Below are positions 1-64,000 of a DNA stretch of 64,000 nucleotides, in pieces (positions within the stretch are counted from its first letter, which is position 1; each line of letters starts with the position of its first letter). Both the position numbers and the translations under genes were made by a program. The DNA comes from Chloroflexi bacterium AL-N1 (GTDB taxonomy: Bacteria; Chloroflexota; Chloroflexia; Chloroflexales; Roseiflexaceae), in NCBI GenBank assembly GCA_013122435.1, contig WYDT01000004.1, positions 372,001 to 436,000 on the forward strand, in the 5' to 3' direction. The notes under the pieces were generated by a model. The model searched no databases. It was not told where the DNA came from and worked only from the letters and a program-made list of their open reading frames with translations.

Positions 1-737
1 GTTGTCACACAAAGTTTTTCAAGAAAAAAGTCCCCCAGATCGAATAGTCGAATTTCTTTTGCAGATGGTGCTCCAGCAAGCATCGAGCTATAAAAGAGCT
101 TGCGCCGTTCATCAAGGCTGTACGCAAACACCATTTGCAGTTGTTGCTGGACTAAACGTAAATCAATAAAGAGTCTCGGTATAACCGAAAGAATAATCAG
201 TCCTGCCAAGAGAAAATGGAATGATATAAGCGTCCCGATGAAACTTATCAGCGCCACGAGATTTTCCAGAAGTCGTGTTAATGCAGGTAATGTTTCTTGT
301 GCACTACTAAGGGCACCCTGCTCTGCAAGACGAATGGTATCGTAAATCTGCGGGTTCTCAAACGGTGCTAATCCTGACAGATCATTGATTTTGGTATAAA
401 CATCCCGCTGAATTTGCAATTCTAGCCGTCGTCCTAATTCACTCTGTAGATAGGTATTTACTGCAGTCAAGAGTGCCGCGGTTACAGTTATGAGTGCTTG
501 GGCTATCAGAAGTACATAAAGCATTTCTGGTGTTACTGATACTGGATCGGTAAGCCGTAGTGAAAGCCAGTCAAACAGCATCTTGAGAATAAGCGCATTG
601 GCAAGCGGTACAAGACCCTGAAGTATCGTGATGCATAAAGAACCAACGGAAGCTAATGGATACACACGGCAGACCAATGCAAGAATTTGGAAAATAGTAA
701 CAACAAACTTTTGTGACGTTTCGGGTTTAGCGACCAT
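1..737 (-). CDS. ABC exporter, transmembrane domain (partial)
   Basis: This is the N-terminal part, about 245 residues, of a protein running off the left edge. The ATG at 735-737 is preceded by an AAGGA ribosome site about 9 bases upstream. The translation has hydrophobic helices at about residues 12-55 and 72-95, the conserved segment LAPFENPQIYDTI, and then two further hydrophobic helices. This is the order of the membrane domain of ABC multidrug/peptide exporters. The ATPase domain would lie outside the window. There is no C39 leader-peptidase domain at the N-terminus, so any leader removal needs another protease. It is divergent from the ATP-grasp operon, and I infer that it exports the mature peptide. 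Confidence 0.8.
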   Translation of the reverse strand, partial: MVAKPETSQKFVVTIFQILALVCRVYPLASVGSLCITILQGLVPLANALILKMLFDWLSLRLTDPVSVTPEMLYVLLIAQALITVTAALLTAVNTYLQSELGRRLELQIQRDVYTKINDLSGLAPFENPQIYDTIRLAEQGALSSAQETLPALTRLLENLVALISFIGTLISFHFLLAGLIILSVIPRLFIDLRLVQQQLQMVFAYSLDERRKLFYSSMLAGAPSAKEIRLFDLGDFFLEKLCVT

Positions 738-1109
738 ACACTATGTTCCTTCAGGCAAGACAGATGGGAGGAATCATAAGAAAGTCCTATCTTTGATCTA
801 TCTCGCCTGGAGATGATTGGCCTCAATCTATTCCGCACAATCATGCTGAACAACAGAATCAGGCAATAGTATGATTTATAACCTCTCAGTACTGAGGATC
901 GATACAGCCTGTGAATAAACGAGTATAAACAACGATGAACAAAAACAACCTAGTCTAACGCCACATATGTAAGATAAAAACGAATGCGGGACAGTTCCTC
1001 TTGTTGTGCATAAGACAAAAGACAAGGACACAACACAGATACAGATAATACTTGTACTATCTCTGGTTCTTTACAGGACACCTGTATATACAAAGCAGGA
1101 GGTATGCTT
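738..1109. other. Divergent intergenic region, ABC exporter / ATP-grasp operon
   Basis: This stretch of about 370 bases has no credible gene. It lies between two divergent start codons and must hold both promoters. I could not pick a convincing -35/-10 pair on either strand. The only clear signal is the AGGAGG ribosome site at 1097-1102 for the ATP-grasp gene. Confidence 0.5.
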
Positions 1110-2132
1110 ATGAATAAGCAACAGATCATTATTGTGACCCAACAAAACGATCCACATGCCGATGATGTGATCATGAAGTTACGTGAATTGGATCATGAAC
1201 CTATTCGCTTGAATACCGATGACGTTCCGATACATACACTGTTGACATTCGGCATCAGCAATCAAACCAAATCCTGGAATGGTGCAATTACCATTCAGAC
1301 AAATGGTCGTGTCATTGAACCTGATCATATTCAATCTATCTGGTGGCGTCGACCTGGTGCATTTGCATTACCCAAGGAGTTATCAGCACGTGAACGTATA
1401 TTTGCCCAATCAGAGATTGAGCAGGTGCTTATGGGGTTATGGGCATCAGTGGATTGTTACTGGATGAGCCATCCTGACCACATTCGACATGCTTCCTGGA
1501 AAGAGCATCAACTACAACGCGCTGCACAGATAGGCTTCGACATTCCACGAACGCTTATTACGAATGATGCTGCTGAGGCACGTGATTTTTATGAAATATG
1601 TCAGGAGCAGATGATTTACAAAGTGCTCAGTGATCCGTATTTAGGTGCACGTGAACTTGCGTTGCAAGGCGTTGATGAATCAGTCGAGGCTATCGCAACA
1701 AGTACTACATTAATCTCAGAGGAAGAACTCACCTACCTTGACACAATCCGACTTGCTCCATGCCAGTTTCAGGAATACATTCCTAAAAAAACCGAACTGC
1801 GTGTTACCGTTATTGGAGATACGGTATTTGCGGTTGAAATTGACTCACAAGCTCATGAGGAATCACGCATCGATTGGCGAGCGCTGCCCCCCGAAGATCT
1901 CTCATGGCGACAGGTACACTTACCATCAGCACTGGTTGATAAATGTCTCGCCTTTGTCCACAACTATCATCTGAACTATAGTGCGATGGACTTCATTGTA
2001 ACTCCCGATGATCGCTATGTTTTTCTGGAAAACAATCCCAACGGCCAATTTATCTGGGTAGAAATGCTCGTCCCAGAACTACCCATGATTGACACACTGG
2101 CCCACTGCCTTATCCGTGGAGCCAACAGATAA
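1110..2132 (+). CDS. MvdC/MvdD-type ATP-grasp peptide ligase
   Basis: This 340-aa protein belongs to the ATP-grasp family that modifies ribosomal peptides (graspetide synthetases such as MvdC/MvdD, which form ester or amide crosslinks on a precursor using ATP). Visible hallmarks are RLNTDDVP at 34-41, WWRRPG at 78-83, QEYIPKKTELRVTVIG at 221-236, and the metal/ATP-binding end FLENNPNGQ at 305-313. I chose the ATG at 1110 because AGGAGG sits 7 bases upstream. An ATG six bases earlier overlaps the spacing. It is the first gene of a four-gene operon with the SDH protease, MauE-like and TlpA-like genes. The substrate is inferred to be the Cys-rich peptides encoded at 5.5-6.1 kb. The exact bond it makes cannot be told from sequence. 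Confidence 0.85.
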   Translation: MNKQQIIIVTQQNDPHADDVIMKLRELDHEPIRLNTDDVPIHTLLTFGISNQTKSWNGAITIQTNGRVIEPDHIQSIWWRRPGAFALPKELSARERIFAQSEIEQVLMGLWASVDCYWMSHPDHIRHASWKEHQLQRAAQIGFDIPRTLITNDAAEARDFYEICQEQMIYKVLSDPYLGARELALQGVDESVEAIATSTTLISEEELTYLDTIRLAPCQFQEYIPKKTELRVTVIGDTVFAVEIDSQAHEESRIDWRALPPEDLSWRQVHLPSALVDKCLAFVHNYHLNYSAMDFIVTPDDRYVFLENNPNGQFIWVEMLVPELPMIDTLAHCLIRGANR

Positions 2133-2211
2133 GCGCAGCATCCTGTGCAGAACAGGTTTCCTTATCGATGACTTTTTACATTCTGATTGATTAGAGAAAG
2201 GTACCCTTCCT

Positions 2212-3120
2212 ATGACGCCTTTGAGTATACCGCAACTCGCTCAACTGCGAAAACTACGGGGAAATCCTATAATGCTGTACTCTGCGGGAATTGCAGATGA
2301 TAGTATTCCTATCTTCTATGAATGCTTACGACGGGAAGGTCATCCCAAACGGCTAGATCTTATTTTGTCCACATCCGGGGGCAGCATTCTGGCTACGCGC
2401 AGAATTGCGCTGCTCCTACGCGAGTACGTGGAACACCTGACTATCCTGGTACCCTACCGGGCCTGGTCGGCAGGTACATTACTTGGATTGTCCGCAAATG
2501 AACTTGTTTTGGGACCATTATCAGAACTAAGCCCTATTGATGCAAATAATAATTCAGCAAGTATGAAGGCAACAAATGAGCCGTCAAGCGTTTCAGCAGA
2601 AGAAGTTCGCATGTTTCAACAGATGGCTGCAGATTGGTTTGGTGTCACCCGCGACCAGGATCGGTTACAAGTTCTGGCACTCGTTGCCCAACGCTTTTTC
2701 CCCACGTCGCTCTGCGCCATCTATCGCTCGGCACAACTTGTCAATCGCATTGCCAATGAGCTACTGGCCTACCAATTACCCGAAACCAATCCTACTACCA
2801 GACAAAACATTGTGGATCAATTAATCAGCGCATACTATGATCATAACTATCAGATTACACGCCAAGAAGCACGTACACTTGGGTTAAACATTCAGTATGC
2901 TACGCCGGAGGAAGAGCAACTCCTATGGGATATCTGGCAAAAATGCGACACCTTTATTACTCCTGATGCCGCTGACCCTGACCCGGAACGGAATATTATG
3001 GGCATTCTTATGGGGGAGCAATGCTTCGCGCAACTGAAACGTGATTGGAATCCCACATCTCAATGGAGTGATCAAGACAACCCATTCGATGGGCTAAACG
3101 TCACCTGGGAGATGCACTAG
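2212..3120 (+). CDS. SDH-family ClpP-fold serine protease
   Basis: This 302-aa soluble-looking protein resembles the serine dehydrogenase proteinase family (ClpP/crotonase fold, related to SppA). The oxyanion segment LILSTSGGSIL is at 50-60. The putative nucleophile is Ser86 in RAWSAGTLLGLSA, followed by LVLGPLSELSPIDA at 98-111, matching the family pattern SAGT...GP.S.L.PID. No signal peptide or membrane helix is visible. It follows the ATP-grasp gene by 79 bases and precedes the MauE-like gene by 52. Because the exporter lacks a peptidase domain, I infer that this protease may cleave the leader of the modified peptide. The family assignment is firm and the role is a guess. Confidence 0.75.
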   Translation: MTPLSIPQLAQLRKLRGNPIMLYSAGIADDSIPIFYECLRREGHPKRLDLILSTSGGSILATRRIALLLREYVEHLTILVPYRAWSAGTLLGLSANELVLGPLSELSPIDANNNSASMKATNEPSSVSAEEVRMFQQMAADWFGVTRDQDRLQVLALVAQRFFPTSLCAIYRSAQLVNRIANELLAYQLPETNPTTRQNIVDQLISAYYDHNYQITRQEARTLGLNIQYATPEEEQLLWDIWQKCDTFITPDAADPDPERNIMGILMGEQCFAQLKRDWNPTSQWSDQDNPFDGLNVTWEMH

Positions 3121-3172
3121 CAACACTGTATCCTCGAATAATGAACACCATACCACAAGAAAGGAGGATGTC

Positions 3173-3724
3173 ATGACCGAAACTTATAGTATGCTCTTTT
3201 GTCGTACGGCTATTGTGATCGTCTTCACACTGTCAGTTCTCGGGAAAATGCACAATGTAAACGGATTTCGAGAATCAATTATCGACTTCCGGTTAGTGCC
3301 ATCACAGTGGGCAGGCGCAATTGCCTGGGGTTTTCTGATTAGTGAAGCTCTGGTGGTGGTATTCGTGCTGCTTGGTGGCACTGCCTTGCTGATTGGCATG
3401 GGACTGGCAGCCAGTTTGCTGCTGCTATTTGCAGTAGCATTAACGGTTGTTATATGGCGCAAACAGAGGGTGCACTGTAACTGCTTTGGTCGTAATACCC
3501 AATGGGTTTCGCCTTATGATGTGATACGCAATATCGTGCTTATCTGCTGTGCATTGTACGGTTTTGTTCTTGCAAATACAGTAGCAGGCCACAACACTTT
3601 TTCTTTATCTATCGCTGAGATCGTGCTGGTACTGGCAAGTGCGGTTAGTTTCGTTGCTCTTGTAACAAATCTGGCAGATATTATCGAAACACTACGTCAA
3701 CCAATTAATACCGGACAGGAATAA
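3173..3724 (+). CDS. MauE/DoxX-like redox membrane protein
   Basis: This 183-aa protein has four or five predicted membrane helices and the signature CNCFG at about 100-104, just after the third helix. That motif marks the MauE/methylamine-utilisation redox membrane family, which supports disulfide formation in extracytoplasmic proteins, classically with thioredoxin-like MauD. A strong AAAGGAGG site precedes the ATG. The next gene, 12 bases downstream, is a membrane-anchored thioredoxin, which reproduces the MauE-MauD pairing. No methylamine dehydrogenase genes are present. With Cys-rich peptide genes nearby, I infer a role in oxidative folding of those peptides. Confidence 0.8.
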   Translation: MTETYSMLFCRTAIVIVFTLSVLGKMHNVNGFRESIIDFRLVPSQWAGAIAWGFLISEALVVVFVLLGGTALLIGMGLAASLLLLFAVALTVVIWRKQRVHCNCFGRNTQWVSPYDVIRNIVLICCALYGFVLANTVAGHNTFSLSIAEIVLVLASAVSFVALVTNLADIIETLRQPINTGQE

Positions 3725-3736
3725 AAGAGGGTCATC

Positions 3737-4357
3737 ATGGATGATATTATGAGTATCAGTTTCATGCTGTTATGGGTTCTGGTGCTGATTCTGCTGGGAC
3801 TGAATCTACGCATGATTCGCTGGTTTCGAGCTATCGATGAACTACAGAAGAAGGCAGACACTAGTGAGGAGATTGCAGTAGGCACACCGGCACCAGATTT
3901 TCGGGCGCAACTGCTTGATGGAACATCCATATCCTTGACAACTTTTCAGAACCGATCAGTTGCTTTTCTGTTTGTTTCACCAAACTGTGGAGCCTGTCAT
4001 GAAATGATACCTATGTTACTGCGATTGGCACCACTGGCAAGAGAGAATGCACAGGTGGAATTTATGCTGGTGAGCGATGCCGATGTAAATGCAACCAACG
4101 CCTGGATGGAAGCCATCGCCGATGTTCGCAATGTTGTAATTGACCTCCCCATCGTTGTAGTACCTCGTGGTAGCTCTCCCTTATTAGAACTGTATAATCC
4201 ACGTGGATATACGCCTTACTACTGCATAATCGATACCACAGCAATAATACAGGCTCGCGGTTCCATCGGTCGTGATGAATGGCATAGTCTCAGAAAATCC
4301 TGGGAAAAAGGAGCAGCAGGAACAACCTCCACACGATTAGCTCGAAAATATTTATAA
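3737..4357 (+). CDS. MauD/TlpA-like membrane-anchored thioredoxin
   Basis: This 206-aa protein has an N-terminal membrane anchor at residues 5-23 and then a redoxin domain: GTPAPDFRAQLLDG near 49-62, the active site SPNCGACHEM (CxxC) near 80-90, and the cis-proline region YTPYYCIID near 153-161. Orientation suggests the domain faces outside the membrane. In mau clusters the MauD homologue works with MauE to form or isomerise disulfides. Here it closes the ATP-grasp operon, with only 12 bases to the MauE-like gene, and is followed by a hairpin terminator. Its substrate is inferred, not shown. Confidence 0.8.
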   Translation: MDDIMSISFMLLWVLVLILLGLNLRMIRWFRAIDELQKKADTSEEIAVGTPAPDFRAQLLDGTSISLTTFQNRSVAFLFVSPNCGACHEMIPMLLRLAPLARENAQVEFMLVSDADVNATNAWMEAIADVRNVVIDLPIVVVPRGSSPLLELYNPRGYTPYYCIIDTTAIIQARGSIGRDEWHSLRKSWEKGAAGTTSTRLARKYL

Positions 4358-4436
4358 CTATGCATACAGCAGTATGACAAAATACATCACAATAAACACA
4401 TAGGATCAGAATAACTATAAGATTACATTTACCAAG

Positions 4437-4472
4437 AGGATATCTACATCGAAATGTGTGGATATCCTTTCA
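4437..4472 (+). terminator. Hairpin terminator after the ATP-grasp operon
   Basis: AGGATATC at 4437-4444 pairs with GATATCCT at 4461-4468. The stem extends inward by several more pairs, including wobbles, around a short loop, and TTT follows. It lies 80 bases after the thioredoxin stop codon. Confidence 0.6.
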
Positions 4473-4579
4473 TCCATTCAAACTTTAACTATATTAACGT
4501 CAGTTCGGGATACAGGGCACACTTTTCAGCTACGCTATGGGTACTGAAACCAAACGCATTCCGAAAAAGGAGCCCCCAT

Positions 4580-5370
4580 GAGAGGGCTCGACTGCTTGTA
4601 CGCTGTCGATGATGTTTGTCAAACAGTTGACCCACATGGCATGCGCCGTGTGATCTGAGCAGCGCAAAACAGCACTATCGTGCACGAGAACGTGCGTTGT
4701 GTGCGGTTATGACCAGCTTAATGCTGTTCTATCAGGCCCGCTAGCACACCTGCAAAGCATTCTATCCAGCGCATGGGTGTCAACATCTACACCATGCTCC
4801 AACCCTGCTCAGCTATACGCGCTTTGTCCCGTTCTTTCCTCCCACACACGTGCCGTTAGGAGTCTCTCTGCACTCGTGTTTAGGGGATGTACGGGTAGCT
4901 CCTGTGTCGATGCCACCACATTGGCAGTCTGTCACCATCGGGCTTGGAGCACGGCACGCATTTCGTGGCCAGACGTCAGATGGGTCATTCTGGGGCTTCA
5001 AGTTGCATCTCATAAGAAATCACTGTGGAGAGGTGTTGAACTGCAAGCAATTTGACAACAAGGACGCTCGTTTGCCCCGCTGCCACAACCACGGCACTGC
5101 TACTTTGGGGTCGAGTTGATTACGCTGCGTCGCAACGACATCCCAAGACACGACCTGCCACTTCTGGACAGGATGTGGCGACGCCAGCGGACGATTATTG
5201 AGACGATTATCGACCAACTGAGGCACATCCACAGACTGCACATACACGGCATCACCGTACCAATACCTTCCTGATCCATCTAATCCGTAGGCTGTTTGCC
5301 TTACTGGCATCAACCCAAGCAGCCATATGTGTCAGTCGAGCAATTGCCGCCAGTACTGCGGGCTTAAACC
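4580..5370 (+). mobile_element. IS982-family transposase remnant
   Basis: Broken pieces of an IS982-type DDE transposase lie in several + frames. LDCLYAVDDVCQ near 4588 matches the family N-terminus. CVDATTLAVCHHRA near 4905-4945 is the first-Asp region. FWGFKLHLIRNHCGEVL near 4990-5040 is the core. RRTIIETIIDQL near 5185-5220 is the Glu region. Multiple frameshifts and gaps show it is dead. I could not identify terminal repeats. It separates the modification operon from the two precursor genes, so an insertion and decay event has split the cluster. Confidence 0.7.
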
Positions 5371-5420
5371 GAACTGACGTTACATCATTAGGTTGCTTCC
5401 GATATGTCTATAGAAACCAG

Positions 5421-5454
5421 AAGTATGCCCAGCACAGAAGTGCCGGGCATACTT
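5421..5454 (-). terminator. Hairpin after precursor peptide A
   Basis: A 15-bp inverted repeat with one mismatch (arms 5421-5435 and 5440-5454, 4-base loop) lies 37 bases downstream of the precursor A stop codon. There is only a short T stretch after it on either strand, so it may be a weak or bidirectional terminator. Confidence 0.5.
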
Positions 5455-5490
5455 TTGCTCTAACAAGCCACTCACAAGTGGAAGAAGCAC

Positions 5491-5724
5491 TTACTTATCA
5501 CATTTGTGGCCACCAAAAAATTGTGTACCAAATGTTTTACAATAATTATTAGGACCAGTCAAGCAGTTTAAGCGACCCCAGAATCTATATGAACATTTTG
5601 CTGCCAGACCCGGTTGATCCGCATGCTGCCAGACTTGAGTATCGGGATCATAGGAATTTGTACCACTATCGATATCATCTACTTCAAGCGATTGAGCAAC
5701 ACGAAAGCCAAATAACGTAGACAT
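5491..5724 (-). CDS. Cys-rich RiPP-like precursor peptide A
   Basis: This 77-aa peptide has a perfect AAGGAG site 7 bases before its ATG. It shares an N-terminal half with the peptide encoded just upstream: MS, then F-x-F-R/K-V-A, a shared acidic stretch, YD near 25, QVWQ at 30-33, and AA-K/R-C-S/T-YR at 41-47. The C-terminal half differs between the two but keeps four Cys (here C44, C54, C62, C75) and ends KCD. A conserved leader and variable Cys-rich core are the usual layout of RiPP or bacteriocin precursors. The nearby ATP-grasp, redox, protease and ABC genes support this. I know of no named family for it. Confidence 0.7.
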   Translation of the reverse strand: MSTLFGFRVAQSLEVDDIDSGTNSYDPDTQVWQHADQPGLAAKCSYRFWGRLNCLTGPNNYCKTFGTQFFGGHKCDK

Positions 5725-5825
5725 TATCTATCTCCTTGTAATAACTAATTATAGTCATTCACAAAAATCAAGTTGTGTTAAAACCACAGATCAACTGCCA
5801 TCTATTCACTAAGGTAATGGGGTAA

Positions 5826-5859
5826 TTGATCCGAGAGGTGTCAACACCTCTCAGATCAA
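5826..5859 (-). promoter_or_regulatory. Long hairpin between the two precursor genes
   Basis: A 16-bp inverted repeat with one mismatch and a two-base loop (arms 5826-5841 and 5844-5859) sits between precursor B and precursor A on their coding strand. No T-run follows on the minus strand, so a simple terminator is less likely than an attenuator, a processing site, or a structure stabilising the upstream mRNA. Confidence 0.5.
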
Positions 5860-5902
5860 ACTCTATAAAGTAAGAGCAAGTAGATAGCTGCGACCGATAA
5901 CC

Positions 5903-6139
5903 TTAGTCACATTTTGAACTTGCTGGTGCAAGAAACCAGGGTGCTGGCAGAGTGACACAACGAACGACATTGTAACACTTCCTTGCTGGAATCATTGGTC
6001 TATAAGTACATCGAGCTGCTACAGATGTATCCTGTCCCTGCCAGACCTGTGCTTCGACATCATACTGACCCTCTGGTTGGTTATCGGTTTCTTCGACGGA
6101 CACGGGATGGGCTACCTTAAAAGCGAACATGTTAGACAT
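5903..6139 (-). CDS. Cys-rich RiPP-like precursor peptide B
   Basis: This 78-aa peptide is a paralogue of the 77-aa peptide downstream on the same strand. I start it at the ATG of 6137-6139 because AAGGAGG lies 6 bases before it. A longer reading frame upstream has no ribosome site. The leader shows FAFKVA at 5-10, QYD at 25-27, QVWQ at 31-34 and AARCTYR at 41-47. The core has C44, C55, C61 and C77. Several acidic residues (EE at 16-17) are in the leader rather than the core, unlike most graspetides, so the ATP-grasp product may be unusual. The gene pair is likely transcribed from the 6140-6325 gap. Confidence 0.7.
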   Translation of the reverse strand: MSNMFAFKVAHPVSVEETDNQPEGQYDVEAQVWQGQDTSVAARCTYRPMIPARKCYNVVRCVTLPAPWFLAPASSKCD

Positions 6140-6179
6140 ACCTTGCCTCCTTAATGACAACTATTGATTATCGTTTCTG

Positions 6180-6230
6180 TCCGATCGGATGAATATACTA
6201 TACGATATGCCTGTCTCTTAACTGTCGCTT
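6180..6230 (-). promoter_or_regulatory. Possible promoter of the precursor genes
   Basis: On the minus strand TATAGT (6197-6202) is a fair -10 box about 60 bases upstream of precursor B. The position 17 bases further upstream has no good -35 sequence, which would fit an activator-dependent promoter. A perfect 10-bp palindrome, TCCGATCGGA, sits at 6180-6189 between the -10 box and the gene. The 1337-aa regulator upstream is a candidate activator. Confidence 0.3.
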
Positions 6231-6325
6231 TACGAATACTGCTGCGTGGATCCATTCCGCAGATTGATATGTATACCATAACAACATATCTTTTTAATAA
6301 TTTATGTTGTATCCATTACAGAGCA

Positions 6326-9300
6326 CTAGGCATCCGAAGACGGATTTTGACTGTCATGATCAGTTTGCTGCACGATGAAACGAAATAAATGTGCATCTTC
6401 CTGTTCTGCTGCTGGTTGCCGGATATGCTGCTTTCTGGCCTTATTACAACGAGACGTCGAAAGTGTTGGATCTTCCCGACGTAACAGAGCGAGATCCTGC
6501 TCAACAGTACGTTGACCAACACATAGCGCTTCCGCCAGATGTTTTGCGGTAGGAATCGCACCCTGAGTCAGTGCTTCCTGTATTAAACGACGTATACGAA
6601 AGCGCCGACATGCTATCGAATCAGTCATACCCTGATCATCGGGTGCGCGAATCGTCCAGGATACAGTCGTTTGTTCATCATCACGCAACGCCCGTCCGGT
6701 AGGTGCATCAATGCGAGGTAGCACCACTTCAATCTTTTGTGGCTGATAAGCTTCCCATTCCATCACAATAGTGCGATATTCTGGGACATTAGTTACGCTG
6801 GACTGGTAACATGCTGGCGAAAGTCCTGCCAGACATCTCATCAGGGCAGTATATGCCTGTTCAAGCGCCTGATACGCTTGAGCAAAGTTACCTGTGACGC
6901 ACAATACACAATAGTGTGCATAGCACAATTGATAATGTATAGTTTGATCGGATGATACATAGGACATATGCTTTTCTATACGCGCAAGCGCTGCTTCTGT
7001 TTGATTCAGTGCCAGAAGAATATGGCAACGCACTGCCGCCAGGCGAGACCACCAGGGTGTATATGCTCCGTCTTTACATATCGCATCAGCAGTGTCTGCA
7101 TACTCCAGTGCTGCTTCATATTGTCCTGCATCCAGAACAAGTTGTGCCAGTAGCAGATAGGCAAAGAGGTGCGACCATTGACCATAGATACCGATAGGAG
7201 CATGGACTGCCTGGGTAAGATACCTGCAAGCCACATCTCGATTACCTGCATGGTAAGCCAGTGCCCCCAACACAGCATGGCACATTCCGGCAAGATGGAG
7301 ATCATCTGTTTTGTTGATGTAATCCCATATCTGTTCGATATGATGTTGTGCTTGACCGTACATGCCTAAGTAACAACAATGCACAAAGGCGGTGTTCAAA
7401 TGACTCCAGGCAAGCAGTACGGGACATGCCTCCTGACTAATACAATTCCATACTGCTTCACTATAGGTGAACGCCTGACTCACCTGTTCTTGCAGAAAAC
7501 ACGACCAACCACACCAGACAAGAATCTGATGTTCGAGAGCACTATAATCATACGTTTGAGCCATATTCAATGCCCTTTGATAGCATTGGTTCGATTCAGT
7601 AAATTGGTTTTGGGAACAGGCGATGCGTCCTTGTATGAGCAGTGCTTCGGTAAGGGCATATTTCTCATCGAGGTGCTCATATAACACAAGCGCAGTCTTA
7701 CTGTGATAGTCTGCTTGAGAGAGCAGTTGCATAGAGAAGTACAGGGAAGCCAGGGCATTATGGACATGGGCTTCATGTGTTTTAGACAGAGTATTACTGT
7801 TCAAACACTGATCAAGCATAGTTTGCTGACTCATTATCGTCTGAAGCGATGCATTGCGCCAGCAGACAATGCGCGTGAGCGTTGTTACGACCATAATATA
7901 CACCTCCCTATCCTGATCTCCTGTTATTCCTGCCATAATTGTCTGTGCCAGGTCTCCAGCCTCATCAAATCGACCACACATCGCAAGCAACCGTATGCGA
8001 CGTGACTGTATATACCTCATCTTTTCTGGAGCATTACGACAGACACCTTCCAGAAGACTCAGATACTGCTCCTGTCGGTGAAAGTGACCAATTTCGTGTG
8101 CAATGGTGTCATATGTGAGCAGGGTCACAAAGAAGGTTTGCTGATCGAACACCGTATGACCACTTTGCACCAGTGCCAGTGCCGATCGCACATAAAACTC
8201 GGCTGTCAAGGGATATCCACAGGAATAGGCATGCTCACCCGATAACAACAGATATTTAGCGGCCAGCTCCCATACCTGGCCTTGCATAAAATGATGTGCT
8301 AATAGCTCATACTGTTCAATGCCTATAGCACTCAATGCCTTACCTGCACGACGATGAAAGACAACTCTTCGATCAGCGCTTATATGCTCATACACAATAT
8401 GTCGTAACATCGCACAAGGAAAACAATAGCCTGCGACCGTTTCAATGAGTAACCGTTGTTGTACAAGTTGGTTCAGGTAACACAGAGCAGTACTGGTATC
8501 CAGATTACACACTGCCATTAAAACTTTAAAAGGACAGGGTTCTTCTAAAATAGCCATAGCGTCGAGCACACGCCGTATAGGTGGAGGTAAATCAGTGAAA
8601 CGCCGTGTCAGAAGTTGTCGTATGCTTGATGACAGGATCTCTTTTTCAAGAGATTTGATAGTATGTTGTTTTGCAAGTTGCCACAGACCTTGTTCATTGA
8701 TCTGCAGTAGTTGCTGATGATAACACTCGTAAAGAAATTCAATAATAAACAAGGGATTCCCTTGACTTACATGGTATACGCCTTGTGCAAAAGTAGGGTC
8801 AGGTTTTCCAAGATATTTTTGAATGATTTCGCCTGTTGCAGCACTATCCAGACGAGTTAATTCGATATGTACGCTGTGAACACCACGCACTAGTTGTTGC
8901 AACTGTTTCCATAATGATGAGTACCTCAATATATCTTCACAACGATATGCGCCAATAACAACCACAGGATCGTGACACAAATGATCGTGAAAATAGCTTA
9001 AGGACTGCCATACCTTGACATTCACCAGTTGCAGATCATCCAAAATAAGGACGAGGGGTCTGATACGCGACCATGCAGCAAGTAAATGTGCCAATAGTAT
9101 ATATAAAGGTGCTCGTTTGCGAGAAGCAGTATGTGGTAACCGTTCTGTCTGATCCTCTTCCAAGATAGGAAATATCGTGCATAGTATATTCATATACTCA
9201 ACTGGTATAAGACTCGCTAATTGTTCCGCTCGCAAGGGTGTTAACCCCTGTGCAATAGCATCAATAAGCACAGCATAGGGAGAATGTGTATTGGAGGGTT

Positions 9301-10339
9301 TGCCTCTCCCCCATAATACATCTGCACCGCGCCACTGGAGATCTTTCGCAATCTCGCGTATCAACCGACTCTTGCCAACTCCTGCTTCACCCTCAATTAA
9401 CACTATCTGTCCCGTACCTTCAAAAATGCACTCTAGCCATCGTAATAATTGACTGTGTTCATTTGTCCGATGAATTAATGGCAGATCATCCGCAGACTCA
9501 GCGAGTAAAGGACGCTGTACACGTTGAAGGGCTTCAATGTCAGGAAGATATGCGTCCGAGCAACGTTTTGATCTACGTAGAATGTCATCTTTCAGAACAA
9601 CCGTAACTGCATCAGGTCCTAATCCCAATTCTGTGTCAAGCATACGACAACATATGTTGAATTGTTGTAGTGCATCTTCAATCCGTCCCAGTAAACTGTA
9701 CAGACGCATGGCTTCGCAATAGTACTCTTCATGCAAGGGATCAATGCGTAGTAACTGCAATACGCTATCAAGCGCTGCTTCAAAGCGTCCTGACGCCTTT
9801 TCACTAGCTAAAAGACGTTGCAACGTCAAACGATATTTCTCACGCAAACGTTCACGTTCAATTAACACCCAATCATCATAGAAATCTTCTAATAAATCAT
9901 GCGAATAAAGCTGGCAGGCTTGCCGGAGCAATGCAACCTGTGATCGATCTATGACAGGCATGTTGAGCAGTGGATCGACCAGTGACTCGAACAGATGGAC
10001 ATCGATCCATACTGCTGTTTCAGGCTGTATATATAGCGTTTCGTGATCAGACTGAATAAGATCAGGTATATGGCGACGCACGTGCCAGAGCACCTGACTT
10101 AACTTACGGCGCGCCTGATGTTCAGGTAAGTCAGGCCAGAATATACCAATAAGATATAAGCGTGTATGCTTTCTTTGTGCATGAAGCAATAGATAAGCTA
10201 ACAGGGTCTGGGCAGCTAAAGATGTCGGTAGTGTAAGCGAGGTATGGTTGCATTGCAGTATAAATGGTCCAAACAGATGGAAATGGAGCGTAGGCACCCT
10301 ATAATCCTGATGTTGATGGATGCTATGTTTCTGTATCAT
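6326..10339 (-). CDS. BTAD/AAA-ATPase/TPR transcriptional regulator
   Basis: This 1337-aa regulator has an OmpR-like winged-helix region at about 20-95 and a bacterial transcriptional activation domain at about 115-265. A predicted ATPase follows, with P-loop GEAGVGKS near 315-325 and Walker-B-like LVLILDDLQ near 435. A long helical TPR region ends in a second helix-turn-helix, PTAKHLAEALCVGQRT at 1263-1278, then a basic Cys/Lys/Arg tail. GAGGTG precedes the ATG. It resembles SARP/LAL-type pathway regulators that control secondary-metabolite clusters. It is encoded upstream of and on the same strand as the two precursor genes, so it is a good candidate regulator of the peptide cluster. Confidence 0.8.
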   Translation of the reverse strand: MIQKHSIHQHQDYRVPTLHFHLFGPFILQCNHTSLTLPTSLAAQTLLAYLLLHAQRKHTRLYLIGIFWPDLPEHQARRKLSQVLWHVRRHIPDLIQSDHETLYIQPETAVWIDVHLFESLVDPLLNMPVIDRSQVALLRQACQLYSHDLLEDFYDDWVLIERERLREKYRLTLQRLLASEKASGRFEAALDSVLQLLRIDPLHEEYYCEAMRLYSLLGRIEDALQQFNICCRMLDTELGLGPDAVTVVLKDDILRRSKRCSDAYLPDIEALQRVQRPLLAESADDLPLIHRTNEHSQLLRWLECIFEGTGQIVLIEGEAGVGKSRLIREIAKDLQWRGADVLWGRGKPSNTHSPYAVLIDAIAQGLTPLRAEQLASLIPVEYMNILCTIFPILEEDQTERLPHTASRKRAPLYILLAHLLAAWSRIRPLVLILDDLQLVNVKVWQSLSYFHDHLCHDPVVVIGAYRCEDILRYSSLWKQLQQLVRGVHSVHIELTRLDSAATGEIIQKYLGKPDPTFAQGVYHVSQGNPLFIIEFLYECYHQQLLQINEQGLWQLAKQHTIKSLEKEILSSSIRQLLTRRFTDLPPPIRRVLDAMAILEEPCPFKVLMAVCNLDTSTALCYLNQLVQQRLLIETVAGYCFPCAMLRHIVYEHISADRRVVFHRRAGKALSAIGIEQYELLAHHFMQGQVWELAAKYLLLSGEHAYSCGYPLTAEFYVRSALALVQSGHTVFDQQTFFVTLLTYDTIAHEIGHFHRQEQYLSLLEGVCRNAPEKMRYIQSRRIRLLAMCGRFDEAGDLAQTIMAGITGDQDREVYIMVVTTLTRIVCWRNASLQTIMSQQTMLDQCLNSNTLSKTHEAHVHNALASLYFSMQLLSQADYHSKTALVLYEHLDEKYALTEALLIQGRIACSQNQFTESNQCYQRALNMAQTYDYSALEHQILVWCGWSCFLQEQVSQAFTYSEAVWNCISQEACPVLLAWSHLNTAFVHCCYLGMYGQAQHHIEQIWDYINKTDDLHLAGMCHAVLGALAYHAGNRDVACRYLTQAVHAPIGIYGQWSHLFAYLLLAQLVLDAGQYEAALEYADTADAICKDGAYTPWWSRLAAVRCHILLALNQTEAALARIEKHMSYVSSDQTIHYQLCYAHYCVLCVTGNFAQAYQALEQAYTALMRCLAGLSPACYQSSVTNVPEYRTIVMEWEAYQPQKIEVVLPRIDAPTGRALRDDEQTTVSWTIRAPDDQGMTDSIACRRFRIRRLIQEALTQGAIPTAKHLAEALCVGQRTVEQDLALLRREDPTLSTSRCNKARKQHIRQPAAEQEDAHLFRFIVQQTDHDSQNPSSDA

Positions 10340-10645
10340 GGTTTCACCTCAATATGTGCTGGTCAAGGTTTACATCCATAGATTCATCTATGGTATGTCT
10401 ACCAGATCGTATGGAGATGTAGTGCTGCACCCCCGCAAAGAACGGAAGAGAGGCTTCGACGAAAAGAGAGGTGCGTATGTATCATCTGTATGCAGCTAAT
10501 AACACCGTCACAATATATTTTCTTAACACACTTAATGTTGATAATATCAAAACACATCTACACTATTGAGATCAAGTTAAAAAGTGTCATAAAAAGTGCC
10601 ACAAAATCAACAGTAAAAAATGATATACTTTAATCTGGAGGATTT
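10340..10645. other. Divergent intergenic region between two large regulators
   Basis: About 306 bases separate the BTAD regulator (minus) from the XRE/NB-ARC regulator (plus). I see no gene here. The end nearest the plus-strand gene is AT-rich and carries a -10 box and tandem repeats, described separately. Confidence 0.6.
10579..10629 (+). promoter_or_regulatory. Promoter with tandem 12-bp repeats
   Basis: Two adjacent 12-mers (10579-10590 and 10591-10602) share AAAAAGTG followed by T/C-C-A, matching at 10 of 12 positions. They lie about 21 bases before the -10-like TATACT at 10624-10629, where a -35 box would be expected but is poor. A direct repeat overlapping the -35 position suggests an activator or repressor site, perhaps for autoregulation by the XRE protein encoded just downstream. 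Confidence 0.4.
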
Positions 10646-13276
10646 GTGACGCCCAGAAAGGTTACCTTGTCTCTGCATACATTTGGTCAACAACTACGAC
10701 AGTATCGGAAAGCGCACAAGCTTACCCAGGCGACTCTGGCACACCAGGCCGGGTGTGCTGTTTCAACCTTGCGCCACATAGAACATGATCGCCTCCGCCC
10801 TTCACGGCAACTGGCCAAACGACTGGCACACTGTTTCAACCTTGACCCTGATGAGCAACACCGTTTTGTGCAGGCGGCTCGACACGTGTCTCCGTCGAAA
10901 GAAAATACCCGACCTGTGCCCCTACCGCCCCCACCCACTATCCCGGTACCACTCACCCCACTGATCGGGCGTACTGCCGAACGCGCAGTGATTATGGATC
11001 TGTTGCGCCACTCTACCGTACCACTACTCACACTGACTGGTATTGGAGGGGTCGGCAAAACACATCTGGCACTTCAGATTGCCCATGATGTACAGACTGC
11101 ATTTACTGATGGTGTCTGTGTCATTGATCTGGTGGCCGTACATAATCCTCAGTTACTCCTGCCAACGCTTGCTCAGAGCCTGGGCGTGCCTCAAACACAT
11201 GCTCACCATATCTGTAAGCAACTCCAGGCTTACTTACGAACAAAAAGACTTTTATTAGTATTAGATAACTTTGAGCATCTTGTTACAACTGCCACGGTAC
11301 TGTCAGATCTGCTCCACGCAGTACCACAGTTACACATGCTGGTTACCAGCCGAGTACCGCTGAACATTCCTGAAGAGCATCTCATCACGATTGAACCATT
11401 AGCGGTCCCCTCCTCAGCAACAGAGTTGACTCATGACAACATCGTGCAGAGTCCTGCGGTTCAATTGTTTGTCACACAAGCTCAGGCCATTCAACGGCAT
11501 TTTGTCCTGACACCACAGAATAGTGCTATCGTTGCTGCTATTTGCACCAAGGTCGCTGGTATTCCGCTTGCATTGGAACTGGCAGCCGCCCCCCTATCAG
11601 TTTTTTCTCTGGAAGACATCCTGCACTATTTGGAACAACCGCTGCGGTTCCTGAGACATGGACCACATAACGTACCAGACCATCAGAGAAGTTTGCACGC
11701 CACCATAGCATGGAGTTATCACCTGCTGAAACCTGCTGAACAACTACTCTTTGTACGATTAGCCATATTTGCAGGTGAATGGACCCTGGATGCAGTCGAG
11801 CACATTTGTGGCGGGAATCGTACGATGACAGAGCAATGTGATGATGACCACGCTATCCCCCCACTGGAGATCGCTCCAATTGATGGGGTAGCCGCATTGC
11901 TCGATAGTCATCTGATTCTGAGCACGACAACGGTTGATGGTGAAGTGTATTTTAAGATGCTGGTTCCCATTCATCATTATGCTCAGGAACGCTTACAGGG
12001 CCACGAGGCCGCTGTGCTGGCCGCACGGCACACCGCCTACTATCTGGCGCTGGCAGAGCAAGCCGCTTCAGAATTGACCGGAGCCAACCAGCAGGTCTGG
12101 CTGGAGCGGCTGGACGTGGAGTATAACAACCTGCGAGCCGCATTGCACTGGGCCATCGTCCAGCTGCACCCGGAACAGGCACTCCGTCTGGGAAAGGCAC
12201 TCTGGCATTACTGGTATGCGCGGAGTTATCTCCAGGAGGGCTGTCACTGGCTGGAGCAGATTATCGCCCTGGAAGCGGCACCCTCAGCACCTACATATGC
12301 CATGGTTTTAAATCGCTATGGCATATTACATTCGTTGCAAGGAAATCTTGTAGACTCCCAGAACTATCTCGAACAGAGTTTAGTAATAGCACGTCAGTTG
12401 AACGATCAATACACACTTGCGTCGACACTCAACAGTCTAGGAATAATAACGCGCTATCAAGGGGCGTACGATGATGCCATACGCTATCTCGAAGAGAGTC
12501 TGGGACTATATCGGCCTGATGACAATCCTTTAGGGAAGGCATACACACTGAATAATCTAGGTCTTGTCTTGCAAGCACAAGGGCAGTTTGCCTCGGCACT
12601 GGAGCAGTATGAGGCCAGTAAGCTCATCCATCAGGAACTGGGCAATCAGCTTGGGGTGATGAAAGCGCTGAGTAACACAGCCATTGTTGCCTGGCTCCAA
12701 GGTAACCATCTCCAGGCTCATCAACTATTCTCAGAAGCCCTTCAACTGGCACGTGATCTGAAAAATACCGAAGGAATCACCTCTTGCCTCACTCATCTTG
12801 GTAAAGTGGCGATCAGTCAGCAGGATGTTACCACGGCTCAATCTTATTTCTTAGAGAGTTTACACCTTCTGCAAGATCTAGGTGAACTCCAACTGGTGAT
12901 AGATTACCTGGAAGGGGTTGGTGGGGTCTTTGCGATGTGCGATCAGCCATTGATTGCCGCATATCTGTGGGGAACCGAGGCGACCCTCCGTACCACGATT
13001 CACAGTATCAGATCACCTTCCGAAACCCCATTTTACGAGCAGCTGGTAGCGGCAGCACGACACCAGGCGAGTTCAGTTGATTGGGAGGCTGCATGGGCAA
13101 CCGGACAAACGCTTACCATATATGATGTAATGGCTATGCTACCAAAACTTGCTGCATTGTTGAGAATATCTGACGATCAACCTGCTCCCGACTACAACCA
13201 GTTTGCGTCACTCATCAGCGCAAATCTGCATCATCAACCTATCACAGGTATAACCAACATTCATCATGAACTATGA
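10646..13276 (+). CDS. XRE-HTH / NB-ARC ATPase / TPR regulator
   Basis: This 876-aa protein combines an XRE helix-turn-helix at about 12-70 (LRQYRKAHKLTQATLAHQAG...STLRHIEHDR), a proline-rich linker at 90-106, and an NB-ARC ATPase with P-loop GIGGVGKTH at 132-140 and LLLVLDNFEHL near 205-215. A TPR superhelix runs from about 530 to 760. The GTG start has GGAGG closely upstream. Such fusions are signal-transducing regulators in which nucleotide and TPR ligand binding gate DNA binding. Its target is unknown. The next gene, 10 bases downstream, is a decaying paralogue, so the pair arose by duplication. Confidence 0.8.
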   Translation: MTPRKVTLSLHTFGQQLRQYRKAHKLTQATLAHQAGCAVSTLRHIEHDRLRPSRQLAKRLAHCFNLDPDEQHRFVQAARHVSPSKENTRPVPLPPPPTIPVPLTPLIGRTAERAVIMDLLRHSTVPLLTLTGIGGVGKTHLALQIAHDVQTAFTDGVCVIDLVAVHNPQLLLPTLAQSLGVPQTHAHHICKQLQAYLRTKRLLLVLDNFEHLVTTATVLSDLLHAVPQLHMLVTSRVPLNIPEEHLITIEPLAVPSSATELTHDNIVQSPAVQLFVTQAQAIQRHFVLTPQNSAIVAAICTKVAGIPLALELAAAPLSVFSLEDILHYLEQPLRFLRHGPHNVPDHQRSLHATIAWSYHLLKPAEQLLFVRLAIFAGEWTLDAVEHICGGNRTMTEQCDDDHAIPPLEIAPIDGVAALLDSHLILSTTTVDGEVYFKMLVPIHHYAQERLQGHEAAVLAARHTAYYLALAEQAASELTGANQQVWLERLDVEYNNLRAALHWAIVQLHPEQALRLGKALWHYWYARSYLQEGCHWLEQIIALEAAPSAPTYAMVLNRYGILHSLQGNLVDSQNYLEQSLVIARQLNDQYTLASTLNSLGIITRYQGAYDDAIRYLEESLGLYRPDDNPLGKAYTLNNLGLVLQAQGQFASALEQYEASKLIHQELGNQLGVMKALSNTAIVAWLQGNHLQAHQLFSEALQLARDLKNTEGITSCLTHLGKVAISQQDVTTAQSYFLESLHLLQDLGELQLVIDYLEGVGGVFAMCDQPLIAAYLWGTEATLRTTIHSIRSPSETPFYEQLVAAARHQASSVDWEAAWATGQTLTIYDVMAMLPKLAALLRISDDQPAPDYNQFASLISANLHHQPITGITNIHHEL

Positions 13277-13286
13277 GGTGGCTGCA

Positions 13287-14618
13287 ATGGCATCGATGTC
13301 ATTTGGACAACTCGTACGCCAGTACCGCAAAGCACGGGATCTCACCCGCGTAAAATTTGCCGATCAACTGGGCTATGCCACCTCAACCCTGCGCCATATT
13401 GAGAATGATACGTTACAACCATCTCAGCATCTGCTTAAACGACTCTGTGTTGTCTTACAGATGTCACCTGAAGAACAAGCACTACTGCTGCGTACAGCAC
13501 AAAACACTACACCTATTGATATTACACATATCGCTCCAGCACTAGTTCCTACCAATCTCACCACCACCATCCCTCTGGTGGGACGCGATGAAGATATGAT
13601 TACTATCAATGACCTGCTGCACCAACCCGAAGTCCGCCTAATCACATTGACAGGTGTGGGAGGTGTCGGGAAAACCAGTTTGGCCAGACAGATCGCAACC
13701 CAGATAGTGCCAGACTTCGCGGATGGAGTCTTTCTCATTGATTTAGACAACCTATCTGATTCGCAAATGCTCGTCCCGAGTATCGCACGCGTAATGGGTA
13801 TTGGAGCACCGTATACATCAATTTCAATAACCGACCTGCACACCTATCTGTATCATAAACATGCGGTGTTGATCCTGGATAACTTTGAAAAATTCCTTAC
13901 AGCAACCACCCTGTTAACAGATCTGCTCCAGCAGGTTCCCTATCTCCGTCTGCTGGTAACTAGTCGCGTTCGCTTACATATCAAGGGTGAACACGTAGTT
14001 TTGGTAAAGCCCTTCACGGTTCCTGAGCTTGATCGATTGCCTTCCCTTGAGTCCTTGATCACCATGCCAGCAATCACACTATTTGCGAATCAGGCACAGA
14101 TTGCACAACCAACCTTCGCTATTACAGCCACCAATGCAGAACTGGTTGCCAGAATCTGTGTACGAGTTGCCGGAATACCACTGGCATTGAAAGTAGTTGC
14201 GTCCCGTTTGACAACCATGTCTCTGGAACAGATTCTCACATCGCTTGATCAACATCATCAGTCGGGTAATACCATTTCTACATCTAGCCTGTTGATGGAA
14301 ACTGGTATGCGGGATGCCCTTGATTGGAATTATCACAATCTAGATTCAACCAGTCAATCCTTATTTATGCAGGTAGCACTTTTTGCTGATGAGTGGACCA
14401 TGGAAGCACTGGAAAGCATCGTGATACGTCCAACATCAGTGAGTCACCAGCACCAGACAGATCATTGGCTCCTGCTTAAACACCTAACCATGCTGTGTGA
14501 GGCACATTTAGTACAATCAATAACCCTTCCAGATGGAAGCACACGCTTTTTCATGCTTGAACCTATTCGTGATTATGCGTTGGAACGAGGAAGACAACAC
14601 CTCACACAAGAGAAATAG
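13287..14618 (+). CDS. XRE/NB-ARC regulator paralogue, truncated by nonsense
   Basis: This is the N-terminal part, about 443 residues, of a paralogue of the preceding regulator: XRE domain (LVRQYRKARDLTRVKFADQL, STLRHIENDT), P-loop GVGGVGKTS, and VLILDNFEKF. I start at the ATG of 13287 because GAGGTG lies 8 bases upstream. An ATG at 13266 overlaps the previous gene and has no clear site. A TAG at 14616-14618 ends the frame. The same frame continues as recognisable TPR sequence to about 15107 with two more stops. The truncated product would have HTH and ATPase but no TPR sensor, and is likely non-functional or mis-regulated. Confidence 0.7.
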   Translation: MASMSFGQLVRQYRKARDLTRVKFADQLGYATSTLRHIENDTLQPSQHLLKRLCVVLQMSPEEQALLLRTAQNTTPIDITHIAPALVPTNLTTTIPLVGRDEDMITINDLLHQPEVRLITLTGVGGVGKTSLARQIATQIVPDFADGVFLIDLDNLSDSQMLVPSIARVMGIGAPYTSISITDLHTYLYHKHAVLILDNFEKFLTATTLLTDLLQQVPYLRLLVTSRVRLHIKGEHVVLVKPFTVPELDRLPSLESLITMPAITLFANQAQIAQPTFAITATNAELVARICVRVAGIPLALKVVASRLTTMSLEQILTSLDQHHQSGNTISTSSLLMETGMRDALDWNYHNLDSTSQSLFMQVALFADEWTMEALESIVIRPTSVSHQHQTDHWLLLKHLTMLCEAHLVQSITLPDGSTRFFMLEPIRDYALERGRQHLTQEK

Positions 14619-15112
14619 CGTAATCGACACGCTGAATTCTATCTTATACAAACCGAACAAATTGTCACATCTCGTAACACTACCACCTCAGAATACTGAG
14701 CTGACCAGCTTGAGTGTGAATATGCAAATATACGGGTAGCATTACAGTGGATCATTCAAAATAACAAGTGTGATCTGGCTGCACGCTTTAGGACAACACT
14801 GTGACATTTTTGGCATGTGCAAGGATATGTGCATGAAGGACGCAAATGGATGGAGCAGATCTGTCATTTGGCAGAGGATATCTGCTGGCAGCATTGCGCC
14901 CCTTTGTGGTTAGGTACTGGTGTTCTGGCATTGTATCAGAAGGCATATGGTCTGGCTCACCAATGTCTGATGCAGAGTCTTGAGTTGTGGTATTACCTCG
15001 ATGATCACCATGGTATTGCCATCACCCTCGAAAAACGGGGCATTCTGGCCACCGCACAAACCAACTGGGAAACCGGTCACCGCTCCCTGCAGGCCAGCCT
15101 GGACTACCGTAT
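14619..15112 (+). pseudogene. TPR region of the broken XRE/NB-ARC paralogue
   Basis: Reading on in the frame of the upstream gene gives clear TPR-region sequence (RNRHAEFYLIQTEQ, LECEYANIRVALQW, GYVHEGRKWMEQI, GIAITLEKRG), interrupted by TGA at 14697-14699 and 14802-14804. No frameshift occurs over the whole 1.8 kb. Both TGA codons fall where the intact paralogue has Trp (WLERLD and LWHYW). The homology stops abruptly near 15107, where an antisense peptidase S51 fragment begins, so a rearrangement removed the C-terminus. Confidence 0.7.
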
Positions 15113-15448
15113 CCAGTAGGCGAGATACAGGGTGTCGCCGCCATTCACCAGCAGCACATCGATCGCCTGGACCATCGGAACCCAGCGTTCTTTACCGAGG
15201 GCGGGCAGCGCAATCAGCTCCAGCACGCTCAGAGACTTCCAACCGAATTCACACATGGGGCAAATGGGTTGGTGTCCAGCGATGAACTGCCATGCCAGGG
15301 TCGCATCGGCAGCACCATCGGGATGGGCGTAGATCGCGGTAGGAATGCAGAGGGCGTGGGACTCGGCAATGGGTTTGTCCAGGAGGTCGACCAGCGCATT
15401 GTGGAGGCTGTTGTTGGTGATACCAGCAGACGTTAGTAGACATTTCAT
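15104..15448 (-). pseudogene. Peptidase S51-like fragment, C-terminus lost
   Basis: The translation starts MKCLLTSAGITNNSLHNAL with a GGAG site upstream and runs to LLVNGGDTLYLAYWIR. This is the first half of a dipeptidase-E-like (family S51) protein. The catalytic Ser segment that should follow the NGGDTLYL motif is missing, because the frame ends in the antisense strand of the broken XRE/NB-ARC gene. It is a rearrangement relic, not an active peptidase. Confidence 0.6.
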
Positions 15449-15628
15449 GATGCATCTCCGTAACGATTTTATGGCGACCAAAAGGCTCTTCTCGTTCTTC
15501 TCTTTGATACTGTAGAAGAACTTAACGGCTGCGTTTCTACTGACTCACGTCGTATGCTCTCCTGGACATCTTGAAACAAAGATCTTCTGCTCCTTAACAC
15601 CATAGGAGCCACAAACAACCCATACTCA

Positions 15629-15760
15629 TTAAGTCATAACGTATGATACCCACTCGTCCCGTCGGGCATCGGCTTCTCCCTCAAAGCCCCACCATGGCCC
15701 GCCTCCGGCTTGTATGACACCATCAAGGGTGATGAATTCGAGTGCAATAGCTTTTCTCAT
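15629..15760 (-). pseudogene. RibD/DHFR-like N-terminal fragment
   Basis: The fragment MRKAIALEFITLDGVIQ followed by a GGGP turn is the typical start of the RibD C-terminal/dihydrofolate-reductase-like family. AAGGAA lies about 8 bases before this ATG. After about 20 residues the family similarity ends, and the frame closes at 44 codons. It is a short relic. Confidence 0.5.
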
Positions 15761-15845
15761 AATCGAGTTCCTTTTACTGGAATCGTTGTTTTTTCTCAGA
15801 GGCTGTCTGAAACGTGACGATCGGCTGCTGTGATACATGTGAGGT

Positions 15846-16553
15846 ATGCACACACCAACATACCCAACCACCATGACCGACCATCAGTGGAATTGGATCA
15901 AAGATCTGCGCCCCCCGCAAAACCGGGCGGACGACCGCGCAGTCTGGTGCTGCGCCAAGTCATCCATGCCAGCTGGTGCATGCTGGTAAGTGGCCGCAAG
16001 TGACGGATGCTACCGAAAGACGACCCGAACTGGCGCAGTGTCGATCATGATTTTTGCTAGTGGTGGGACGGACGATGGTACCTGGCAGCGCATCCACCCC
16101 ATCCTGCGGGCCACCATGCGACGGCAGGGCGGACGCCACCAGCACCCCACTGCTGGCGCATTGGACAGCCAGTGCGTCAAGACACTTCCGGTGCCGGGCG
16201 AGCGAGGCGCCGATAGCGGCAAACGGGGCAAGGGACGCAAACGCTATCTGCTGATGGATACGCTGGGCTGGCTGCTGATCGTGGTCGTCACCACCGCAGC
16301 GGTGTCCGAGAACGCCGGGGCGCGCCTGGTGCTGAACCGCCAGCGACCCAGCGGCGATGCAGCAGGGTCGCTGGCGGCTATCGTGGTACCCTGCTGGCGT
16401 GAGCCTGGGTACGATGGCTCTGGCGCATGTGCGGCGACGGCAGGGCAGCAAGGCTTTGTGGTGCAGGCTCACCGCTGGGTGGTAGAGCGCACGTGGGTCT
16501 GGCTGACTCGCGGTCGGCGCTTGAGCGCGGAACAAGATACCCACTTCCACTAA
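15846..16553 (+). mobile_element. IS5-like transposase remnant
   Basis: This GC-rich stretch encodes pieces of an IS5-family transposase in at least two frames. MTDHQWNWIKDLRPP lies at 15873 on. RMLPKDDPNWRSV near 16005-16045 is in another frame. GTWQRIHPILRATMRRQ near 16078-16130, DSQCVKT, and the C-terminal ERTWVWLTRGRRLS near 16486-16525 follow. Frameshifts near 15910 and later, and internal stops, show it is dead. Its right end abuts a truncated alpha/beta hydrolase, implying insertion into that gene. Base composition is clearly more GC-rich than the surroundings. Terminal repeats were not found by eye. Confidence 0.65.
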
Positions 16554-17068
16554 TTCCATAAGCAGCCAGACGATCCGAATCAACTTCCGATCTGCCTAAC
16601 ACATAATCCACAACAGTCTCTATCGGTACTTCAGCATCAGGACGCATCGGCAGACCATCAAATGGTAATCTACCCTGTCCCGATAGATCAACCAGTAGAA
16701 CATTATAATCACGCTTTAGCACAGCAGGACCAATATAAAAGTACAGATCTTCTATAAAAGTGTCACTACCTCCCACCATAATGAGTGTTTTACGCTTTTC
16801 TGGAACAATATCCGGTTTCAGGAAGTAGGCTGGTAATGTCTTGCCCTCAAATGGGATCGCGATAGTTTCAATGGGTGGCTCAAGATGTGCTCCTCCTTCA
16901 CGAAAACATCGCGTAGCCCTTTGCCATAGAGGTTGGTAAGCAGGATCCTTGCTGCTCAGGTACAGGCAGGCAAATCGGTAATACGAATACGCACGCAGAT
17001 AGGCTTCTCGCCCACTGACAATATGCCCCTTAGCAAGTGTATATTCAGCGCGTCGCTCGACTCGTTCA
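16525..17068 (-). pseudogene. Alpha/beta hydrolase (FrsA-like) fragment
   Basis: The minus-strand frame reads from LLAERVERRAEYTLAKGHI through the segment EGKTLPAYFLKP, then KTLIMVGGSDTFIEDLYFY, NVLLVDLSGQGRLP and LAAYGISGSGYLVPR. The last contains the nucleophile-elbow region. A TAA lies just upstream of the preserved part. The C-terminus, with catalytic Asp/His, is cut off where the IS5-like remnant begins near 16525. It is not functional. Confidence 0.6.
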
Positions 17069-17094
17069 GCTAATAATTCTTAACACTAGTGTTG

Positions 17095-17975
17095 CTTAAC
17101 TAAGGCTACACTCGCCTTTTCCAACCCACGCAGGATCATCTGCTGTGCATCGAATGTGCGAAAGAGTTTAAGCAGAAGCCCCATATGACCGACATTCCAG
17201 GTGATAATGTTCTGATCTGGTACACCCCAGTTTGATAGCATTTTCTTGATATATTCAAACGGAACATAGGTATCCTGAGTACCAAATGCGCCCTATCTAT
17301 GATCAGGATCTATACTAGTGTCTGACAACGGGTCAAGAACTGGTCGTAGTTTAGCCAATTAATCTGGTGTCCAACCTGCCGTAGTGAGCGCTGTGCCCAA
17401 ACCCAGAATTTCTGCCATTTCACCAGTTGTGGCAACTTTATCAATCCTGTTTGAACTGGCTCCCAGGAATACCATATCTGGTTGCATGGTACTGGGCCAA
17501 TTATGGCAACGACTCGCAACCTGCTGGGCCACAATGCCACCAAGACTCACACCCCCACACAGATGAAGCACCCTGTACACGGGCCCATTCAATAAGCACT
17601 GCTGTTTCTTGTGTTTGTGCAGCATAGAGCTGGAACAAACCAGCAGGTGCAGTCACCAAATAGTGTTCGCCTGTGAAAGAGCCAGATGGTGTGCTTCGGT
17701 CATGCCATGGCGACTCATGAGGATAGTTCGACACCCACGGCGTGCCAGAGGCCAAGTCATATAATCTTCTTCAGGCCAGTAGGGGATGAAGTCATAGGGC
17801 ATCCCTAATCCACTACCATAAATGAAGGTAGGAATAGCGCCTGTGTACGACTCAGGCTCAATGACCCGTGCATATACCATGTCGTCGAGGAAAAAAGCCG
17901 GGGACTTGAAGCGTATAAGATACTCACAGCCTGTTGGAGCAGGCACTGATGCCGAGACATCAATATCGAGGAGCG
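17095..17975 (-). pseudogene. Second alpha/beta hydrolase remnant
   Basis: Pieces in more than one minus frame include DIDVSASVPAPTGCEYLIRF, IPTFIYGSGLGMPYDFIPYW, GGVSLGGIVAQQVASRC (nucleophile elbow) and LGASSNRIDKVATTGEMAEI. Later come FGTQDTYVPFEYIKKML and a tail ending ITWNVGHMGLLLKLFRTF (catalytic-His region). TAA and TAG codons and at least one frameshift interrupt it. The pieces are in the order of one hydrolase-like gene of roughly 290 codons. The substrate is unknown. Confidence 0.5.
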
Positions 17976-18009
17976 TAGAGAGGGCTGCGTATAGCCTATC
18001 AGGAGGGCA

Positions 18010-18509
18010 ATCGCATCACCTCACTGTTCAAATACGTCTTGTGGCTTTGGTGTCGCAAAACGAACCGCCGATATATTCGCCCGCTTCATCTTTCTCATTA
18101 GGAAACCAAACAACCTGGTAGGACGGATCAAGTGCTCACCGAGTACCCGACGTTTTGTTTCCATCTCAACCAAATTGTCTGTTTGTGCCGATGCACCCTC
18201 CCATAGATAGCGCTAAGTGGTCTGTACAAGAGTATCATGTTGACGTTTTATGTGTTCGTAACGTACCAAAAACTGGTAAATACGATCACGGAGTTGTGAA
18301 TCGAGTTGGAGATCACCTCCCAGATACAGCAAAAAATCTCTCACATCGCCTCTTGCCGCAAGCGCCGCCACGCCAACTCGTGCGCTCGCAACCTCCATAT
18401 ATAATCCTTGTGACTTGATTCGTTCAAATATGCCTGTTTCAAATAGAGCACCCAGTGGTGATTGAATAAATCTGTGGGTGCCGGATGTTTTGAGATGTTG
18501 ATCTGTCAT
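18010..18509 (-). pseudogene. Unrecognised gene remnant
   Basis: An open segment at 18213-18509 starts MTDQHLKTSGTHRFIQSPLG with its ATG overlapping the stop of the TetR-like fragment (ATGA). After a stop, related-looking sequence continues (YLWEGASAQTDNLVEMETKR, then WFPNEKDEAGEYIGGSF in another frame). I do not recognise the family. The overlap suggests it was once co-transcribed with the TetR-like gene and the hydrolase. Confidence 0.35.
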
Positions 18510-18841
18510 TTTGGTTGACTTTCTATAGTCAAGCCATCCGCAACTAGTTTGATAAACATTTCCAGAACGTCATGGAAATAGCCCTGACCAATTGCATCAC
18601 GCAGGAGACGAAACAGTGTGACTGTTCGTGTCACAGCAGCAATCACCTCAGGACGACCTTCAACGATGTGACCCTGACGTTGACCTTCCACAATGTATGG
18701 TCGTAACGACTCGATTGAAAAAGCGATTCGCTGGCTTTTTTGCTCAGGTGAGAGTGCGCGCATGACCACATCAAATTTTTGTGGATAATCCACAAGCCGT
18801 CGATACAACATAGTGGATTGCTTGACTATCAATAAACACAA
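18506..18841 (-). pseudogene. TetR-like regulator, C-terminal part only
   Basis: The translation (YRRLVDYPQKFDVVMRAL, YIVEGQRQGHIVEGRPEVI, LFRLLRDAIGQGYFHDVLEM) is all-helical and looks like the ligand-binding half of a TetR/AcrR regulator. The N-terminal helix-turn-helix is absent and no ribosome site precedes the frame. It is probably a truncated relic at the edge of the decayed region. Confidence 0.4.
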
Positions 18842-19042
18842 GTTCCCAATACAGCGATTCTTTTAAGGCGAAGAACCCATTGGACTTATGTTTTAAAACT
18901 CCAATTATGCTCGCTTGTCAAGAGCCAAAAGCATTGAAGCAGGTCGATGGGGTAGCCTAAAGACCCACCAGTAACCAAAACTGACAGGCCCTTACTTTAT
19001 TTATGTACTCATTACACTACCAAAAGCGTGCTTTTGATAATG

Positions 19043-19447
19043 CTACTTTTCCAGCGTTTTAAGATACGCAATCAGGTCAGCAAGTTGTTGCGTATCGAGA
19101 TGTGATGGCGGCATGTAGGCAATCTCGCCACGTCCTCCCTCAAGAATAAACTGAGCAACATTAACTTCGTTAATAGGTTGACCAGTGGGAAGACTGTCTC
19201 CATAATCGATACCAGCAGGACGAGTCGGACCTTCGGGTTGAAACAGGCCAGCCATTCCAGGGCCCGTTCGCATCTCGTCCGTAATGGCGTGACATTGTGC
19301 ACACGACGCCAGAAACACCTGTTCACCACTGGCTGCATCGCCACCCATTAAGGCTTCAGCTGAAGGAACTTCTACCGGATCTCTATTCGTACTACACCCG
19401 ACCAGAAACATAAACAAGACGAACGACATACCAAAACGCCCAAACAT
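19043..19447 (-). CDS. Lipoprotein cytochrome c
   Basis: This 134-aa exported c-type cytochrome has a hydrophobic signal at 6-17 ending in the lipobox FLVGCS (Cys18), a haem site CAQCH at 49-53, and a likely axial Met111 in the segment YMPPSHLD. It is a small mono-haem, class-I-like domain tethered to the outer face of the membrane, probably carrying electrons in respiration. It follows the DsbB-like gene by 7 bases on the same strand, hinting at a shared redox function. A small CAAAAGC/GCTTTTG hairpin lies just after its stop. Confidence 0.85.
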   Translation of the reverse strand: MFGRFGMSFVLFMFLVGCSTNRDPVEVPSAEALMGGDAASGEQVFLASCAQCHAITDEMRTGPGMAGLFQPEGPTRPAGIDYGDSLPTGQPINEVNVAQFILEGGRGEIAYMPPSHLDTQQLADLIAYLKTLEK

Positions 19448-19454
19448 ACAAACC

Positions 19455-20105
19455 TTAGGCTAGCTGGCCCGAGACCAGAAATATCGCAATGACAGCCCCA
19501 ATGATGACAAAAACAGCTGGTGTTGCCCCAGCAAAATACGGCTCTGGTATATAGTTATCATCTACATTACTTTGTTCATCTATCTCGGCATAAACAGATG
19601 CCTCGAGAGCTTTCGTTCGTAGAGCAGTTATAATCATCAAACCAGTAATCATCGTAAACGCCGTCAGTGCGAGGAAAGGAATATTAATAAAACCTAACAC
19701 ATTCATGTATTCAACATTGCAGGGGATGTTGGCATTACAGGCAGGGGCAGGAAATATGGTGGTTTTGATCAACAGGTAATGATAGAGTGACATACCCATC
19801 CCAAAAATTGAGAAGGGTAACACATAGAAATGCAGCTTGGTGTCACGACGGAGAATACCAATTGCAATAATGGCTGCAAGTGGATACATAATAATACGTT
19901 GGTACCAACAAAGCAAACAGGGCGTCCATCGCAATACTTCACTGAAGTAGAGGCTGCCAGACATAGCAACCCAGGCAGTCAATAGTGCAATATGATGACT
20001 CACAGAGCCAACCATATCGAGCAACGGATTAATTCCCGCAACATCACTTTCTGCCGATGGTGCAGGGTGCACGCCAGCAAGATCGTTCTGAATTTCCTGA
20101 GCCAT
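19455..20105 (-). CDS. dsbB: DsbB-family disulfide bond formation protein
   Basis: This 216-aa membrane protein has the DsbB/BdbC layout. The quinone-side pair is CLLC at 63-66 in WTPCLLCWYQR, followed by helices at 72-86 and 93-112. A second periplasmic pair is C123/C129, followed by helices at about 136-158 and 190-214. GGGGGAT precedes the ATG. DsbB passes electrons from a DsbA-like thiol oxidase to quinone, so the cell can make disulfides in exported proteins. This could also serve the Cys-rich peptides at 5.5-6.1 kb. No dsbA is in the window. It is co-transcribed with cytochrome c. Confidence 0.85.
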   Translation of the reverse strand: MAQEIQNDLAGVHPAPSAESDVAGINPLLDMVGSVSHHIALLTAWVAMSGSLYFSEVLRWTPCLLCWYQRIIMYPLAAIIAIGILRRDTKLHFYVLPFSIFGMGMSLYHYLLIKTTIFPAPACNANIPCNVEYMNVLGFINIPFLALTAFTMITGLMIITALRTKALEASVYAEIDEQSNVDDNYIPEPYFAGATPAVFVIIGAVIAIFLVSGQLA

Positions 20106-20367
20106 AGATCCCCCTATAACATATCACCTGAGTGAAAACAACTACGCTATTACATAGCTTACTTTTTGATCATGTACGAAAGTAGCACTATCATAGCTAA
20201 TTATAATGCACTCCACCACATTATAACATTAACAACTGATAAGGTATGCACATGCTAACTTTATCCAACAGATACAGCAGGTATTTGTAGAAATGACTAG
20301 AATCGAGTAAACTCTGATGTATGGTATAACGTAGAAAATATGATTAATAGGATAAATAGGCGACACT

Positions 20368-20967
20368 ATGGGTCGAAAGTCTCGTGCTAAACGCGAACGC
20401 CGTGAACATATGGGCTTTGCTGCCAGCCTGACTGCCTGTGCAGGAACATGGCTTGAACACTTACCAGATGATACGGAAAAACAACGCCTGAAAGCCGCAC
20501 GCCAGGAACTGGAAAAACATCGCTCAACATCCATCGGTGAAAACCAGGACGAGATAAATCGCTTTAGTCTGCAGGTATATCGAGACGAGCGCTTTGCTAT
20601 CCTCCATTTCGATGACTGGGTTATTGAGGGAATTCTCGAACGATTTGGTGAACCACCGATTGTGGAGGACGATAGCGACCCAGCCTTTAGCGACTACCTA
20701 CGGCGCAGTATTCGCACCATTGCCTCATCACGAACGCGTCGCGCCCTTGCCGAACAATCACAACGATTTGTACCGGCGTACGTTGAGTCTGGCCAGATCA
20801 AAGAGGCGCTCGTGATCGAGTACAATGCCTTTATGACCGTGATGAGTGAAGCCATTACACCACTGCTTGTACAGATGATGGTCGGTGGTTTAGCTCGTTG
20901 GTATGATGAACACGAAGAAGCTGAAGCAGAAGACGGAGAAACTATCACACCAGATTCATCAGAATGA
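20368..20967 (+). CDS. Hypothetical protein
   Basis: This 199-aa soluble protein has a strongly basic start (GRKSRAKRERREHMGF) and a very acidic tail (EEAEAEDGE). The middle is helical, with many charged residues. No family was recognised. The length, steady codon use and upstream AGG support a real gene. It stands alone on the + strand between the DsbB gene and a convergent response regulator, so context gives no function. Confidence 0.6.
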   Translation: MGRKSRAKRERREHMGFAASLTACAGTWLEHLPDDTEKQRLKAARQELEKHRSTSIGENQDEINRFSLQVYRDERFAILHFDDWVIEGILERFGEPPIVEDDSDPAFSDYLRRSIRTIASSRTRRALAEQSQRFVPAYVESGQIKEALVIEYNAFMTVMSEAITPLLVQMMVGGLARWYDEHEEAEAEDGETITPDSSE

Positions 20968-21015
20968 TCATACTTGCTTGTATAATTCGCGAACTAAGAC
21001 AACACACACCATGTC

Positions 21016-21648
21016 TTAATCCAGATACACAATACCCCGTTGGAGCGCTACAGTTACTGCCTGGGTGCGATCACTCACGCCAAGTTTGTTCAGAATATTA
21101 TTGATATGATTCTTGACAGTATGTTCAGAAATAGAGAGCTGCTCAGCAACATCGCGATTGCCTTTACCTTTTACAATCAACTCTAGCACTTCGCGTTCAC
21201 GGACAGTCAACTCGGAGCGCGGCATATGCACAACCAAACGTTGGGCAACTTCAGGGGGAACATGATATTGACCGGCATAGACAGCTCTAATAGCATCAAG
21301 GAACTCTTCACGTGTCACACTTTTGAGCAAGTAGGCACGTGCGCCCGCCTGCAGCGCTTGATAGATTTGTTCATCACCATCGTACATAGTGAGTACAACA
21401 CAACGTGCCTCGGGCCATTCTCGCCGAATCGTCGTAATTACCTCAACACCGCTCATTCCTGGCATACGCAGATCGACCAGCACAATATCTGGTTGATGTT
21501 CTTGAAATAACTCAATAGCCTGCTAACCACTGGCAGCCTCTGCCACAACGGTCATATCGGACTGAGTGTTAATCATTGTTACTAAACCAACTCGAACTAC
21601 AAAATGATCATCAACAACCATGATGCGGATTTGGTCCTGCGAATTCAT
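21016..21648 (-). pseudogene. NarL-family response regulator with internal stop
   Basis: The full frame of 210 codons begins MNSQDQIRIMVVDDHFVVRV and includes VLVDLRMPGMSGVEV (phospho-Asp) and the LuxR-type HTH LTVREREVLELIVKGKGN... SISEHTVKNHINNIL. Codon 42 is TAG (21523-21525), inside the receiver, in otherwise perfect frame (AASG-stop-QAIELF). The piece after it (21016-21483) has its own ATG and would give a DNA-binding protein lacking the first third of the receiver. It lies 53 bases after the histidine kinase gene, its probable partner. It could be a real lesion or a sequence error. Confidence 0.75.
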
Positions 21649-21701
21649 ACTATCTCCCTACAAACACAAAAATGTATCTATGATAACAAAACCCTTCACA
21701 A

Positions 21702-22742
21702 TCACGCCCCGTTCTCATTGTGAACATGTGCTTCAGCCATCTGTTTCAGCATAACCGTAACTTCCACGGTAGTTCCCTTACCGGGAGCACTCTGGATATA
21801 CAACTGTGTCCCAATTTCTTTTGCACGCTCATGCATTCCCAGGAGACCAAAACATCCCTGTTTAATTGAAGGAACATTATGCGGATCAAAACCACTTCCG
21901 TTATCCCATACACTGAGTTGCACATCATCCAGGGTGCATTGCAACGCAACACCGATTTGACTGGCCTGTGCGTGTCGCGCAGCGTTATAGAGCGCTTCGT
22001 GTGCAATGCGTAATAGATGATGCTCAACCGATTGCGGAAGTTCCTGAGTACATTCGTGCACTTCAACCCGTACATTGATACTGGTAGGTAATTGTTCAGC
22101 TATTTCTGATAGGGCGGTAGTGATACCCCCATGTTCAAATACCTGTGGATGCATGTCCCAGATGGCACGGCGAGCTTCTTCCACACTATTGCGAACCATA
22201 CGGATAGCCAGATCAAGTTGTTGCTGAGCAGTCGTAGGCGACGCAACCATCAATGTAGCCACACCCTCAAGCTGAAACGCCACGCCAACGAATCCCTGTG
22301 CCAGCGTGTCGTGGAGTTCTCGCGCCAGACGTGCACGCTCAGTCATGGTGGCAGTCAAGGCTGCCTCACGCTGAACAGCCTCTTGTTCTTCTGCGAATCT
22401 CCGCTTTTCCAGCGCATGGCGTTGTGCTGTAGCATCCTGCAATTGTGCGTGGGTGTTCTGTAATTCATTTTGAATGCGAATACGTTCCTGAATTTCACGT
22501 GCAAGCTCACGCCAGCGACGGTAGGCAAATATAGCAAATGCATTGGATAATATGAAACCAACCACCACCACTTCATCAAAATCAAATTCCCATTCCTCAT
22601 AAGGACGGGTTGCGTCATAGAGCCACTCAAAGGCATTTACCGACTGAGCAACAAAAAAACAAACAAATGCCATAAGGGTTATGATAATCAGATCACGCTT
22701 TGCTGTACTATCTACCCACCATAATATCTGCTGTCTATTCAT
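21702..22742 (-). CDS. NarL-type sensor histidine kinase
   Basis: This 346-aa kinase has two membrane helices at 19-36 and 58-74 with a short acidic outer loop, then a coiled-coil at about 80-130. The HisKA_3 dimerisation/phospho-acceptor segment is LARELHDTLAQGF (His144). The ATPase has DNGSGFDP and GLLGMHERAKEIG, typical of the NarX/LiaS class. It is followed by its likely response regulator, which is interrupted by a stop. The short loop between helices suggests the signal is sensed within or near the membrane. It is divergent from the sigma factor gene at 23.3 kb. Confidence 0.85.
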   Translation of the reverse strand: MNRQQILWWVDSTAKRDLIIITLMAFVCFFVAQSVNAFEWLYDATRPYEEWEFDFDEVVVVGFILSNAFAIFAYRRWRELAREIQERIRIQNELQNTHAQLQDATAQRHALEKRRFAEEQEAVQREAALTATMTERARLARELHDTLAQGFVGVAFQLEGVATLMVASPTTAQQQLDLAIRMVRNSVEEARRAIWDMHPQVFEHGGITTALSEIAEQLPTSINVRVEVHECTQELPQSVEHHLLRIAHEALYNAARHAQASQIGVALQCTLDDVQLSVWDNGSGFDPHNVPSIKQGCFGLLGMHERAKEIGTQLYIQSAPGKGTTVEVTVMLKQMAEAHVHNENGA

Positions 22743-23291
22743 AATATGCCTTCATGTTGTGTCAGGAGAGGTAACAGCATTTCGTTAATGATACATGCAC
22801 AAACCGTCGCAAAAATCTCTCAAGTTGTATAGTTACCATGATACACAAAATACATTATATATTTTGCTATGAATGTGCCCGCCGAAGAATAAGCAATCCA
22901 TGAGATTTTTCCAGTTCTACAGAACAATATGTGTACAGGTAAACGGGACTAGTCGAAGATCTGCTTCTATGCTCACTACTTATATTTTACTATGAGTATG
23001 TCTACTGAATAGTGGGCAGTCAATGGATTTTTTTCTAGTCTTAAAGAACAACAAGTATATAGGTAAAAAGGACTACTCGAAGATGCCATTTCACGCTCAC
23101 GACATCAATGGTCTGTTCTGGTATTGTTGATTCAACATGTGGAACATACGATATTGTGAAGTATAAGCAATTATTACTAGGCCAGAATGCTCTATCAAAT
23201 AGAGATTAAAATCATATTTTAACCTGAACTGTCTATATCAAAACGAAATGCTTTTTTGATTTGCAGATAAACCATTGTGAGGTGTACTGTT
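22743..23291. other. Non-coding region upstream of kinase and sigma factor genes
   Basis: This stretch of about 550 bases contains no plausible gene. It is AT-rich and dominated by a two-copy 123-bp tandem repeat, annotated separately. It lies between divergent genes, so regulatory content is expected. Confidence 0.6.
22858..23103 (+). repeat. 123-bp imperfect tandem repeat
   Basis: Copy 1 (22858-22980) and copy 2 (22981-23103) align along their whole length with one small gap. Blocks are shared throughout: TATATTTT-G/A-CTATGA at the start, a T-rich run near the centre, AGAACAA, GTA-A/T-A/G-GTAAA, GGACTA-G/C-TCGAAGAT, and GCTCAC at the end. In copy 1 the core is the palindrome GACTAGTC. Two head-to-tail copies between a divergent kinase and sigma factor look like duplicated regulatory sites or a small non-coding element. 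Confidence 0.65.
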
Positions 23292-23879
23292 ATGACAATG
23301 AATGCATTCATGGAATTGGATGATGAAAGGCTCGTACTTGCGTGTCGTCAAGGAGATGAGGATGCATGGGAAACGTTAGTGCACAGATACCAACGTTTTG
23401 TCTACAGCATTCCACGTCGTGCAGGACTGGATAGCGATCTCGCCGCCGATGTTTTCCAACAGGTCTTTGCCACGCTCTGCGAACATCTCCATCGGCTTGA
23501 ACAACCTGGGCGGGTCAAGGCATGGTTAGGGACCACGGCACGTCGTGAGAGTTGGCGCGTCAATCGACAATTTCGCGCCACACATCCGCTACCTAACGTA
23601 TCTGATGATGAAGAGGATGGTGTGGCGGATATTCCTGACGAATCATTCTTGCCAGAGGACGTACTCATGCAGATGGAGGCACAGGATCGTGTACGTGCAG
23701 CAGTTGATTCGCTTGATGAGCGGCACCGCACACTGATGCTATTACTCTTCTATCAACCTGAGCCCATGTCGTACGCAGAGATTGCTAAGACACTCGGAGT
23801 CAGCGAGGGCAGTATTGGTCCCACACGTGCTCGTTGTCTGCAAAAACTACGCAAAGTCCTTAGCGATATAGCAGTTTAA
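23292..23879 (+). CDS. ECF-like sigma-70 family RNA polymerase sigma factor
   Basis: This 195-aa sigma factor has region 2 (DDERLVLACRQGDEDAWETL, then LDSDLAADVFQQVFATL) and region 4 (LDERHRTLMLLLF and YAEIAKTLGVSEGSIGPTRA). It directs RNA polymerase to a specific promoter set. I start at the ATG of 23292, with GAGG 8 bases upstream. A GTG at 23277 lies before that site. No anti-sigma gene is adjacent. Instead two kinase/response-regulator pairs flank it, so control may be through transcription. The 123-bp repeat lies about 190 bases upstream. Confidence 0.8.
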   Translation: MTMNAFMELDDERLVLACRQGDEDAWETLVHRYQRFVYSIPRRAGLDSDLAADVFQQVFATLCEHLHRLEQPGRVKAWLGTTARRESWRVNRQFRATHPLPNVSDDEEDGVADIPDESFLPEDVLMQMEAQDRVRAAVDSLDERHRTLMLLLFYQPEPMSYAEIAKTLGVSEGSIGPTRARCLQKLRKVLSDIAV

Positions 23880-23887
23880 CCGCTACA

Positions 23888-24532
23888 TTAGCGCTCATCT
23901 CGTTTTTCACGATAATAGACTTGCGCTGCTTCGGTACGATTCGCAACCCCTAATTTTTGAAAAACATTTTGTAGGTGATATTTGACTGTGCTTTCCTGTA
24001 TGACCAACTGTTCTGCAATCTGTGCATTCGTCAGACCATCAGCCAATAACACCAACACGTCACGCTCTCGATCAGTCAGCCGATCTAATTGTGATTGCCA
24101 TTCAGAGGGCGTAACGGTGCGCCGTACGGCGTGGGGAAAGACGATCTGCCCATGTGCGACATTGCGAATTGTCGACACTGTTTGCCGGGGAGGGTCGGTC
24201 TTGAGCGCAAACCCATCCGCATGCAACTCCCATGCTGATTGAAGCGAGCCGCCATCACCAAAAGCACTAAGAATAACCACTTTCACAGGAATATCGGACT
24301 CCCGGATCGCTGCGAGACACGAAAAGCCATCACGTGTGGGCATCTGGAGATCCAGCACAATGACATCCGGTCGTTCACGCTGTAAGACGGAAAGCAACAT
24401 ATCACCATCAGTTACTGCAGCAATAACCTCAATATCTGGTTCACATGCCAACAACCCACGCAGACCTTCAACGACAAGCGCATGATCATCGGCAAGCACA
24501 ACTCGAATTGGGGAAGAAGTTTGTTCAGACAT
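23888..24532 (-). CDS. NarL-family response regulator
   Basis: This 214-aa protein has a receiver with acidic pocket ADDH (14-17), phospho-Asp61 in VIVLDLQMPTRDG, and a LuxR-type HTH near the C-terminus (LTDRERDVLVLLADGLTN, VIQESTVKYHLQNVF). It overlaps the upstream kinase gene by a few bases and is surely its partner. When phosphorylated it should bind DNA as a dimer. Its gene is convergent with the sigma factor gene, with only 8 bases between their stops. Confidence 0.9.
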   Translation of the reverse strand: MSEQTSSPIRVVLADDHALVVEGLRGLLACEPDIEVIAAVTDGDMLLSVLQRERPDVIVLDLQMPTRDGFSCLAAIRESDIPVKVVILSAFGDGGSLQSAWELHADGFALKTDPPRQTVSTIRNVAHGQIVFPHAVRRTVTPSEWQSQLDRLTDRERDVLVLLADGLTNAQIAEQLVIQESTVKYHLQNVFQKLGVANRTEAAQVYYREKRDER

Positions 24533-25535
24533 CGCCTGGTACCTTTACAACAATACGAGTTCCCTGACCAACTTCACTATAAACCCGTAATTGCCCACCA
24601 ACCAGGTGCATCCGTTCGCGCATCCCCCGCAAACCAATATGCTCCTCACGTTCAGTTGCACTGGGGCCTTCCAGCGGTGGCGGTATAAACCCATGACCTT
24701 GATCGATCACTTCTAATACCACCCAACCACTCTGACTACCAAGGCGTACCTCGTGTCGATCAACACCAGCGTGACGATAGGCATTCGAAAGACCTTCCTG
24801 CAAGACACGGTAGAGTGCGATTTTGGTGGCAAGACTCACTGGTGGCACATCGTCTTCGATATAAAGATCGACACTATTACCCGTCAGTGACTGATGTTGC
24901 AGAATCAGCCCACGCACGACTTCTGGTAACGCACGACGATGAAACTCGCTCGGTCGGAAAGTGCTCAAGGAAGTTTTAATTTCTTGTAAGGCGCTCTCTA
25001 CCAATCCACCAAGCTGCGCGAGTTTTGGCATTACTATACGTTGCAGTGTTTCATCTTCTTTAATAATCTGCGATTGGAGCAGCGCGATTTGTGATGATGC
25101 CGCAAACAACTTCTGCACCGGTCCATCGTGGATATCGAGAATAATCCGCTGTAACTCTTCTTCTGCTACCGCCAGGATACGACGCCCAGCTTGTCGGAGT
25201 GGGCCCCACGTTAGCTGATGATGCTCTTCAACAAGCAGTGCTGCCAGATTCACCAGTGATTGAGTCATGCTTTGTTCAGTTGGACCAGGGAGAGGAACAT
25301 CAGGGAGAAACGCCATACGCAAACGACCGACCTCAAGGGTACCCTCACAAATCGGAACATCAACCCAATTATAAGACCGATCGGTTGGATCGGTCTCATC
25401 ATATGATGCTGCAATACACGCAACCTGTTCTGACTCGATATAGAGCAAGAGTTCAGCGTGATCTGCGCCCATACGACGACACAACTCACCAAGCAAACGC
25501 TGATATGCATCTGTCAATGGAAGTGTATGTTCCAT
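24525..25535 (-). CDS. Cytoplasmic sensor histidine kinase
   Basis: This kinase of about 336 aa has no membrane helix. An N-terminal GAF-like region (CRRMGADHAELLLYIES) is followed by HisKA_3 with phospho-acceptor ILDIHDGPVQKLF and a HATPase with DQGHGFIPP and HIGLRGMRERMHLVGG. I prefer the ATG at 25535 because GAGG lies 11 bases before it. An ATG 30 bases earlier has no ribosome site. Its 3' end overlaps the response regulator start. The signal is probably a small cytosolic ligand or redox state, but nothing in the sequence shows which. Confidence 0.8.
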   Translation of the reverse strand: MEHTLPLTDAYQRLLGELCRRMGADHAELLLYIESEQVACIAASYDETDPTDRSYNWVDVPICEGTLEVGRLRMAFLPDVPLPGPTEQSMTQSLVNLAALLVEEHHQLTWGPLRQAGRRILAVAEEELQRIILDIHDGPVQKLFAASSQIALLQSQIIKEDETLQRIVMPKLAQLGGLVESALQEIKTSLSTFRPSEFHRRALPEVVRGLILQHQSLTGNSVDLYIEDDVPPVSLATKIALYRVLQEGLSNAYRHAGVDRHEVRLGSQSGWVVLEVIDQGHGFIPPPLEGPSATEREEHIGLRGMRERMHLVGGQLRVYSEVGQGTRIVVKVPGDV

Positions 25536-25781
25536 AATGACTACATCCTCGTAGGTGTTTTTCATCAGTTAAGCGTTTCAGGTACATTCCTCTCTCACTA
25601 CCATATCAAGTGTCCTCTATAACACAGCAAGGTAGCACATGAGGAATGTATGGTCACGCAAACGGAGTGTCATGTACGGCGTGTTTTGTGCTTTTAACAG
25701 TATAGCATGATCATTGACGTTATTGCAGGTTTGTCCTGAAATTGCTCAATTGCAGTTAAAGAGTATACATTCGTTAGCACA

Positions 25782-26399
25782 TTAGGACGGTTTGTCTGCA
25801 AAACCAAGCAAAGAAGAGGCACCTGGAGTAACCAACTGTACAAACCAGTGTGCCATCTGCTCAACCGTATAAGGCTGTTCGTGCTCTAACCACCACTGAA
25901 CCACCCCCAGAAACGCGGTTGCCGTAAACCGCAGAAAAAGATCGAGCGGTATGATCGTTTGCATTTGATGATAGTCGGATGCTAATAACCGTTGCTCTAC
26001 CGTTACCTCAAAGTGAGTAATCATGAGTTGTTCAAGCCCCGTTACCTCTTTGCGTCCTAACATGACGCGGTAGAATGACGCGTAATTCGCTACATGTTTG
26101 AAGAGACTCAGACCAGCAGACAACCCACTATCTATCACAGGTTTTTGCGAATATGTAGAGATTGGGACCAGATCTTTCTGCAGTTCCGCATAGACATTAC
26201 GAACACACTGGCGAACCAGGTGATATTTGTCTTCATAGTGTCGATAGAATGTGGCACGATTGATCATGGCACGATCAACAATTTCACTTACGGTGATCGT
26301 CTCAAGTTCTTTCTCCGACATCAATGCAAGCAACGCATCGTGGAGAAGTTTATGTGTCCGGCGTATCCGTAAGTCCTGATTAGTGATTTTATGCGACAT
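25782..26399 (-). CDS. TetR/AcrR-family regulator
   Basis: This 205-aa regulator has a typical N-terminal HTH: RIRRTHKLLHDALLALMSEK, then ITVSEIVDRAMINRATFYRHYEDKY split across helices 2-3. The C-terminal domain is helical. GAGGACC precedes the ATG. It is divergent from a cytochrome P450 gene with 171 bases between, the classic position for a ligand-responsive repressor of that gene. The sequence resembles the TetR group with a helical YxxHxEDKxHL turn. Confidence 0.85.
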   Translation of the reverse strand: MSHKITNQDLRIRRTHKLLHDALLALMSEKELETITVSEIVDRAMINRATFYRHYEDKYHLVRQCVRNVYAELQKDLVPISTYSQKPVIDSGLSAGLSLFKHVANYASFYRVMLGRKEVTGLEQLMITHFEVTVEQRLLASDYHQMQTIIPLDLFLRFTATAFLGVVQWWLEHEQPYTVEQMAHWFVQLVTPGASSLLGFADKPS

Positions 26400-26446
26400 A
26401 TGGTCCTCGATTGTTGCATAGGCAGCAGACTATAGAATTTTGGTTA

Positions 26447-26475
26447 TTGACAGTTAACATCCCCTATCGTATGGT
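26447..26475 (+). promoter_or_regulatory. Sigma-70-type promoter for the P450 gene
   Basis: A perfect TTGACA at 26447-26452, a 17-base spacer and TATGGT at 26470-26475 lie about 95 bases before the P450 start. The spacer includes GTTAAC. This spot is a likely operator for the divergent TetR protein. Confidence 0.5.
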
Positions 26476-26570
26476 CATTTTAGCATCACCACGTTGTCCA
26501 CGTTACACTTTGTTACAGAGCAGGAAACCGTTAAAGAGAGTGTTTTGCTAATCAGGTAAGGAGTTTTTTC

Positions 26571-27788
26571 ATGACAGAACAACATAATCTCATTCCCAAC
26601 TTCGAGTTGTTTTCTCCACACTTTAATGCCAACCCTTATCCGATCTATGCCCAGCTGCGCGAGCACGCCCCGGTGTATCCGGTGACGTCCTTTGGAGGGG
26701 AAAGGGCATGGCTCATCACTCGTTACGAAGACGCCGCCTATATCCTGAAAGATTACACATTTAGTATTGATCGCAGTCTCTTTATGAGTTCTGAACAAAT
26801 TAATCAGATTACGGAAAATATCGATCAACAGCTACTCAGTGATCACAGCATGGTTGGATGCGATCCGCCGGAGCACACACGATTACGAAACCTTGTTCAC
26901 AAAGTGTTTACGCCACGAATGATCGAAGGGCTACAAGGACGTATTGACGAGATCAGCCATCAACTATTAGGCACCGTAGAACCTCAAGGGCAAATGGATT
27001 TAATTGATGATTTTGCCTTCCCCTTACCCATTATCATCATCTGCGAAATGCTGGGTGTCCCTGACTCAGATCGGCTCCAATTTCACGAATGGTCCAATGT
27101 CATTGTTGGCGCTACGCCGTTAGATGCAGCATCAGGACACAATCAAAAAAGTGATTTTATTGTATATCTGGAGCAACTCTTTACCCAACGGCGCCTGCAA
27201 CCGGGAGATGATCTGCTAAGTAGCTTGATTGCTGTGGAAGAAGAGGGGAGCAAATTGTCACAGGAAGAATTGTACGCGATGGTTATTCTTTTACTCGTTG
27301 CAGGACACGAAACAACCGTGAATTTAATTGGAAATGGTGTTTTAGCACTACTTCAATTTCCAGACCAACTAAAAAAGTTACAGCAACACCCCCATCTCAT
27401 CGAGTCAGCTATCGAAGAAATGCTTCGCTATGGGGCACCTGTTGATCTCGGCGTACGTCGGTGGGCTAAAGAGCCACTGCAACTCCATAACACCACTATC
27501 CACACAGGTGACCTTATCACTGTCAGTCTTGCTGCTGCCAACCGTGATCCGCAGTATTTTGACAAGCCCGAACAGTTTGACATTGAGCGCAAAGATAATC
27601 GCCATCTAGCCTTTGGCCAAGGTGTCCATTATTGTTTAGGGGCACCACTTGCACGTCTGGAAGGGCAGATCGCTATCAACATCCTACTACACCGTTTACC
27701 AAACCTGCAACTGCGTGTACCCCCCGAAACGCTCCAATGGAACCCTGGTCCGTTGCGCGGGTTACGGGCATTGCCACTAGCATTTTGA
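26571..27788 (+). CDS. Cytochrome P450
   Basis: This 405-aa soluble bacterial P450 has the I-helix AGHETT near 242-247, the ExxR pair in EEMLRYGAPV, a PxxFDIER-like meander, and the haem-binding loop FGQGVHYCLGAPLARLEG with the axial Cys. It resembles CYP107-type enzymes, which hydroxylate macrolides, terpenoids or fatty-acid-like molecules using an external ferredoxin. No ferredoxin is adjacent. TAAGGAG precedes the ATG. It is divergent from a TetR regulator. The substrate is unknown. Confidence 0.92.
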   Translation: MTEQHNLIPNFELFSPHFNANPYPIYAQLREHAPVYPVTSFGGERAWLITRYEDAAYILKDYTFSIDRSLFMSSEQINQITENIDQQLLSDHSMVGCDPPEHTRLRNLVHKVFTPRMIEGLQGRIDEISHQLLGTVEPQGQMDLIDDFAFPLPIIIICEMLGVPDSDRLQFHEWSNVIVGATPLDAASGHNQKSDFIVYLEQLFTQRRLQPGDDLLSSLIAVEEEGSKLSQEELYAMVILLLVAGHETTVNLIGNGVLALLQFPDQLKKLQQHPHLIESAIEEMLRYGAPVDLGVRRWAKEPLQLHNTTIHTGDLITVSLAAANRDPQYFDKPEQFDIERKDNRHLAFGQGVHYCLGAPLARLEGQIAINILLHRLPNLQLRVPPETLQWNPGPLRGLRALPLAF

Positions 27789-27806
27789 TACCCAATCCAG
27801 CAAACA

Positions 27807-27846
27807 GCAACCGACCAGTCTTTCCTTTGCGAAGTTGGTCGGTTGC
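27807..27846. terminator. Bidirectional terminator between P450 and fruK
   Basis: An 11-bp perfect stem (GCAACCGACCA at 27807-27817 with its complement at 27836-27846) has an 18-base loop and lies between the convergent stops. Short A/T stretches flank it on both sides. Confidence 0.6.
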
Positions 27847-27867
27847 CAGATCATCTCATAAAATTAA

Positions 27868-28410
27868 TTAGTGATTAGTCCGTTCTTCAACATACACCGC
27901 TTCCATCAATTGTTCGATCGATGTTGGTATAGCCAGACCAACTCCTGTATACGTAACCCGATCCAGCGAGAAGGCAGTTGCCAGACGTGCACATGCATCA
28001 AGGGCGAAACCACGCAAATGTGCTGCCACCAGTCCAGCCACCATCGCATCACCTGCCCCTACCGTACTTGTGACCACGACCTGAGGTGGGCGAGCCAGCA
28101 CGGTAGCATCGTTATGCACAAAATAGGCACCTTCTTTACCCATTGAAACAACCACAAGCTGTATCCCTCGCGCAACCAACTCACGCGCTACGGACATAAT
28201 GGCAGTCTCGTTCGGCAGCGATTGCCCAACCAATAACTCTAATTCGTGAATATTGGGTTTGATAACATAGGGCGCAGCGCCAACAGCGTGCTGTAATCCT
28301 ACACCACTAGTATCCAAAACAACTGTACGGCCTTGCTCTTTGCGTATATTAATGAGATCACAGTATATTCTCGGATCAACTACGGGTGGAATACTGCCTG
28401 CCAGAACGAC
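27868..28410 (-). pseudogene. fruK: 1-phosphofructokinase, C-terminal part
   Basis: The frame continues directly from the N-terminal fragment after a TGA. It reads VVLAGSIPPVVD, then YVIKPNIHELELLVGQ, and the PfkB signature VTSTVGAGDAMVAGLVAA with the catalytic Asp. The first internal ATG/GTG start lies some way in, and no ribosome site is obvious, so this half is unlikely to be made alone. Together the two parts give a full-length enzyme of about 322 residues that would phosphorylate fructose 1-phosphate. Confidence 0.75.
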
Positions 28411-28836
28411 TCAGGAACTTTCAAACACCATAAGTTGAGCAAACAGCTTCTCCACATCAAGGGCCGTCGGCAGTTGACCAGGAAAGTTTATATCTGTGGT
28501 TTGATGTTGTGCAGGATCAGTAATCTTGATGCCTGTACGTGTCTGTCCGGCAATGCGTACAAATTGATCTCTGATCCGTTTCTCGTGAAAAAGGTTTTCA
28601 AATGTGCCATCATTCGCTCGCCCTAAAAATCCGGTGACCCCTACCTGATGACCGTAGTCGGCCAGGAATGTGGCAACATTAACACCCTTACCACCTGGTT
28701 GCACCATAGTATGCTCTACACGATTAACCTGGCCTACTGCAAAATGTGGAATGACCACCGTCTGATCAATCGCCGGATTAAGTGTGACTGTCACAACTTC
28801 AACCTGAGCGTGTTGAGAGGCTTTTTCTCCCATCAT
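28411..28836 (-). pseudogene. fruK: 1-phosphofructokinase, N-terminal part ending at TGA
   Basis: The start has AAGGGGG just before paired ATGs. The segment VVTVTLNPAIDQTVVIPHF and the sugar-binding VQPGGKGVNVATFLADYGH identify a PfkB-family FruK. The frame stops at TGA (28411-28413) directly before VVLAGSIPP, exactly where family members have Trp (WVVLAGSLPPG). Only the one codon is wrong over 969 bases. FruK works downstream of the fructose PTS, whose gene is also broken just upstream. Confidence 0.75.
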
Positions 28837-28843
28837 AACCCCC

Positions 28844-29620
28844 TTAGATCAATGGAAGCTGATACACTTTCGTAGCGGTGGTACAGGCAAGGGCTTTCTG
28901 GGCCATAGCCTGGGCCTGCGGAAATGAAACCTGTCGTAGGCGGGCTTTGATAGCAGCAATAGCAGGAATGCTGCTACTCAATTCGGTTACACCCAAACCA
29001 GCGAGAATAATGGCACCACGCGGATCATGGGCAATGCTGCCACGAACACCCACCCATTTGCCTGCTGCATAAGCTTGAGCAATGTCATTCTCAGTCAGGG
29101 AATTCTGCGAACCGACCGAACCCTGTGTCTCTATTTTGATACTATGACCTAGTGCTCTCGCTGCTTTCTGGAGTGCCTCAGCCGCCATAAACGTATGTGC
29201 GATACCAGTAGGACAAGATGTAATACCAACTAGCTGTTTGCCAGCCTCCGCTGAAGGGGCGATTTGAGGGGTAGTACTTTGCTTAGTAAAGGTATCAATA
29301 ACAGGAGCGGTTGTGCTGACCAGTTCGAGCGCGTCATTGATAACGTCATGGGTATGACGAATCGTTTCGCTGGTACGCGTTTGGTAAATGGGCTTGTTCT
29401 TAAAACGTGTTCTGTCCACTTGAATATCAGTAACTAAAATGACAACTGCTGCGTCAGCGAGCACCTGATCGGACAAAACATTCTTTGCATCGTCGGCGCC
29501 CTGTGTTTCAACCATGATCTCATGGCCCATGGTTTTAGCAGTCTTGCGTAATGCCTCTGCCACCATGATTGTGTGTGCAACACCAGTGGGGCACGCGGTG
29601 ACCGCAACAATGCGTGTCAT
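28844..29620 (-). CDS. Chimeric PTS fructose IIB-IIB / enzyme I C-terminus
   Basis: The 258-aa product contains two fructose-type IIB domains, with active Cys in ACPTGVAHT (C10) and SCPTGIAHT (C136). Near residue 182, where the second IIB should continue, it switches to the C-terminus of PTS enzyme I (AAGKWVGVRGSIAHDP, then GLGVTELSSSIPAIAAIKA). The membrane IIC domain and most of enzyme I are absent. An in-frame deletion between fruA and a ptsI-like gene explains this. The product cannot transport fructose. Its start has AAGGAGG, and it lies 7 bases before broken fruK. Confidence 0.75.
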   Translation of the reverse strand: MTRIVAVTACPTGVAHTIMVAEALRKTAKTMGHEIMVETQGADDAKNVLSDQVLADAAVVILVTDIQVDRTRFKNKPIYQTRTSETIRHTHDVINDALELVSTTAPVIDTFTKQSTTPQIAPSAEAGKQLVGITSCPTGIAHTFMAAEALQKAARALGHSIKIETQGSVGSQNSLTENDIAQAYAAGKWVGVRGSIAHDPRGAIILAGLGVTELSSSIPAIAAIKARLRQVSFPQAQAMAQKALACTTATKVYQLPLI

Positions 29621-29654
29621 AGACAGCCTCCTTTGTGCTTTCTTTGATTTACAT

Positions 29655-29682
29655 ATTATATCAAGAACTTTTATTTTCCCAA
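29655..29682 (-). promoter_or_regulatory. Promoter of the fructose PTS remnant
   Basis: On the minus strand TTGGGA (29677-29682), a 16-base spacer and a perfect TATAAT (29655-29660) lie about 35 bases before the IIB/EI start. It is the expected target of the divergent DeoR-type regulator. Confidence 0.45.
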
Positions 29683-29752
29683 CCTTAACTTTCGTTCAAT
29701 TTCGATAAAAACATGATCTCTCATAAAAGATGGACATATCCGCTTACTTTCC

Positions 29753-29781
29753 TTGACTTGCCATAAACACTCTTGTATTAT
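29753..29781 (+). promoter_or_regulatory. Promoter of the DeoR-type regulator
   Basis: TTGACT at 29753-29758, a 17-base spacer and TATTAT at 29776-29781 make a strong sigma-70-type promoter about 115 bases upstream of the regulator ATG. Confidence 0.5.
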
Positions 29782-29896
29782 CAAGACAAGATTTTGGCCT
29801 TGCTATAGGTAATATACTCTGTAATCAAAAGACTTCGTTGATTGAGCTATACAATCCCTTAAGAAACTAATAAGATATCCTGTTAGATGCGTAAAC

Positions 29897-30274
29897 ATGA
29901 ATACACCTATCAATCTTGAAAAAGAAAGTAAGCGAACGAAAACACCGCTCATGTTGGATCGCAGGACACAAATAATTGACTTAATACGTCAGGAAGGGGT
30001 GGTTCGCGTGCCTGAGTTGGCTGATCGCTTTCAAGTTTCGGAAGTAACCATTCGAAGTAATCTTGCACAACTTGAAAAAGAAGGGCTCGTCGTCCGCGAC
30101 CGAGGTGGTGCGGTGATTAATAACCAAAACAACAGCATGCTTATTGCTTTTGAACAACGCACTGAATTACATCGAGAGGAGAAAAGGCGTATTGGGCAAG
30201 CAGCAAGTCAATTTGTTGCTTCCGGGGATACCATTATGTTGGATGCTGGGACAACAGCAGTAGCACAGCAGTAG
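29897..30274 (+). pseudogene. DeoR-family regulator, N-terminal part
   Basis: This part has the DeoR helix-turn-helix (RRTQIIDLIRQEGVVRVPEL and SEVTIRSNLAQLEKEGLVVR) and the start of the sugar-phosphate sensor domain (DTIMLDAGTT). It ends at a stop created by an 11-bp tandem duplication at 30254-30275. Removing one copy restores the frame into the next segment as GTTAVAMIKHL. The regulator is divergent from the fructose PTS/fruK remnant, so it is probably the FruR-like repressor of that locus. The truncated product could still bind DNA but could not sense its effector. Confidence 0.75.
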
Positions 30275-30275
30275 C
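30254..30275 (+). repeat. 11-bp tandem duplication inside the DeoR gene
   Basis: ACAGCAGTAGC occurs twice head to tail (30254-30264 and 30265-30275). Because 11 is not a multiple of three, the second copy shifts the frame and brings a TAG into frame at once. It is a recent-looking slippage or replication error. Confidence 0.85.
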
Positions 30276-30276
30276 A

Positions 30277-30720
30277 ATGATCAAACATCTGGCATCCCTG
30301 GATACATTGACCATCATTACTAATGCACTGAATGTGGCTGCTGAGATGGGGAGTCTGACTGACATCCATGTGCTTTTGCTGGGCGGGGCTATGAACTACA
30401 AAACATTTAGCACATTAGGTCCTTTGGTCGAGCAGAATCTTGCTGGTCTTGTCGTCCAAAAGGTGTTTCTGGCAGCACAATCCATTGATAACGAGGTTGG
30501 GATAACCGATACCTCAATGGAAATTGCCCAGGTGAAACGGGCGATGGTCCGCGCTGCTCGACAGGTCATCCTCCTGGCCGACTCTAGCAAATGGAAGCGC
30601 ACTGGCTTCAGTAAGGTGGTACCATTTGACGCCATCCATACGATTGTGAGCGACACAAATTTACCCGAGGAGGTAGCGCAAGCCATCGAACGGCGCGGTA
30701 TTGAACTACTGTTAGTCTGA
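30277..30720 (+). pseudogene. DeoR-family regulator, C-terminal sensor part
   Basis: This is the effector-binding half of the same gene: TIITNALNVAAEMG, LLGGAMNYKTFSTLGPLVEQ, VFLAAQSIDNEVGITD and VILLADSSKWKRTGF are all DeoR_C hallmarks. The frame is offset only by the 11-bp duplication. An ATG at 30277 exists, but no ribosome site precedes it. Loss of the DNA-binding half makes this piece useless alone. Confidence 0.75.
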
Positions 30721-30791
30721 TAGACCGTTTATAGCATTGTAATGGAAAATGGACTAACTATACGAAATATATTCGCTCCATACTCCTAATG

Positions 30792-31013
30792 TTAGGGCTT
30801 TTGATCAATGATCGTCTCTGAGCGTCCCCCACGCAACTCGTTAATACCATAGATTAATAAAGCCGTTGCTGCTGCTTCATCCAGATTTCCCGCCAACGGG
30901 ATGAGATCAGGAATAAGTTCGAGGGTTCCGCCGGTGGGATTAAGCAGATAGACGCCCCCAACTAAAATGGCAATAACGGCGCGGATGATCTGAGGTGTGC
31001 GATTGTTTTTCAC
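30792..31013 (-). CDS. Small membrane protein, DUF1232-like
   Basis: This small protein of about 73 aa has a hydrophobic helix (IIRAVIAILVGGVYLLNP) followed by the segment LIPDLIPLAGNLDEAA, which resembles the P-x-DLIPD-x-IP motif of DUF1232/YkvA-like proteins. I start at the GTG of 31013, because CAGGAG is 9 bases before it. An upstream ATG at 31049 has no such site. The function is unknown. It is divergent from the OsmC gene. Confidence 0.6.
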   Translation of the reverse strand: MKNNRTPQIIRAVIAILVGGVYLLNPTGGTLELIPDLIPLAGNLDEAAATALLIYGINELRGGRSETIIDQKP

Positions 31014-31147
31014 AATTGTGATCTCCTGAATGCTAAGGCTAACGCCCATATATCTTGTGAGTATAGCAGAGAAATACGATCAGTCTTCGTGAAAATAATG
31101 GTTATGGGACTGGTTATCGAATCACCACAGCACGTCTCATGATGTTT

Positions 31148-31176
31148 TCTACAAAGCAATTCTCATACACTATAAT
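31148..31176 (+). promoter_or_regulatory. Promoter of the OsmC-like gene
   Basis: TCTACA at 31148-31153, a 17-base spacer and a perfect TATAAT at 31171-31176 lie about 90 bases before the OsmC-like start codon. Confidence 0.45.
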
Positions 31177-31267
31177 TATACAAGAGATAGTATGCAAGAT
31201 CTGTGCTGATAATCTCCATTTTTCAGATCATCATACAAAGACGTAGTTCTCAGAAAGGTTATCACGA

Positions 31268-31678
31268 ATGGACATACAGATTACGTTTCCCGGCGGTGCT
31301 CGTGTCGACGCACAGATTGGCTCACATGTGGTAGCAACCGATCAACCAGTGAATGGGGGAGGAGCAGATAGTGCTGCCTCACCGTTTGATGTGTTTCTGG
31401 CCGCACTTGGCACATGCACCGGGATATACGCTTTGAATTTCTGCCGTCAGCGCAATATTTCGACCGAAGGGCTGCGGATGACGCAACACATGGACACTGA
31501 CTCGGAGACAGGGATGGTACGTGCTATTACATTGGAAATTCACCTCCCGGCAGACTTTCCGGTGAAGTACACGGCAGCGTTGTTACGCGCCGTTGAACAG
31601 TGCAAGGTGAAAAAACACCTTGAGCATCCACCACAGGTCGCGGTCACTACAAGCACGATAGACACCGTTGTCACCTAA
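31268..31678 (+). CDS. OsmC-family protein
   Basis: This 136-aa OsmC/Ohr-fold protein shows the family pattern SPFDVFLAALGTCTGIYALN with the first Cys near residue 54. A second Cys is in AVEQCKVKKHLEHPP near 117. OsmC proteins are thiol peroxidases that remove organic hydroperoxides. This one is of the shorter YhfA-like type, so peroxidase activity is likely but not certain. AAAGG precedes the ATG. A strong terminator follows. It is monocistronic. Confidence 0.88.
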   Translation: MDIQITFPGGARVDAQIGSHVVATDQPVNGGGADSAASPFDVFLAALGTCTGIYALNFCRQRNISTEGLRMTQHMDTDSETGMVRAITLEIHLPADFPVKYTAALLRAVEQCKVKKHLEHPPQVAVTTSTIDTVVT

Positions 31679-31714
31679 TCCAAACCACTGCTGCATGGTT
31701 ATGCAACTATACCC

Positions 31715-31754
31715 AGACCTGATCCGGGGCTATAAATGCGGATCAGGTCTTTTT
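31715..31754 (+). terminator. Rho-independent terminator after the OsmC-like gene
   Basis: A 12-bp perfect stem (AGACCTGATCCG at 31715-31726 with its complement at 31739-31750) has a 12-base loop and is followed directly by a T-run. The convergent ung gene ends 25 bases beyond. Confidence 0.85.
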
Positions 31755-31778
31755 CCAGCCATTTTCCCAGTATTCGAC

Positions 31779-32465
31779 TTACAGATCGGAAAGCTGCCAG
31801 TCAATCTCAGGTTTGTCAGCGTTGCGGAGTGCGGTATTGATAGCAGAGAAAGGGCGGCTACCAAAAAACCCATTGCGTGCCGAAAGAGGCGATGGGTGCG
31901 CCGACTGAATGATGACATGTCGCTGGGCGTCTATCAATTTCACTTTCTTCTGGGCATACGCTCCCCAAAGGACAAACACCACTGGACTTTCTTTTTCATT
32001 CACTTTCTCAATAATAGCGTCGGTGAAGGTTTCCCAGCCTTTGTTTTTATGGGAATTCGCTGTGTGCACACGCACCGTCAGTACTGCGTTGAGCATGAGG
32101 ATACCCTGTTCCGCCCAGGGGGTCAGATACCCGTGGTTGGGTATGCGAAAGCCAACATCACTGGCAAGCTCTTTGTAGATATTCACCAGCGATGGCGGGG
32201 TCTTGATGCCTGGCTGCACAGAGAAACAAAGACCATGGGCCTGACCAACATCGTGATAGGGATCTTGCCCCAGGATGAGTACATTGACGCGATCAAGTGG
32301 CGTTATGTCAAGCGCAGCAAAGACCTGTTCCTCGGGTGGGAATATAGTATGCTGTTGCCGCTCACTATCAACAAATTGCTGGAGTTTTTGAAAGTATGGT
32401 TTCTGTATTTCGTCGACAAGCTGGTCCTGCCATCCAACCGGAATAATTAAAGTCATTGAGTCCAT
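31779..32465 (-). CDS. ung: Uracil-DNA glycosylase, family 1
   Basis: This 228-aa enzyme removes uracil from DNA in base-excision repair. It has the water-activating loop VLILGQDPYHDVGQAHG, the uracil-binding GILMLNAVLTVR, and the DNA-intercalation loop AHPSPLSARNGFFGSRPF with catalytic His. Length and order match bacterial Ung. It starts 12 bases after the prolyl oligopeptidase gene ends on the same strand, so it may be translated from a shared mRNA. Confidence 0.95.
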   Translation of the reverse strand: MDSMTLIIPVGWQDQLVDEIQKPYFQKLQQFVDSERQQHTIFPPEEQVFAALDITPLDRVNVLILGQDPYHDVGQAHGLCFSVQPGIKTPPSLVNIYKELASDVGFRIPNHGYLTPWAEQGILMLNAVLTVRVHTANSHKNKGWETFTDAIIEKVNEKESPVVFVLWGAYAQKKVKLIDAQRHVIIQSAHPSPLSARNGFFGSRPFSAINTALRNADKPEIDWQLSDL

Positions 32466-32477
32466 CTTCTATCGGCA

Positions 32478-33539
32478 TCAGACAATATCAAACACCCACA
32501 CCAAAAAGGCATACATATCACTTAATTCGTCGATAAGCTTGGTGGTTGGTTTACCCAGTCCGTGACCCGCTTGCATCTCGACTCGTAACAGCATGGGATG
32601 ATAGCCAGAGTCAGCCGCCTGAAGTGTAGCGACAAATTTACGAGCATGCCCCGGTACCACCCGATCATCGGTGTCTGCTGTCGCAATCAATGTCGGTGGA
32701 TAAGTCGTTCCTGCTTTGACGTTGTGCAAGGGCGAATAGACATGGAGAAATTGGAAATGGTCAGGATTCTCCTCTGCATTGCCATACTCACCTGTCCAGT
32801 ATCGCCCTATGGTAAATCTGTGGTAACGCAGCATATCAATAACCGGCACCTGACAAATAACGGCCCCAAACAACTCAGGTCGCTGTATCATACATGCAGC
32901 CACGAGCAAACCGCCATTGCTCCCACCCATAATCGCGAGCCGCTTTGAGTTGGTATAGCCTGTATCGATCAACCATTCGGCAGCAGCAATAAAATCGTCG
33001 AAGACATTCTGTTTGCGCTCCAACATGCCTGCTTGATGCCATGTCTCACCATATTCGCTGCCACCACGCAGATTCGCCACAGCGTATACACCGCCAAGCT
33101 CTAACCACATGAGCCGTGAGGTGGCAAAGAATGGCAACAAACTATTGTTAAACCCACCATAGCCATAGAGCAACACCGGATTGGTGCCATCTAACTGCAA
33201 GTCTTTTTTGTGGGTAATAAACATGGGTACACGCGTGCCATCCTGCGATGTGTAAAATACTTGCCTGGTCTCATAGGCATCCAGATCAATATTGACGGGC
33301 GTGGTGCGGAACATTGACAGAGTGCCTGTGGCAAAATCGTAACGAAAGGTCGTGGGCGGTGCGAGAAACGACTCAAAGTTAAAGAGTAATTCGTCGTCGG
33401 TACGGTGGCCTGAGAGCCCTGTGATTGAGCCAAGCGATGGTAATACGATCTCACAATCCAGGGTGCCATCAGGATGATAGAGCATCAGTTGATGATGAAC
33501 ATCGTGCAGATAGGCCACCACAAAGCGGTTATTCGCCAT
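32478..33539 (-). pseudogene. Prolyl oligopeptidase, catalytic C-terminal part
   Basis: This part continues in frame from the N-terminal piece after a single TAG plus eight codons. It contains the end of the beta-propeller and the whole S9A hydrolase domain: NPVLLYGYGGFNNS, ANLRGGSEYGETWH, the nucleophile GGSNGGLLVAA, IATADTDDRVVPGHA with catalytic Asp, and the Asp/His region MQAGHGLGKP. The internal ATG at 33537-33539 has no ribosome site. A free catalytic half would lack part of its gating propeller. Confidence 0.75.
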
Positions 33540-33563
33540 CGTGACAAAGGAAATAGGATCGTC

Positions 33564-34541
33564 CTATTGTGGAATAATTTCACGCCAATATGAGCGCTCC
33601 GGGTGATCGATATCAATGGCAATGATACGACTACGTGGCGCGTCCAGATTGGTCAAGAAGTAAAAGGTGGTTCCGATATTGTCGATAAAGAGATAGCGCG
33701 CATCTAAATCATCAAGTAATGGCATCAACGGCTCATCACTTTCGACAGGTCGGTAGTAGATACGATTCTGTGGGTCGGTCCCCCGATGAATGTACAGAAT
33801 AAGATACTGGCCATCTTCACTCACCATGGGAGTAAAATCAAGCTCTTTGGCATCTGGTCGCTCATAGATGAGTTGATCAGATGCTTGTGGGGTGCCTAAC
33901 GCATGCCAGTAAATCTTACTGTGGAAGGTTTGCTCTTCCTCTGGAACAGTTCCCGGTTCAGGGAAGCGTCGATAGAAAAAGCCTGAATTGTCGGACTTCC
34001 AGGCTGCCTGGGCAAACTTACACCATCGGATGACATCGTCATATTCTTTACCAGTATTAATGTCACGAATACGTAGTTCTTGCCAATCGCTCCCGTGGCG
34101 TGAAATACCATATGCCAGGAGTATGCCATCCTTGCTGATTGATTGGCTGGTCAATGCAGCGGTGCCATCAGTACTCAATGTGTTGGGGTCCAAAACCACT
34201 GCAGCTTCCGCATCCAAGTATGACTGTTGATAGAGGATGGCCTGATTTTGTAAGCCATCGTTTTTTGCAAAAAAGTAGCGACCACTCCGTTTATAGGGTA
34301 CTGAGTATTTGGGATAGTCCCATATCTTGGTCAGACGCGCTTTGATAGACTCACGAGCCGCAATATCATCAAGGAAGGCGCGCGTGCGATTATTCTGTTC
34401 GGCAATCCATCCTTGTGTATCAGCAGATCTATCATCTTCCAACCACCGATAAGGATCACGTATAGTGGTGCCATGATAGGTATCAACAACATCAACCTGT
34501 GGTGTGTTTGGATATATGAAACGGCGAGTCGCTTCCGTCAT
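33564..34541 (-). pseudogene. Prolyl oligopeptidase, N-terminal part ending at TAG
   Basis: The N-terminus MTEATRRFIYPNTPQVDVVD with VVDTYHGTTIRDPYRWLEDD is diagnostic of S9A prolyl oligopeptidases. The rest is the seven-bladed propeller (FFAKNDGLQNQAILY, SGFFYRRFPEPG). I start at 34541, with AAAGG 9 bases upstream, rather than the ATG 24 bases earlier. TAG at 33564-33566 follows REIIPQ, and the same frame goes on without any shift. The family is an endopeptidase cleaving after Pro in short peptides. The gene appears inactivated by one codon, unless the stop is a sequencing error. Confidence 0.75.
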
Positions 34542-34606
34542 ACTGGCAGCCTTTCGGTTTAACAAAACTCTTGTGGTTGTGACATAGAGTATAAACGATA
34601 GTAACT

Positions 34607-35766
34607 TTAATTGGATAATATACGTTCAACAGTTCCCGGTGGTGCTTCATCACTTTCTTTGTTTTCGGCAATTTCCATAAGGCAAGCCGGATCAATCCAG
34701 CCTTGACTGACCGCATGGTGCGCTGCTTCCAGGGTATCCTTGACGAGGAGCATTGGTACACCAGCCGCACCTGTCTCGTGAGCGATACGTTCGATATCTG
34801 CACGCCGACTGGCCCGTTCCAGCACATCTCGAATGTAGATCGCGCGTATACGGCCAGGATATCGCTGTACAGCCTCACGATAAATCTCGGGATCTTCCTG
34901 ACCACTATCACCAATCAGCAGAAAAGGTAAACCTGGGAAATCTTCCAAAATCTCACAGACTCGCGACAACTTGTACTCCAGATGTTTGGTTGGCAGTTGG
35001 TCCTCCCGAGAAAGCCCCCAGTCTCGCAGAAGTAAGAGACCTTTCGGTAAATCCTGCAAATCGAAGAAATCAACAAGCATATCATACAGGTTCCACGGGC
35101 TACTGGAAACATAGAAAAAGGGATTGATACTCATGTTTCCAGAGCCTTTCTGTAATGCTTGATAGAACGCAGTTACCCCGCTGAAAGGCAACCGTGTTCG
35201 TGCATTCCCAAGAAAGACGGTTCGTGCCATGCGTAACAGATTAGTCGCATCCGTTCGCACAATCGTATCATCAATATCACTAATAACCCCAAACTGTGCC
35301 TGTGGTGAGAGCATGTAGACTCTTCCGGTAGCACTCACCGGCACTCCATCAGAAGGAAGCGGCTCGAGCAATGTGACGTCTACTTCAAAGTATGTAAGGT
35401 TCTCATCGACAGGATGCGGCAGCGTAAATACCACATCGAAAAAGCCTTCCTGATCAGTCACAGCCTCTTGAATAGTATCTTGAAAACATACCGCCACCCG
35501 TGCATCAGGGATTTCATCACTTTCAAAACGACGATACATATTGGCAAGGTTATCCCAGATGGTGTCATTATCACGGGCTGCACGAACGCCTGAATTTTCC
35601 ACAACACGCCCACGTAAGAAGAACTGCTCTGATATGGCAAAACCCTGATACACAACAATATGCAGAGGATCATTACCCAGACGCTTGCGAAGCCGTTCTT
35701 TCAGTACATCAAACTGTTCTTCTGCATTTATTGCAATTGATGCAAGCGTTTTACGCCATCCTGCCA
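34607..35766 (-). CDS. APP1-like phosphatase (DUF2183)
   Basis: This protein of about 386 aa has an N-terminal beta-rich region and a C-terminal HAD-like phosphatase. The nucleophile motif GVISDIDDTIVRTDAT (DxDxT) is followed by FYVSSSPWNLYDMLVDFF and LLIGDSGQEDPEIY. This is the conserved domain of yeast phosphatidate phosphatase App1. It likely dephosphorylates a lipid phosphate. I start at the ATG of 35766 (MAGWRKTL) because AAGGAA precedes it. A longer frame upstream lacks a site. It follows the TVP38-like gene by 26 bases on the same strand, a plausible membrane-lipid pairing. Confidence 0.85.
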
Positions 35767-35792
35767 TAAGTGTTCCTTTTGATCTTACATAC

Positions 35793-36464
35793 TCAAGATA
35801 GTTTTTGTTGTCGCCATTGCCACCAACGCCAGCTTGCGTATACCACAATGGCCAGAATACCCAGAATCGAAATACGCCAGATAGAGAGTTGTGCTAACGC
35901 GAGATCGTGCGCGATGATCGTATAGACAATCACACTGGGAAACATGCCAATGGCAGATGCTATGAGGAAACGCCAATACTCCATACGGCTCAGACCAGCC
36001 AGGTAACTAATAACATCCAGCGAAATGATAGGAATCAACCGAGCCATCAACACAATCCAGAAGCCATCGGTGTCACTCATCCGATCTACCTGTTGGAGAT
36101 GCGTATTGCCAAACCAACGCACGATAAATTCGCGTCCTAACCAACGAGCCAGCCAGTAGCTGACTGACGCCCCGGCTAACACGCCAAACCAGGAGAGTAG
36201 TACCCCTTGCCAAACACCGAAGATAACACCATTTGCGCCGATAATCAGCGTACTCGGCAGAGGTGCGATAACTGCCTGGAGAACCATCATAATCAGACTG
36301 ACCACCAACGTCCATATGCCAAAGCCACGGAGATAATCGGCCACTGCGTTCATTGAGTCGGCACTGAACATCTGCTGTATCGCAGGAAGCAACTCAGCGC
36401 GGAACCCCCAACCTACCAGCAACAACAGGATACTGACACACACAAGGAGTAATCGCCAGTACAT
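35793..36464 (-). CDS. TVP38/TMEM64 (DedA-like) membrane protein
   Basis: This 223-aa protein has about six hydrophobic segments and the SNARE-associated Golgi/VTT domain. Its features are VIAPLPSTLIIGANGVIFG, SVSYWLARWLGREF, and ARLIPIISLDVISYLAGLS, with Pro and Arg at the re-entrant loop. DedA/TVP38 members move lipid carriers or phospholipids across the membrane and support membrane homeostasis. It lies directly upstream of the APP1-like phosphatase. Confidence 0.88.
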   Translation of the reverse strand: MYWRLLLVCVSILLLLVGWGFRAELLPAIQQMFSADSMNAVADYLRGFGIWTLVVSLIMMVLQAVIAPLPSTLIIGANGVIFGVWQGVLLSWFGVLAGASVSYWLARWLGREFIVRWFGNTHLQQVDRMSDTDGFWIVLMARLIPIISLDVISYLAGLSRMEYWRFLIASAIGMFPSVIVYTIIAHDLALAQLSIWRISILGILAIVVYASWRWWQWRQQKLS

Positions 36465-36483
36465 ACTATTTCCAGATGCACCT

Positions 36484-37152
36484 TTATTGTGTAGGACTAA
36501 AATTGCGTTTGAGTGTTTGCAGTAATACCCGCCCTGGACCTGTCAGACGAGTCATAAACACACCCTCTCCCCCGAACATCATTTTGCGTAGGCCACCCAC
36601 ACTTTGTATATCGTAATCAATACTTTGAGCAAAAGCAGCTAAGTTGCCCGTACTGACAAGTAACTGCTCGTTCGCAGCCAGGCGGCGTTCATAAAAATCG
36701 CCACTCCCATGGATAAGGACCGTTCCCTGCCCTGAAATCTGCTGTAGAAATAGTCCAGCACCCCCGAACATCGCTGCCCCTGCCCGCTGTGCAACCACCA
36801 CAGTAATGTCAACATCTTCCCCCCATGCGGCCAGAAATGAACCGCGTGTCGTCAACACCGGGCCATCAGCCAGATCCCACATGGTTACGTGTCCAGGTGA
36901 ATTAGCTGCCAATAATGCATACTGTTCAGCTTGATCTGTCTGTAAATAATTTAATGACACACCTTCTCCAGAAAATGAACGGCGCACTGCTCCACCCAGA
37001 CCACCAGGAACACGTAATTCCCACTTTATACCACTCGAATAGGCCATTAAAGAACCACCACTGGCCCAGACAAATTCGTTGGGCGTAAAATCTAAACGTA
37101 CTTGTTGTGCAATTTCGCCAGAGATTGAATATTCCATATCTTCACTTTTCAT
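36484..37152 (-). CDS. AIM24-family protein
   Basis: This protein of about 222 aa is all-beta and rich in Gly. It has repeated segments FVWASGGSLMAYSSGIKWEL, FGGAGLFLQQISGQGTVLIH and FGGEGVFMTRLTGPGRVLLQ, the pattern of the AIM24/TIGR00266 (YtpB-like) family. The bacterial function is not well defined. I start at the ATG of 37152, with an AAAG-type site upstream. Another ATG five codons on is also possible. It lies 19 bases before the TVP38-like gene. Confidence 0.82.
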   Translation of the reverse strand: MKSEDMEYSISGEIAQQVRLDFTPNEFVWASGGSLMAYSSGIKWELRVPGGLGGAVRRSFSGEGVSLNYLQTDQAEQYALLAANSPGHVTMWDLADGPVLTTRGSFLAAWGEDVDITVVVAQRAGAAMFGGAGLFLQQISGQGTVLIHGSGDFYERRLAANEQLLVSTGNLAAFAQSIDYDIQSVGGLRKMMFGGEGVFMTRLTGPGRVLLQTLKRNFSPTQ

Positions 37153-37230
37153 CCAACTTTCTTTATACAGAACCCCAATTATATACGGGCAGAAGACCAT
37201 AAACGATGTATCAAAAAGCTCACCTGCAAT

Positions 37231-37599
37231 TTATGCCTTTTCATAAACACTTACATTGGGTTGCACTTGACGTCCACTAAACACAGCCACAAGAATCAGT
37301 CCCCAGAGAACCGAGCCAAACAACACACGTAACACACTTACCGATCCCATCATCCAGCCAAGTTGTTCAACGTTCCAGCCTGATTGCATATGAGCTATAG
37401 GGAGCCAGATACTCAATGATGTACCAATAATAGCATCAAGCCCTAACCCAATAAGAGCGATAACCAACAGCAACGAGACTCGTGGATGCCGTTGCCAACG
37501 CAGGAACGCCACTACCAGACCCACACCCCATACGAGAAAGAGTGGTGTTTGTGTGAGCAAATTGAACAAAAGTGGCGCGATTATACTCGTATCAGCCAT
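37231..37599 (-). CDS. Small hypothetical membrane protein
   Basis: This 122-aa protein has three hydrophobic segments: 9-32 (LLFNLLTQTPLFLVWGVGLV), 41-62 (VSLLLVIALIGLGLDAIIGT) and about 86-108. Between them is a soluble loop around QSGWNVEQLGWMMG. AAGGAGA precedes the ATG. No family was recognised. It is upstream of the AIM24-like gene on the same strand. Confidence 0.65.
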   Translation of the reverse strand: MADTSIIAPLLFNLLTQTPLFLVWGVGLVVAFLRWQRHPRVSLLLVIALIGLGLDAIIGTSLSIWLPIAHMQSGWNVEQLGWMMGSVSVLRVLFGSVLWGLILVAVFSGRQVQPNVSVYEKA

Positions 37600-37718
37600 G
37601 CGGTTCTCCTTAGCAACAACATCTTGTATACTATAATACTTGCACTAAACATTCCACATCTAATATATACGGCTACCTCATCAGTAAAGTTGCACACATC
37701 ATATATGGAGATATTGCT

Positions 37719-38684
37719 ATGCCTGTACCTCAATCATCCGAGGAAATCATCATCGCGATTGCTCAAATTGCCCCGATCTGGCTTGATCGCACAAAGACTG
37801 TAGCAAAAATCGCTGAATATGTCCACATGGCGGCAGAAAAGGGCTGTCAACTTGTGACCTTTGGCGAAGCATTAGTGCCAGGATATCCGTTTTGGCTTTC
37901 CTATACTGGCGGGGCAGAATTCAATGCACCAATGCAAAAAGAAATTCATGCCCATTATATGCAGCAAGCCGTGTCTATCGAGTCAGGTCATCTGCAACCG
38001 CTATGTAGCATCGCCAACCAAAGGCAGATTGCCATTATGCTCGGGTGTGTTGAACGGGCTCCCGACCGTGGTGGACACAGTCTTTATGCCGCGCTGGTCT
38101 ATATTGATGCACAGGGCCAGATCAGTTCTGTCCATCGCAAGCTCATGCCAACATATGAGGAGCGTTTGAGTTGGGCACCTGGCGATGGGCATGGCTTGCG
38201 TGTCCATCCCCTCGGGCCTTTTACACTAGGTGGCCTCAACTGCTGGGAGAACTGGATGCCCTTAGCACGGGCAGCACTGTATGGTCAGGGAGAAGACCTA
38301 CACGTGGCGGTCTGGCCTGGTGGTCTCCAAAATACGCAAGACTGTACACGTTTCCTCGCGATGGAAGCACGCTCCTATGTCCTCTCCACATCTGGCCTGT
38401 TCCGCACTGCCGACGTACCTCCTACCGTGCCACATCAGGAAGCTATGCTTGCCACAATGCCGGACATCGTGGCAAACGGAGGTTCAGGCATTGCCGGGCC
38501 TGACGGTACATGGGTTGTTGAGCCAGTACTCCACGAAGAACGACTTATTACTGCCGTTCTCAACCATCGACGCGTGCGTGAAGAGCGCCAGAACTTCGAT
38601 CCGGCTGGCCACTACGCCCGCCCTGATGTTACGCAATTGACCGTTCAACGACAGCGACAACGCACCGTCTATTTGGAAGATTAA
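37719..38684 (+). CDS. Nitrilase-type carbon-nitrogen hydrolase
   Basis: This 321-aa enzyme has the Glu-Lys-Cys triad of the nitrilase superfamily: Glu50 in FGEALVPGYPFW, Lys141 in HRKLMPTYEERLSW, and Cys175 in GGLNCWENWMPL. These flanking motifs are those of true nitrilases (branch 1), which turn a nitrile into a carboxylic acid and ammonia. The ATG has GGAGAT upstream. It stands alone on the + strand, followed after about 100 bases by an alpha/beta hydrolase. Substrate is not evident; aliphatic or arylacetonitrile are the usual classes. Confidence 0.9.
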   Translation: MPVPQSSEEIIIAIAQIAPIWLDRTKTVAKIAEYVHMAAEKGCQLVTFGEALVPGYPFWLSYTGGAEFNAPMQKEIHAHYMQQAVSIESGHLQPLCSIANQRQIAIMLGCVERAPDRGGHSLYAALVYIDAQGQISSVHRKLMPTYEERLSWAPGDGHGLRVHPLGPFTLGGLNCWENWMPLARAALYGQGEDLHVAVWPGGLQNTQDCTRFLAMEARSYVLSTSGLFRTADVPPTVPHQEAMLATMPDIVANGGSGIAGPDGTWVVEPVLHEERLITAVLNHRRVREERQNFDPAGHYARPDVTQLTVQRQRQRTVYLED

Positions 38685-38788
38685 ATGGTGGTATAGTAGA
38701 ATGTGCAGACACAAAAGTAACATTCTATATATCAACTGAACAGCACCTCGTCATGTATTGGCAATTTTAGTAGTAGAGGACATGTGGC

Positions 38789-39592
38789 ATGCAACATGAA
38801 TCCGTTCAATCACGGTTTGGCACGACACAACTTGCAACAGGGCTAGAGGTCCATTATGCTGAACAGGGCGACCCATCCGGCGAGCCAATTATTTTTCTCC
38901 ACGGATATTCAGACTCTTGGTATTCGTTTAGTCGCGTGCTCCCTCTGTTACCACCAACATATCACGCTTATGCATTTGATCAACGTGGACACGGCAACTC
39001 TGGCCGACCAACGTGTTGTTACACGATGAACGATTTGGCCAACGACGTTGTGGCATTTATGGATGCTCTTGGTATCGCTGAGGCTACTATTGCTGGCCAT
39101 TCCATGGGGAGCTTTATTGCACAAGGTGTGGCACTGAGCCACCCTCAACGAGTTAAACGATTGATGCTCATTGGATCGGCAACGACAGCCGTAAATGAAG
39201 GCATAACAGAACTTCACGACTTCGTGAAAACACTTGATGATCCCGTTCCATCGGAATTTGTTGAGGATTTTCAAAAGAGTACGATTTATCACGAGGTCCC
39301 AAAAGAATTTCTGGAAACGATTGTCTCTGAGAGTCTCAAACTTCCTGCGCGCGTGTGGAAAGATGCACTTTCAGGGCTGATGGAATGCAACTATGCAGAC
39401 CAACTCCATCAACTTACTATGCCAACGCTCATTTTCTGGGGTACTGAAGATACGATTTTTTTCCGCGAAGAGCAGGATCAACTCGCAGCACTGATCCCTC
39501 AGGCAACATTAAAAATATACTCTGATACTGGGCATGCACTACACTGGGAACGCCCCCAGCAATTTGCACAGGATCTTAGAACATTCCTATAA
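38789..39592 (+). CDS. Alpha/beta hydrolase
   Basis: This 267-aa enzyme has the classic fold. The oxyanion HG is in IIFLHGYSDSWYSF and DQRGHGNSGRP follows. The nucleophile elbow GHSMGSFIAQ carries Ser109, the Asp is in LIFWGTEDTIFF, and the His is in DTGHALHWERP. The signature resembles haloalkane dehalogenase/epoxide hydrolase/esterase relatives, but Asp is not the nucleophile, so an esterase or lactonase-type role is more likely. It has no signal peptide. Confidence 0.88.
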   Translation: MQHESVQSRFGTTQLATGLEVHYAEQGDPSGEPIIFLHGYSDSWYSFSRVLPLLPPTYHAYAFDQRGHGNSGRPTCCYTMNDLANDVVAFMDALGIAEATIAGHSMGSFIAQGVALSHPQRVKRLMLIGSATTAVNEGITELHDFVKTLDDPVPSEFVEDFQKSTIYHEVPKEFLETIVSESLKLPARVWKDALSGLMECNYADQLHQLTMPTLIFWGTEDTIFFREEQDQLAALIPQATLKIYSDTGHALHWERPQQFAQDLRTFL

Positions 39593-39751
39593 ATCCGTCA
39601 TTATTAGTTGCTCCTTGTTTTGGTAGAACAACAACTCAATACTAAAAATTAACTCATTCCAAACATTTATGGTATTATATGTGTCTGGATTAAAATGACT
39701 CTATGTATGGTTCATAGTTAATCATAATGCCATCTTGAGAGATACAATCAT

Positions 39752-41614
39752 ATGAGCACATCTGTCTCAGATAACGAGGCACATCGCCTTAACGAGCTCC
39801 AGCAATACCGTATTCTGGATACACCACCAGAAAACACGTTTGACGAGCTGGTAAATCTTGCAGCTCAGATCTGCGATGCTCCCATTGCATTGATTAGTTT
39901 TATCGATACAGAGCGCCAGTGGATCAAAGCCCGAGTAGGCATTGATAATATAACTTTTCCAAGAGAACAGTCATTCTGTACACATACCATTGGAACAATA
40001 CATAACCTGATTGTTCCTGATACAATCCAGGATGAGCACTTTGCCACACTCCCCCTAGTGGTAAAGGAACCGTACATTCGCTTCTATGCTGGTGTCCCTC
40101 TTATCACACCTCAAGGTGCAATGATCGGTACACTTAGTGTGATGGACTACAAACCGCGTGAACTGCCACCAACTACCATTGTGGCTTTACGTACACTTGG
40201 GCATCAGGTTATGGCTCAACTTGAGTTGCGTCGACATACCCTAAACACACCATTAACCACGCAACATGTTCAAAAGATCGATAATGACATTCGGTTTCGC
40301 CAGATGGCAGAACACATTAAAGAAGTTTTTTGGATGACTGATCCGGCAAAACAGCAGATGATGTATATTAGTCCAGCCTACGAGCAGGTCTGGGGGCGAA
40401 CCTGTGAAAGCCTCTATAGTGAGCCAACATCATTTCTGGATGCTATTCATCCTGAAGATCGGGAGCGCGTTATCCAGGCATTTCCTAAACAGATTCAAGG
40501 CACTTACGAGGAAGAATATCGCGTTGTGCAGCCAGATGGTAGTATTCGCTGGGTTGAGGATCGAGCGGTACCTATTTATAATGACGAAGGACAGGTTTAT
40601 CGTGTAGTGGGGATTGCCATCGATATCACCAGCCGTAAGCACAATGAGGAAGCTCTGCAGAGCCGTGAGTCTATTCTCCAGGCAGTCGGTTTTACCGGTG
40701 AGTTACTACTTGGTGATAAACCACTTGAGCAAAGTATTCCTCTTGTCCTTGAGCAACTGGGTGGCGCAACCCACGTGAGCCGTATCTATATATTTGAAAA
40801 TCACTATATAACTGATAACCTGGTTATGAGTCAACGTTATGAATGGGTCATGCCAGGCATCAAACCTGAAATCGATAATCCTGAATTGCAGGAACTATCA
40901 TATGAAGATGCTGGTTTCACACGTTGGTCTGAAGCATTGAGAGCACGAAAGATAGTAGTTGGTAATGTGCGGAATTTCTCTCCTGCCGAACGTGCTATTC
41001 TGGAGCCTCAGGATATTCTTTCCATTGTCATTGTCCCTATTTTTGTTGGTGCAGAATGGTGGGGACTTATCGGTTTTGATGAATGTATCCGGGAACGAGC
41101 ATGGCACGACTCTGAACTTGAAGTGCTCAAAATGGCGGCTAATCTGATTGGAACAGCCATCCAACAACGAAATGCCGAAACAGAACGTAGCGCACTCCAA
41201 CAACAAGTTATTGATGCCCAACAAGCAGCGATCCGCGAACTCTCGACACCGCTGATCCCGCTGACCGATCGGGTTATTCTGATGCCATTAATTGGTGCCA
41301 TAGACCATGTACGTGCACAATTTATCATGGAAACACTCCTCATCGGCGTCGCTGAACACCAAGCAGAACTCGTTATTCTCGATATTACCGGAGTACAGTT
41401 GGTTGACACCTATATCGCCAATACGATTATACGCGCCGCACAAGCTGTCAAATTATTAGGTGCACAGGTGATGATGACCGGTATTCAGCCCCAGATAGCA
41501 CAAACGCTCGTACAACTAGGCATTGAACTGAATAACATCCTGACTCGTGGAACGCTACAGGACGGAATCGCTTTTGCACTAGAGCATATCAACCTCCGCA
41601 CAACTTCAGTTTAG
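39752..41614 (+). CDS. GAF-PAS-GAF-STAS signalling protein
   Basis: This 620-aa protein has four domains in order: GAF at about 15-165 (FDELVNLAAQICDAPIALIS, IDTERQWIKARVG), PAS at about 185-300 (HIKEVFWMTDPAKQQMMYIS, AIHPEDRERV), a second GAF at about 310-470, and a C-terminal STAS domain at about 495-615 (LIGVAEHQAELVILDITGVQ, LGAQVMMTGIQPQIAQTL). The STAS part is like RsbR/stressosome co-antagonists, which pass a signal to an anti-sigma kinase instead of having one. No RsbS/T neighbours are present. It probably senses light, redox or a small ligand. Confidence 0.88.
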   Translation: MSTSVSDNEAHRLNELQQYRILDTPPENTFDELVNLAAQICDAPIALISFIDTERQWIKARVGIDNITFPREQSFCTHTIGTIHNLIVPDTIQDEHFATLPLVVKEPYIRFYAGVPLITPQGAMIGTLSVMDYKPRELPPTTIVALRTLGHQVMAQLELRRHTLNTPLTTQHVQKIDNDIRFRQMAEHIKEVFWMTDPAKQQMMYISPAYEQVWGRTCESLYSEPTSFLDAIHPEDRERVIQAFPKQIQGTYEEEYRVVQPDGSIRWVEDRAVPIYNDEGQVYRVVGIAIDITSRKHNEEALQSRESILQAVGFTGELLLGDKPLEQSIPLVLEQLGGATHVSRIYIFENHYITDNLVMSQRYEWVMPGIKPEIDNPELQELSYEDAGFTRWSEALRARKIVVGNVRNFSPAERAILEPQDILSIVIVPIFVGAEWWGLIGFDECIRERAWHDSELEVLKMAANLIGTAIQQRNAETERSALQQQVIDAQQAAIRELSTPLIPLTDRVILMPLIGAIDHVRAQFIMETLLIGVAEHQAELVILDITGVQLVDTYIANTIIRAAQAVKLLGAQVMMTGIQPQIAQTLVQLGIELNNILTRGTLQDGIAFALEHINLRTTSV

Positions 41615-41901
41615 CATTATGCTAATAGAACAGTTTGCGCTATTCAGAGGCTAATGCTATAGTGTTGCATGTCGATGTGCATGCACGTTCTCAATACAAC
41701 AAACATTCACTCAATTATAAACCACGTCTTCTACGCACCTGATGATGCCTATACATACAAAAACACCACCAGGAACAACCTGATCATTGTGCAACAATTG
41801 CCCAACGCGCTCAAGAGGAACAGATTGTGGTGATTCGTGCAGCGCTTGGAGCATAACCACTCAACTACCAGCATACTGACGCACCAATCCTCTCCCACAC
41901 A

Positions 41902-42264
41902 ATGATCCACGTAACTGATGTCACTCAGACCGTCGCGTGGTATCATGCGGTCTTTGGTCTCAAAACGAAATTCGTGACTGAGGATGGGCAGTATATCGAA
42001 CTGCTCACCGGAACCACAACGCTCGCATTCAATGCGAATGCTTTGGAACGTAGCAAGTACGACAATTTTGCAGAAAACTCGCTGGCGGAGCTACCATCTG
42101 GGATGCACATTGCCATCAGCGTACCCTATCTGCAAACCATGTACCAGAAAGCTTTAGAACCAGGTGCGGTAAGTATCAATCCACCGGAAGCACAACCCTG
42201 GAGAAAACGTGTTGCCCGCATCCGCAATATAAATGGCGTGTTAGTCGCCATCGGTGAGTCGTGA
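41902..42264 (+). CDS. VOC-family (glyoxalase-like) protein
   Basis: This 120-aa protein has the vicinal oxygen chelate layout: IHVTDVTQTVAWYHAVFGLK at the start, then GQYIELLTGTTTLAFN, and a closing segment around QPWRKRVARIRNINGVLVAI. Family members are metal enzymes or antibiotic-binding proteins. The usual first few residues before the FYV strand are missing, and no ribosome site precedes the ATG, so the true start may be lost or the gene could be a remnant. Just upstream (41764-41863) is an orphan tail-like stretch ending AQEEQIVVIRAALGA. Confidence 0.7.
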   Translation: MIHVTDVTQTVAWYHAVFGLKTKFVTEDGQYIELLTGTTTLAFNANALERSKYDNFAENSLAELPSGMHIAISVPYLQTMYQKALEPGAVSINPPEAQPWRKRVARIRNINGVLVAIGES

Positions 42265-42527
42265 AACAGTGCGATTGATGTTGATTGTAGCCTTCAATTC
42301 CTACAATGGGTCCTGAGATATATCAACTTTTGACAAACGCTGTACGAAGTACTACGCAAGTCAAAGTATTATTTTAATCATCTGCTGCACATCTGGGATG
42401 CTTCGCTCACAGCATCCCCCATCATACCAATATAATAGGATACATGCTCTTCGCATACCCCCATAATATGTGGTATATGGTACAATAAAACTCCCGGCAG
42501 CGTATCGTGCAGAAAGGTTCAATACTT

Positions 42528-43949
42528 GTGAGTAATACAAATCAATATGATGTTACAGTCATTGGTGCAGGCCCTGGTGGCTATGTAGCAGCTATCCGTG
42601 CTGCACAACTCGGGCTCAAAACAGCGATTGTAGAGCGACAATATATGGGCGGGGTATGTCTCAATGTGGGATGTATTCCAACCAAAGCTCTTTTACATAC
42701 AGCAGAACTGTTCGACGAAATGCAGGAAGCCAAGCGTTTCGGCATCATCGCAAAAGACATATCGCTTGACTGGAAAGCAGCACTCAGAAATAAAGATCAG
42801 GTTGTAAAAAAAATGACCGGCGGTGTCGGTTTCCTAATGAAAAAAAATAAGATTGATGTTCACAATGGTTTTGGTAAAGTAACTGGTCGCAACAGTGTTC
42901 AGGTCACTGATGAGAGTGGCAAACAAACCACAATTGAGACCAAAAACATCATCATTGCCGTTGGTGGGCGACCGCGCGATCTCCCGCAGATTGGCGCTGC
43001 ATACGATGAAGATCGTATTCTCTCATCGACTGGCGCAATGGAACTCAAAGAAATACCTAAGTCATTGATTGTCGTTGGTGCGGGTGCTATCGGTGTTGAA
43101 TTCTCATCCATGTTCCGCTCCTTCGGCAGTGAGGTTACGATCATCGAGGCATTGCCACGGATCGTGCCAGGCGAGGACGAGGAGGTCAGTGCTGAGTTGA
43201 CCCGTTCGTTCAAAAAACGTGGTATCAACATGTTCACTGGCGCAAAAGTATCAAGCGTTGATCGCAGCGAAACACAGGTCGTGGCAACTTTTACCGACGC
43301 TGATGGCAAAGAGCAAAAGGTCACTGCCGAGCGCATGCTGCTTGGTCTGGGCGCGTGGATTCCGAACACCTCCGATCTTGGCCTGGAGTCTGCTCAGGTT
43401 GAAATCGATCAGCGTGGCTATGTCAAAGTCAACAGTATGATGCAAACCACTGCTGACACCGTCTATGCTATTGGTGACTGTGCATCAACATCACCATGGC
43501 TGGCGCATAAGGCTTCGGCTGAAGCCATCCTTGCCGCTGAACACATCGCCGGACATACCCCAACACCCATCGACTACGAAAAGATTGTGGCCTGTACCTA
43601 TTGTGCACCCGAGATTGCCCATGTTGGCCTTACGGAGGCCCAGGCCCGTGAACGTGGCTATGATGTCAAAGTAGGGAAGTTTCCTTTCTCTGCCAATGGC
43701 AAGGCGACCATTCTCGCACAGAGTGGTGGTTTCGTAAAAATCGTCGCTGACGCCAAATATGATGAGGTGCTCGGGATCCATATTATCGGGCCACGGGCAA
43801 CAGAGATTATCGCCGAAGGTGGAGTAGCACTCTCCCACGAAGCAACCAGCGAGTCGCTAATGCGAACAATCCATGCCCACCCCACATTGTATGAAGCACT
43901 GGGCGAGGCTCAACACGCGGCTGCCGAAGGTGCAGCTATTCATATTTAA
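42528..43949 (+). CDS. lpdA: Dihydrolipoyl dehydrogenase
   Basis: This 473-aa flavoprotein regenerates oxidised lipoamide in 2-oxoacid dehydrogenase or glycine-cleavage complexes. It has the FAD site VIGAGPGGYVAA, the redox-active disulfide GGVCLNVGCIPTKAL, the NAD site SLIVVGAGAIGVEFSSMF, YAIGDCASTSPWLAHKA, and the catalytic His-Glu end IHAHPTLYEALGEA. I prefer the GTG at 42528 (VSNTNQYDV), with AAAGG 10 bases before it, to a GTG 21 bases earlier. No E1/E2 genes are nearby, so it is a stand-alone copy. A strong terminator follows. Confidence 0.95.
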   Translation: MSNTNQYDVTVIGAGPGGYVAAIRAAQLGLKTAIVERQYMGGVCLNVGCIPTKALLHTAELFDEMQEAKRFGIIAKDISLDWKAALRNKDQVVKKMTGGVGFLMKKNKIDVHNGFGKVTGRNSVQVTDESGKQTTIETKNIIIAVGGRPRDLPQIGAAYDEDRILSSTGAMELKEIPKSLIVVGAGAIGVEFSSMFRSFGSEVTIIEALPRIVPGEDEEVSAELTRSFKKRGINMFTGAKVSSVDRSETQVVATFTDADGKEQKVTAERMLLGLGAWIPNTSDLGLESAQVEIDQRGYVKVNSMMQTTADTVYAIGDCASTSPWLAHKASAEAILAAEHIAGHTPTPIDYEKIVACTYCAPEIAHVGLTEAQARERGYDVKVGKFPFSANGKATILAQSGGFVKIVADAKYDEVLGIHIIGPRATEIIAEGGVALSHEATSESLMRTIHAHPTLYEALGEAQHAAAEGAAIHI

Positions 43950-43965
43950 CAGGCAATACGATAGA

Positions 43966-44003
43966 CGAAGAGTCGACGTTTTCTGATCGACTCTTCGTTT
44001 TTT
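43966..44003 (+). terminator. Rho-independent terminator after lpdA
   Basis: An 11-bp perfect stem (CGAAGAGTCGA at 43966-43976 with its complement at 43987-43997) has a 10-base loop and six T directly after. Confidence 0.9.
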
Positions 44004-44021
44004 ATATGAGGAACTTCTGTT

Positions 44022-44384
44022 ATGCCAGTGATGATCAATCTGACATCTGCCGAGCACGGAGGCGTTCAAGCTGCCTGTGGCACACACGACAGTTGTGGTG
44101 TCAACTGTGAGTGTGGGTGCCCCTACACGGCTATGGAAGAGCGCGACAATGTTGAACTTATTGCTCATGTCGAGCAGCGCTACCCTGAAGAGTGGCTTGC
44201 TTTCGTCATTCCACCGGGTGAAGACGAGTTTGCCCCTGAACGTGGGATGTTGGTCGTCCACAGCGTCGACGATGAAGAAGTGTGGGATGCTGTCGCACGT
44301 ATCACACACAACCAGGTCGTCCACGTATACTACAATGGAAAACTAGCCTCGTATCTTGATTGGGTTGCACAAACGGCAGGATAA
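44022..44384 (+). CDS. Hypothetical protein with N-terminal Cys cluster
   Basis: This 120-aa soluble protein has a Cys cluster near residues 19-33 (CGTHDSCGVNCECGCPY) with five Cys and one His in about 15 residues. An acidic alpha/beta region follows. The cluster suggests a metal site (Fe-S or Zn), though spacing fits no motif I know. An AGGA site lies upstream. It is separated from lpdA by a strong terminator, so it is probably transcribed independently. Confidence 0.6.
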   Translation: MPVMINLTSAEHGGVQAACGTHDSCGVNCECGCPYTAMEERDNVELIAHVEQRYPEEWLAFVIPPGEDEFAPERGMLVVHSVDDEEVWDAVARITHNQVVHVYYNGKLASYLDWVAQTAG

Positions 44385-44410
44385 TCAATTGGCCACTAAC
44401 TCAGCCCGTT

Positions 44411-45046
44411 CTACAGATCGAGCACTCCTTTATGCCCGTCTTTGTAGGCTTGCAGAATTGCATTGGCAACATCAATAGGAGCCAACAAACCATTGCGCGG
44501 CGGATTGAACGGTACTTTATCCCAGAGCGGCGTCTCGACAGCACCAACACGCAGCAGTGTAATGCGCCGATCACGTACCTCTTTCGTCAGCACTTTTGTG
44601 TAGGCCTCAAGTGCAGCCTTCGCAGCAGCGTAGGCGCCCAAACGAGGCAAGGTGATACGATCCACATAGGCGCCAATAAACACTAGTTGTCCACGGGTAG
44701 CGATGGTTGGCAGTGAGTGTTGGACAGCAAGATGTGCGCCGACTGTATTGGCGTTAAATAAACGTGTCCATTCTTCCATAGTCATTTCGGATAGTGTCTG
44801 GGCAAGAATGTCGCCAGCCGCATAGACCCAGAGATTCACCTCACCGACCTCCTGGGCAATCCATAACGATGCAGCAGCAACATCTGTATCTCGTGCAAAA
44901 TCAGCGGCATAGGTTGGTATATCCAGATCTGAAAGGTTGCTCGGATCGCGTGCGATGCCTAGCACCTGCCATCCTTCACTTAACAATTGTTGTGCGATGG
45001 CGCGACCAATACCACCGGTAACACCCCAAATAACTGCTTTTTCCAC
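44411..45046 (-). CDS. Short-chain dehydrogenase/reductase
   Basis: This 211-aa SDR has the cofactor loop WGVTGGIGRAIAQQLL at 7-22, the strand VYAAGD at about 74, the catalytic Ser/Tyr-Lys with YAAAKAALEAYTK near 138, and a C-terminus ending GHKGVLDL. The classical SDR is short here, without a large substrate lid. It reduces or oxidises an alcohol or ketone using NAD(P)H. The substrate is not deducible. It ends 26 bases from the convergent Cys-cluster gene. Confidence 0.85.
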   Translation of the reverse strand: MEKAVIWGVTGGIGRAIAQQLLSEGWQVLGIARDPSNLSDLDIPTYAADFARDTDVAAASLWIAQEVGEVNLWVYAAGDILAQTLSEMTMEEWTRLFNANTVGAHLAVQHSLPTIATRGQLVFIGAYVDRITLPRLGAYAAAKAALEAYTKVLTKEVRDRRITLLRVGAVETPLWDKVPFNPPRNGLLAPIDVANAILQAYKDGHKGVLDL

Positions 45047-45102
45047 GATACTATTCTTTCTAGCATAACTATCACGAAACGAGACGCAATCTATGTCATA
45101 AA

Positions 45103-45134
45103 AACGTCATGCACAAACGCAGGTGCATGACGTT
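45103..45134 (-). terminator. Terminator after inositol-phosphate synthase
   Basis: A 12-bp perfect stem (arms 45103-45114 and 45123-45134, 8-base loop) is followed on the minus strand by TTTT-type sequence. It sits 44 bases after the inositol-phosphate synthase stop codon. Confidence 0.75.
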
Positions 45135-45177
45135 CTACGAACATAATCCCTGGATAGTTTTCTCCAGCGTATTCCGA

Positions 45178-46275
45178 TTATCTATGCGTCGTTTGATCGT
45201 TGTTGATAAAATCTTCCAACAATCGATGAGCCTCATCGTCGGTATACTGCTGCGGTGGCGTCTTCATCAGATAGGCCGAAGGGGCTGCGAGTGGACCAGC
45301 AATCCCACGATCAAGTGCGAGTTTGGCACACCGTAACGCGTCGATCACGACCCCCGCTGAGTTGGGGCTATCCCAGACTTCAAGCTTGAGTTCGAGATTC
45401 AACGGCACATTCCCAAAGGATGTCCCTTCCATACGAATATGACACCACTTCCGATCTGTCAACCATGGCACATAATCACTTGGCCCTACATGCACATTTA
45501 TCTCGTCCAACGGTACATCCATCTGACTGGTAACGGCATTGGTCTTTGAGATTTTCTTTGACTCCAGGCGATCACGCTCTAACATATTGTAGAAATCCAT
45601 GTTGCCACCAAAGTTCAGTTGATAGGTGCGATCAACCTGGACTCCTCTATCACGAAACAAGTTGGTTAAAACACGATGGACAATCGTGGCACCAACCTGG
45701 CTTTTAATATCATCACCAACAATCGGCACACCACTATCAACAAAACGCTGCTGCCACTCTGGATGCGATGCCAAAAAGACCGGGACACAATTGACCATAG
45801 CACATCCGGCTTCCATCACACGTTCGGCATACCATTTGGTTGCATCTTCTGAACCAACCGGCAGATAATTTATCACCACATCCGTTTTTGTTTCGCGCAG
45901 AATACGGGTTACGTCTGCCACAGGTTGGTCAGACTCGCGTGCCACACCTTGCACATATTTACCCAACCCATCAAGCGTCGGACCACGTTCAACAATGACT
46001 CCCGTATGTGGCACTTCTGCGAAACGAACGGTATTGTTCGGTTCAGCAAAAAGCGCTTCAGCGAGATCGTACCCAACTTTCATGTTCGTCACATCGAAAG
46101 CAGTAGAAAATTCAATGTCACGAATATGATACCCACCAAGATTCACATGCATCAAACCAGGAATCGTTTCACTTTCATTTGCATTACGATAAAAGTAGAC
46201 TCCTTGTACGAGAGATGACGCACAATTGCCAGTGCCAATAATAGCTACACGAATTTTGTTATTTTGCGTGCTCAC
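45178..46275 (-). CDS. ino1: Inositol-3-phosphate synthase
   Basis: This 365-aa enzyme converts glucose 6-phosphate to inositol 3-phosphate, the first step of inositol lipid or mycothiol-like pathways. The NAD site [18 protein letters not shown] is at 8-25. Conserved segments are [37 protein letters not shown] and [17 protein letters not shown]. The prokaryotic short form matches in length. The GTG start has GGAGG 5 bases before it. It has a terminator and lies alone on its strand. Confidence 0.93.
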
Positions 46276-46728
46276 ACTATCCTCCGTTATAAAAGTGCAC
46301 TATACGCTATACACGGCTACACTAATGTATGAATGAGCCGTACTGTTAAAACCCCCTACATATCGTGTTCTTGCAACATTGCAGTATAAACCTGGGGCAA
46401 TCTACCTACATAAGCGCAGATATAACACACGGTGTGACATAGCATTATACCCCCTCTGGGTATTTAGGTAAAGTTACAAAAGTTTATGCTTCTGAAAGAT
46501 GTCCCCCTTAGTCCATCGTTCTAACCCTTGAAAGTATGTCAGGTTATCATCAGAATCGCACTTCTTGAGGCCATGCTATAATGCAAACGCAATACGTTCT
46601 TATGCTGGTTATTTCAACGCTATCAACAACAAACCAATAGACAAAAAGAGTGTCGGTCATAACGTGCTTGAGTGTAGAATGTAGTAGAACGTATAGCCGT
46701 ACGTTATAACATACGGTGAGGTGAATAC
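46276..46728. other. Divergent intergenic region, ino1 / hypothetical-murA
   Basis: This stretch of about 450 bases has no plausible gene. It holds promoters for ino1 (minus) and the murA operon (plus). A TATAGT-like -10 for ino1 is visible near 46297-46302, without a clear -35 box. Nothing else stands out. Confidence 0.5.
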
Positions 46729-47850
46729 GTGCCAAAGTGGAATGATTTTCAAAATATATGGACCACCCTACGAGAAGTTGATGTTACTGCAATACGTGAT
46801 GAGGCCGAGAAACCAGTCAACATAGCGTGTGTTGGGCATCAAGAGGCACTGCAAACTATCAAGCAACTTTTACACACAGGATCGGAACGTTATGGTCCGG
46901 TGAGCCCAAGTCCGATCACGCTCGTGTCTATTTCTGAGACCAAGAGCGCATCGCTGGCGATACAAAATGCCGATCTCCTCATTCTGGGAGTCGACGCTCA
47001 TACAACACTCACAGAAGCGGAGACACAAGGGTTTCAACAACTCAATCAGTTAGCAACACCATATCTCGTGGTCATAACCAATGGCGATTATCAGACATCT
47101 GATATACATTTACCCAATGTTATCGACCAACACGTATGGAGCATCCCTGATCCCAGCGCACTTGACGCGCCGGATCATCTCGCGGAGGCCGTGCTGCAAC
47201 ATCTCCCAGGTGATATACAGCTTGCAGCCGCACGTCGTTTGCCGGCATTACGCACTACGTTTACCCGTGAGTCGATTAACAACGCCTCGTTAACGAATGC
47301 CACCTATGCTATTGTATCTGGCCTACCACAACAGATACCCGTGCTGGGGATTCCCTTTGCTGCAGCAGACATTATCATTCTTACCAAAAATCAGGCGATG
47401 CTGGTCTATCGCATGGCGCTGGCATATGGAGCACCACCAGATTTCCAATCCCGTATGCACGAAATCATTCCTGTAGTCGGGGGGGCCTTCCTCTGGCGAC
47501 AGGCAGCCCGCAGTCTCATTGGATTAATTCCATTCTGGGGGTTGGCTCCCAAAATCGCCATTGCCTATGCCGGCACCTATGCGACTGGCATTGTTGCATG
47601 GCGCTGGTATTCGACAGGTGAATTAGTGTCTGCCGATCAGGTGAAGCGGATCTCACAAGAAGCCTTGGTACTAGGACGTACACGTGCTCAGGAACTGGTC
47701 AACCGGGTCCAACAGGCACGCAGAACACGCAGCACAAAAGACCCTATCACCGCAGACAAACCTGGCTGGCGAGCTCGTTTGAAACGGCTCATTTCCAGGC
47801 GTGGTCCATCCGACCATATTTCAACATCGGACTCAGAACAGATATCATAA
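46729..47850 (+). CDS. Hypothetical protein with DUF697-like C-terminal region
   Basis: This 373-aa protein has an N-terminal soluble alpha/beta half (IACVGHQEALQTIKQLL, ADLLILGVDAHTTLTEAETQ) resembling a G-like or regulatory domain without P-loop. A membrane-associated C-terminal half follows (HEIIPVVGGAFLWRQAARSL, GLIPFWGLAPKIAIAYAGTY), as in the YcjF/DUF697 family, and a basic tail ends it. The GTG start has GAGGTG upstream. murA starts 10 bases after its stop, so the two are surely co-transcribed. A link with envelope synthesis is a guess from this position. Confidence 0.7.
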   Translation: MPKWNDFQNIWTTLREVDVTAIRDEAEKPVNIACVGHQEALQTIKQLLHTGSERYGPVSPSPITLVSISETKSASLAIQNADLLILGVDAHTTLTEAETQGFQQLNQLATPYLVVITNGDYQTSDIHLPNVIDQHVWSIPDPSALDAPDHLAEAVLQHLPGDIQLAAARRLPALRTTFTRESINNASLTNATYAIVSGLPQQIPVLGIPFAAADIIILTKNQAMLVYRMALAYGAPPDFQSRMHEIIPVVGGAFLWRQAARSLIGLIPFWGLAPKIAIAYAGTYATGIVAWRWYSTGELVSADQVKRISQEALVLGRTRAQELVNRVQQARRTRSTKDPITADKPGWRARLKRLISRRGPSDHISTSDSEQIS

Positions 47851-47859
47851 GGAGGATCT

Positions 47860-49137
47860 GTGGAACGATTTATTATCGAGGGCGGTTACCAACTTCAGGG
47901 ACATATCACACCTGCAGGTAACAAAAATGCAGCCCTACCACTCATCGCAGCAACACTTTTAACTGATCAAGAAATAGTTCTCCACAATATCCCTCAGATT
48001 GGTGATGTCAAAACAAAAGTTGCCCTGCTCAAAAGTCTTGGTATTGAAGTCAAGGAACGTGATGATCATACATGGGCTTTTCGCGCAAAAAACATCGACG
48101 ACTCACACCCAGAGATAACACTATCACGTAAGATTCGCACTTCAGTTTTGTTGGCCGGCCCTATGCTCGCACGACGTGGCTATGTTACGCTCCCACGACC
48201 TGGTGGCGATCAAATTGGGCGGCGCCGTCTGGACACTCATTTTCAAGCCCTGCAAGCACTAGGGGTATCCATTGAAATAACACCCACAGCATATGAGATG
48301 CGCGCAGACCGCTTGTGTGGTGCCGATATTTTTTTAGATGAGATGAGCGTCACTGGTACCGAACAGGCCATTCTTGCAGCCGTGTTAGCAGAGGGGACTA
48401 CCGGTATTGCCAACGCCGCTTCTGAACCACATGTTCAGGACCTGTGCCATTGTCTTAATCAGATGGGTGCTAAAATCAGTGGAATTGGGACAAATTGCCT
48501 GATGATAGAGGGCGTCAACCAATTGCATGGCACTGAGTATACGATTGGGCCCGATTATATGGAAGTGGCATCCTTTATCGGACTCGCGGCGGTCACCAAA
48601 AGCGAGTTGCGTATTGTGAATGCCCGCCCACGTGATCACCGGATGACCCAACTCGCATTTCATAAGCTAGGGGTTACATGGCACACAGAAGGTGAGGATA
48701 TCATTGTTCCAGCAAAACAACATCTAGAGGTGCAGCGTGATGCACACGGTGCCATTCCTAAAATAGACTCAGCTCCGTGGCCTGGGTTCAACACCGATTT
48801 GCTCATCACAGCGCTCCTCGTTGCAACGCAAGCACATGGAACCGTGCTTATTCACGAAAAAATGTTTGAAAATCGGCTCTTCTTTGTTGATCGTCTGATC
48901 AGCATGGGCGCACAGATTGTACTGTGCGACCCACATCGCGCTGTCGTCGCTGGCCCAAGCCAACTTTATGGAGACCACCTCAGTAGCCCCGATATTCGTG
49001 CTGGGATGTCACTCGTGTCTGCTGCACTCTGTGCAAAAGGCCGTAGCGTGATCGATAATATTGGTCAGATTGATCGCGGATACGAACGGATCGAACAGCG
49101 TCTTCAATCTCTCGGCGCACAAATTGAACGAGTATGA
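47860..49137 (+). CDS. murA: UDP-N-acetylglucosamine 1-carboxyvinyltransferase
   Basis: This 425-aa enzyme carries out the first committed step of peptidoglycan synthesis, transferring enolpyruvate from PEP to UDP-GlcNAc. Key segments are [15 protein letters not shown] (catalytic Lys22), [36 protein letters not shown] and [17 protein letters not shown] (catalytic Arg). The loop normally carrying catalytic Cys115 reads [10 protein letters not shown], with Asp117 in that place. Asp at this position is known to make MurA fosfomycin-resistant. The GTG start has GGAGG upstream. Confidence 0.93.
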
Positions 49138-49195
49138 TACAATTTGTGTAATATTTGTTGAAACAGTCTTTATATACGATTGTGCAACGTTGCTT

Positions 49196-49236
49196 CTACT
49201 GTTCTCATGGGTTGTCAGCAACTATGAGAACAGTAG
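49196..49236 (+). terminator. Terminator-like hairpin after murA
   Basis: A 13-bp perfect stem (arms 49196-49208 and 49224-49236) has a 15-base loop and is followed by TATTTG. It lies about 60 bases beyond the murA stop codon. Confidence 0.65.
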
Positions 49237-49344
49237 TATTTGTAGGGCATTAAGAAGGTATATGCTCGCACTAAAAAGTTACTACTGTTTCGCCGATAAT
49301 GGATATATATATATCTGCCTGAATTGAAATAATGAGGCGTGTGC

Positions 49345-50730
49345 GTGGCGCGAGGAAGTAAGCACTATCAAAAACATATTCTAGTTGCCGACGATGATGA
49401 TGGCTTGCGAGAGTTGCTCTCCGATCTGCTGAGCGAAGAAGGGTATCATGTTGAGACGATTTCGACTGGCGATGAGCTCATCACTCGGCTACAGGAAAGT
49501 GATCAATCACACGATTTATTCATCCTGGATTTGATGATGCCGGGGATGAGTGGATTGGAGGTTCTGGAACGACTAAGTGCGGATGGGGATGATACACCTG
49601 TCATTGTCATAACCGGGTTTGACACATCTTCCAATACGATTCGGGCAATGCAGATGGGTGCCTATGATTACATTCAAAAGCCCTTTGATAATGACGAAGT
49701 ACTGGTTACGGTGCGACGTCTGTTTGAACATCAGGCACTCGCTTCACGTGTGCATGATCTTGAGCAACGCGCGGAACTCCGCGAACGAATGATTGGACGT
49801 AGTCCAGCAATGCGCGAAACGTACAAAACCATTGGACGGGTGGCTGCATCGGATGCATCGGTGCTTATTACGGGTGAAACCGGCACGGGAAAAGAACTGG
49901 TTGCCAACATCCTGCATCAAAATTCATCACGTGCAAAAGGCCCTCTGATCAAGGTCAATTGTGCTGCGCTCCCTGAGACACTGATCGAGAGCGAGTTGTT
50001 TGGGCATGAAAAAGGGTCCTTTACTGGCGCGCTGAACCAACGTAAAGGCCGCTTTGAACTCGCTAATCAAGGCACGATCCTTCTTGATGAGGTTGGTGAA
50101 ATAAGCCTGCCTGTCCAAAAAAAATTGCTGCGTGTGCTACAAGAAGGTGAGATTGAACGTGTCGGCGGGAGTAATGTCATTCACGTCGATGTACGTGTGC
50201 TGGCCGCGACCAACCGCAATCTTATCGAAGAAGTCAAACGAGGTGTTTTTCGTGAAGATCTCTACTACCGCCTGAATGTTATTAATATTCAGATGCCACC
50301 GTTGCGAGAACGACGTGGTGATATTGCGCTCCTTGTCGAACATTTTCTTGAAAAATATCGGTACAAGTCTGATGCACCGCCAACCAAGATTTCTGAAGAG
50401 GCCATGCAACGGCTGGAGGAGTATGATTGGCCAGGCAATGTGCGACAGATCGAGAATGAAATCGAACGTGCCGTCGTGCTCTCACAGGGCAAGGTGATCA
50501 CAAGTCAGATTTTGAGTCTGGCTGCACAGGATCTACCTACACAGATTGATCTCGGCACACGTGTACGAAATCGCGAAGGTCTCTCCTCTGTCCTGGAGAA
50601 AGTTGAGCGCGTGATGCTTCATGAAGCACTTCGTCAAAGTGATGGCGATGAGGAAGAAGCGGCACGTCTTTTAGATCTTTCTATCGATCAACTCAAAACG
50701 CACTTACAACGTATTGAAACAGGTAGTTAG
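49345..50730 (+). CDS. NtrC-family sigma-54 response regulator
   Basis: This 461-aa activator has a receiver (VADDDDGLRELLSDLL, phospho-Asp in FILDLMMPGMSGL), a sigma-54 AAA+ domain and a short Fis-type HTH at the end (DGDEEEAARLLDLSIDQLKT). The AAA+ domain shows P-loop GETGTGKELVANILH, the sigma-54 contact loop ELFGHEKGSFTGA (GAFTGA with Ser), and the arginine-finger region LLRVLQEGEIERVGG. I start at the GTG of 49345 because GAGG lies 7 bases before it. It needs sigma-54, whose gene is 0.7 kb downstream. No partner kinase is adjacent. Confidence 0.93.
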   Translation: MARGSKHYQKHILVADDDDGLRELLSDLLSEEGYHVETISTGDELITRLQESDQSHDLFILDLMMPGMSGLEVLERLSADGDDTPVIVITGFDTSSNTIRAMQMGAYDYIQKPFDNDEVLVTVRRLFEHQALASRVHDLEQRAELRERMIGRSPAMRETYKTIGRVAASDASVLITGETGTGKELVANILHQNSSRAKGPLIKVNCAALPETLIESELFGHEKGSFTGALNQRKGRFELANQGTILLDEVGEISLPVQKKLLRVLQEGEIERVGGSNVIHVDVRVLAATNRNLIEEVKRGVFREDLYYRLNVINIQMPPLRERRGDIALLVEHFLEKYRYKSDAPPTKISEEAMQRLEEYDWPGNVRQIENEIERAVVLSQGKVITSQILSLAAQDLPTQIDLGTRVRNREGLSSVLEKVERVMLHEALRQSDGDEEEAARLLDLSIDQLKTHLQRIETGS

Positions 50731-50763
50731 TATGATTGTATTTGTTGTCAGTGATAGTAAAAA

Positions 50764-51237
50764 CTATGGCAGTGAGGCCACACCCGCAGTATTCAATTTG
50801 TAAACAACAAGCGTATCTGTGTCACGCTGCTCGTAGAGCATGACCACTACATCGTCAGCATGAATATCAGGTCGACTAAGTGGATCAAAACGGGGTGTAC
50901 CTTCTAAATAATAGAAATAAGTGGTCCCATTGACATCAAATCCATGAATATGGCTCGCTCGTACCTCCATTCCGGGGGCTACCGTCAATAAAGGATCAGT
51001 TGTATCGCCATAAACTCTTGACCACGCCGCTTCCTGTATCTGTGTATTCTCAGTCGGTGTGGGGGTCGTCAAAAAACCAGACTGGAGCACCATGAAGAGG
51101 ACACCTAGGACAATACACAGCTCAATGCCAAACAATATCCCAAAAAAGCGGATACTTATATGTTTTCGCTGTATCGACTGCGATTGATGACCTGTGACTG
51201 TTACGGTAGAAGAAGCTGGAAACATAACGTACTCCAT
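50764..51237 (-). CDS. Hypothetical single-helix membrane protein
   Basis: This 157-aa protein has a hydrophobic segment (FFGILFGIELCIVLGVLFMV) at about 31-50 and a C-terminal outer part of about 100 residues that looks beta-rich (HIHGFDVNGTTYFYYLEGTP). The TPTPTEN linker after the helix is typical of an exported domain. No family was recognised. It sits antisense between the NtrC-like gene and rpoN. Confidence 0.55.
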   Translation of the reverse strand: MEYVMFPASSTVTVTGHQSQSIQRKHISIRFFGILFGIELCIVLGVLFMVLQSGFLTTPTPTENTQIQEAAWSRVYGDTTDPLLTVAPGMEVRASHIHGFDVNGTTYFYYLEGTPRFDPLSRPDIHADDVVVMLYEQRDTDTLVVYKLNTAGVASLP

Positions 51238-51385
51238 CTATATATCAGATTTAGAGGGAAACATCTTACGAAATAGTGCTGTTAGATTAGCAAAAATAAA
51301 CCTGAATAACGATTGTAGATGGCTGATATCAAACTGATAGATAACTGAACATATGACGTACCAATAATGTAGGAGCGCACCAATA

Positions 51386-52759
51386 ATGGATATGACTATG
51401 GGAATGGGGATGTTGCCACAGCAACAAATGAAAGCTTCCCCTGCACTAATTGCACTGAATAATATGCTGGTGCTCTCAACACTTGAATTACAACAATTGA
51501 TACAACAAGAGCTTGAGGAAAATCCAGCACTTGATCAACTTGAAGTAGATGAGTCACCCTGTCATCGATGTGGGCGACCTCTCCAGGGAAATACCTGTCT
51601 CTACTGTCTTCATGAAGATCTCCGTCTTGCAGAAGCTGAACGTGACGATGGGTTACCGCCCTCGGAAGAAGAGTTTGACCCATTGATTACCGTGGCGGCG
51701 CCTGTCTCACTCCAGGAAAATCTCCAGCGCGATCTGAATATTGCGCTACCAGACAGCGAACACGTTATTGCCCACTACCTGCTCGGCCTGCTCAATCGAC
51801 AGGGATTTTTAGAAGATGCTCTCGCTGATGTTGCAGAACGGCTTCATGTCACACTCCAACGAGTAGAAAAAGTGTTGCATAAAATGCAAGAGCTTGGCCC
51901 TGCTGGTGTTGGTGCACGCAATGTGCAAGAATGTTTACTCATACAGATTAGCCGACTCGAACAGGTAGATATTAGCAATCCCCACATTCGTTCAATTGTC
52001 ACCGAACACTGGGATAGCCTCGGAGAACATCGTTATGGTGTGATTGCACAGGTAATGGGTATCACCTATGAGGAAGTCGTAGAGGCCCGCGAGTTTATGC
52101 GTCGTTATCTGCGGCCATTCCCGTTAGAACGCGACAATGATGAAACAAACCCATCAGAAACAGCGTATCTCATCCCAGATGTTATCATTCATGATGAAGG
52201 TGATAGTCTTGCAATAGAGGTAGTCGAATCGCGTCGCTTCTATCTGCGACTCAATCCATTGTACCAGGATCTCTCACGTGCTGTGCATCATGGCCAGGAA
52301 GAGGTATCGACCGAGGAGCGTGAGCATTTACGAACCTATGTCTCACGTGCACGTTTATTTCTTACCAATATGCGTCAGCGTCACGAAACGATTCGACGGA
52401 TTGCTGAATGTCTTATCGAGCGACAGGAAGCCTTTTTAAGACAGGGGGTACGCCATCTTGCACCACTTACACGCGCTGAAGTAGCCGCAATGATCGATGT
52501 ACACGAATCAACAGTGAGCCGTGCGATGGCCCACAAATATGTCCAACTGCCCAATAAAGAAATCGTCCCATTCAGCCACTTCTTTACTGCATCGCTTTCA
52601 GTAAAGGATGTCATTCACGAACTTATTACGCACGAAAAAACACCGCTCACCGATCAAGAGATTGTCGAATTACTGGAGCAACGCGGCTTTAATGTCGCAC
52701 GCAGAACCGTTGCTAAGTATCGGACCCAGCTTGGTATCCTACCATCGACACTTCGGTGA
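51386..52759 (+). CDS. rpoN: RNA polymerase sigma-54 factor with zinc-ribbon-like insert
   Basis: This 457-aa sigma-54 has region I (LNNMLVLSTLELQQLIQQEL), the core-binding part (LQENLQRDLNIALPDSEHVI), a DNA-binding HTH (EVAAMIDVHESTVSRAMAHK) and the RpoN box ARRTVAKYRTQLGI. Between regions I and II is an unusual CHRCGRPLQGNTCLYC with Cys59, 62, 71 and 74 in a C-x2-C-x8-C-x2-C pattern, suggesting a zinc ribbon. AGGAG precedes the ATG. The neighbouring NtrC-like activator suggests a local sigma-54 module. Confidence 0.93.
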   Translation: MDMTMGMGMLPQQQMKASPALIALNNMLVLSTLELQQLIQQELEENPALDQLEVDESPCHRCGRPLQGNTCLYCLHEDLRLAEAERDDGLPPSEEEFDPLITVAAPVSLQENLQRDLNIALPDSEHVIAHYLLGLLNRQGFLEDALADVAERLHVTLQRVEKVLHKMQELGPAGVGARNVQECLLIQISRLEQVDISNPHIRSIVTEHWDSLGEHRYGVIAQVMGITYEEVVEAREFMRRYLRPFPLERDNDETNPSETAYLIPDVIIHDEGDSLAIEVVESRRFYLRLNPLYQDLSRAVHHGQEEVSTEEREHLRTYVSRARLFLTNMRQRHETIRRIAECLIERQEAFLRQGVRHLAPLTRAEVAAMIDVHESTVSRAMAHKYVQLPNKEIVPFSHFFTASLSVKDVIHELITHEKTPLTDQEIVELLEQRGFNVARRTVAKYRTQLGILPSTLR

Positions 52760-52804
52760 GTGGGGTGAACTTTAAAACTTGTTTATAAATAGCACCAGGA
52801 TAGC

Positions 52805-53095
52805 GTGTGCAACAAAATCGATATGCTTTTACGTCTTACCATTGTCTGGTTTATTAGTATTGTTGAAACATTACTTATCATACGATTTGTGTTACGACTT
52901 TTAGCTGCGCGACCGGATCATCCCGTTGTATCATCAGTGTACGCGATTACAACACCATTGATCCAACCATTCGCAGCACTTGATAGCGGACAGCCGCAAT
53001 TCGGGGCAATGCTTGAACTATCAACACTTGTGCTGATACTCGTGATTGGTATGAGTATATTGGGTGTAGTATATATAAAGCAGACGCGTATATAA
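52805..53095 (+). CDS. YggT-family small membrane protein
   Basis: This 96-aa protein has two hydrophobic helices: IVWFISIVETLLIIRFVLRL near 12-31, and LVLILVIGMSILGVVYI near the C-terminus. Between them is PVVSSVYAITTPLIQPFAAL, the family hallmark. AGGA sits before the GTG start. YggT-type proteins are linked with cell division or osmotic response in other bacteria. It begins a run of small membrane proteins after rpoN. Confidence 0.75.
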   Translation: MCNKIDMLLRLTIVWFISIVETLLIIRFVLRLLAARPDHPVVSSVYAITTPLIQPFAALDSGQPQFGAMLELSTLVLILVIGMSILGVVYIKQTRI

Positions 53096-53141
53096 TCCCT
53101 TTCTATACTGACACACATGTGTTTGGAGAGGCAGAATACCT

Positions 53142-53609
53142 GTGACAGAATCCTTTTTCGATATTGCCATCGTCCTCGCTGCTCTTATGGGTGCAAGTGT
53201 TTTTGTTGCAGTGATCGGACTCATAATGTTGATCCGTAGCATTCGTCGTATCCGTGTGCCACCCAATGCCGACTTCTTCACCACCATGCGCTATGTGCCG
53301 TTTGCTCTCGTCATTTTGCTGGATTTGCTGGACTTTGGTTTAGATATGTTCTCTGCGCCTGTCATGTGGATCTTTCTTGATCGCATGGGACTGCCCAACT
53401 TACGCAATAAAGCCACCGTTGAGGCACTTATTCCATTCACAGGACCCATTCCGACATTTACTGTCGGCTGGTTTCTTGCGCGGCTGTTTAACCTTGGTAT
53501 ACCAGCGTCAAGATATATCGAACAATACGCGCAACAACGAACTTCTCACTATCCACCTTCAACACGACGTCGGGTTAATATTATTGATGCAGATGACCCA
53601 GATTGGTAA
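53142..53609 (+). CDS. Hypothetical membrane protein
   Basis: This 155-aa protein has a hydrophobic helix at about 5-29 (DIAIVLAALMGASVFVAVIG), a second hydrophobic stretch near 53-83 (VPFALVILLDLLDFGLDMFS), and a third near 98-117. It ends in a charged, Arg-rich tail. The GTG start has GGAG upstream. No family was recognised. It lies in a row of small membrane proteins with the YggT-type and GlsB-type genes. Confidence 0.6.
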   Translation: MTESFFDIAIVLAALMGASVFVAVIGLIMLIRSIRRIRVPPNADFFTTMRYVPFALVILLDLLDFGLDMFSAPVMWIFLDRMGLPNLRNKATVEALIPFTGPIPTFTVGWFLARLFNLGIPASRYIEQYAQQRTSHYPPSTRRRVNIIDADDPDW

Positions 53610-53637
53610 GAATGTTTAGTTTGTAAGGAAGTGCTTT

Positions 53638-53940
53638 ATGAATCTGCTCGGTATCCTGTTACTTATTATCATTACAGGCATTTGTGGAGCTATTGCTGAA
53701 TTTGTGGTTGGATACAGCCCCGGTGGTCTCTTGTTATCCATTATTGTAGGTGTTATCGGAGCCTATTTTGGCAACGTCTTTGGAGAGTGGATCTACCAAA
53801 TAACATCTTTGCGCTTCTTTAGTGTACAGGTAGGCAATATTACGATTGATATTGTCTGGGCAATTGTTGGCTCAATCGTATTTCTCTTGCTGCTCTCTCT
53901 GCTACGTATTGGGCGGCGTAATATCTTGCGATCTGTTTAG
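53638..53940 (+). CDS. GlsB/YeaQ-type small membrane protein
   Basis: This 100-aa protein has three hydrophobic helices with Gly-rich packing (ITGICGAIAEFVVGYSPGGL, IIVGVIGAYFGNVFGEWIY and IVWAIVGSIVFLLLLSLLRI). This resembles the transglycosylase-associated GlsB/YeaQ/YmgE family, a stress-linked set of unknown mechanism. A good AAGGAAG site precedes the ATG. Its stop codon overlaps the end of the convergent kinase gene by four bases. Confidence 0.7.
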   Translation: MNLLGILLLIIITGICGAIAEFVVGYSPGGLLLSIIVGVIGAYFGNVFGEWIYQITSLRFFSVQVGNITIDIVWAIVGSIVFLLLLSLLRIGRRNILRSV

Positions 53941-56381
53941 AGTGCTGGAAGCACCACACTAAAAACAGTGCCTTCAGCGGTCGTATCCACAGAAAGCATG
54001 CCATGGTGTTGTTCCACAATACTATAACTAATCGCTAACCCCAAACCAGTGTGTTGTGTGCGAGTGGTATAGAATGGCTCGAAAATTTTCTGAATTTCAC
54101 TCTCTGCAATACCTGAGCCGCTGTCTACAAACTCAATCACAACCTGACGCTGCTCAGCATCTGTCTCTGCCTCTTGCGTATATACACGAATACGCAAACG
54201 CCCACCGTATGGCATAGCATCAATGGCATTCAAAATCAAATTCAGGAAGACTTGCTTAAGATGACTACTTATCCCCATTACCCGTGGAAGTTGTTCATTC
54301 CACATACGCTCAACTACAATTTCACTGTGCTGGAGACGTGGCAGGGTCAGTTCGACCACATTTTCCAGGACTTCATACAAGGAAGTGGGGCGCATTCCAT
54401 CCCGTGAAGGACGGTAAAAATCGAGAATGCGCTGAACAAGCGAGATAAGTTGTTCAACCTCATCACGCGCCTTATGCAGAAGCGTTTGGCGCTTCTCCTC
54501 ATCCAGTGGTCGGCTGAGCACAAGATGTAATGAATTTCGCAAACCGTGGAGTGGATTATTGAGTTCGTGTGCTAACGACGCAGCTAATCTACCCATACCC
54601 GCAAGTTTTTCTGTTTGTGTAAGCTGCTGTGCAAGGCGCTGACGTTCACTAATATCGCGTGCGATAAGCAATAAATAATGTTGATCGTCATACACTACCT
54701 CACTGATACCTACCGCTACCGGAACAGTGCGCTCATCTCGGGTACGTATCTGTGCCTCAAACTCGGCAATACCACTATGTATAAAATCCGAAAACTGCGC
54801 TGGTGCCCCATTATCTGCAGGCAAAATCACTAATTGCTTCGGATCAAGTTGCATCAACCTATCGTGAGTATAACCTGCTAAATCTACGGCTGCTGGATTG
54901 ACTTCGACAATAGAGGTGGCATTCTTATCAAGCAGCAATACCGCATCTCGCGCGTGTTTTAACAATGCTCGATAGCGTGCTTCAGAACGTACAATAGTAG
55001 CATGCAACCGAGCCTTTTCAATAGCTAATGCAACTGGCGAGGCAACCGCCACCAAAAACTGAAGATCTTCTTCACTAAAAGGCTCATCTTTCGGGCTTGC
55101 AATCAGAATAATCCCACCAATACCCTGGTCTGTCGAAAGAGCGACACACAGAAGTGTACTATTGTTATCAACTGCAAGTTGCTGTTCCCAGTTTGCAAGA
55201 ACCTGCGACTGATCTCTAACACGCATCAGACGCGGTTGCCCATCATGTAAGACCATGCCTGTCAGACTATTGTGTTCAATCATAGGAATGTTGGGAATGA
55301 CAGATGCTTCAGTTAAACCAAAAGTTACGCCTATATCACGGAAACCATTAGCCTCACCACACAGAATAATGCGTCCATCTATCATAGACAAGCCATCACG
55401 CAGGTGTTGTGCAGTAACTTCAAGAATATGATCCACATCTAGGGTGGCCGTGAGTGCCGTACTTAAGGCATTCAATCTACGAAAACGATCTGCACGACGT
55501 TGAGCAAGACTGTATAGCTTCGCATTTTCTAACGCAATTGCAACCTGACCAGCTAGTAGGGTCAATACATCTTGGTTAGCTTGTGTAAAGGCTATTCCAT
55601 CACCAAACTTATCAGCATATAACACACCTAATACCTGACCACGAACCGTTAACGGCACACTCAATACAGTCCGCAACGAATCTTCCCAGGACAAATGCTC
55701 CAGATCTGATGGCATTGCGCGATCGCGGTTAAGTAAAAGGGGTTGTCGGTGCGCGATCACCCATCGCGCAACCCGATCATGGAAAACTGAATACGTTGAG
55801 ATAGGAATCCCTGACGATGCAGCAATATCAGCCGTCTCTCCCTTATCATTACGCAACATTAAGAGGACATGCGTTGCCTGCACACTCTCTTGCGCCGTGA
55901 CAACAATATGCTCACATAGGCGTGGTAGATCTAGCTCGTTGAGAAATTGCTCACTAACACCAATCAGCGGATGTAGGGCGACCAACTGAGCAGCGGCCCG
56001 ATCATCACGTCGTCTACGAAGGACTTCGTGAACCACAGAGCGTAATTCATTAAGAGAAAAGGGTTTTAGTAGGATGCCCTGAGCACCCAGAAGAGTCGTT
56101 TCGGCAGTATCCTCAAGGGTGGCATGTCCAGTGATAACCACGATAGCCATATGAGTGGTAAACTGCCGTATTTGACGTAGTACATCTACACCATCGATAT
56201 CCGGCATTCGAAGATCAATAAGGAGTAAATCAAACGTTTCGTTTTCAAGAATCTGCAGTGCCAGCGCACCACTTTCACATGCCTCAACGAAGAAACCCAT
56301 CCGTTCAAGCACAGATTGGCAAAGAGTCCGAATGCTCGCTTCATCATCTACAACTAATGCACGGCTTGGATGTGTATCCAT
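53937..56381 (-). CDS. Receiver-GAF-GAF-PAS histidine kinase
   Basis: This kinase of about 814 aa carries an N-terminal receiver (phospho-Asp in LLLIDLRMPDIDG) and two GAF domains (LCEHIVVTAQESVQATHVLL and GIGGIILIASPKDEPF regions). A PAS domain follows (ARYRALLKHARDAVLLLDK, DISERQRLAQQLTQ), then HisKA (GMGRLAASLAHELNNPLHGL) and an ATPase (FVDSGSGI, TGLGLAISYSIVEQHHG). I start at 56381, with GGAGG 11 bases before, rather than at an ATG 42 bases earlier. It has no membrane helix, so it reads cytosolic signals plus another kinase through its receiver. Confidence 0.85.
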   Translation of the reverse strand: MDTHPSRALVVDDEASIRTLCQSVLERMGFFVEACESGALALQILENETFDLLLIDLRMPDIDGVDVLRQIRQFTTHMAIVVITGHATLEDTAETTLLGAQGILLKPFSLNELRSVVHEVLRRRRDDRAAAQLVALHPLIGVSEQFLNELDLPRLCEHIVVTAQESVQATHVLLMLRNDKGETADIAASSGIPISTYSVFHDRVARWVIAHRQPLLLNRDRAMPSDLEHLSWEDSLRTVLSVPLTVRGQVLGVLYADKFGDGIAFTQANQDVLTLLAGQVAIALENAKLYSLAQRRADRFRRLNALSTALTATLDVDHILEVTAQHLRDGLSMIDGRIILCGEANGFRDIGVTFGLTEASVIPNIPMIEHNSLTGMVLHDGQPRLMRVRDQSQVLANWEQQLAVDNNSTLLCVALSTDQGIGGIILIASPKDEPFSEEDLQFLVAVASPVALAIEKARLHATIVRSEARYRALLKHARDAVLLLDKNATSIVEVNPAAVDLAGYTHDRLMQLDPKQLVILPADNGAPAQFSDFIHSGIAEFEAQIRTRDERTVPVAVGISEVVYDDQHYLLLIARDISERQRLAQQLTQTEKLAGMGRLAASLAHELNNPLHGLRNSLHLVLSRPLDEEKRQTLLHKARDEVEQLISLVQRILDFYRPSRDGMRPTSLYEVLENVVELTLPRLQHSEIVVERMWNEQLPRVMGISSHLKQVFLNLILNAIDAMPYGGRLRIRVYTQEAETDAEQRQVVIEFVDSGSGIAESEIQKIFEPFYTTRTQHTGLGLAISYSIVEQHHGMLSVDTTAEGTVFSVVLPAL

Positions 56382-56463
56382 CTCTTGATCCACCTCCATC
56401 ACCCCATAATGACATGGATGCAACTAGATTACCCTACGGATCAGTTTACAACTGATCAAGCCT

Positions 56464-57075
56464 TCATGTCCCATGCCGACGCCATAACTCATTCCAAACT
56501 GCCTGCTCCGATACGCCTTGTTGAACCAACAAGACCATACTATGATAAAACAGATCCGCCAATTCCCATGTTAATTCGTCCTGTGACTCATTTTTTGCAG
56601 CAATAATTACTTCTGCAGCCTCTTCACCTATTTTTTTGCCAATGCGATCTACTCCACCATCAAGTAATTTTGTTGTATATGACCCCTCCGGACGGTCGGC
56701 AGAGCGTTGGTGAATAAGATCCATCAATTGGCTGATAATGGCACCTGTTGGAGCAGGCATATCCACTTTCACATTATCCAGAGATATATGGAAACACGTA
56801 ACTGCTCCCGTATGACAGGTTGGTCCTGCTGGTTCTGCCAAAATCAACAAGGCATCACCATCACAATCCTGTCGAATCTCTACCAATTGGAGCACATTAC
56901 CTGAAGTCATACCTTTCTGCCACAGTTCGTTGCGACTCCGGCTCCAAAAGGTAACCAAGCGTGTTTCAACAGTATGCTGTAGCGCTTCTTCATTCATGTA
57001 TCCAAGCATCAGCACTTCACCACTACGCACATGTTGCACGATGGCGGGAATAAGTCCCTTTTCATCAAATTTCAC
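56464..57075 (-). CDS. hisIE: Bifunctional HisI/HisE
   Basis: This 203-aa bifunctional enzyme catalyses steps two and three of histidine synthesis. The first part is phosphoribosyl-AMP cyclohydrolase (VLMLGYMNEEALQHTVETR, WQKGMTSGN, VEIRQDCDGDALL, and the metal Cys in PTCHTGAVTCF). The second is phosphoribosyl-ATP pyrophosphohydrolase (SYTKLLDGG, GEEAAEVIIAAKNES, DELTWELADLFYHSMVLL). It follows purH by 29 bases on the same strand, joining purine and histidine synthesis, which share the AICAR intermediate. Confidence 0.95.
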   Translation of the reverse strand: MKFDEKGLIPAIVQHVRSGEVLMLGYMNEEALQHTVETRLVTFWSRSRNELWQKGMTSGNVLQLVEIRQDCDGDALLILAEPAGPTCHTGAVTCFHISLDNVKVDMPAPTGAIISQLMDLIHQRSADRPEGSYTTKLLDGGVDRIGKKIGEEAAEVIIAAKNESQDELTWELADLFYHSMVLLVQQGVSEQAVWNELWRRHGT

Positions 57076-57104
57076 AGCCGTATACTCCTACCAGTACGTT
57101 CTTT

Positions 57105-58622
57105 CTAATGGCGAAAATGTCGACGCTTAGTAAATACCATTGCCATACCCAATCGATTCGCCGCTGCAATAACTTCATCGTCCCGAACAGAACCTCCCGG
57201 CTGTATGACGGCCGTAGCACCTGCAGATGCAGCAACCTCAACCCCATCAGGAAAAGGAAATAGAGCATCGCTGGCTACAACGGAAGCAGTGAGAGAGAGA
57301 CCAGCATTCTGTGCCTTCCACGCCGCAACTCTTGAGCTATCCACACGGCTCATTTGTCCCGCACCAATACCGAGTGTACACTCTGCATTACTGTAGACAA
57401 TGGCATTGGATTTCACATGTTTAACAACACGCCAGGCAAATTGTAATGCCTGTACCTCCTCATGTGTTGGGACACGTTGTGTAACTACATTGAAAGGTTC
57501 GTCAGCGAGTGGTGCATTATCGGGTTCTTGTACCAAGACACCACCAGGAACACTATGTATTAAGTAGCGGAAAGATTCGGTTATGCGACTGAGAGAGCGT
57601 AACAAGCGACGGTTTTTCTTGGTCCGTAGTATATCAAGCGCATCCGGCTCAAAATCTGGTGCAATAATAATCTCGGAGAAAATCTCGTTGATTGTCTGTG
57701 CCAGTGCTACATCAACAGGATGATTCAGCGCGATAATACCACCAAACGGCGCCTCTTGATCAGTTGCAAATGCACGTTGCCATGCTTCAAGCGGTGTCGC
57801 ACCAATCCCCACCCCACATGGGTTAGTATGTTTAATGATAGCAAGCGCAACCCCTTCATTTGATGGAAACTCCTCTACCAACTCCTGTGCACCAGTCACA
57901 TCCAAAATATTGATGTACGATAGTTCTTTACCGTGTAATTTCTCAAAAAATTGAAAGAAATCTCCGTATAAAGCAGCCTGCTGATGTGGATTTTCTCCAT
58001 ATCTTAAGTTCTGAGCTTTATGAAAGGCGCGAGGAAACGTTGTAGGAAATAACTCATCCGTAAAGTGTGCGGCAATAAGTGAGTCATACGCAGCAGTATG
58101 AGCAAAGGCTTTGGCTGCTAACGAACGGCGTAATGACAACGGCACGGTTCCATTACGTAATGCTTCTAATGCAGTAGGATAATCAGAAGGGTCTACCATA
58201 ACCAATACATCAGGATAATTCTTAGCAGAAGCGCGCACGAGTGTAGGGCCCCCAATGTCGATTTGCTCGAGCACTTCGTTTTGGGTCACATCTTCACGTG
58301 CAATGGTTTCCGCAAATGGATAAAGATTGACAACAACTACATCAATTGGCTCAATACCATGCTCGATCAGCGTTGTCATATGTTCTGGATCAGTACGGCG
58401 AGCAAGAATTGCACCATGTACAGCTGGATGAAGTGTCTTAACACGGCCATCAAGTATCTCAGGAAACTTTGTCAAATCACTGATCGTACGTGCGTTAACT
58501 TGACAACTTTGTAAAAACTTTAGCGTTCCACCTGTTGAAAAAAGTTCAATATCTAGTGCCTGTAAACCCTGTGCAAATGGACCTAGATCTCGTTTATCTG
58601 AGACACTAATGAGTGCCCGCAC
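57105..58622 (-). CDS. purH: Bifunctional AICAR transformylase/IMP cyclohydrolase
   Basis: This 505-aa enzyme carries out the last two steps of IMP synthesis. The N-terminal IMP-cyclohydrolase part has [46 protein letters not shown] and [13 protein letters not shown]. The C-terminal transformylase part has [17 protein letters not shown] with its conserved [20 protein letters not shown], and [20 protein letters not shown]. Length is normal. It precedes hisIE on the same strand. A GC-rich hairpin lies in its leader near 58655-58675. Confidence 0.96.
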
Positions 58623-58750
58623 ATGCAGTCCTTTCTCCGATAAATGAACCCCACCCGAACGGACAAGGGCGGGGTCTCAGCAACATTGTTAGGAACTAAT
58701 CAGATATATACAGTATAGTACCACAAAATTGCGGATATACAATCATATCA

Positions 58751-59557
58751 CTACATGCTATCAAAAATCTGATCAACATACGCACGCATATCATTCACAA
58801 GGCCATACACACGCGAAGCGCCGAACATACGGAGCGCAGCCGCTTCAAAGTGGTCGAGTGCTGATATGATTTGCTCACGTGTTGCCTTCGAGTAATCCTG
58901 AACACCAACACGGGTATAAGATTCATTCAAAATACCACGTGCTGAATTACCTAATGCAGATGTTACAATGTTATCAAACTCAGGAAAAAGGGTCTCAGAA
59001 AGATCAAGTTCGCGTTTTTCTATTAAGCCACTCTGGAGAAGGCGTGCAATAATTTCACAGGTACGCAATTCGCCCAAGCCACTACGTTGCGCGATCTGTG
59101 TGACTGTATTTTTACCATTCACCATGGTGAGAATGCGCCACTCATCGGCTTCTAAATTGATTTCGCTTCCTGTAGCCGCAGGGTTAGGTACGAGACGAGG
59201 AATCATGGATAGAGATGGAACTTGTGACTGAAGCTTCATCCAAGCATCCTGACGCATAATACCTTCCATGATAATCATTTCGTTACTTTGAGTAATGGTT
59301 GGAATGTCAAGACGCACATCGTCATTGAAACGAAATGATCCAGAGGTGAGCGTAAAAAAAGTATATGCTGCATCTAGAGGTGAAAGATCGTCAAGCTTGG
59401 CACCTACAACTTTCCCATCGCGAAAGTATAACCAGCCTGTAAGTTGCTCGTGAGGGCGACGTCCCTGGATATAGACCCCCCCCGTTTTCTTACTGAGGTC
59501 TATGAGTTGTATAATATCGGTGAGTTGAAACTCACTTAAATCACCTTCAAGTGCCAT
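58751..59557 (-). CDS. DUF4388 (PATAN-type) regulatory protein
   Basis: This 268-aa protein begins with a DUF4388 domain at about 1-85 (LEGDLSEFQLTDIIQLIDLS, KTGGVYIQGRRPHEQLTGWL, YFRDGKVVGAKLDDLSPLDA). A second globular region contains a winged-helix-like stretch (EADEWRILTMVNGKNTVTQI, TCEIIARLLQSGLIEKREL), and a helical C-terminus ends it. DUF4388 proteins act with response regulators and MglA-type GTPases in motility or gene control. It follows the MglA gene on the same strand, and a roadblock gene comes before that, so the three likely form one signalling unit. Confidence 0.85.
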   Translation of the reverse strand: MALEGDLSEFQLTDIIQLIDLSKKTGGVYIQGRRPHEQLTGWLYFRDGKVVGAKLDDLSPLDAAYTFFTLTSGSFRFNDDVRLDIPTITQSNEMIIMEGIMRQDAWMKLQSQVPSLSMIPRLVPNPAATGSEINLEADEWRILTMVNGKNTVTQIAQRSGLGELRTCEIIARLLQSGLIEKRELDLSETLFPEFDNIVTSALGNSARGILNESYTRVGVQDYSKATREQIISALDHFEAAALRMFGASRVYGLVNDMRAYVDQIFDSM

Positions 59558-59652
59558 ATCAATTTTGCAGTGTCATTAATAATAGTCAAAAAATAGCTCG
59601 TTACTCAATCTTTTACACAAGGCTACTACGATATATATTATACTCAAAACGA

Positions 59653-60228
59653 TCAAAGTTTACTAATCACAAGCTTACTAATCGCTCTTAAAGTATCAAA
59701 AATCCCAACACCCATAGTTGCTACAGCATCAAAGCGTGCCCACCGAAGGGTATTAAGATATTTATCGAGCAGCTCAGACGATAAAGCATTTGGTAGATCA
59801 CGTTTGTTGTATTGGAGAACGATAGGAAATTCCTGAAACTTTTTGTTCTGCTTGGTAATATTGATAGCCAACTCACGCAAGCTATTGATATTTTCTTCTA
59901 ATTTATGCTTTTGTGAGTCTGCCACAAAAACAACACCATCTGCACCATTTAAAACGGCCACACGGGTACGCTCATAGAGAATCTGGCCAGGAACGGTGTA
60001 GAGATGAAACCGTGTCGAGAAACCACGTACTTTCCCCAGATCAAGTGGGAGAAAGTCAAAGAAAAGCGTACGTTCCGTTTCAGTTGCAATGGAAAGCAAT
60101 TCACCTTTCGTCTCACGTGGTACAGCGCTATGAATGTACTGAAGATTACTCGTTTTACCACCCATGCCTGGGCCGTAATACACAACTTTACAATGTATTT
60201 CACGCGCAGCAACATTGATAAGGGCCAT
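59653..60228 (-). CDS. MglA-like small GTPase
   Basis: This 191-aa Ras-like GTPase has P-loop YGPGMGGKTSN at 18-28, a switch/Walker-B-like region around RFHLYTVPGQILYERTR, and guanine-specificity NKRDLP near 157-162. The PGQ form is typical of MglA, which sets polarity and gliding motility in bacteria with a roadblock partner (MglB) as GAP. The roadblock gene lies directly upstream, 30 bases away. No motility machinery is in the window. Confidence 0.92.
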   Translation of the reverse strand: MALINVAAREIHCKVVYYGPGMGGKTSNLQYIHSAVPRETKGELLSIATETERTLFFDFLPLDLGKVRGFSTRFHLYTVPGQILYERTRVAVLNGADGVVFVADSQKHKLEENINSLRELAINITKQNKKFQEFPIVLQYNKRDLPNALSSELLDKYLNTLRWARFDAVATMGVGIFDTLRAISKLVISKL

Positions 60229-60258
60229 ACGATCCTCTTATATACATGGAAGCTTGAA

Positions 60259-60753
60259 CTAGTCGCGGAATAGAAGATCAATTGTATCTTCCATAGAGGT
60301 ACGGAATGATGAACCAAGCACATCATCACGTGCTTTGTGTTGCTGTCGAACGCGTTCAAGCACGACTGCAAGTTCATCAGTTGCCTTCTTGGTAAGCACT
60401 TTCACAAGACCAATGTGCGTCCCTTTATTGAAGATAATACAGAGAATCCATTGTTCTTCGACAAGTGCAATGAAAATATGCTCACGCACACCTTGATGAA
60501 ACAGATTGCGAAAATCTTTCTCTCGAAGCAGTTTAGCTACTTCACGAGACGATGCAAACACACCAGCAATCAGTGCACCCAAGGCTGTTGTATCTTGCCG
60601 ACTGCCATCACCATGCGAAGCAACTACCTGACCACTCTTATCAAGGAGTAAAGCATGATTGCCACCAGTATCTTCCACTAGTTGAGCAAGACTATCTTCG
60701 ATTTGGGCAATTTCTGCTGCCGGAACAATCTGACTGGTCAGTTGTGGATCCAT
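60259..60753 (-). CDS. Roadblock/LC7 (MglB-like) protein
   Basis: This 164-aa protein has a roadblock fold: helix VPAAEIAQIEDSLAQLVEDT, strand-turn GGNHALLLDKSGQVVASHG, TALGALIAGVFASSREVAKL, then strands HIFIALVEEQWILCIIFN, and a C-terminal helix. MglB-like roadblock proteins regulate the nucleotide state of MglA. Encoded just before the MglA-like gene, it is the likely partner. Its ATG is at 60751-60753. The C-terminal extension is helical. Confidence 0.88.
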   Translation of the reverse strand: MDPQLTSQIVPAAEIAQIEDSLAQLVEDTGGNHALLLDKSGQVVASHGDGSRQDTTALGALIAGVFASSREVAKLLREKDFRNLFHQGVREHIFIALVEEQWILCIIFNKGTHIGLVKVLTKKATDELAVVLERVRQQHKARDDVLGSSFRTSMEDTIDLLFRD

Positions 60754-61034
60754 AATGTAATCCTACTTTAGTGTCCTACAAAACTGGTATGTCAGAGACC
60801 TGAACATCGTGATTATAACACATTAATCCGACAGCATTTAGGCCCATATCAGTAACGTTACGATCACTACTTTGTTGGTGATATGTATTAGTAATCATAT
60901 TATTAACATAATCGATGATACTATACGCCCCATTTGAAGTCATCACGAGTACCCAAAACCCATCTGATATATCCCCTGAAACCCCATTACTCATACGTAA
61001 CAATATGATCAATATGAACCAAACCGATTAGCCC

Positions 61035-61328
61035 TTAAGATTGGATATCCGTCCCATTTGTGCGATCTCGCTCTTTGGGTGGACGCCCGGTACGAATATT
61101 ACGTAATGAGTGAATCGTTGCAGCTAACGCGCGATCAGCCCAGCCATAGATTGTTGGACGACTCTTACTTAGATCATCCGCTATCTGTGTTACGTTTGTG
61201 CGATACTCAGGATCGAACGTAGCTAGATTAATCCGTGCTGAAGCTACAATCTGCAGAATCTCTTCTTCGGTCAGATTATGGTCATGTATTAATTTTTTTG
61301 CTCGTTTGCTGCTCAGGTCGAGCCGCAT
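61035..61328 (-). CDS. Small helix-turn-helix protein
   Basis: This protein of about 97 aa begins MRLDLSSKRAKKLIHDHNLT. I start at the ATG of 61328, with AAGGAG 7 bases upstream; a frame 24 bases longer has no site. The segment NVTQIADDLSKSRPTIYGWA is a clear helix-turn-helix, followed by a basic end (RNIRTGRPPKERDR) like an AT-hook. It is probably a DNA-binding regulator, but its target and family are unknown. It lies alone upstream of the roadblock gene. Confidence 0.55.
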   Translation of the reverse strand: MRLDLSSKRAKKLIHDHNLTEEEILQIVASARINLATFDPEYRTNVTQIADDLSKSRPTIYGWADRALAATIHSLRNIRTGRPPKERDRTNGTDIQS

Positions 61329-61352
61329 AGGTGCGCTCCTTAACCTTCGCAA

Positions 61353-62073
61353 ATTGGGATATTGTTACAATCCCTAAGAATGACATGAAGTGTAATACTT
61401 TATTATCATAACATGTTGAACCAACTCTGTCTAGTCCCATCTGTAAATAGTAATTACCAGCCTTTTTGAGATAGCGATCATAGGACTGTCAGATGGTACT
61501 AAATTATCCCTAATGCAAAGGGTATATGGAATTGATATAGTGGATTCACAGAAATTTTTTTCGGAAATAAGTGGTAAGTCTTAACAGCTTGTGAGCTACA
61601 GAGAATATGAAGTGTAAACGTTTGTTAGTATCAATACTGGTATATAAATGAACGTATTGGGATAAATGAACCCTGTACAATCTCCACAAGAATAGGCGTG
61701 GCTCCCATCCAGACAAATCCGAGAATTTATCACAATGTATGCGGTTTTAGCTCTTCTGATTTGGGATTCTCTCAGTGAACAGGATCTTCATTAATAAAAA
61801 ACCATGTATGATTACCTTTGACATTATTTGGTGGATATAGGGTATGTTAGAATCAATCCGGTGTTATTAGAAGAACATCTTGTTGCTCACCGGAACTCCC
61901 ATTTTGCATACCTTATATGGTGTAGAGACCACTCTGTTTTCTAATGATACAATTTTGCAGCACTTAGACCTTGTGTTAAAATGATGTGCAAACGACCATA
62001 AAACACTATGATAAAAGATAATTCTTCCTCCACATGTTGGAGTTTTTGAAGTTTTCAGAAAGAATGTAGGCTC
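61353..62073. other. Intergenic region of about 720 bases
   Basis: Between the small HTH gene and the downstream kinase I see no gene, repeat or RNA. It is AT-rich with many stops in all frames. One possible -35-like TTGACA lies at 61818-61823, but the nearest -10-like TATGTT is 19 bases on, so I do not call a promoter. Confidence 0.45.
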
Positions 62074-63765
62074 TTGATCGATCAACGCTTACGTCAACGT
62101 GAGTTTTTGCTACAGATCAGTCGAGCACTCACCGCACAGCTCGATCTTACCAGTGTGTTAAATCAGGTTATTGAGGTTGCAGTCGATCTCCTGGCGGGAA
62201 CCTCAGGTCTTATTGCACTCCATGAAGATACTGGCAGCACACGTGTACAAGCTGCTTCACGCCTTCCTGTTGAGGCCTGGCCTGTCTTTGATCCCCTTCT
62301 ACAGGTACCTTTGGATGATCATCAGACGCTGGGGCAGCATTTACGAGAGATCGCCACAGCCGTAGGGTTGCCGCTACGTCAGGTTGTTGCACTTCCCTTA
62401 GTCTTTTATGGCACCTCCGTTGGGGTCATCTATGTGTTTCGAGCTGCTTTGAATGTTGCATTTACACGCGAAGAACGCGATTTGCTGACGGCATTTGCCG
62501 ATCAAGCCGCCATTGCGGTTACCAACGCACGTCTGTATCAGAGTGTGTTACAGGAGAAACAACAACTTGACGCACTTATTGAGCAAAGTGCTGATGGTGT
62601 GATGATCCTGAATAATAGGTGGCGTATCACAACCTTCAATCGAGCCATGGAGGTATTGACTGGTTGGCCACGTGAAGAAACCGTTGGCCGACCTTGTGCT
62701 GAGGTACTGGGGATGCGAAATGAGCAGGGGGCCAATATATGTCTGATCGATTGTCCACTACAACGCAGACCACCAGCACCCAACCCGGTTGTTGAAGGAT
62801 GGATCGAGTCACGTGATAATCGACGCCGCTACGTGCAGAGTCGCTATGCGGTACAGTTAGGTCCACAGGGAGAGTTTTTAGGCGCTATTGCCAATGTTCG
62901 TGACATAACTGATCAAAAGATTGAAGCAGAGATGCAAAACACATTTATCTCTGTGGTGTCACACGAGTTAAAAACACCTGTCAGTATCATTAAAGGGTAT
63001 GCAGAGACCCTGAGTCGGGAAGATGTCAACTGGGATCAATCGACCATACGCGACGGGTTGCACGTTATCACCGAAGAAGCCGATCGTTTAGCAGATCAGA
63101 TTCAGGATTTGCTCGACACATCACGTATACAAGCCGGTGGTATGCGCCTCGAGATGACAGACTGGACGTTCCCCCCCCTTGCACGACACATTGCAGAGCG
63201 ATTCGCCACGCAGGCTGGCGAAACATTCACATTTGAGTTGCGCTTTCCCGATGATTTTCCACCCGTACATGCTGACTACGAGCGCATCCGTACCGTTCTG
63301 GAAAATCTGGTGTCTAATGCAGTGAAATATAGTCCAGACGGAGGAACTGTTCGTATCACTGGGCGTATTGAGTCGAGTCATGTAGTCATTTCAGTTAGTG
63401 ACCAGGGAATTGGTATTTCGCCCGAAGAGCAAGCCAGGCTCTTTCAGCGCTTTTATCGTTCTGATAATCGATTACGCCGCACAACTCAGGGAACCGGTCT
63501 GGGTTTGTTTCTTTCCAAAGCAATTGTCGAAGCGCATGGTGGGCGCATCTGGGTGGAAAGTCCTGCCGGACGTGGATCGCGGTTCTCATTTACGATAGGA
63601 TTGGCAACCCCACAACTTGCGGATATTGAAACAGAGGTATGGGAATCATCCCAAGAAGGTCCAATTATTCCATTAGCAAAGACAAATGAGTTTATCGTTC
63701 AACATCGTTCTCTAACTGATAGCCAGCACAAAGACACAGATTCTGAACAAAACAGTGATACATAG
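62074..63765 (+). CDS. GAF-PAS sensor histidine kinase
   Basis: This 563-aa kinase has an N-terminal GAF domain (LTSVLNQVIEVAVDLLAGTS, SVGVIYVFRAALNVAFTREE), and PAS at about 165-280 (IEQSADGVMILNNRWRITTF, GWPREETVGRPCAEVLGM). HisKA follows with phospho-acceptor FISVVSHELKTPVSIIKGYA, and an ATPase with VLENLVSNAVKYSPDGGT, SVSDQGIGISPEEQARLFQR and TGLGLFLSKAIVEAHGG. No membrane helix is seen. The start codon TTG at 62074 has a weak AGG-type site upstream. A response regulator gene follows within 50 bases, and they surely work together. Confidence 0.9.
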   Translation: MIDQRLRQREFLLQISRALTAQLDLTSVLNQVIEVAVDLLAGTSGLIALHEDTGSTRVQAASRLPVEAWPVFDPLLQVPLDDHQTLGQHLREIATAVGLPLRQVVALPLVFYGTSVGVIYVFRAALNVAFTREERDLLTAFADQAAIAVTNARLYQSVLQEKQQLDALIEQSADGVMILNNRWRITTFNRAMEVLTGWPREETVGRPCAEVLGMRNEQGANICLIDCPLQRRPPAPNPVVEGWIESRDNRRRYVQSRYAVQLGPQGEFLGAIANVRDITDQKIEAEMQNTFISVVSHELKTPVSIIKGYAETLSREDVNWDQSTIRDGLHVITEEADRLADQIQDLLDTSRIQAGGMRLEMTDWTFPPLARHIAERFATQAGETFTFELRFPDDFPPVHADYERIRTVLENLVSNAVKYSPDGGTVRITGRIESSHVVISVSDQGIGISPEEQARLFQRFYRSDNRLRRTTQGTGLGLFLSKAIVEAHGGRIWVESPAGRGSRFSFTIGLATPQLADIETEVWESSQEGPIIPLAKTNEFIVQHRSLTDSQHKDTDSEQNSDT

Positions 63766-63813
63766 GATATACTACTAATAAATACTAAAATGATGATTGA
63801 AAGAGACAGCCCC

Positions 63814-64000
63814 ATGTCTGAATTAAAAGATAAACTGGTCCTTGTCGTTGACGATGAGACGCGTATGATTAATTTTATGCGTATGAATCTCGAGTTGGAA
63901 GGTTGTCGTGTCTTGAGTGCGACGAACGGGCGTGATGCGATCGACCAGGTGCGTGAGGAGTTGCCAGATATCATCCTGCTCGACATTATGATGCCTGGTA
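63814..64000 (+). CDS. Response regulator receiver (partial)
   Basis: The N-terminal part of a response regulator runs off the right edge: VLVVDDETRMINFMRMNLEL, then IILLDIMMPG with the phospho-Asp. I chose the ATG at 63814, which has AAAGAGA just upstream. ATGs at 63790 and 63793 are possible but have poor sites. It follows the GAF-PAS kinase and is its probable partner. The output domain is outside the window. Confidence 0.85.
   Translation, partial: MSELKDKLVLVVDDETRMINFMRMNLELEGCRVLSATNGRDAIDQVREELPDIILLDIMMPG

Follow-up and report, generated by a model that had tools for sequence, protein, structure and literature searches.

Gene content of the window

Which product is made by a locus in which a graspetide-type ATP-grasp ligase, a ClpP-fold protease, a redox pair and short Cys-rich genes stand side by side? 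This question is raised by a stretch of 64,000 nucleotides from Chloroflexi bacterium AL-N1, which is referred to as the window (G000:C5:372001-436000; G000 denotes its source genome of 8.16 Mb). All parts that the original prediction had named from the sequence were recovered at their positions by means of a list of open reading frames and family scans. The N-terminal membrane part of an ABC exporter is encoded on the minus strand (1..737). The gene extends past the window edge (contig positions 370839-372737), comprises 632 residues with an ABC_tran domain, and lacks a peptidase domain. Homologues of this exporter exist in two further loci of the same genome (L008 and L009), and the end of an exporter gene was seen in a locus from another genome (L107).

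Four genes follow on the plus strand. The first (1104..2132) codes for an ATP-grasp ligase of 342 residues, which was assigned to the graspetide type on the basis of family profiles, catalytic residues and its clade. It matches PF21068 with an E-value of 9e-15, which is above the cut-off; the matches to TIGR04187 (1e-76, 258 bits, curated cut-off 350) and TIGR04184 (7e-68) stay below the curated cut-offs. Its best solved structural relatives are 5ig9, 5ig8 and 7mgv. The second gene (2212..3120) codes for a ClpP-fold serine protease of the SDH type with 302 residues and no membrane helix (SDH_protease, PF01972, E 1e-15, 57.6 bits against a cut-off of 31.3), which is the candidate leader peptidase. 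It is followed by a MauE-like membrane protein with four hydrophobic segments and a CNCFG motif (3173..3724; PF07291, 6e-24), and by a TlpA/MauD-like redoxin of thioredoxin fold with a CGAC motif and an N-terminal membrane anchor (3737..4357). The remnant of an IS transposase (4699-5274, DDE_Tnp_1_3 in two split frames) separates the TlpA gene from the precursors.

The two precursor genes lie on the minus strand. Precursor peptide 1 (5491..5724) has 77 residues and consists of a Cys-free leader (approximately residues 1-43) and a core with four Cys, CSYRFWGRLNCLTGPNNYCKTFGTQFFGGHKCDK. Precursor peptide 2 (5903..6139) has 78 residues, a Cys-free leader as well, and the four-Cys core CTYRPMIPARKCYNVVRCVTLPAPWFLAPASSKCD. 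The predicted pair of short paralogues with four-Cys C-termini is thus present; only the start of peptide 2 had to be revised, which is the ATG at 6139 and not at 6160. Each gene is preceded by a clear ribosome-binding site (AAGGAG and AAGGAGG, respectively). A terminator-like hairpin of 15 pairs with a weak T tail is located just 3' of precursor 1 (5421..5454, minus strand). The adjacent gene for a BTAD-AAA16-TPR regulator (6326..10339, minus strand) had been counted among the set. It was dismissed as a defining part, because the window's genome contains 17 BTAD matches; the regulator is outside the recurring set.

Recurrence of the cassette in Chloroflexota

The cassette is real and recurring. 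It comprises one or more Cys-rich precursors, a graspetide-type ATP-grasp ligase, an ABC exporter, a ClpP-fold SDH protease, MauE and TlpA. Complete or partial copies were found at seven loci in five genomes, which rules out a chance grouping of unrelated genes. Three of these loci belong to the window's genome, where the two further ATP-grasp genes of the cassette type are both located in cassettes. L008 (C8:254000-272000) contains a precursor (7588-7896), the ligase, an exporter, SDH, MauE, TlpA and a DsbA-like protein with a CAAC motif; three more precursors are encoded on the opposite strand. L009 (C8:280000-298000) contains a precursor, the ligase, an exporter and SDH, with MauE and TlpA on the opposite strand. 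Two other cassettes, whose ATP-grasp, SDH, MauE and TlpA genes are likewise whole, originate from Ktedonosporobacter rubrisoli (L039) and from a metagenome-assembled genome (MAG) of the Ktedonobacteraceae (L040). No exporter was seen near the MAG cassette, and that of K. rubrisoli looks broken.

In these five cassettes the genes for ATP-grasp, SDH, MauE and TlpA are all complete; two partial cassettes were detected in addition. L062 (G116:C1, 155-2921) has a whole precursor and a whole SDH gene. Only the C-terminal part of its ligase was seen, and neither a whole MauE nor a whole TlpA gene was seen there, MauE being apparently reduced to its end; the locus therefore seems to be a decayed copy. 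L107, which was found by an SDH profile search, lies on a short contig (G423:C724) with two precursors, TlpA, MauE, SDH and the exporter end; its ligase would be located past the contig end. The DsbA-like protein of L008 (10923-11588) occurs in this single cassette only and distantly matches the Rcas_1661 family of thioredoxin-like (seleno)lipoproteins.

Among 400 Chloroflexota genomes searched, 38 contain a related ATP-grasp gene. SDH, MauE or TlpA genes were found near none of the 37 graspetide-type ATP-grasp loci outside the cassettes, of which 32 span at least 10 kb and some are from close species and hence not independent. SDH searches in the order of the window's genome (82 genomes) and in the class of K. 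rubrisoli (47 genomes) indicate that the cassette is rare and patchy. A scan of GTDB contigs added nothing to the two Ktedonobacteria loci already found. The neighbourhood search bears out the predicted association: homologues of the peptides were never seen without the cassette, and the genes for ATP-grasp, SDH, MauE and TlpA repeatedly occur as a set.

Conserved leaders and diversified Cys-rich cores

All 12 precursors have the leader motif M..LFAFNV...G.YD...Q.WVG in common. Taking the first Cys as the start of the core, as a cleavage site is not visible in the sequence, the 490 leader residues contain no Cys whereas the 529 core residues contain 73. The number of Cys is even in 11 of the 12 precursors; the exception is the one from K. 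rubrisoli, which has five. A leader profile, which precursor 1 of the window matches with an E-value of 6e-17, identified ten genes with E<1e-7 in the 400 genomes, and all ten are in cassettes. The remaining four matches are weak and represent noise; three of them are within very long frames. For the precursor pair of G423, the codon differences are 13 synonymous and 5 non-synonymous in the leader as compared to 9 and 20 in the core. The leader is therefore held fast while the core diversifies, which is the usual picture for RiPPs. A comparison of the core domains with Pfam and NCBIfam gave no match.

The precursors beside the other ATP-grasp genes of Chloroflexota are classical ones: their tails are rich in Thr and Asp, and Cys is scarce or absent. 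These features, and the missing SDH, MauE and TlpA neighbours, exclude an ordinary graspetide as the full account of the cassette. Several of the classical precursors carry an element that resembles the cassette leaders, F.F...YDP.TQ (for example PFGFHY...GYYDPYTQV or YDPTRQ). Two cassette leaders give weak matches, at E 0.019 and 0.053, to PF14404 ('Strep_pep', described as 'Ribosomally synthesized peptide in Streptomyces species'). The matches from a PF14404 scan of whole genomes stay below the family cut-off, and the two weak matches are therefore a hint. Any homology of the cassette leaders to known graspetide targets is weak.

Two of five full-length ligases have lost six catalytic residues

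In a phylogenetic tree, the five full-length cassette ligases are separated by one branch from 33 others (support 99/98), and by this topology they share a common ancestry. The ligase of the window has retained K173, R233, D257, R259, D296, E309 and N311. Six of these residues (K173, R233, D257, R259, D296 and N311) are invariant in the 33 others. The ligases of the window, L009 and K. rubrisoli retain all six, whereas those of L008 and L040 have none of them. As judged from what is established on the fold, the lost residues include the ATP-binding lysine, substrate arginines of the active site and metal ligands. The two altered ligases, from the window's genome and the Ktedonobacteraceae MAG, respectively, group as sisters (100/100) and share a long stem. 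The loss is unevenly distributed: 11 (L008) and 10 (L040) of the 13 conserved N-terminal positions are kept, whereas in the C-terminal ATP-grasp part only 13 and 12 of 31 are. For comparison, the intact ligases of the window, L009 and K. rubrisoli keep 29, 27 and 28 of these 31 positions.

This loss of ATP- and metal-binding residues in two of the five full-length ligases is an addition to the first reading of the locus. As both genes stay open and in cassettes over long distances without these residues, they probably have a non-catalytic role, for which leader binding is the obvious candidate. The earlier claim that the ATP-grasp enzyme modifies the peptide has accordingly to be restricted. 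Crosslinking by the ligase of the window is plausible and more probable than not, given its intact catalytic residues; modification by ATP-grasp is no constant of the system, since two cassettes have lost six of them.

One may go further and assume that the ATP-grasp protein is throughout a leader-binding escort, which hands the precursor to the protease or the exporter without forming any crosslink, so that disulfides are the sole modification. The frames of L008 and L040, still open after 0.5-1.0 changes per site on their branches, and the better conservation of their N-terminal positions agree with this assumption, as do sister MauE/TlpA peptide systems that lack any ligase. We nevertheless consider it unlikely, because the three intact ligases, those of the window, L009 and K. 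rubrisoli, retain the catalytic residues, which argues for selection for catalysis in these cases.

A candidate link site

Outside the loci with a known dead ligase, the first and the last Cys of the cores tend to be flanked by residues that could be linked, which also adds to the first reading. A Ser or Thr immediately follows the first Cys in six of seven such cores (expectation from shuffled sequences, 1.4), and an Asp immediately follows the last Cys in five of seven (expectation 0.4); note that this C[S/T]...CD pattern was spotted post hoc and in few, partly paralogous sequences, so that its p values should be read with caution. With one core per locus, the counts are 4/5 and 3/5. The five cores from loci with dead ligases contain the Ser/Thr in two cases and the Asp in none. 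The pattern fails in L009, where the last Cys lacks a following Asp, and in G116. A nucleophile that precedes the acid is the usual order in graspetides (PMC13418204).

Possibly, then, the intact synthetase closes the core by one ester flanking the first and the last Cys, and the L008/L040 branch represents a selected, non-catalytic leader-binding escort; we put this combination forward tentatively.

MauE and TlpA as a putative disulfide module

A MauE protein with a C.CFG motif and a neighbouring membrane-anchored TlpA with a CxxC motif are encoded in the five cassettes with whole enzymes and in L107. The predicted disulfide bonding of the product is supported indirectly, namely by the confinement of all 73 Cys to the cores, by their mostly even number and by the presence of MauE and TlpA in each complete locus. 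The products of the cassette are therefore likely to be disulfide-rich.

Further MauE/TlpA pairs, which had not been part of the first reading, appear to serve other families of Cys-rich peptides. The window's genome contains ten MauE genes, seven of which lie outside the cassettes, and most of these seven occur with TlpA beside other Cys-rich products. A second Cys-rich system is encoded in L144 (G000:C3:267001-283000, 4127-7862) and in L145 (G000:C2:42001-58000, 7469-12473), whose exporter is very close to that of the cassette (1e-203). This system consists of several paralogous peptides with 6-9 Cys and the shared leader DRLFAKI.D...LLSR.AP, MauE, TlpA and an S26 peptidase. A fusion of an S26 signal-peptidase with a redoxin/TlpA domain is encoded beside MauE/TlpA and Cys-rich peptides in L147 (G116:C44, 5553-6518) and in L150 of K. 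rubrisoli (11527-12576). Moreover, Tat-like proteins with an SRR.FL motif and 8-16 Cys adjoin MauE/TlpA pairs (L141, 6646-7005; L146, 5458-5859 and 6381-6767; L148, 1194-1499; L152, 8859-9287). Because it is found beside these other Cys-rich families, the pair seems to be a shared disulfide module. Peptidase and exporter occupy equivalent slots in the sister systems; the type of the window is marked by ATP-grasp and SDH.

TlpA-like proteins can also act as reductants, as is the case for CcmG/TlpA. The ATP-grasp ligase might thus crosslink the peptide while MauE and TlpA keep the Cys reduced or act elsewhere, the Cys themselves being destined for metal binding or thioethers; Cys of some graspetide precursors have indeed been proposed as thioether donors (PMC8939145). 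However, neither a radical SAM nor another thioether enzyme is encoded in the cassettes examined, the Cys numbers are mostly even, and equivalent MauE/TlpA pairs adjoin the Tat-like Cys-rich proteins. In addition, disulfide formation has been attributed to MauE in the case of methylamine dehydrogenase, according to work cited in PMC7794033. A role of the Cys other than in disulfides is thus very improbable.

The SDH protease

The SDH proteins of the cassettes form a tight group. Eight close homologues are known (E<=1e-98); none of them deviates at S86, D110 or H211, and all are encoded beside Cys-rich peptides or proteins. In the next tier (E ~1e-46 and weaker), none of nine loci is adjacent to Cys-rich products; distant SDH genes occur in unrelated contexts, which rules out SDH as a general RiPP protease of Chloroflexota. 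Sequence searches found no SDH protein in the PDB and, in plasmids, nothing beyond generic SDH proteins with 28% identity. AlphaFold models based on three-sequence alignments reached a mean pLDDT of 49 and 41 only, and a Foldseek search with the low-confidence SDH model gave SppA and ClpP as best matches, none of them at E<=0.001; these models carry no weight in the argument.

It is probable that SDH is the leader protease, judging from its constant presence, the invariant residues S86, D110 and H211, and the S26 peptidase in the corresponding slot of the sister systems. Rather unlikely, in our view, is a role of SDH in immunity or clearance with the leader being cut by another host protease. 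The precursors show no obvious cleavage site, SDH proteins with housekeeping roles are widespread, and proteases near graspetides may be resistance genes (PMC13097080), all of which would fit such a role; the close SDH subfamily is, however, tied solely to peptide cassettes (8/8), and its slot is taken by an S26 peptidase in the sister systems.

The eighth close SDH gene belongs to L106 (G000:C2:454001-474000, 6788-10701), where it lies beside the ATPase part of an exporter, whose membrane part is seemingly missing, and where no ATP-grasp gene was found. A protein of 284 residues with a Cys-rich hydrophobic tail, which we take to resemble halocin C8, adjoins this SDH gene. The same locus encodes a protein of 103 residues (14509-14820) that weakly matches NF038399 (Os1348-family NHLP RiPP leader, E 8e-4), with response-regulator and ABC genes nearby.

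Proposed pathway and relation to known systems

We favour, with moderate confidence, the view that the window contains a graspetide-derived cassette for secreted disulfide-rich peptides, in which the Thr/Asp-rich core has been swapped for a Cys-rich one; we infer the chemistry, the order of steps, the cleavage and the activity from the gene content. The ATP-grasp protein would first recognise the leader that is common to several different precursors. Where it is intact, as in the window, it would then join side chains by an ester or amide link, or by a few of them. The most likely partners are the Ser/Thr beside the first Cys and the Asp beside the last Cys, so that the ends of the core would be stapled together. 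Next, SDH would cut off the leader. This step would take place in the cytoplasm, since a membrane segment was predicted in none of four SDH proteins tested. The peptidase-less ABC exporter would move the core out of the cell, where the membrane-bound TlpA, re-oxidised by MauE, would close two to four disulfides.

The cassette resembles graspetide systems (TIGR04187/SAV_5884 type; microviridin MvdC/MvdD, MdnC, CdnC) in its homologous ATP-grasp enzyme, the adjacent precursor and a putatively related leader, as Chloroflexota relatives have a YDP..Q element. It differs from them by a core that is Cys-rich instead of Thr/Asp-rich, by the constant presence of MauE, TlpA and SDH, and by the dead ligase in two loci. 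The type of the window may thus be a kind of graspetide, and one branch may have left that kind. As in methylamine dehydrogenase maturation by MauD/MauE, a MauE fold with a redox motif is found next to a TlpA/MauD-like partner; here, however, the likely substrates are small peptides, and no mau structural genes were seen nearby.

The original prediction that no described class has this set holds for the open papers searched, within which the cassette is, as far as searched, undescribed. It needs qualification with respect to decRiPPter, which flagged both MauE families and, as a separate group, ATP-grasp families in Streptomyces (PMC7794033). The MauE candidates, one of them with MauD, stand beside predicted precursors with at least eight Cys, and a precursor-modifying role was proposed for them. 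The main text of that paper describes them without ATP-grasp or SDH, and our comparison is one of descriptions. The graspetide surveys PMC8939145 and PMC13097080 mention neither MauE nor disulfides nor Chloroflexi, and the latter does not mention cysteine. Partner-dependent graspetides are exemplified by rosaritide, whose synthetase is of the TIGR04187 type, and corallotide; like the cassette, they combine a synthetase with constantly co-occurring proteins, but these are a PPIase or an oxygenase (PMC13097080). A serine proteinase is encoded nearby in over half of the group 9 graspetides (PMC13097080); it could be an SDH protein.

In stryphnines, which are knottins from sponges, a Ser and a Glu are joined by a side-chain ester (PMC13418204), which means that the proposed type of product exists. 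They share with it the disulfide core and the side-chain ester with the Ser first and the acid later. The likeness is one of product type only, as stryphnines are animal-derived and no ATP-grasp enzyme was found for them (PMC13418204).

If the proposed pathway is correct, side-chain ester staples and disulfides are joined in one genetically encoded peptide, and one leader serves very different cores, a property that is sought by peptide engineers. With the dead ligases of L008 and L040, nature itself offers a way to examine if the modifying enzymes of RiPPs double as leader escorts. With MauE/TlpA as a general disulfide module for unrelated Cys-rich families of Chloroflexota, such peptides would become findable by their neighbourhood. 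The window's genome is expanded both in BTAD (17 matches) and in MauE (ten genes).

What the first reader, a model, noticed from the sequence alone, without database searches (positions are those of the whole stretch)
5491..6139. Leader-conserved, core-variable paralogous peptide pair
The two 77-78 aa products share F-x-F-K/R-V-A, YD, QVWQ and AA-K/R-C-S/T-YR in fixed positions. Their last 30 residues diverge except for Cys count and the final KCD. This is what selection on a leader and diversification of a core produces. Neither core is rich in the Thr/Lys/Asp/Glu residues used by most graspetides, so ATP-grasp chemistry here may be different or target the conserved YD/QVWQ region.
Basis: partly seen in the sequence, partly recalled or inferred. 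Interest (0 to 1): 0.7.

Follow-up and report, generated by a model that had tools for sequence, protein, structure and literature searches.

The report
Cysteine-rich ATP-grasp peptide precursor pair
Two small neighbouring genes encode precursors of a modified peptide, with a fixed 'address label' in front and a fast-changing cysteine-rich product behind; relatives in other bacteria show that the same label is used with a peptide-ring-closing enzyme, and that the cysteine-rich form always comes with its own protease and, usually, disulfide-forming genes, a combination I found in no survey I could read.

Summary
The two minus-strand genes (5491-5724, 5903-6139) are real, each with a strong Shine-Dalgarno and a shared downstream terminator, and are homologous mainly in the N-terminal ~45 residues. 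Leader searches found 13 further precursors: five in the same genome, the rest in other Chloroflexota and a Deinococcus plasmid. Wherever the contig is long enough, an MvdD-type ATP-grasp gene (whole or broken) lies beside them. In a tandem pair elsewhere the leader shows 1 nonsynonymous and 11 synonymous changes, the tail 43 and 24, with all six cysteines kept. So 'leader conserved, core diversified' is shown.

Two core types share the leader. Cys-rich cores (4-8 Cys, even in 11 of 12) occur only with a cassette of ClpP-fold SDH protease, MauE and membrane-anchored CxxC redoxin; Cys-poor Thr/Asp cores occur without it. Best reading: a graspetide-type RiPP whose leader recruits the ATP-grasp, whose core is probably disulfide-bonded after export and, where the ATP-grasp is intact as here, may carry one Ser/Thr-Asp ester. 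In two loci the ATP-grasp has lost its catalytic residues. The conserved YD/QVW region looks like a recognition element, not the modified site. New variant of a known kind; chemistry untested.

The parts
5903..6139 (-). precursor P2, 78 aa, leader 1-~43, Cys tail (4 Cys, ends KCD)
   Evidence: ORF and translation; SD AAGGAGG; homologues
5491..5724 (-). precursor P1, 77 aa, leader 1-~43, Cys tail (4 Cys, ends KCDK)
   Evidence: ORF; SD AAGGAG; homologues
5421..5454 (-). intrinsic-terminator-like hairpin (15 pairs) downstream of P1
1104..2132 (+). MvdD-type ATP-grasp ligase, catalytic residues intact
   Evidence: PF21068 55 bits (cut-off 27), TIGR04187 E 1.2e-76 but below its curated cut-off; aligns with solved CdnC and microviridin ligases
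2212..3120 (+). ClpP-fold SDH-type serine protease
   Evidence: PF01972 E 1.3e-15; AlphaFold pLDDT 81, Foldseek to ClpP 3.5e-7; S86, D110, H211 invariant in 8 homologues
3173..3724 (+). MauE-like membrane protein, 4 predicted TM, CNCFG
   Evidence: PF07291 E 6e-24
3737..4357 (+). MauD-like redoxin, one N-terminal TM, CGAC
   Evidence: PF08534/PF00578, TIGR02661 weak
1..737 (-). 5' part of an ABC exporter gene (rest lies outside the window), no C39 peptidase domain found
   Evidence: L010:8740-10638, Pfam
4850..5274 (+). decayed DDE transposase between the operon and the precursors (not part of the system)
   Evidence: PF13612 on two frames
6326..10339 (-). SARP/AAA/TPR regulator just upstream of P2, possible regulator
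   Evidence: PF03704, PF13191; role inferred from position only

Best explanation
P1 and P2 are precursors of a leader-guided, cysteine-rich graspetide-type RiPP. (1) The conserved N-terminal ~45 residues (F-x-F..V..G-x-YD-x3-Q-V/L-W-x-G..A-A/G) are the recognition leader of the neighbouring MvdD-type ATP-grasp [family association shown; binding inferred]. (2) The ATP-grasp, whose catalytic residues are intact here, probably makes a single side-chain ester (or amide), most likely between the Ser/Thr after the first Cys and the Asp after the last Cys [inferred]. (3) The ClpP-fold SDH protease removes the leader, probably near the conserved A-A/A-G doublet before the first Cys [inferred]. (4) The ABC exporter moves the peptide out and the MauE/redoxin pair joins the four cysteines outside the membrane [inferred from families, CxC/CxxC motifs, topology and co-occurrence]. 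The product is probably a secreted, compact antagonistic or signalling peptide [inferred].
For: Leader profiles hit short genes that lie beside an ATP-grasp wherever the contig reaches that far, in Chloroflexota and Deinococcus. Leader 1 nonsyn/11 syn versus tail 43/24 in the G041 pair, all 6 Cys kept. ATP-grasps with this leader form one branch, 92/91. SDH homologues of this type: 7 loci at 289 bits or more in 400 Chloroflexota genomes, next group at most 158 bits, plus one in G041; 7 of the 8 lie next to a Cys-tailed precursor of this leader family, the eighth next to another Cys-rich protein. MauE with CxCFG and redoxin with TM plus CxxC in all six loci where both are complete. Precursors with Cys-poor cores lack the cassette nearby, and G038 (100% complete) has no such SDH anywhere. 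Even Cys number in 11 of 12 tails, p = 0.003. Literature: graspetide leaders track ATP-grasp phylogeny while cores vary (PMC8939145); mauE/mauD with precursors of at least 8 Cys were flagged as RiPP candidates in Streptomyces (PMC7794033).
Against: No chemistry is shown. The window tails have only two acidic residues each, one of them the final Asp, so a graspetide ring is barely possible, and two sister loci (L008, L028) keep the whole cassette with an ATP-grasp that has lost conserved K, R, D and N, so ring formation is not needed for the system as a whole. The window's precursors are convergent with the operon and separated from it by a decayed transposase. The C-S/T...C-D pattern was noticed after the fact and rests on few independent loci. 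The ATP-grasp scores below NCBIfam's curated cut-offs.
Confidence: 0.68

Rival explanations
1. Disulfide-only RiPP: in the Cys-rich branch the ATP-grasp has become (or is becoming) a non-catalytic leader-binding escort that delivers the precursor to the SDH protease and exporter; the only covalent modification is disulfide pairing.
For: L008 and L028 ATP-grasps lack the conserved K (R), ELR (RLY) and D..E-x-N (T or Q; E kept or A; D), yet keep the WWRRP and CYWMS motifs and sit in complete clusters with four and one precursors; they form one lineage in two orders (100/100). All four L008 tails and the L028 tail lack the final Cys-Asp.
Against: The window, G377 and C8b (L026) enzymes keep every one of these residues, which implies that catalysis matters there.
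Confidence: 0.2
2. One reading: the ATP-grasp modifies the conserved YD/QVWQ region itself, and the Cys tail is a carrier.
For: Y, Q and W are the most conserved positions.
Against: Equally conserved before Cys-less Thr/Asp cores (Deinococcus, G038) and with degenerate ATP-grasps; D is N in L026; YD and Q absent in L059. Near-zero dN while the tail changes fits recognition.
Confidence: 0.05
3. P1 and P2 are not substrates of this operon but an unlinked peptide pair controlled by the adjacent SARP regulator.
For: Opposite strand, transposase remnant in between, regulator next door.
Against: The same convergent arrangement with a ~100 bp gap and no transposase is seen in G041, and the co-directional order precursor - ATP-grasp - SDH - MauE - redoxin in G222 and G377, with an ABC gene and a DsbA-like gene inserted in G000 C8.
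Confidence: 0.05

Closest known systems
Graspetides (microviridin, chryseoviridin CdnC, plesiocin PsnB, TgmB/fuscimiditide ThfB)
   Same: MvdD/TIGR04187-type ATP-grasp beside short precursors with conserved leader and variable core; Cys-poor members of the same leader family have Thr/Asp/Glu cores
   Different: No PFFARFL or RPFG leader, no isoaspartyl methyltransferase, no C39-type exporter found; Cys-rich core with almost no acidic residues; SDH protease and MauE/redoxin cassette; some loci with degenerate ATP-grasp
Streptomyces mauE/mauD candidate RiPP families (decRiPPter, PMC7794033)
   Same: MauE (and MauD) homologues next to precursors with at least 8 Cys, outside methylamine metabolism
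   Different: The paper's text treats ATP-grasp families as a separate group, and I saw no SDH/ClpP-like protease in the passages read; whether the sequences are related was not tested
Pfam PF14404 (Strep_pep, actinobacterial ATP-grasp RiPP precursors such as TgmA)
   Same: Weak match over residues 4-40 of three of the precursors (best E 0.019, below the cut-off); shared YD..Q element
   Different: 14 to 15.5 bits against a cut-off of 25; profile comparison with three TgmA sequences not significant; different core, no aspartimide enzyme
Methylamine dehydrogenase maturation (MauE, MauD)
   Same: MauE family with CxC and membrane-anchored thioredoxin-like partner thought to serve disulfide formation
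   Different: No mau structural genes seen nearby; the substrate would be a small peptide

Membership tests
RiPP precursor pair | leader conserved, core diversified between paralogues | tested here: met
   (contrast in the G041 pair, Fisher p = 0.0004)
RiPP precursor pair | encoded with modifying enzyme, protease and exporter | tested here: met
Graspetide | ATP-grasp of the MvdC/MvdD/TgmB group with intact catalytic residues | tested here: met
   window enzyme aligned with solved CdnC and microviridin ligases; residues intact in window, L025, L026, L032, not in L008, L028. Below the NCBIfam curated cut-offs, above Pfam's
Graspetide | core with Thr/Ser/Lys and Asp/Glu in a pattern that allows ester/amide rings | tested here: inconclusive
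   window cores carry a conserved C-terminal Asp and a Ser/Thr after the first Cys: about one ring at most; Deinococcus and G038 relatives are Thr/Asp-rich
Graspetide | macrolactone/macrolactam in the product | not testable with these tools
   needs co-expression and mass spectrometry
Microviridin (group 1 graspetide) | PFFARFL leader motif | tested here: not met
   sequences
TgmA / PF14404 | match above Pfam cut-off | tested here: not met
Disulfide-bonded peptide | paired cysteines formed by a dedicated oxidase | tested here: inconclusive
   even Cys counts 11 of 12 and cassette association; no direct evidence
Radical-SAM thioether, lanthipeptide or thiazole RiPP | radical SAM, lanthipeptide synthetase or YcaO gene near the precursor | tested here: not met
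   Pfam/NCBIfam scans of the operon genes show none; other ORFs of the loci were only read by eye

The most novel reading that the evidence does not exclude
A RiPP lineage in which the ATP-grasp ring-closing enzyme is being turned into a non-catalytic leader-binding escort while the product switches from ester rings to disulfides, so that Thr/Asp graspetides, hybrid ring-plus-disulfide peptides and disulfide-only, possibly knottin-like peptides all carry the same leader.
Probability: 0.3. Interest if true: 0.8.

Novelty: new variant of a known kind. Interest (0 to 1): 0.6.

Why it matters
It would join two ways of stiffening a secreted peptide, side-chain esters and disulfides, in one leader-guided pathway, add a ClpP-fold protease and a MauE/redoxin pair to RiPP maturation, and offer a natural series (intact versus degenerate ATP-grasp behind the same leader) for asking how a modifying enzyme becomes a carrier. 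It also gives a leader profile with which more such clusters can be found; Pfam and NCBIfam have no model above threshold for these precursors.

Tried and rejected
Profile searches of Pfam and NCBIfam for the precursors: nothing above threshold. SDH profile against PDB sequences: no hit; settled by fold comparison instead. Genome-contig scan with the SDH profile found only the G041 record, so the family is rare or poorly sampled. hhalign of the leader against three TgmA sequences: not significant. Squash-knottin reading of the G222 core (C-x5-C-x5-C-x3-C-x-C-x6-C): PDB sequence match not significant, single-sequence AlphaFold model too poor (pLDDT 55); kept only as a lead. Plasmid search with SDH: only distant homologues, below 30% identity. 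Herpetosiphon plasmid ATP-grasp: no leader-family precursor found beside it. Synonymous/nonsynonymous counts on P1 versus P2 themselves were not attempted because they are too divergent.

Full report
Observation. They share MS-x-[L/M]-F-[G/A]-F-[K/R]-V-A, YD, QVWQ and AA[K/R]C[S/T]YR, four Cys each, and a final KCD (P1 has one more Lys). BLASTP of the pair gives E 8e-11. With shuffles, the part up to the Trp scores z = 10.1 and the rest 4.9, of which most is Cys (2.3 with Cys masked). Each start codon follows a strong Shine-Dalgarno, and a 15-pair hairpin of terminator type follows P1. They are genes.

Relatives. A weaker one in G163 (L059) came from scanning the locus found with the SDH profile. 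A tblastn search with the ATP-grasp led to a Deinococcus wulumuqiensis plasmid in which the ORF just before the ATP-grasp reads MKNLFAFHVGKPADQGNIVNVEGHYDAEAQVWIGNTDATASNTSTVTEIKYYTNPGGVYDGKQADSDTENA: the same leader before a Cys-free Thr/Asp/Glu/Lys core. Of 400 Chloroflexota genomes only two had a hit with A3, and of 158 of the class three with A6: the family is rare.

Leader versus core. The cleanest test is the G041 tandem pair: codons 1-34 have 11 synonymous and 1 nonsynonymous difference (dN 0.013, dS 0.76), codons 35-84 have 24.25 and 42.75 (dN 0.54, dS 1.28), with all six Cys retained; Fisher p = 0.0004 on the rounded counts. This is one pair, but it is direct evidence of constraint on the leader and relaxed or diversifying change in the tail.

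Two core types, one leader. Cys-rich tails (4 to 8 Cys; 11 of 12 even, p = 0.003 under a coin-toss model, with paralogues not independent; background Cys in the window's proteins 1.3%) occur in the window, L008, L024, L026, L028, L032 and L059. All seven loci carry an SDH-type protease, and six carry MauE with CxCFG and a redoxin with one N-terminal membrane helix and CxxC; in L059 MauE is decayed. The Cys-poor precursors of L025 and Deinococcus L061 have the ATP-grasp but no SDH or MauE nearby, and G038 has no such SDH anywhere in its genome; L071 is a 5.3 kb contig and says little. In 400 Chloroflexota genomes the SDH profile gives seven loci at 289 bits or more and nothing between 158 and 289; the G041 copy makes eight. 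Seven of the eight lie beside precursors of this leader family, the eighth (L060) beside a different Cys-rich 284-aa protein, an ABC fragment and a small CxxC ORF. So the cassette tracks Cys-rich peptides, not the leader as such.

ATP-grasp. The window enzyme matches PF21068 and aligns over its full length with solved CdnC and microviridin ligases. It scores below the NCBIfam curated cut-offs. Enzymes with this leader form one branch (92/91) against TgmB, MvdC/D and a Herpetosiphon enzyme. Residues conserved in the solved enzymes, K in 'IYKVLS', R in 'ELR', and D, E, N in 'SAMDFI...FLENNPNGQ', are intact in window, L025, L026 and L032 but changed in L008 (R, RLY, T, E, D) and L028 (R, RLY, Q, A, D); these two form a 100/100 pair although they come from different orders. 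That these residues bind ATP and metal is general knowledge of the ATP-grasp fold, not tested here. Noted after the fact: the last Cys is followed by Asp in the window (2), L024 (2) and L032, and never in L008 (4) or L028; the L024 contig ends before its ATP-grasp, so its state is not known there, and the independent loci are few.

Protease and redox. The SDH protein folds like ClpP (AlphaFold pLDDT 81; Foldseek E 3.5e-7, TM 0.65 normalised to the target). S86, D110 and H211 are invariant in eight homologues; a catalytic triad of these three is inferred. The ABC exporter shows no C39 peptidase domain in Pfam, so the SDH protease is the obvious candidate for leader removal; a small A-A/A-G/V-G doublet lies just before or near the first Cys in most members. 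L008 has one more DsbA-like protein with CAAC.

Literature. The graspetide surveys that I could read describe leaders that follow ATP-grasp phylogeny while cores vary, and the sections read list associated families without MauE or membrane redoxins (PMC8939145; PMC13097080, where over half of group 9 contain a serine proteinase). decRiPPter flagged Streptomyces mauE/mauD clusters with precursors of at least 8 Cys as candidate RiPPs (PMC7794033). I found no paper combining these. The held library lacks many subscription papers, so absence there is weak evidence.

Verdict. Precursor pair with leader/core logic: shown by comparison. Link to ATP-grasp and cassette: strong by co-occurrence. Disulfides, ester ring, cleavage and export: inferred. 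The YD/QVWQ-as-substrate idea is disfavoured.

Noticed in passing
L060:6789-10702 (G000:C2): A 284-aa protein with a Cys-rich, hydrophobic C-terminal region sits with a small CxxC ORF, an ABC transporter fragment and a fourth SDH-type protease, without ATP-grasp or MauE; no Pfam or NCBIfam hit. Looks like another Cys-rich secreted peptide using the same protease.
   Followed up: partly
L028:4911-5129 (G222): Core SCTLAPPCHLDTECPEGCRCIPLLNACFGL has a Cys spacing close to that of squash-type knottins (C5C5C3C1C6C); sequence and fold tests were inconclusive.
   Followed up: partly
L025:8737-9078 (G038): Same leader followed by six or so TDGYG-type repeats, apparently a multi-core Thr/Asp graspetide precursor.
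   Followed up: no
window 10646-14618: Two adjacent XRE/NB-ARC-type regulator genes beside the cluster; the first resembles TPR proteins annotated in other RiPP clusters (HaaT, FxSxx-TPR) far below cut-off.
   Followed up: no
window 4850-5274: Decayed DDE transposase between the redoxin gene and the precursors; the homologous G041 locus lacks it.
   Followed up: yes
L026:13810-14652 (G000:C8): A thioesterase-domain gene directly follows the SDH protease in the third ATP-grasp locus.
   Followed up: no
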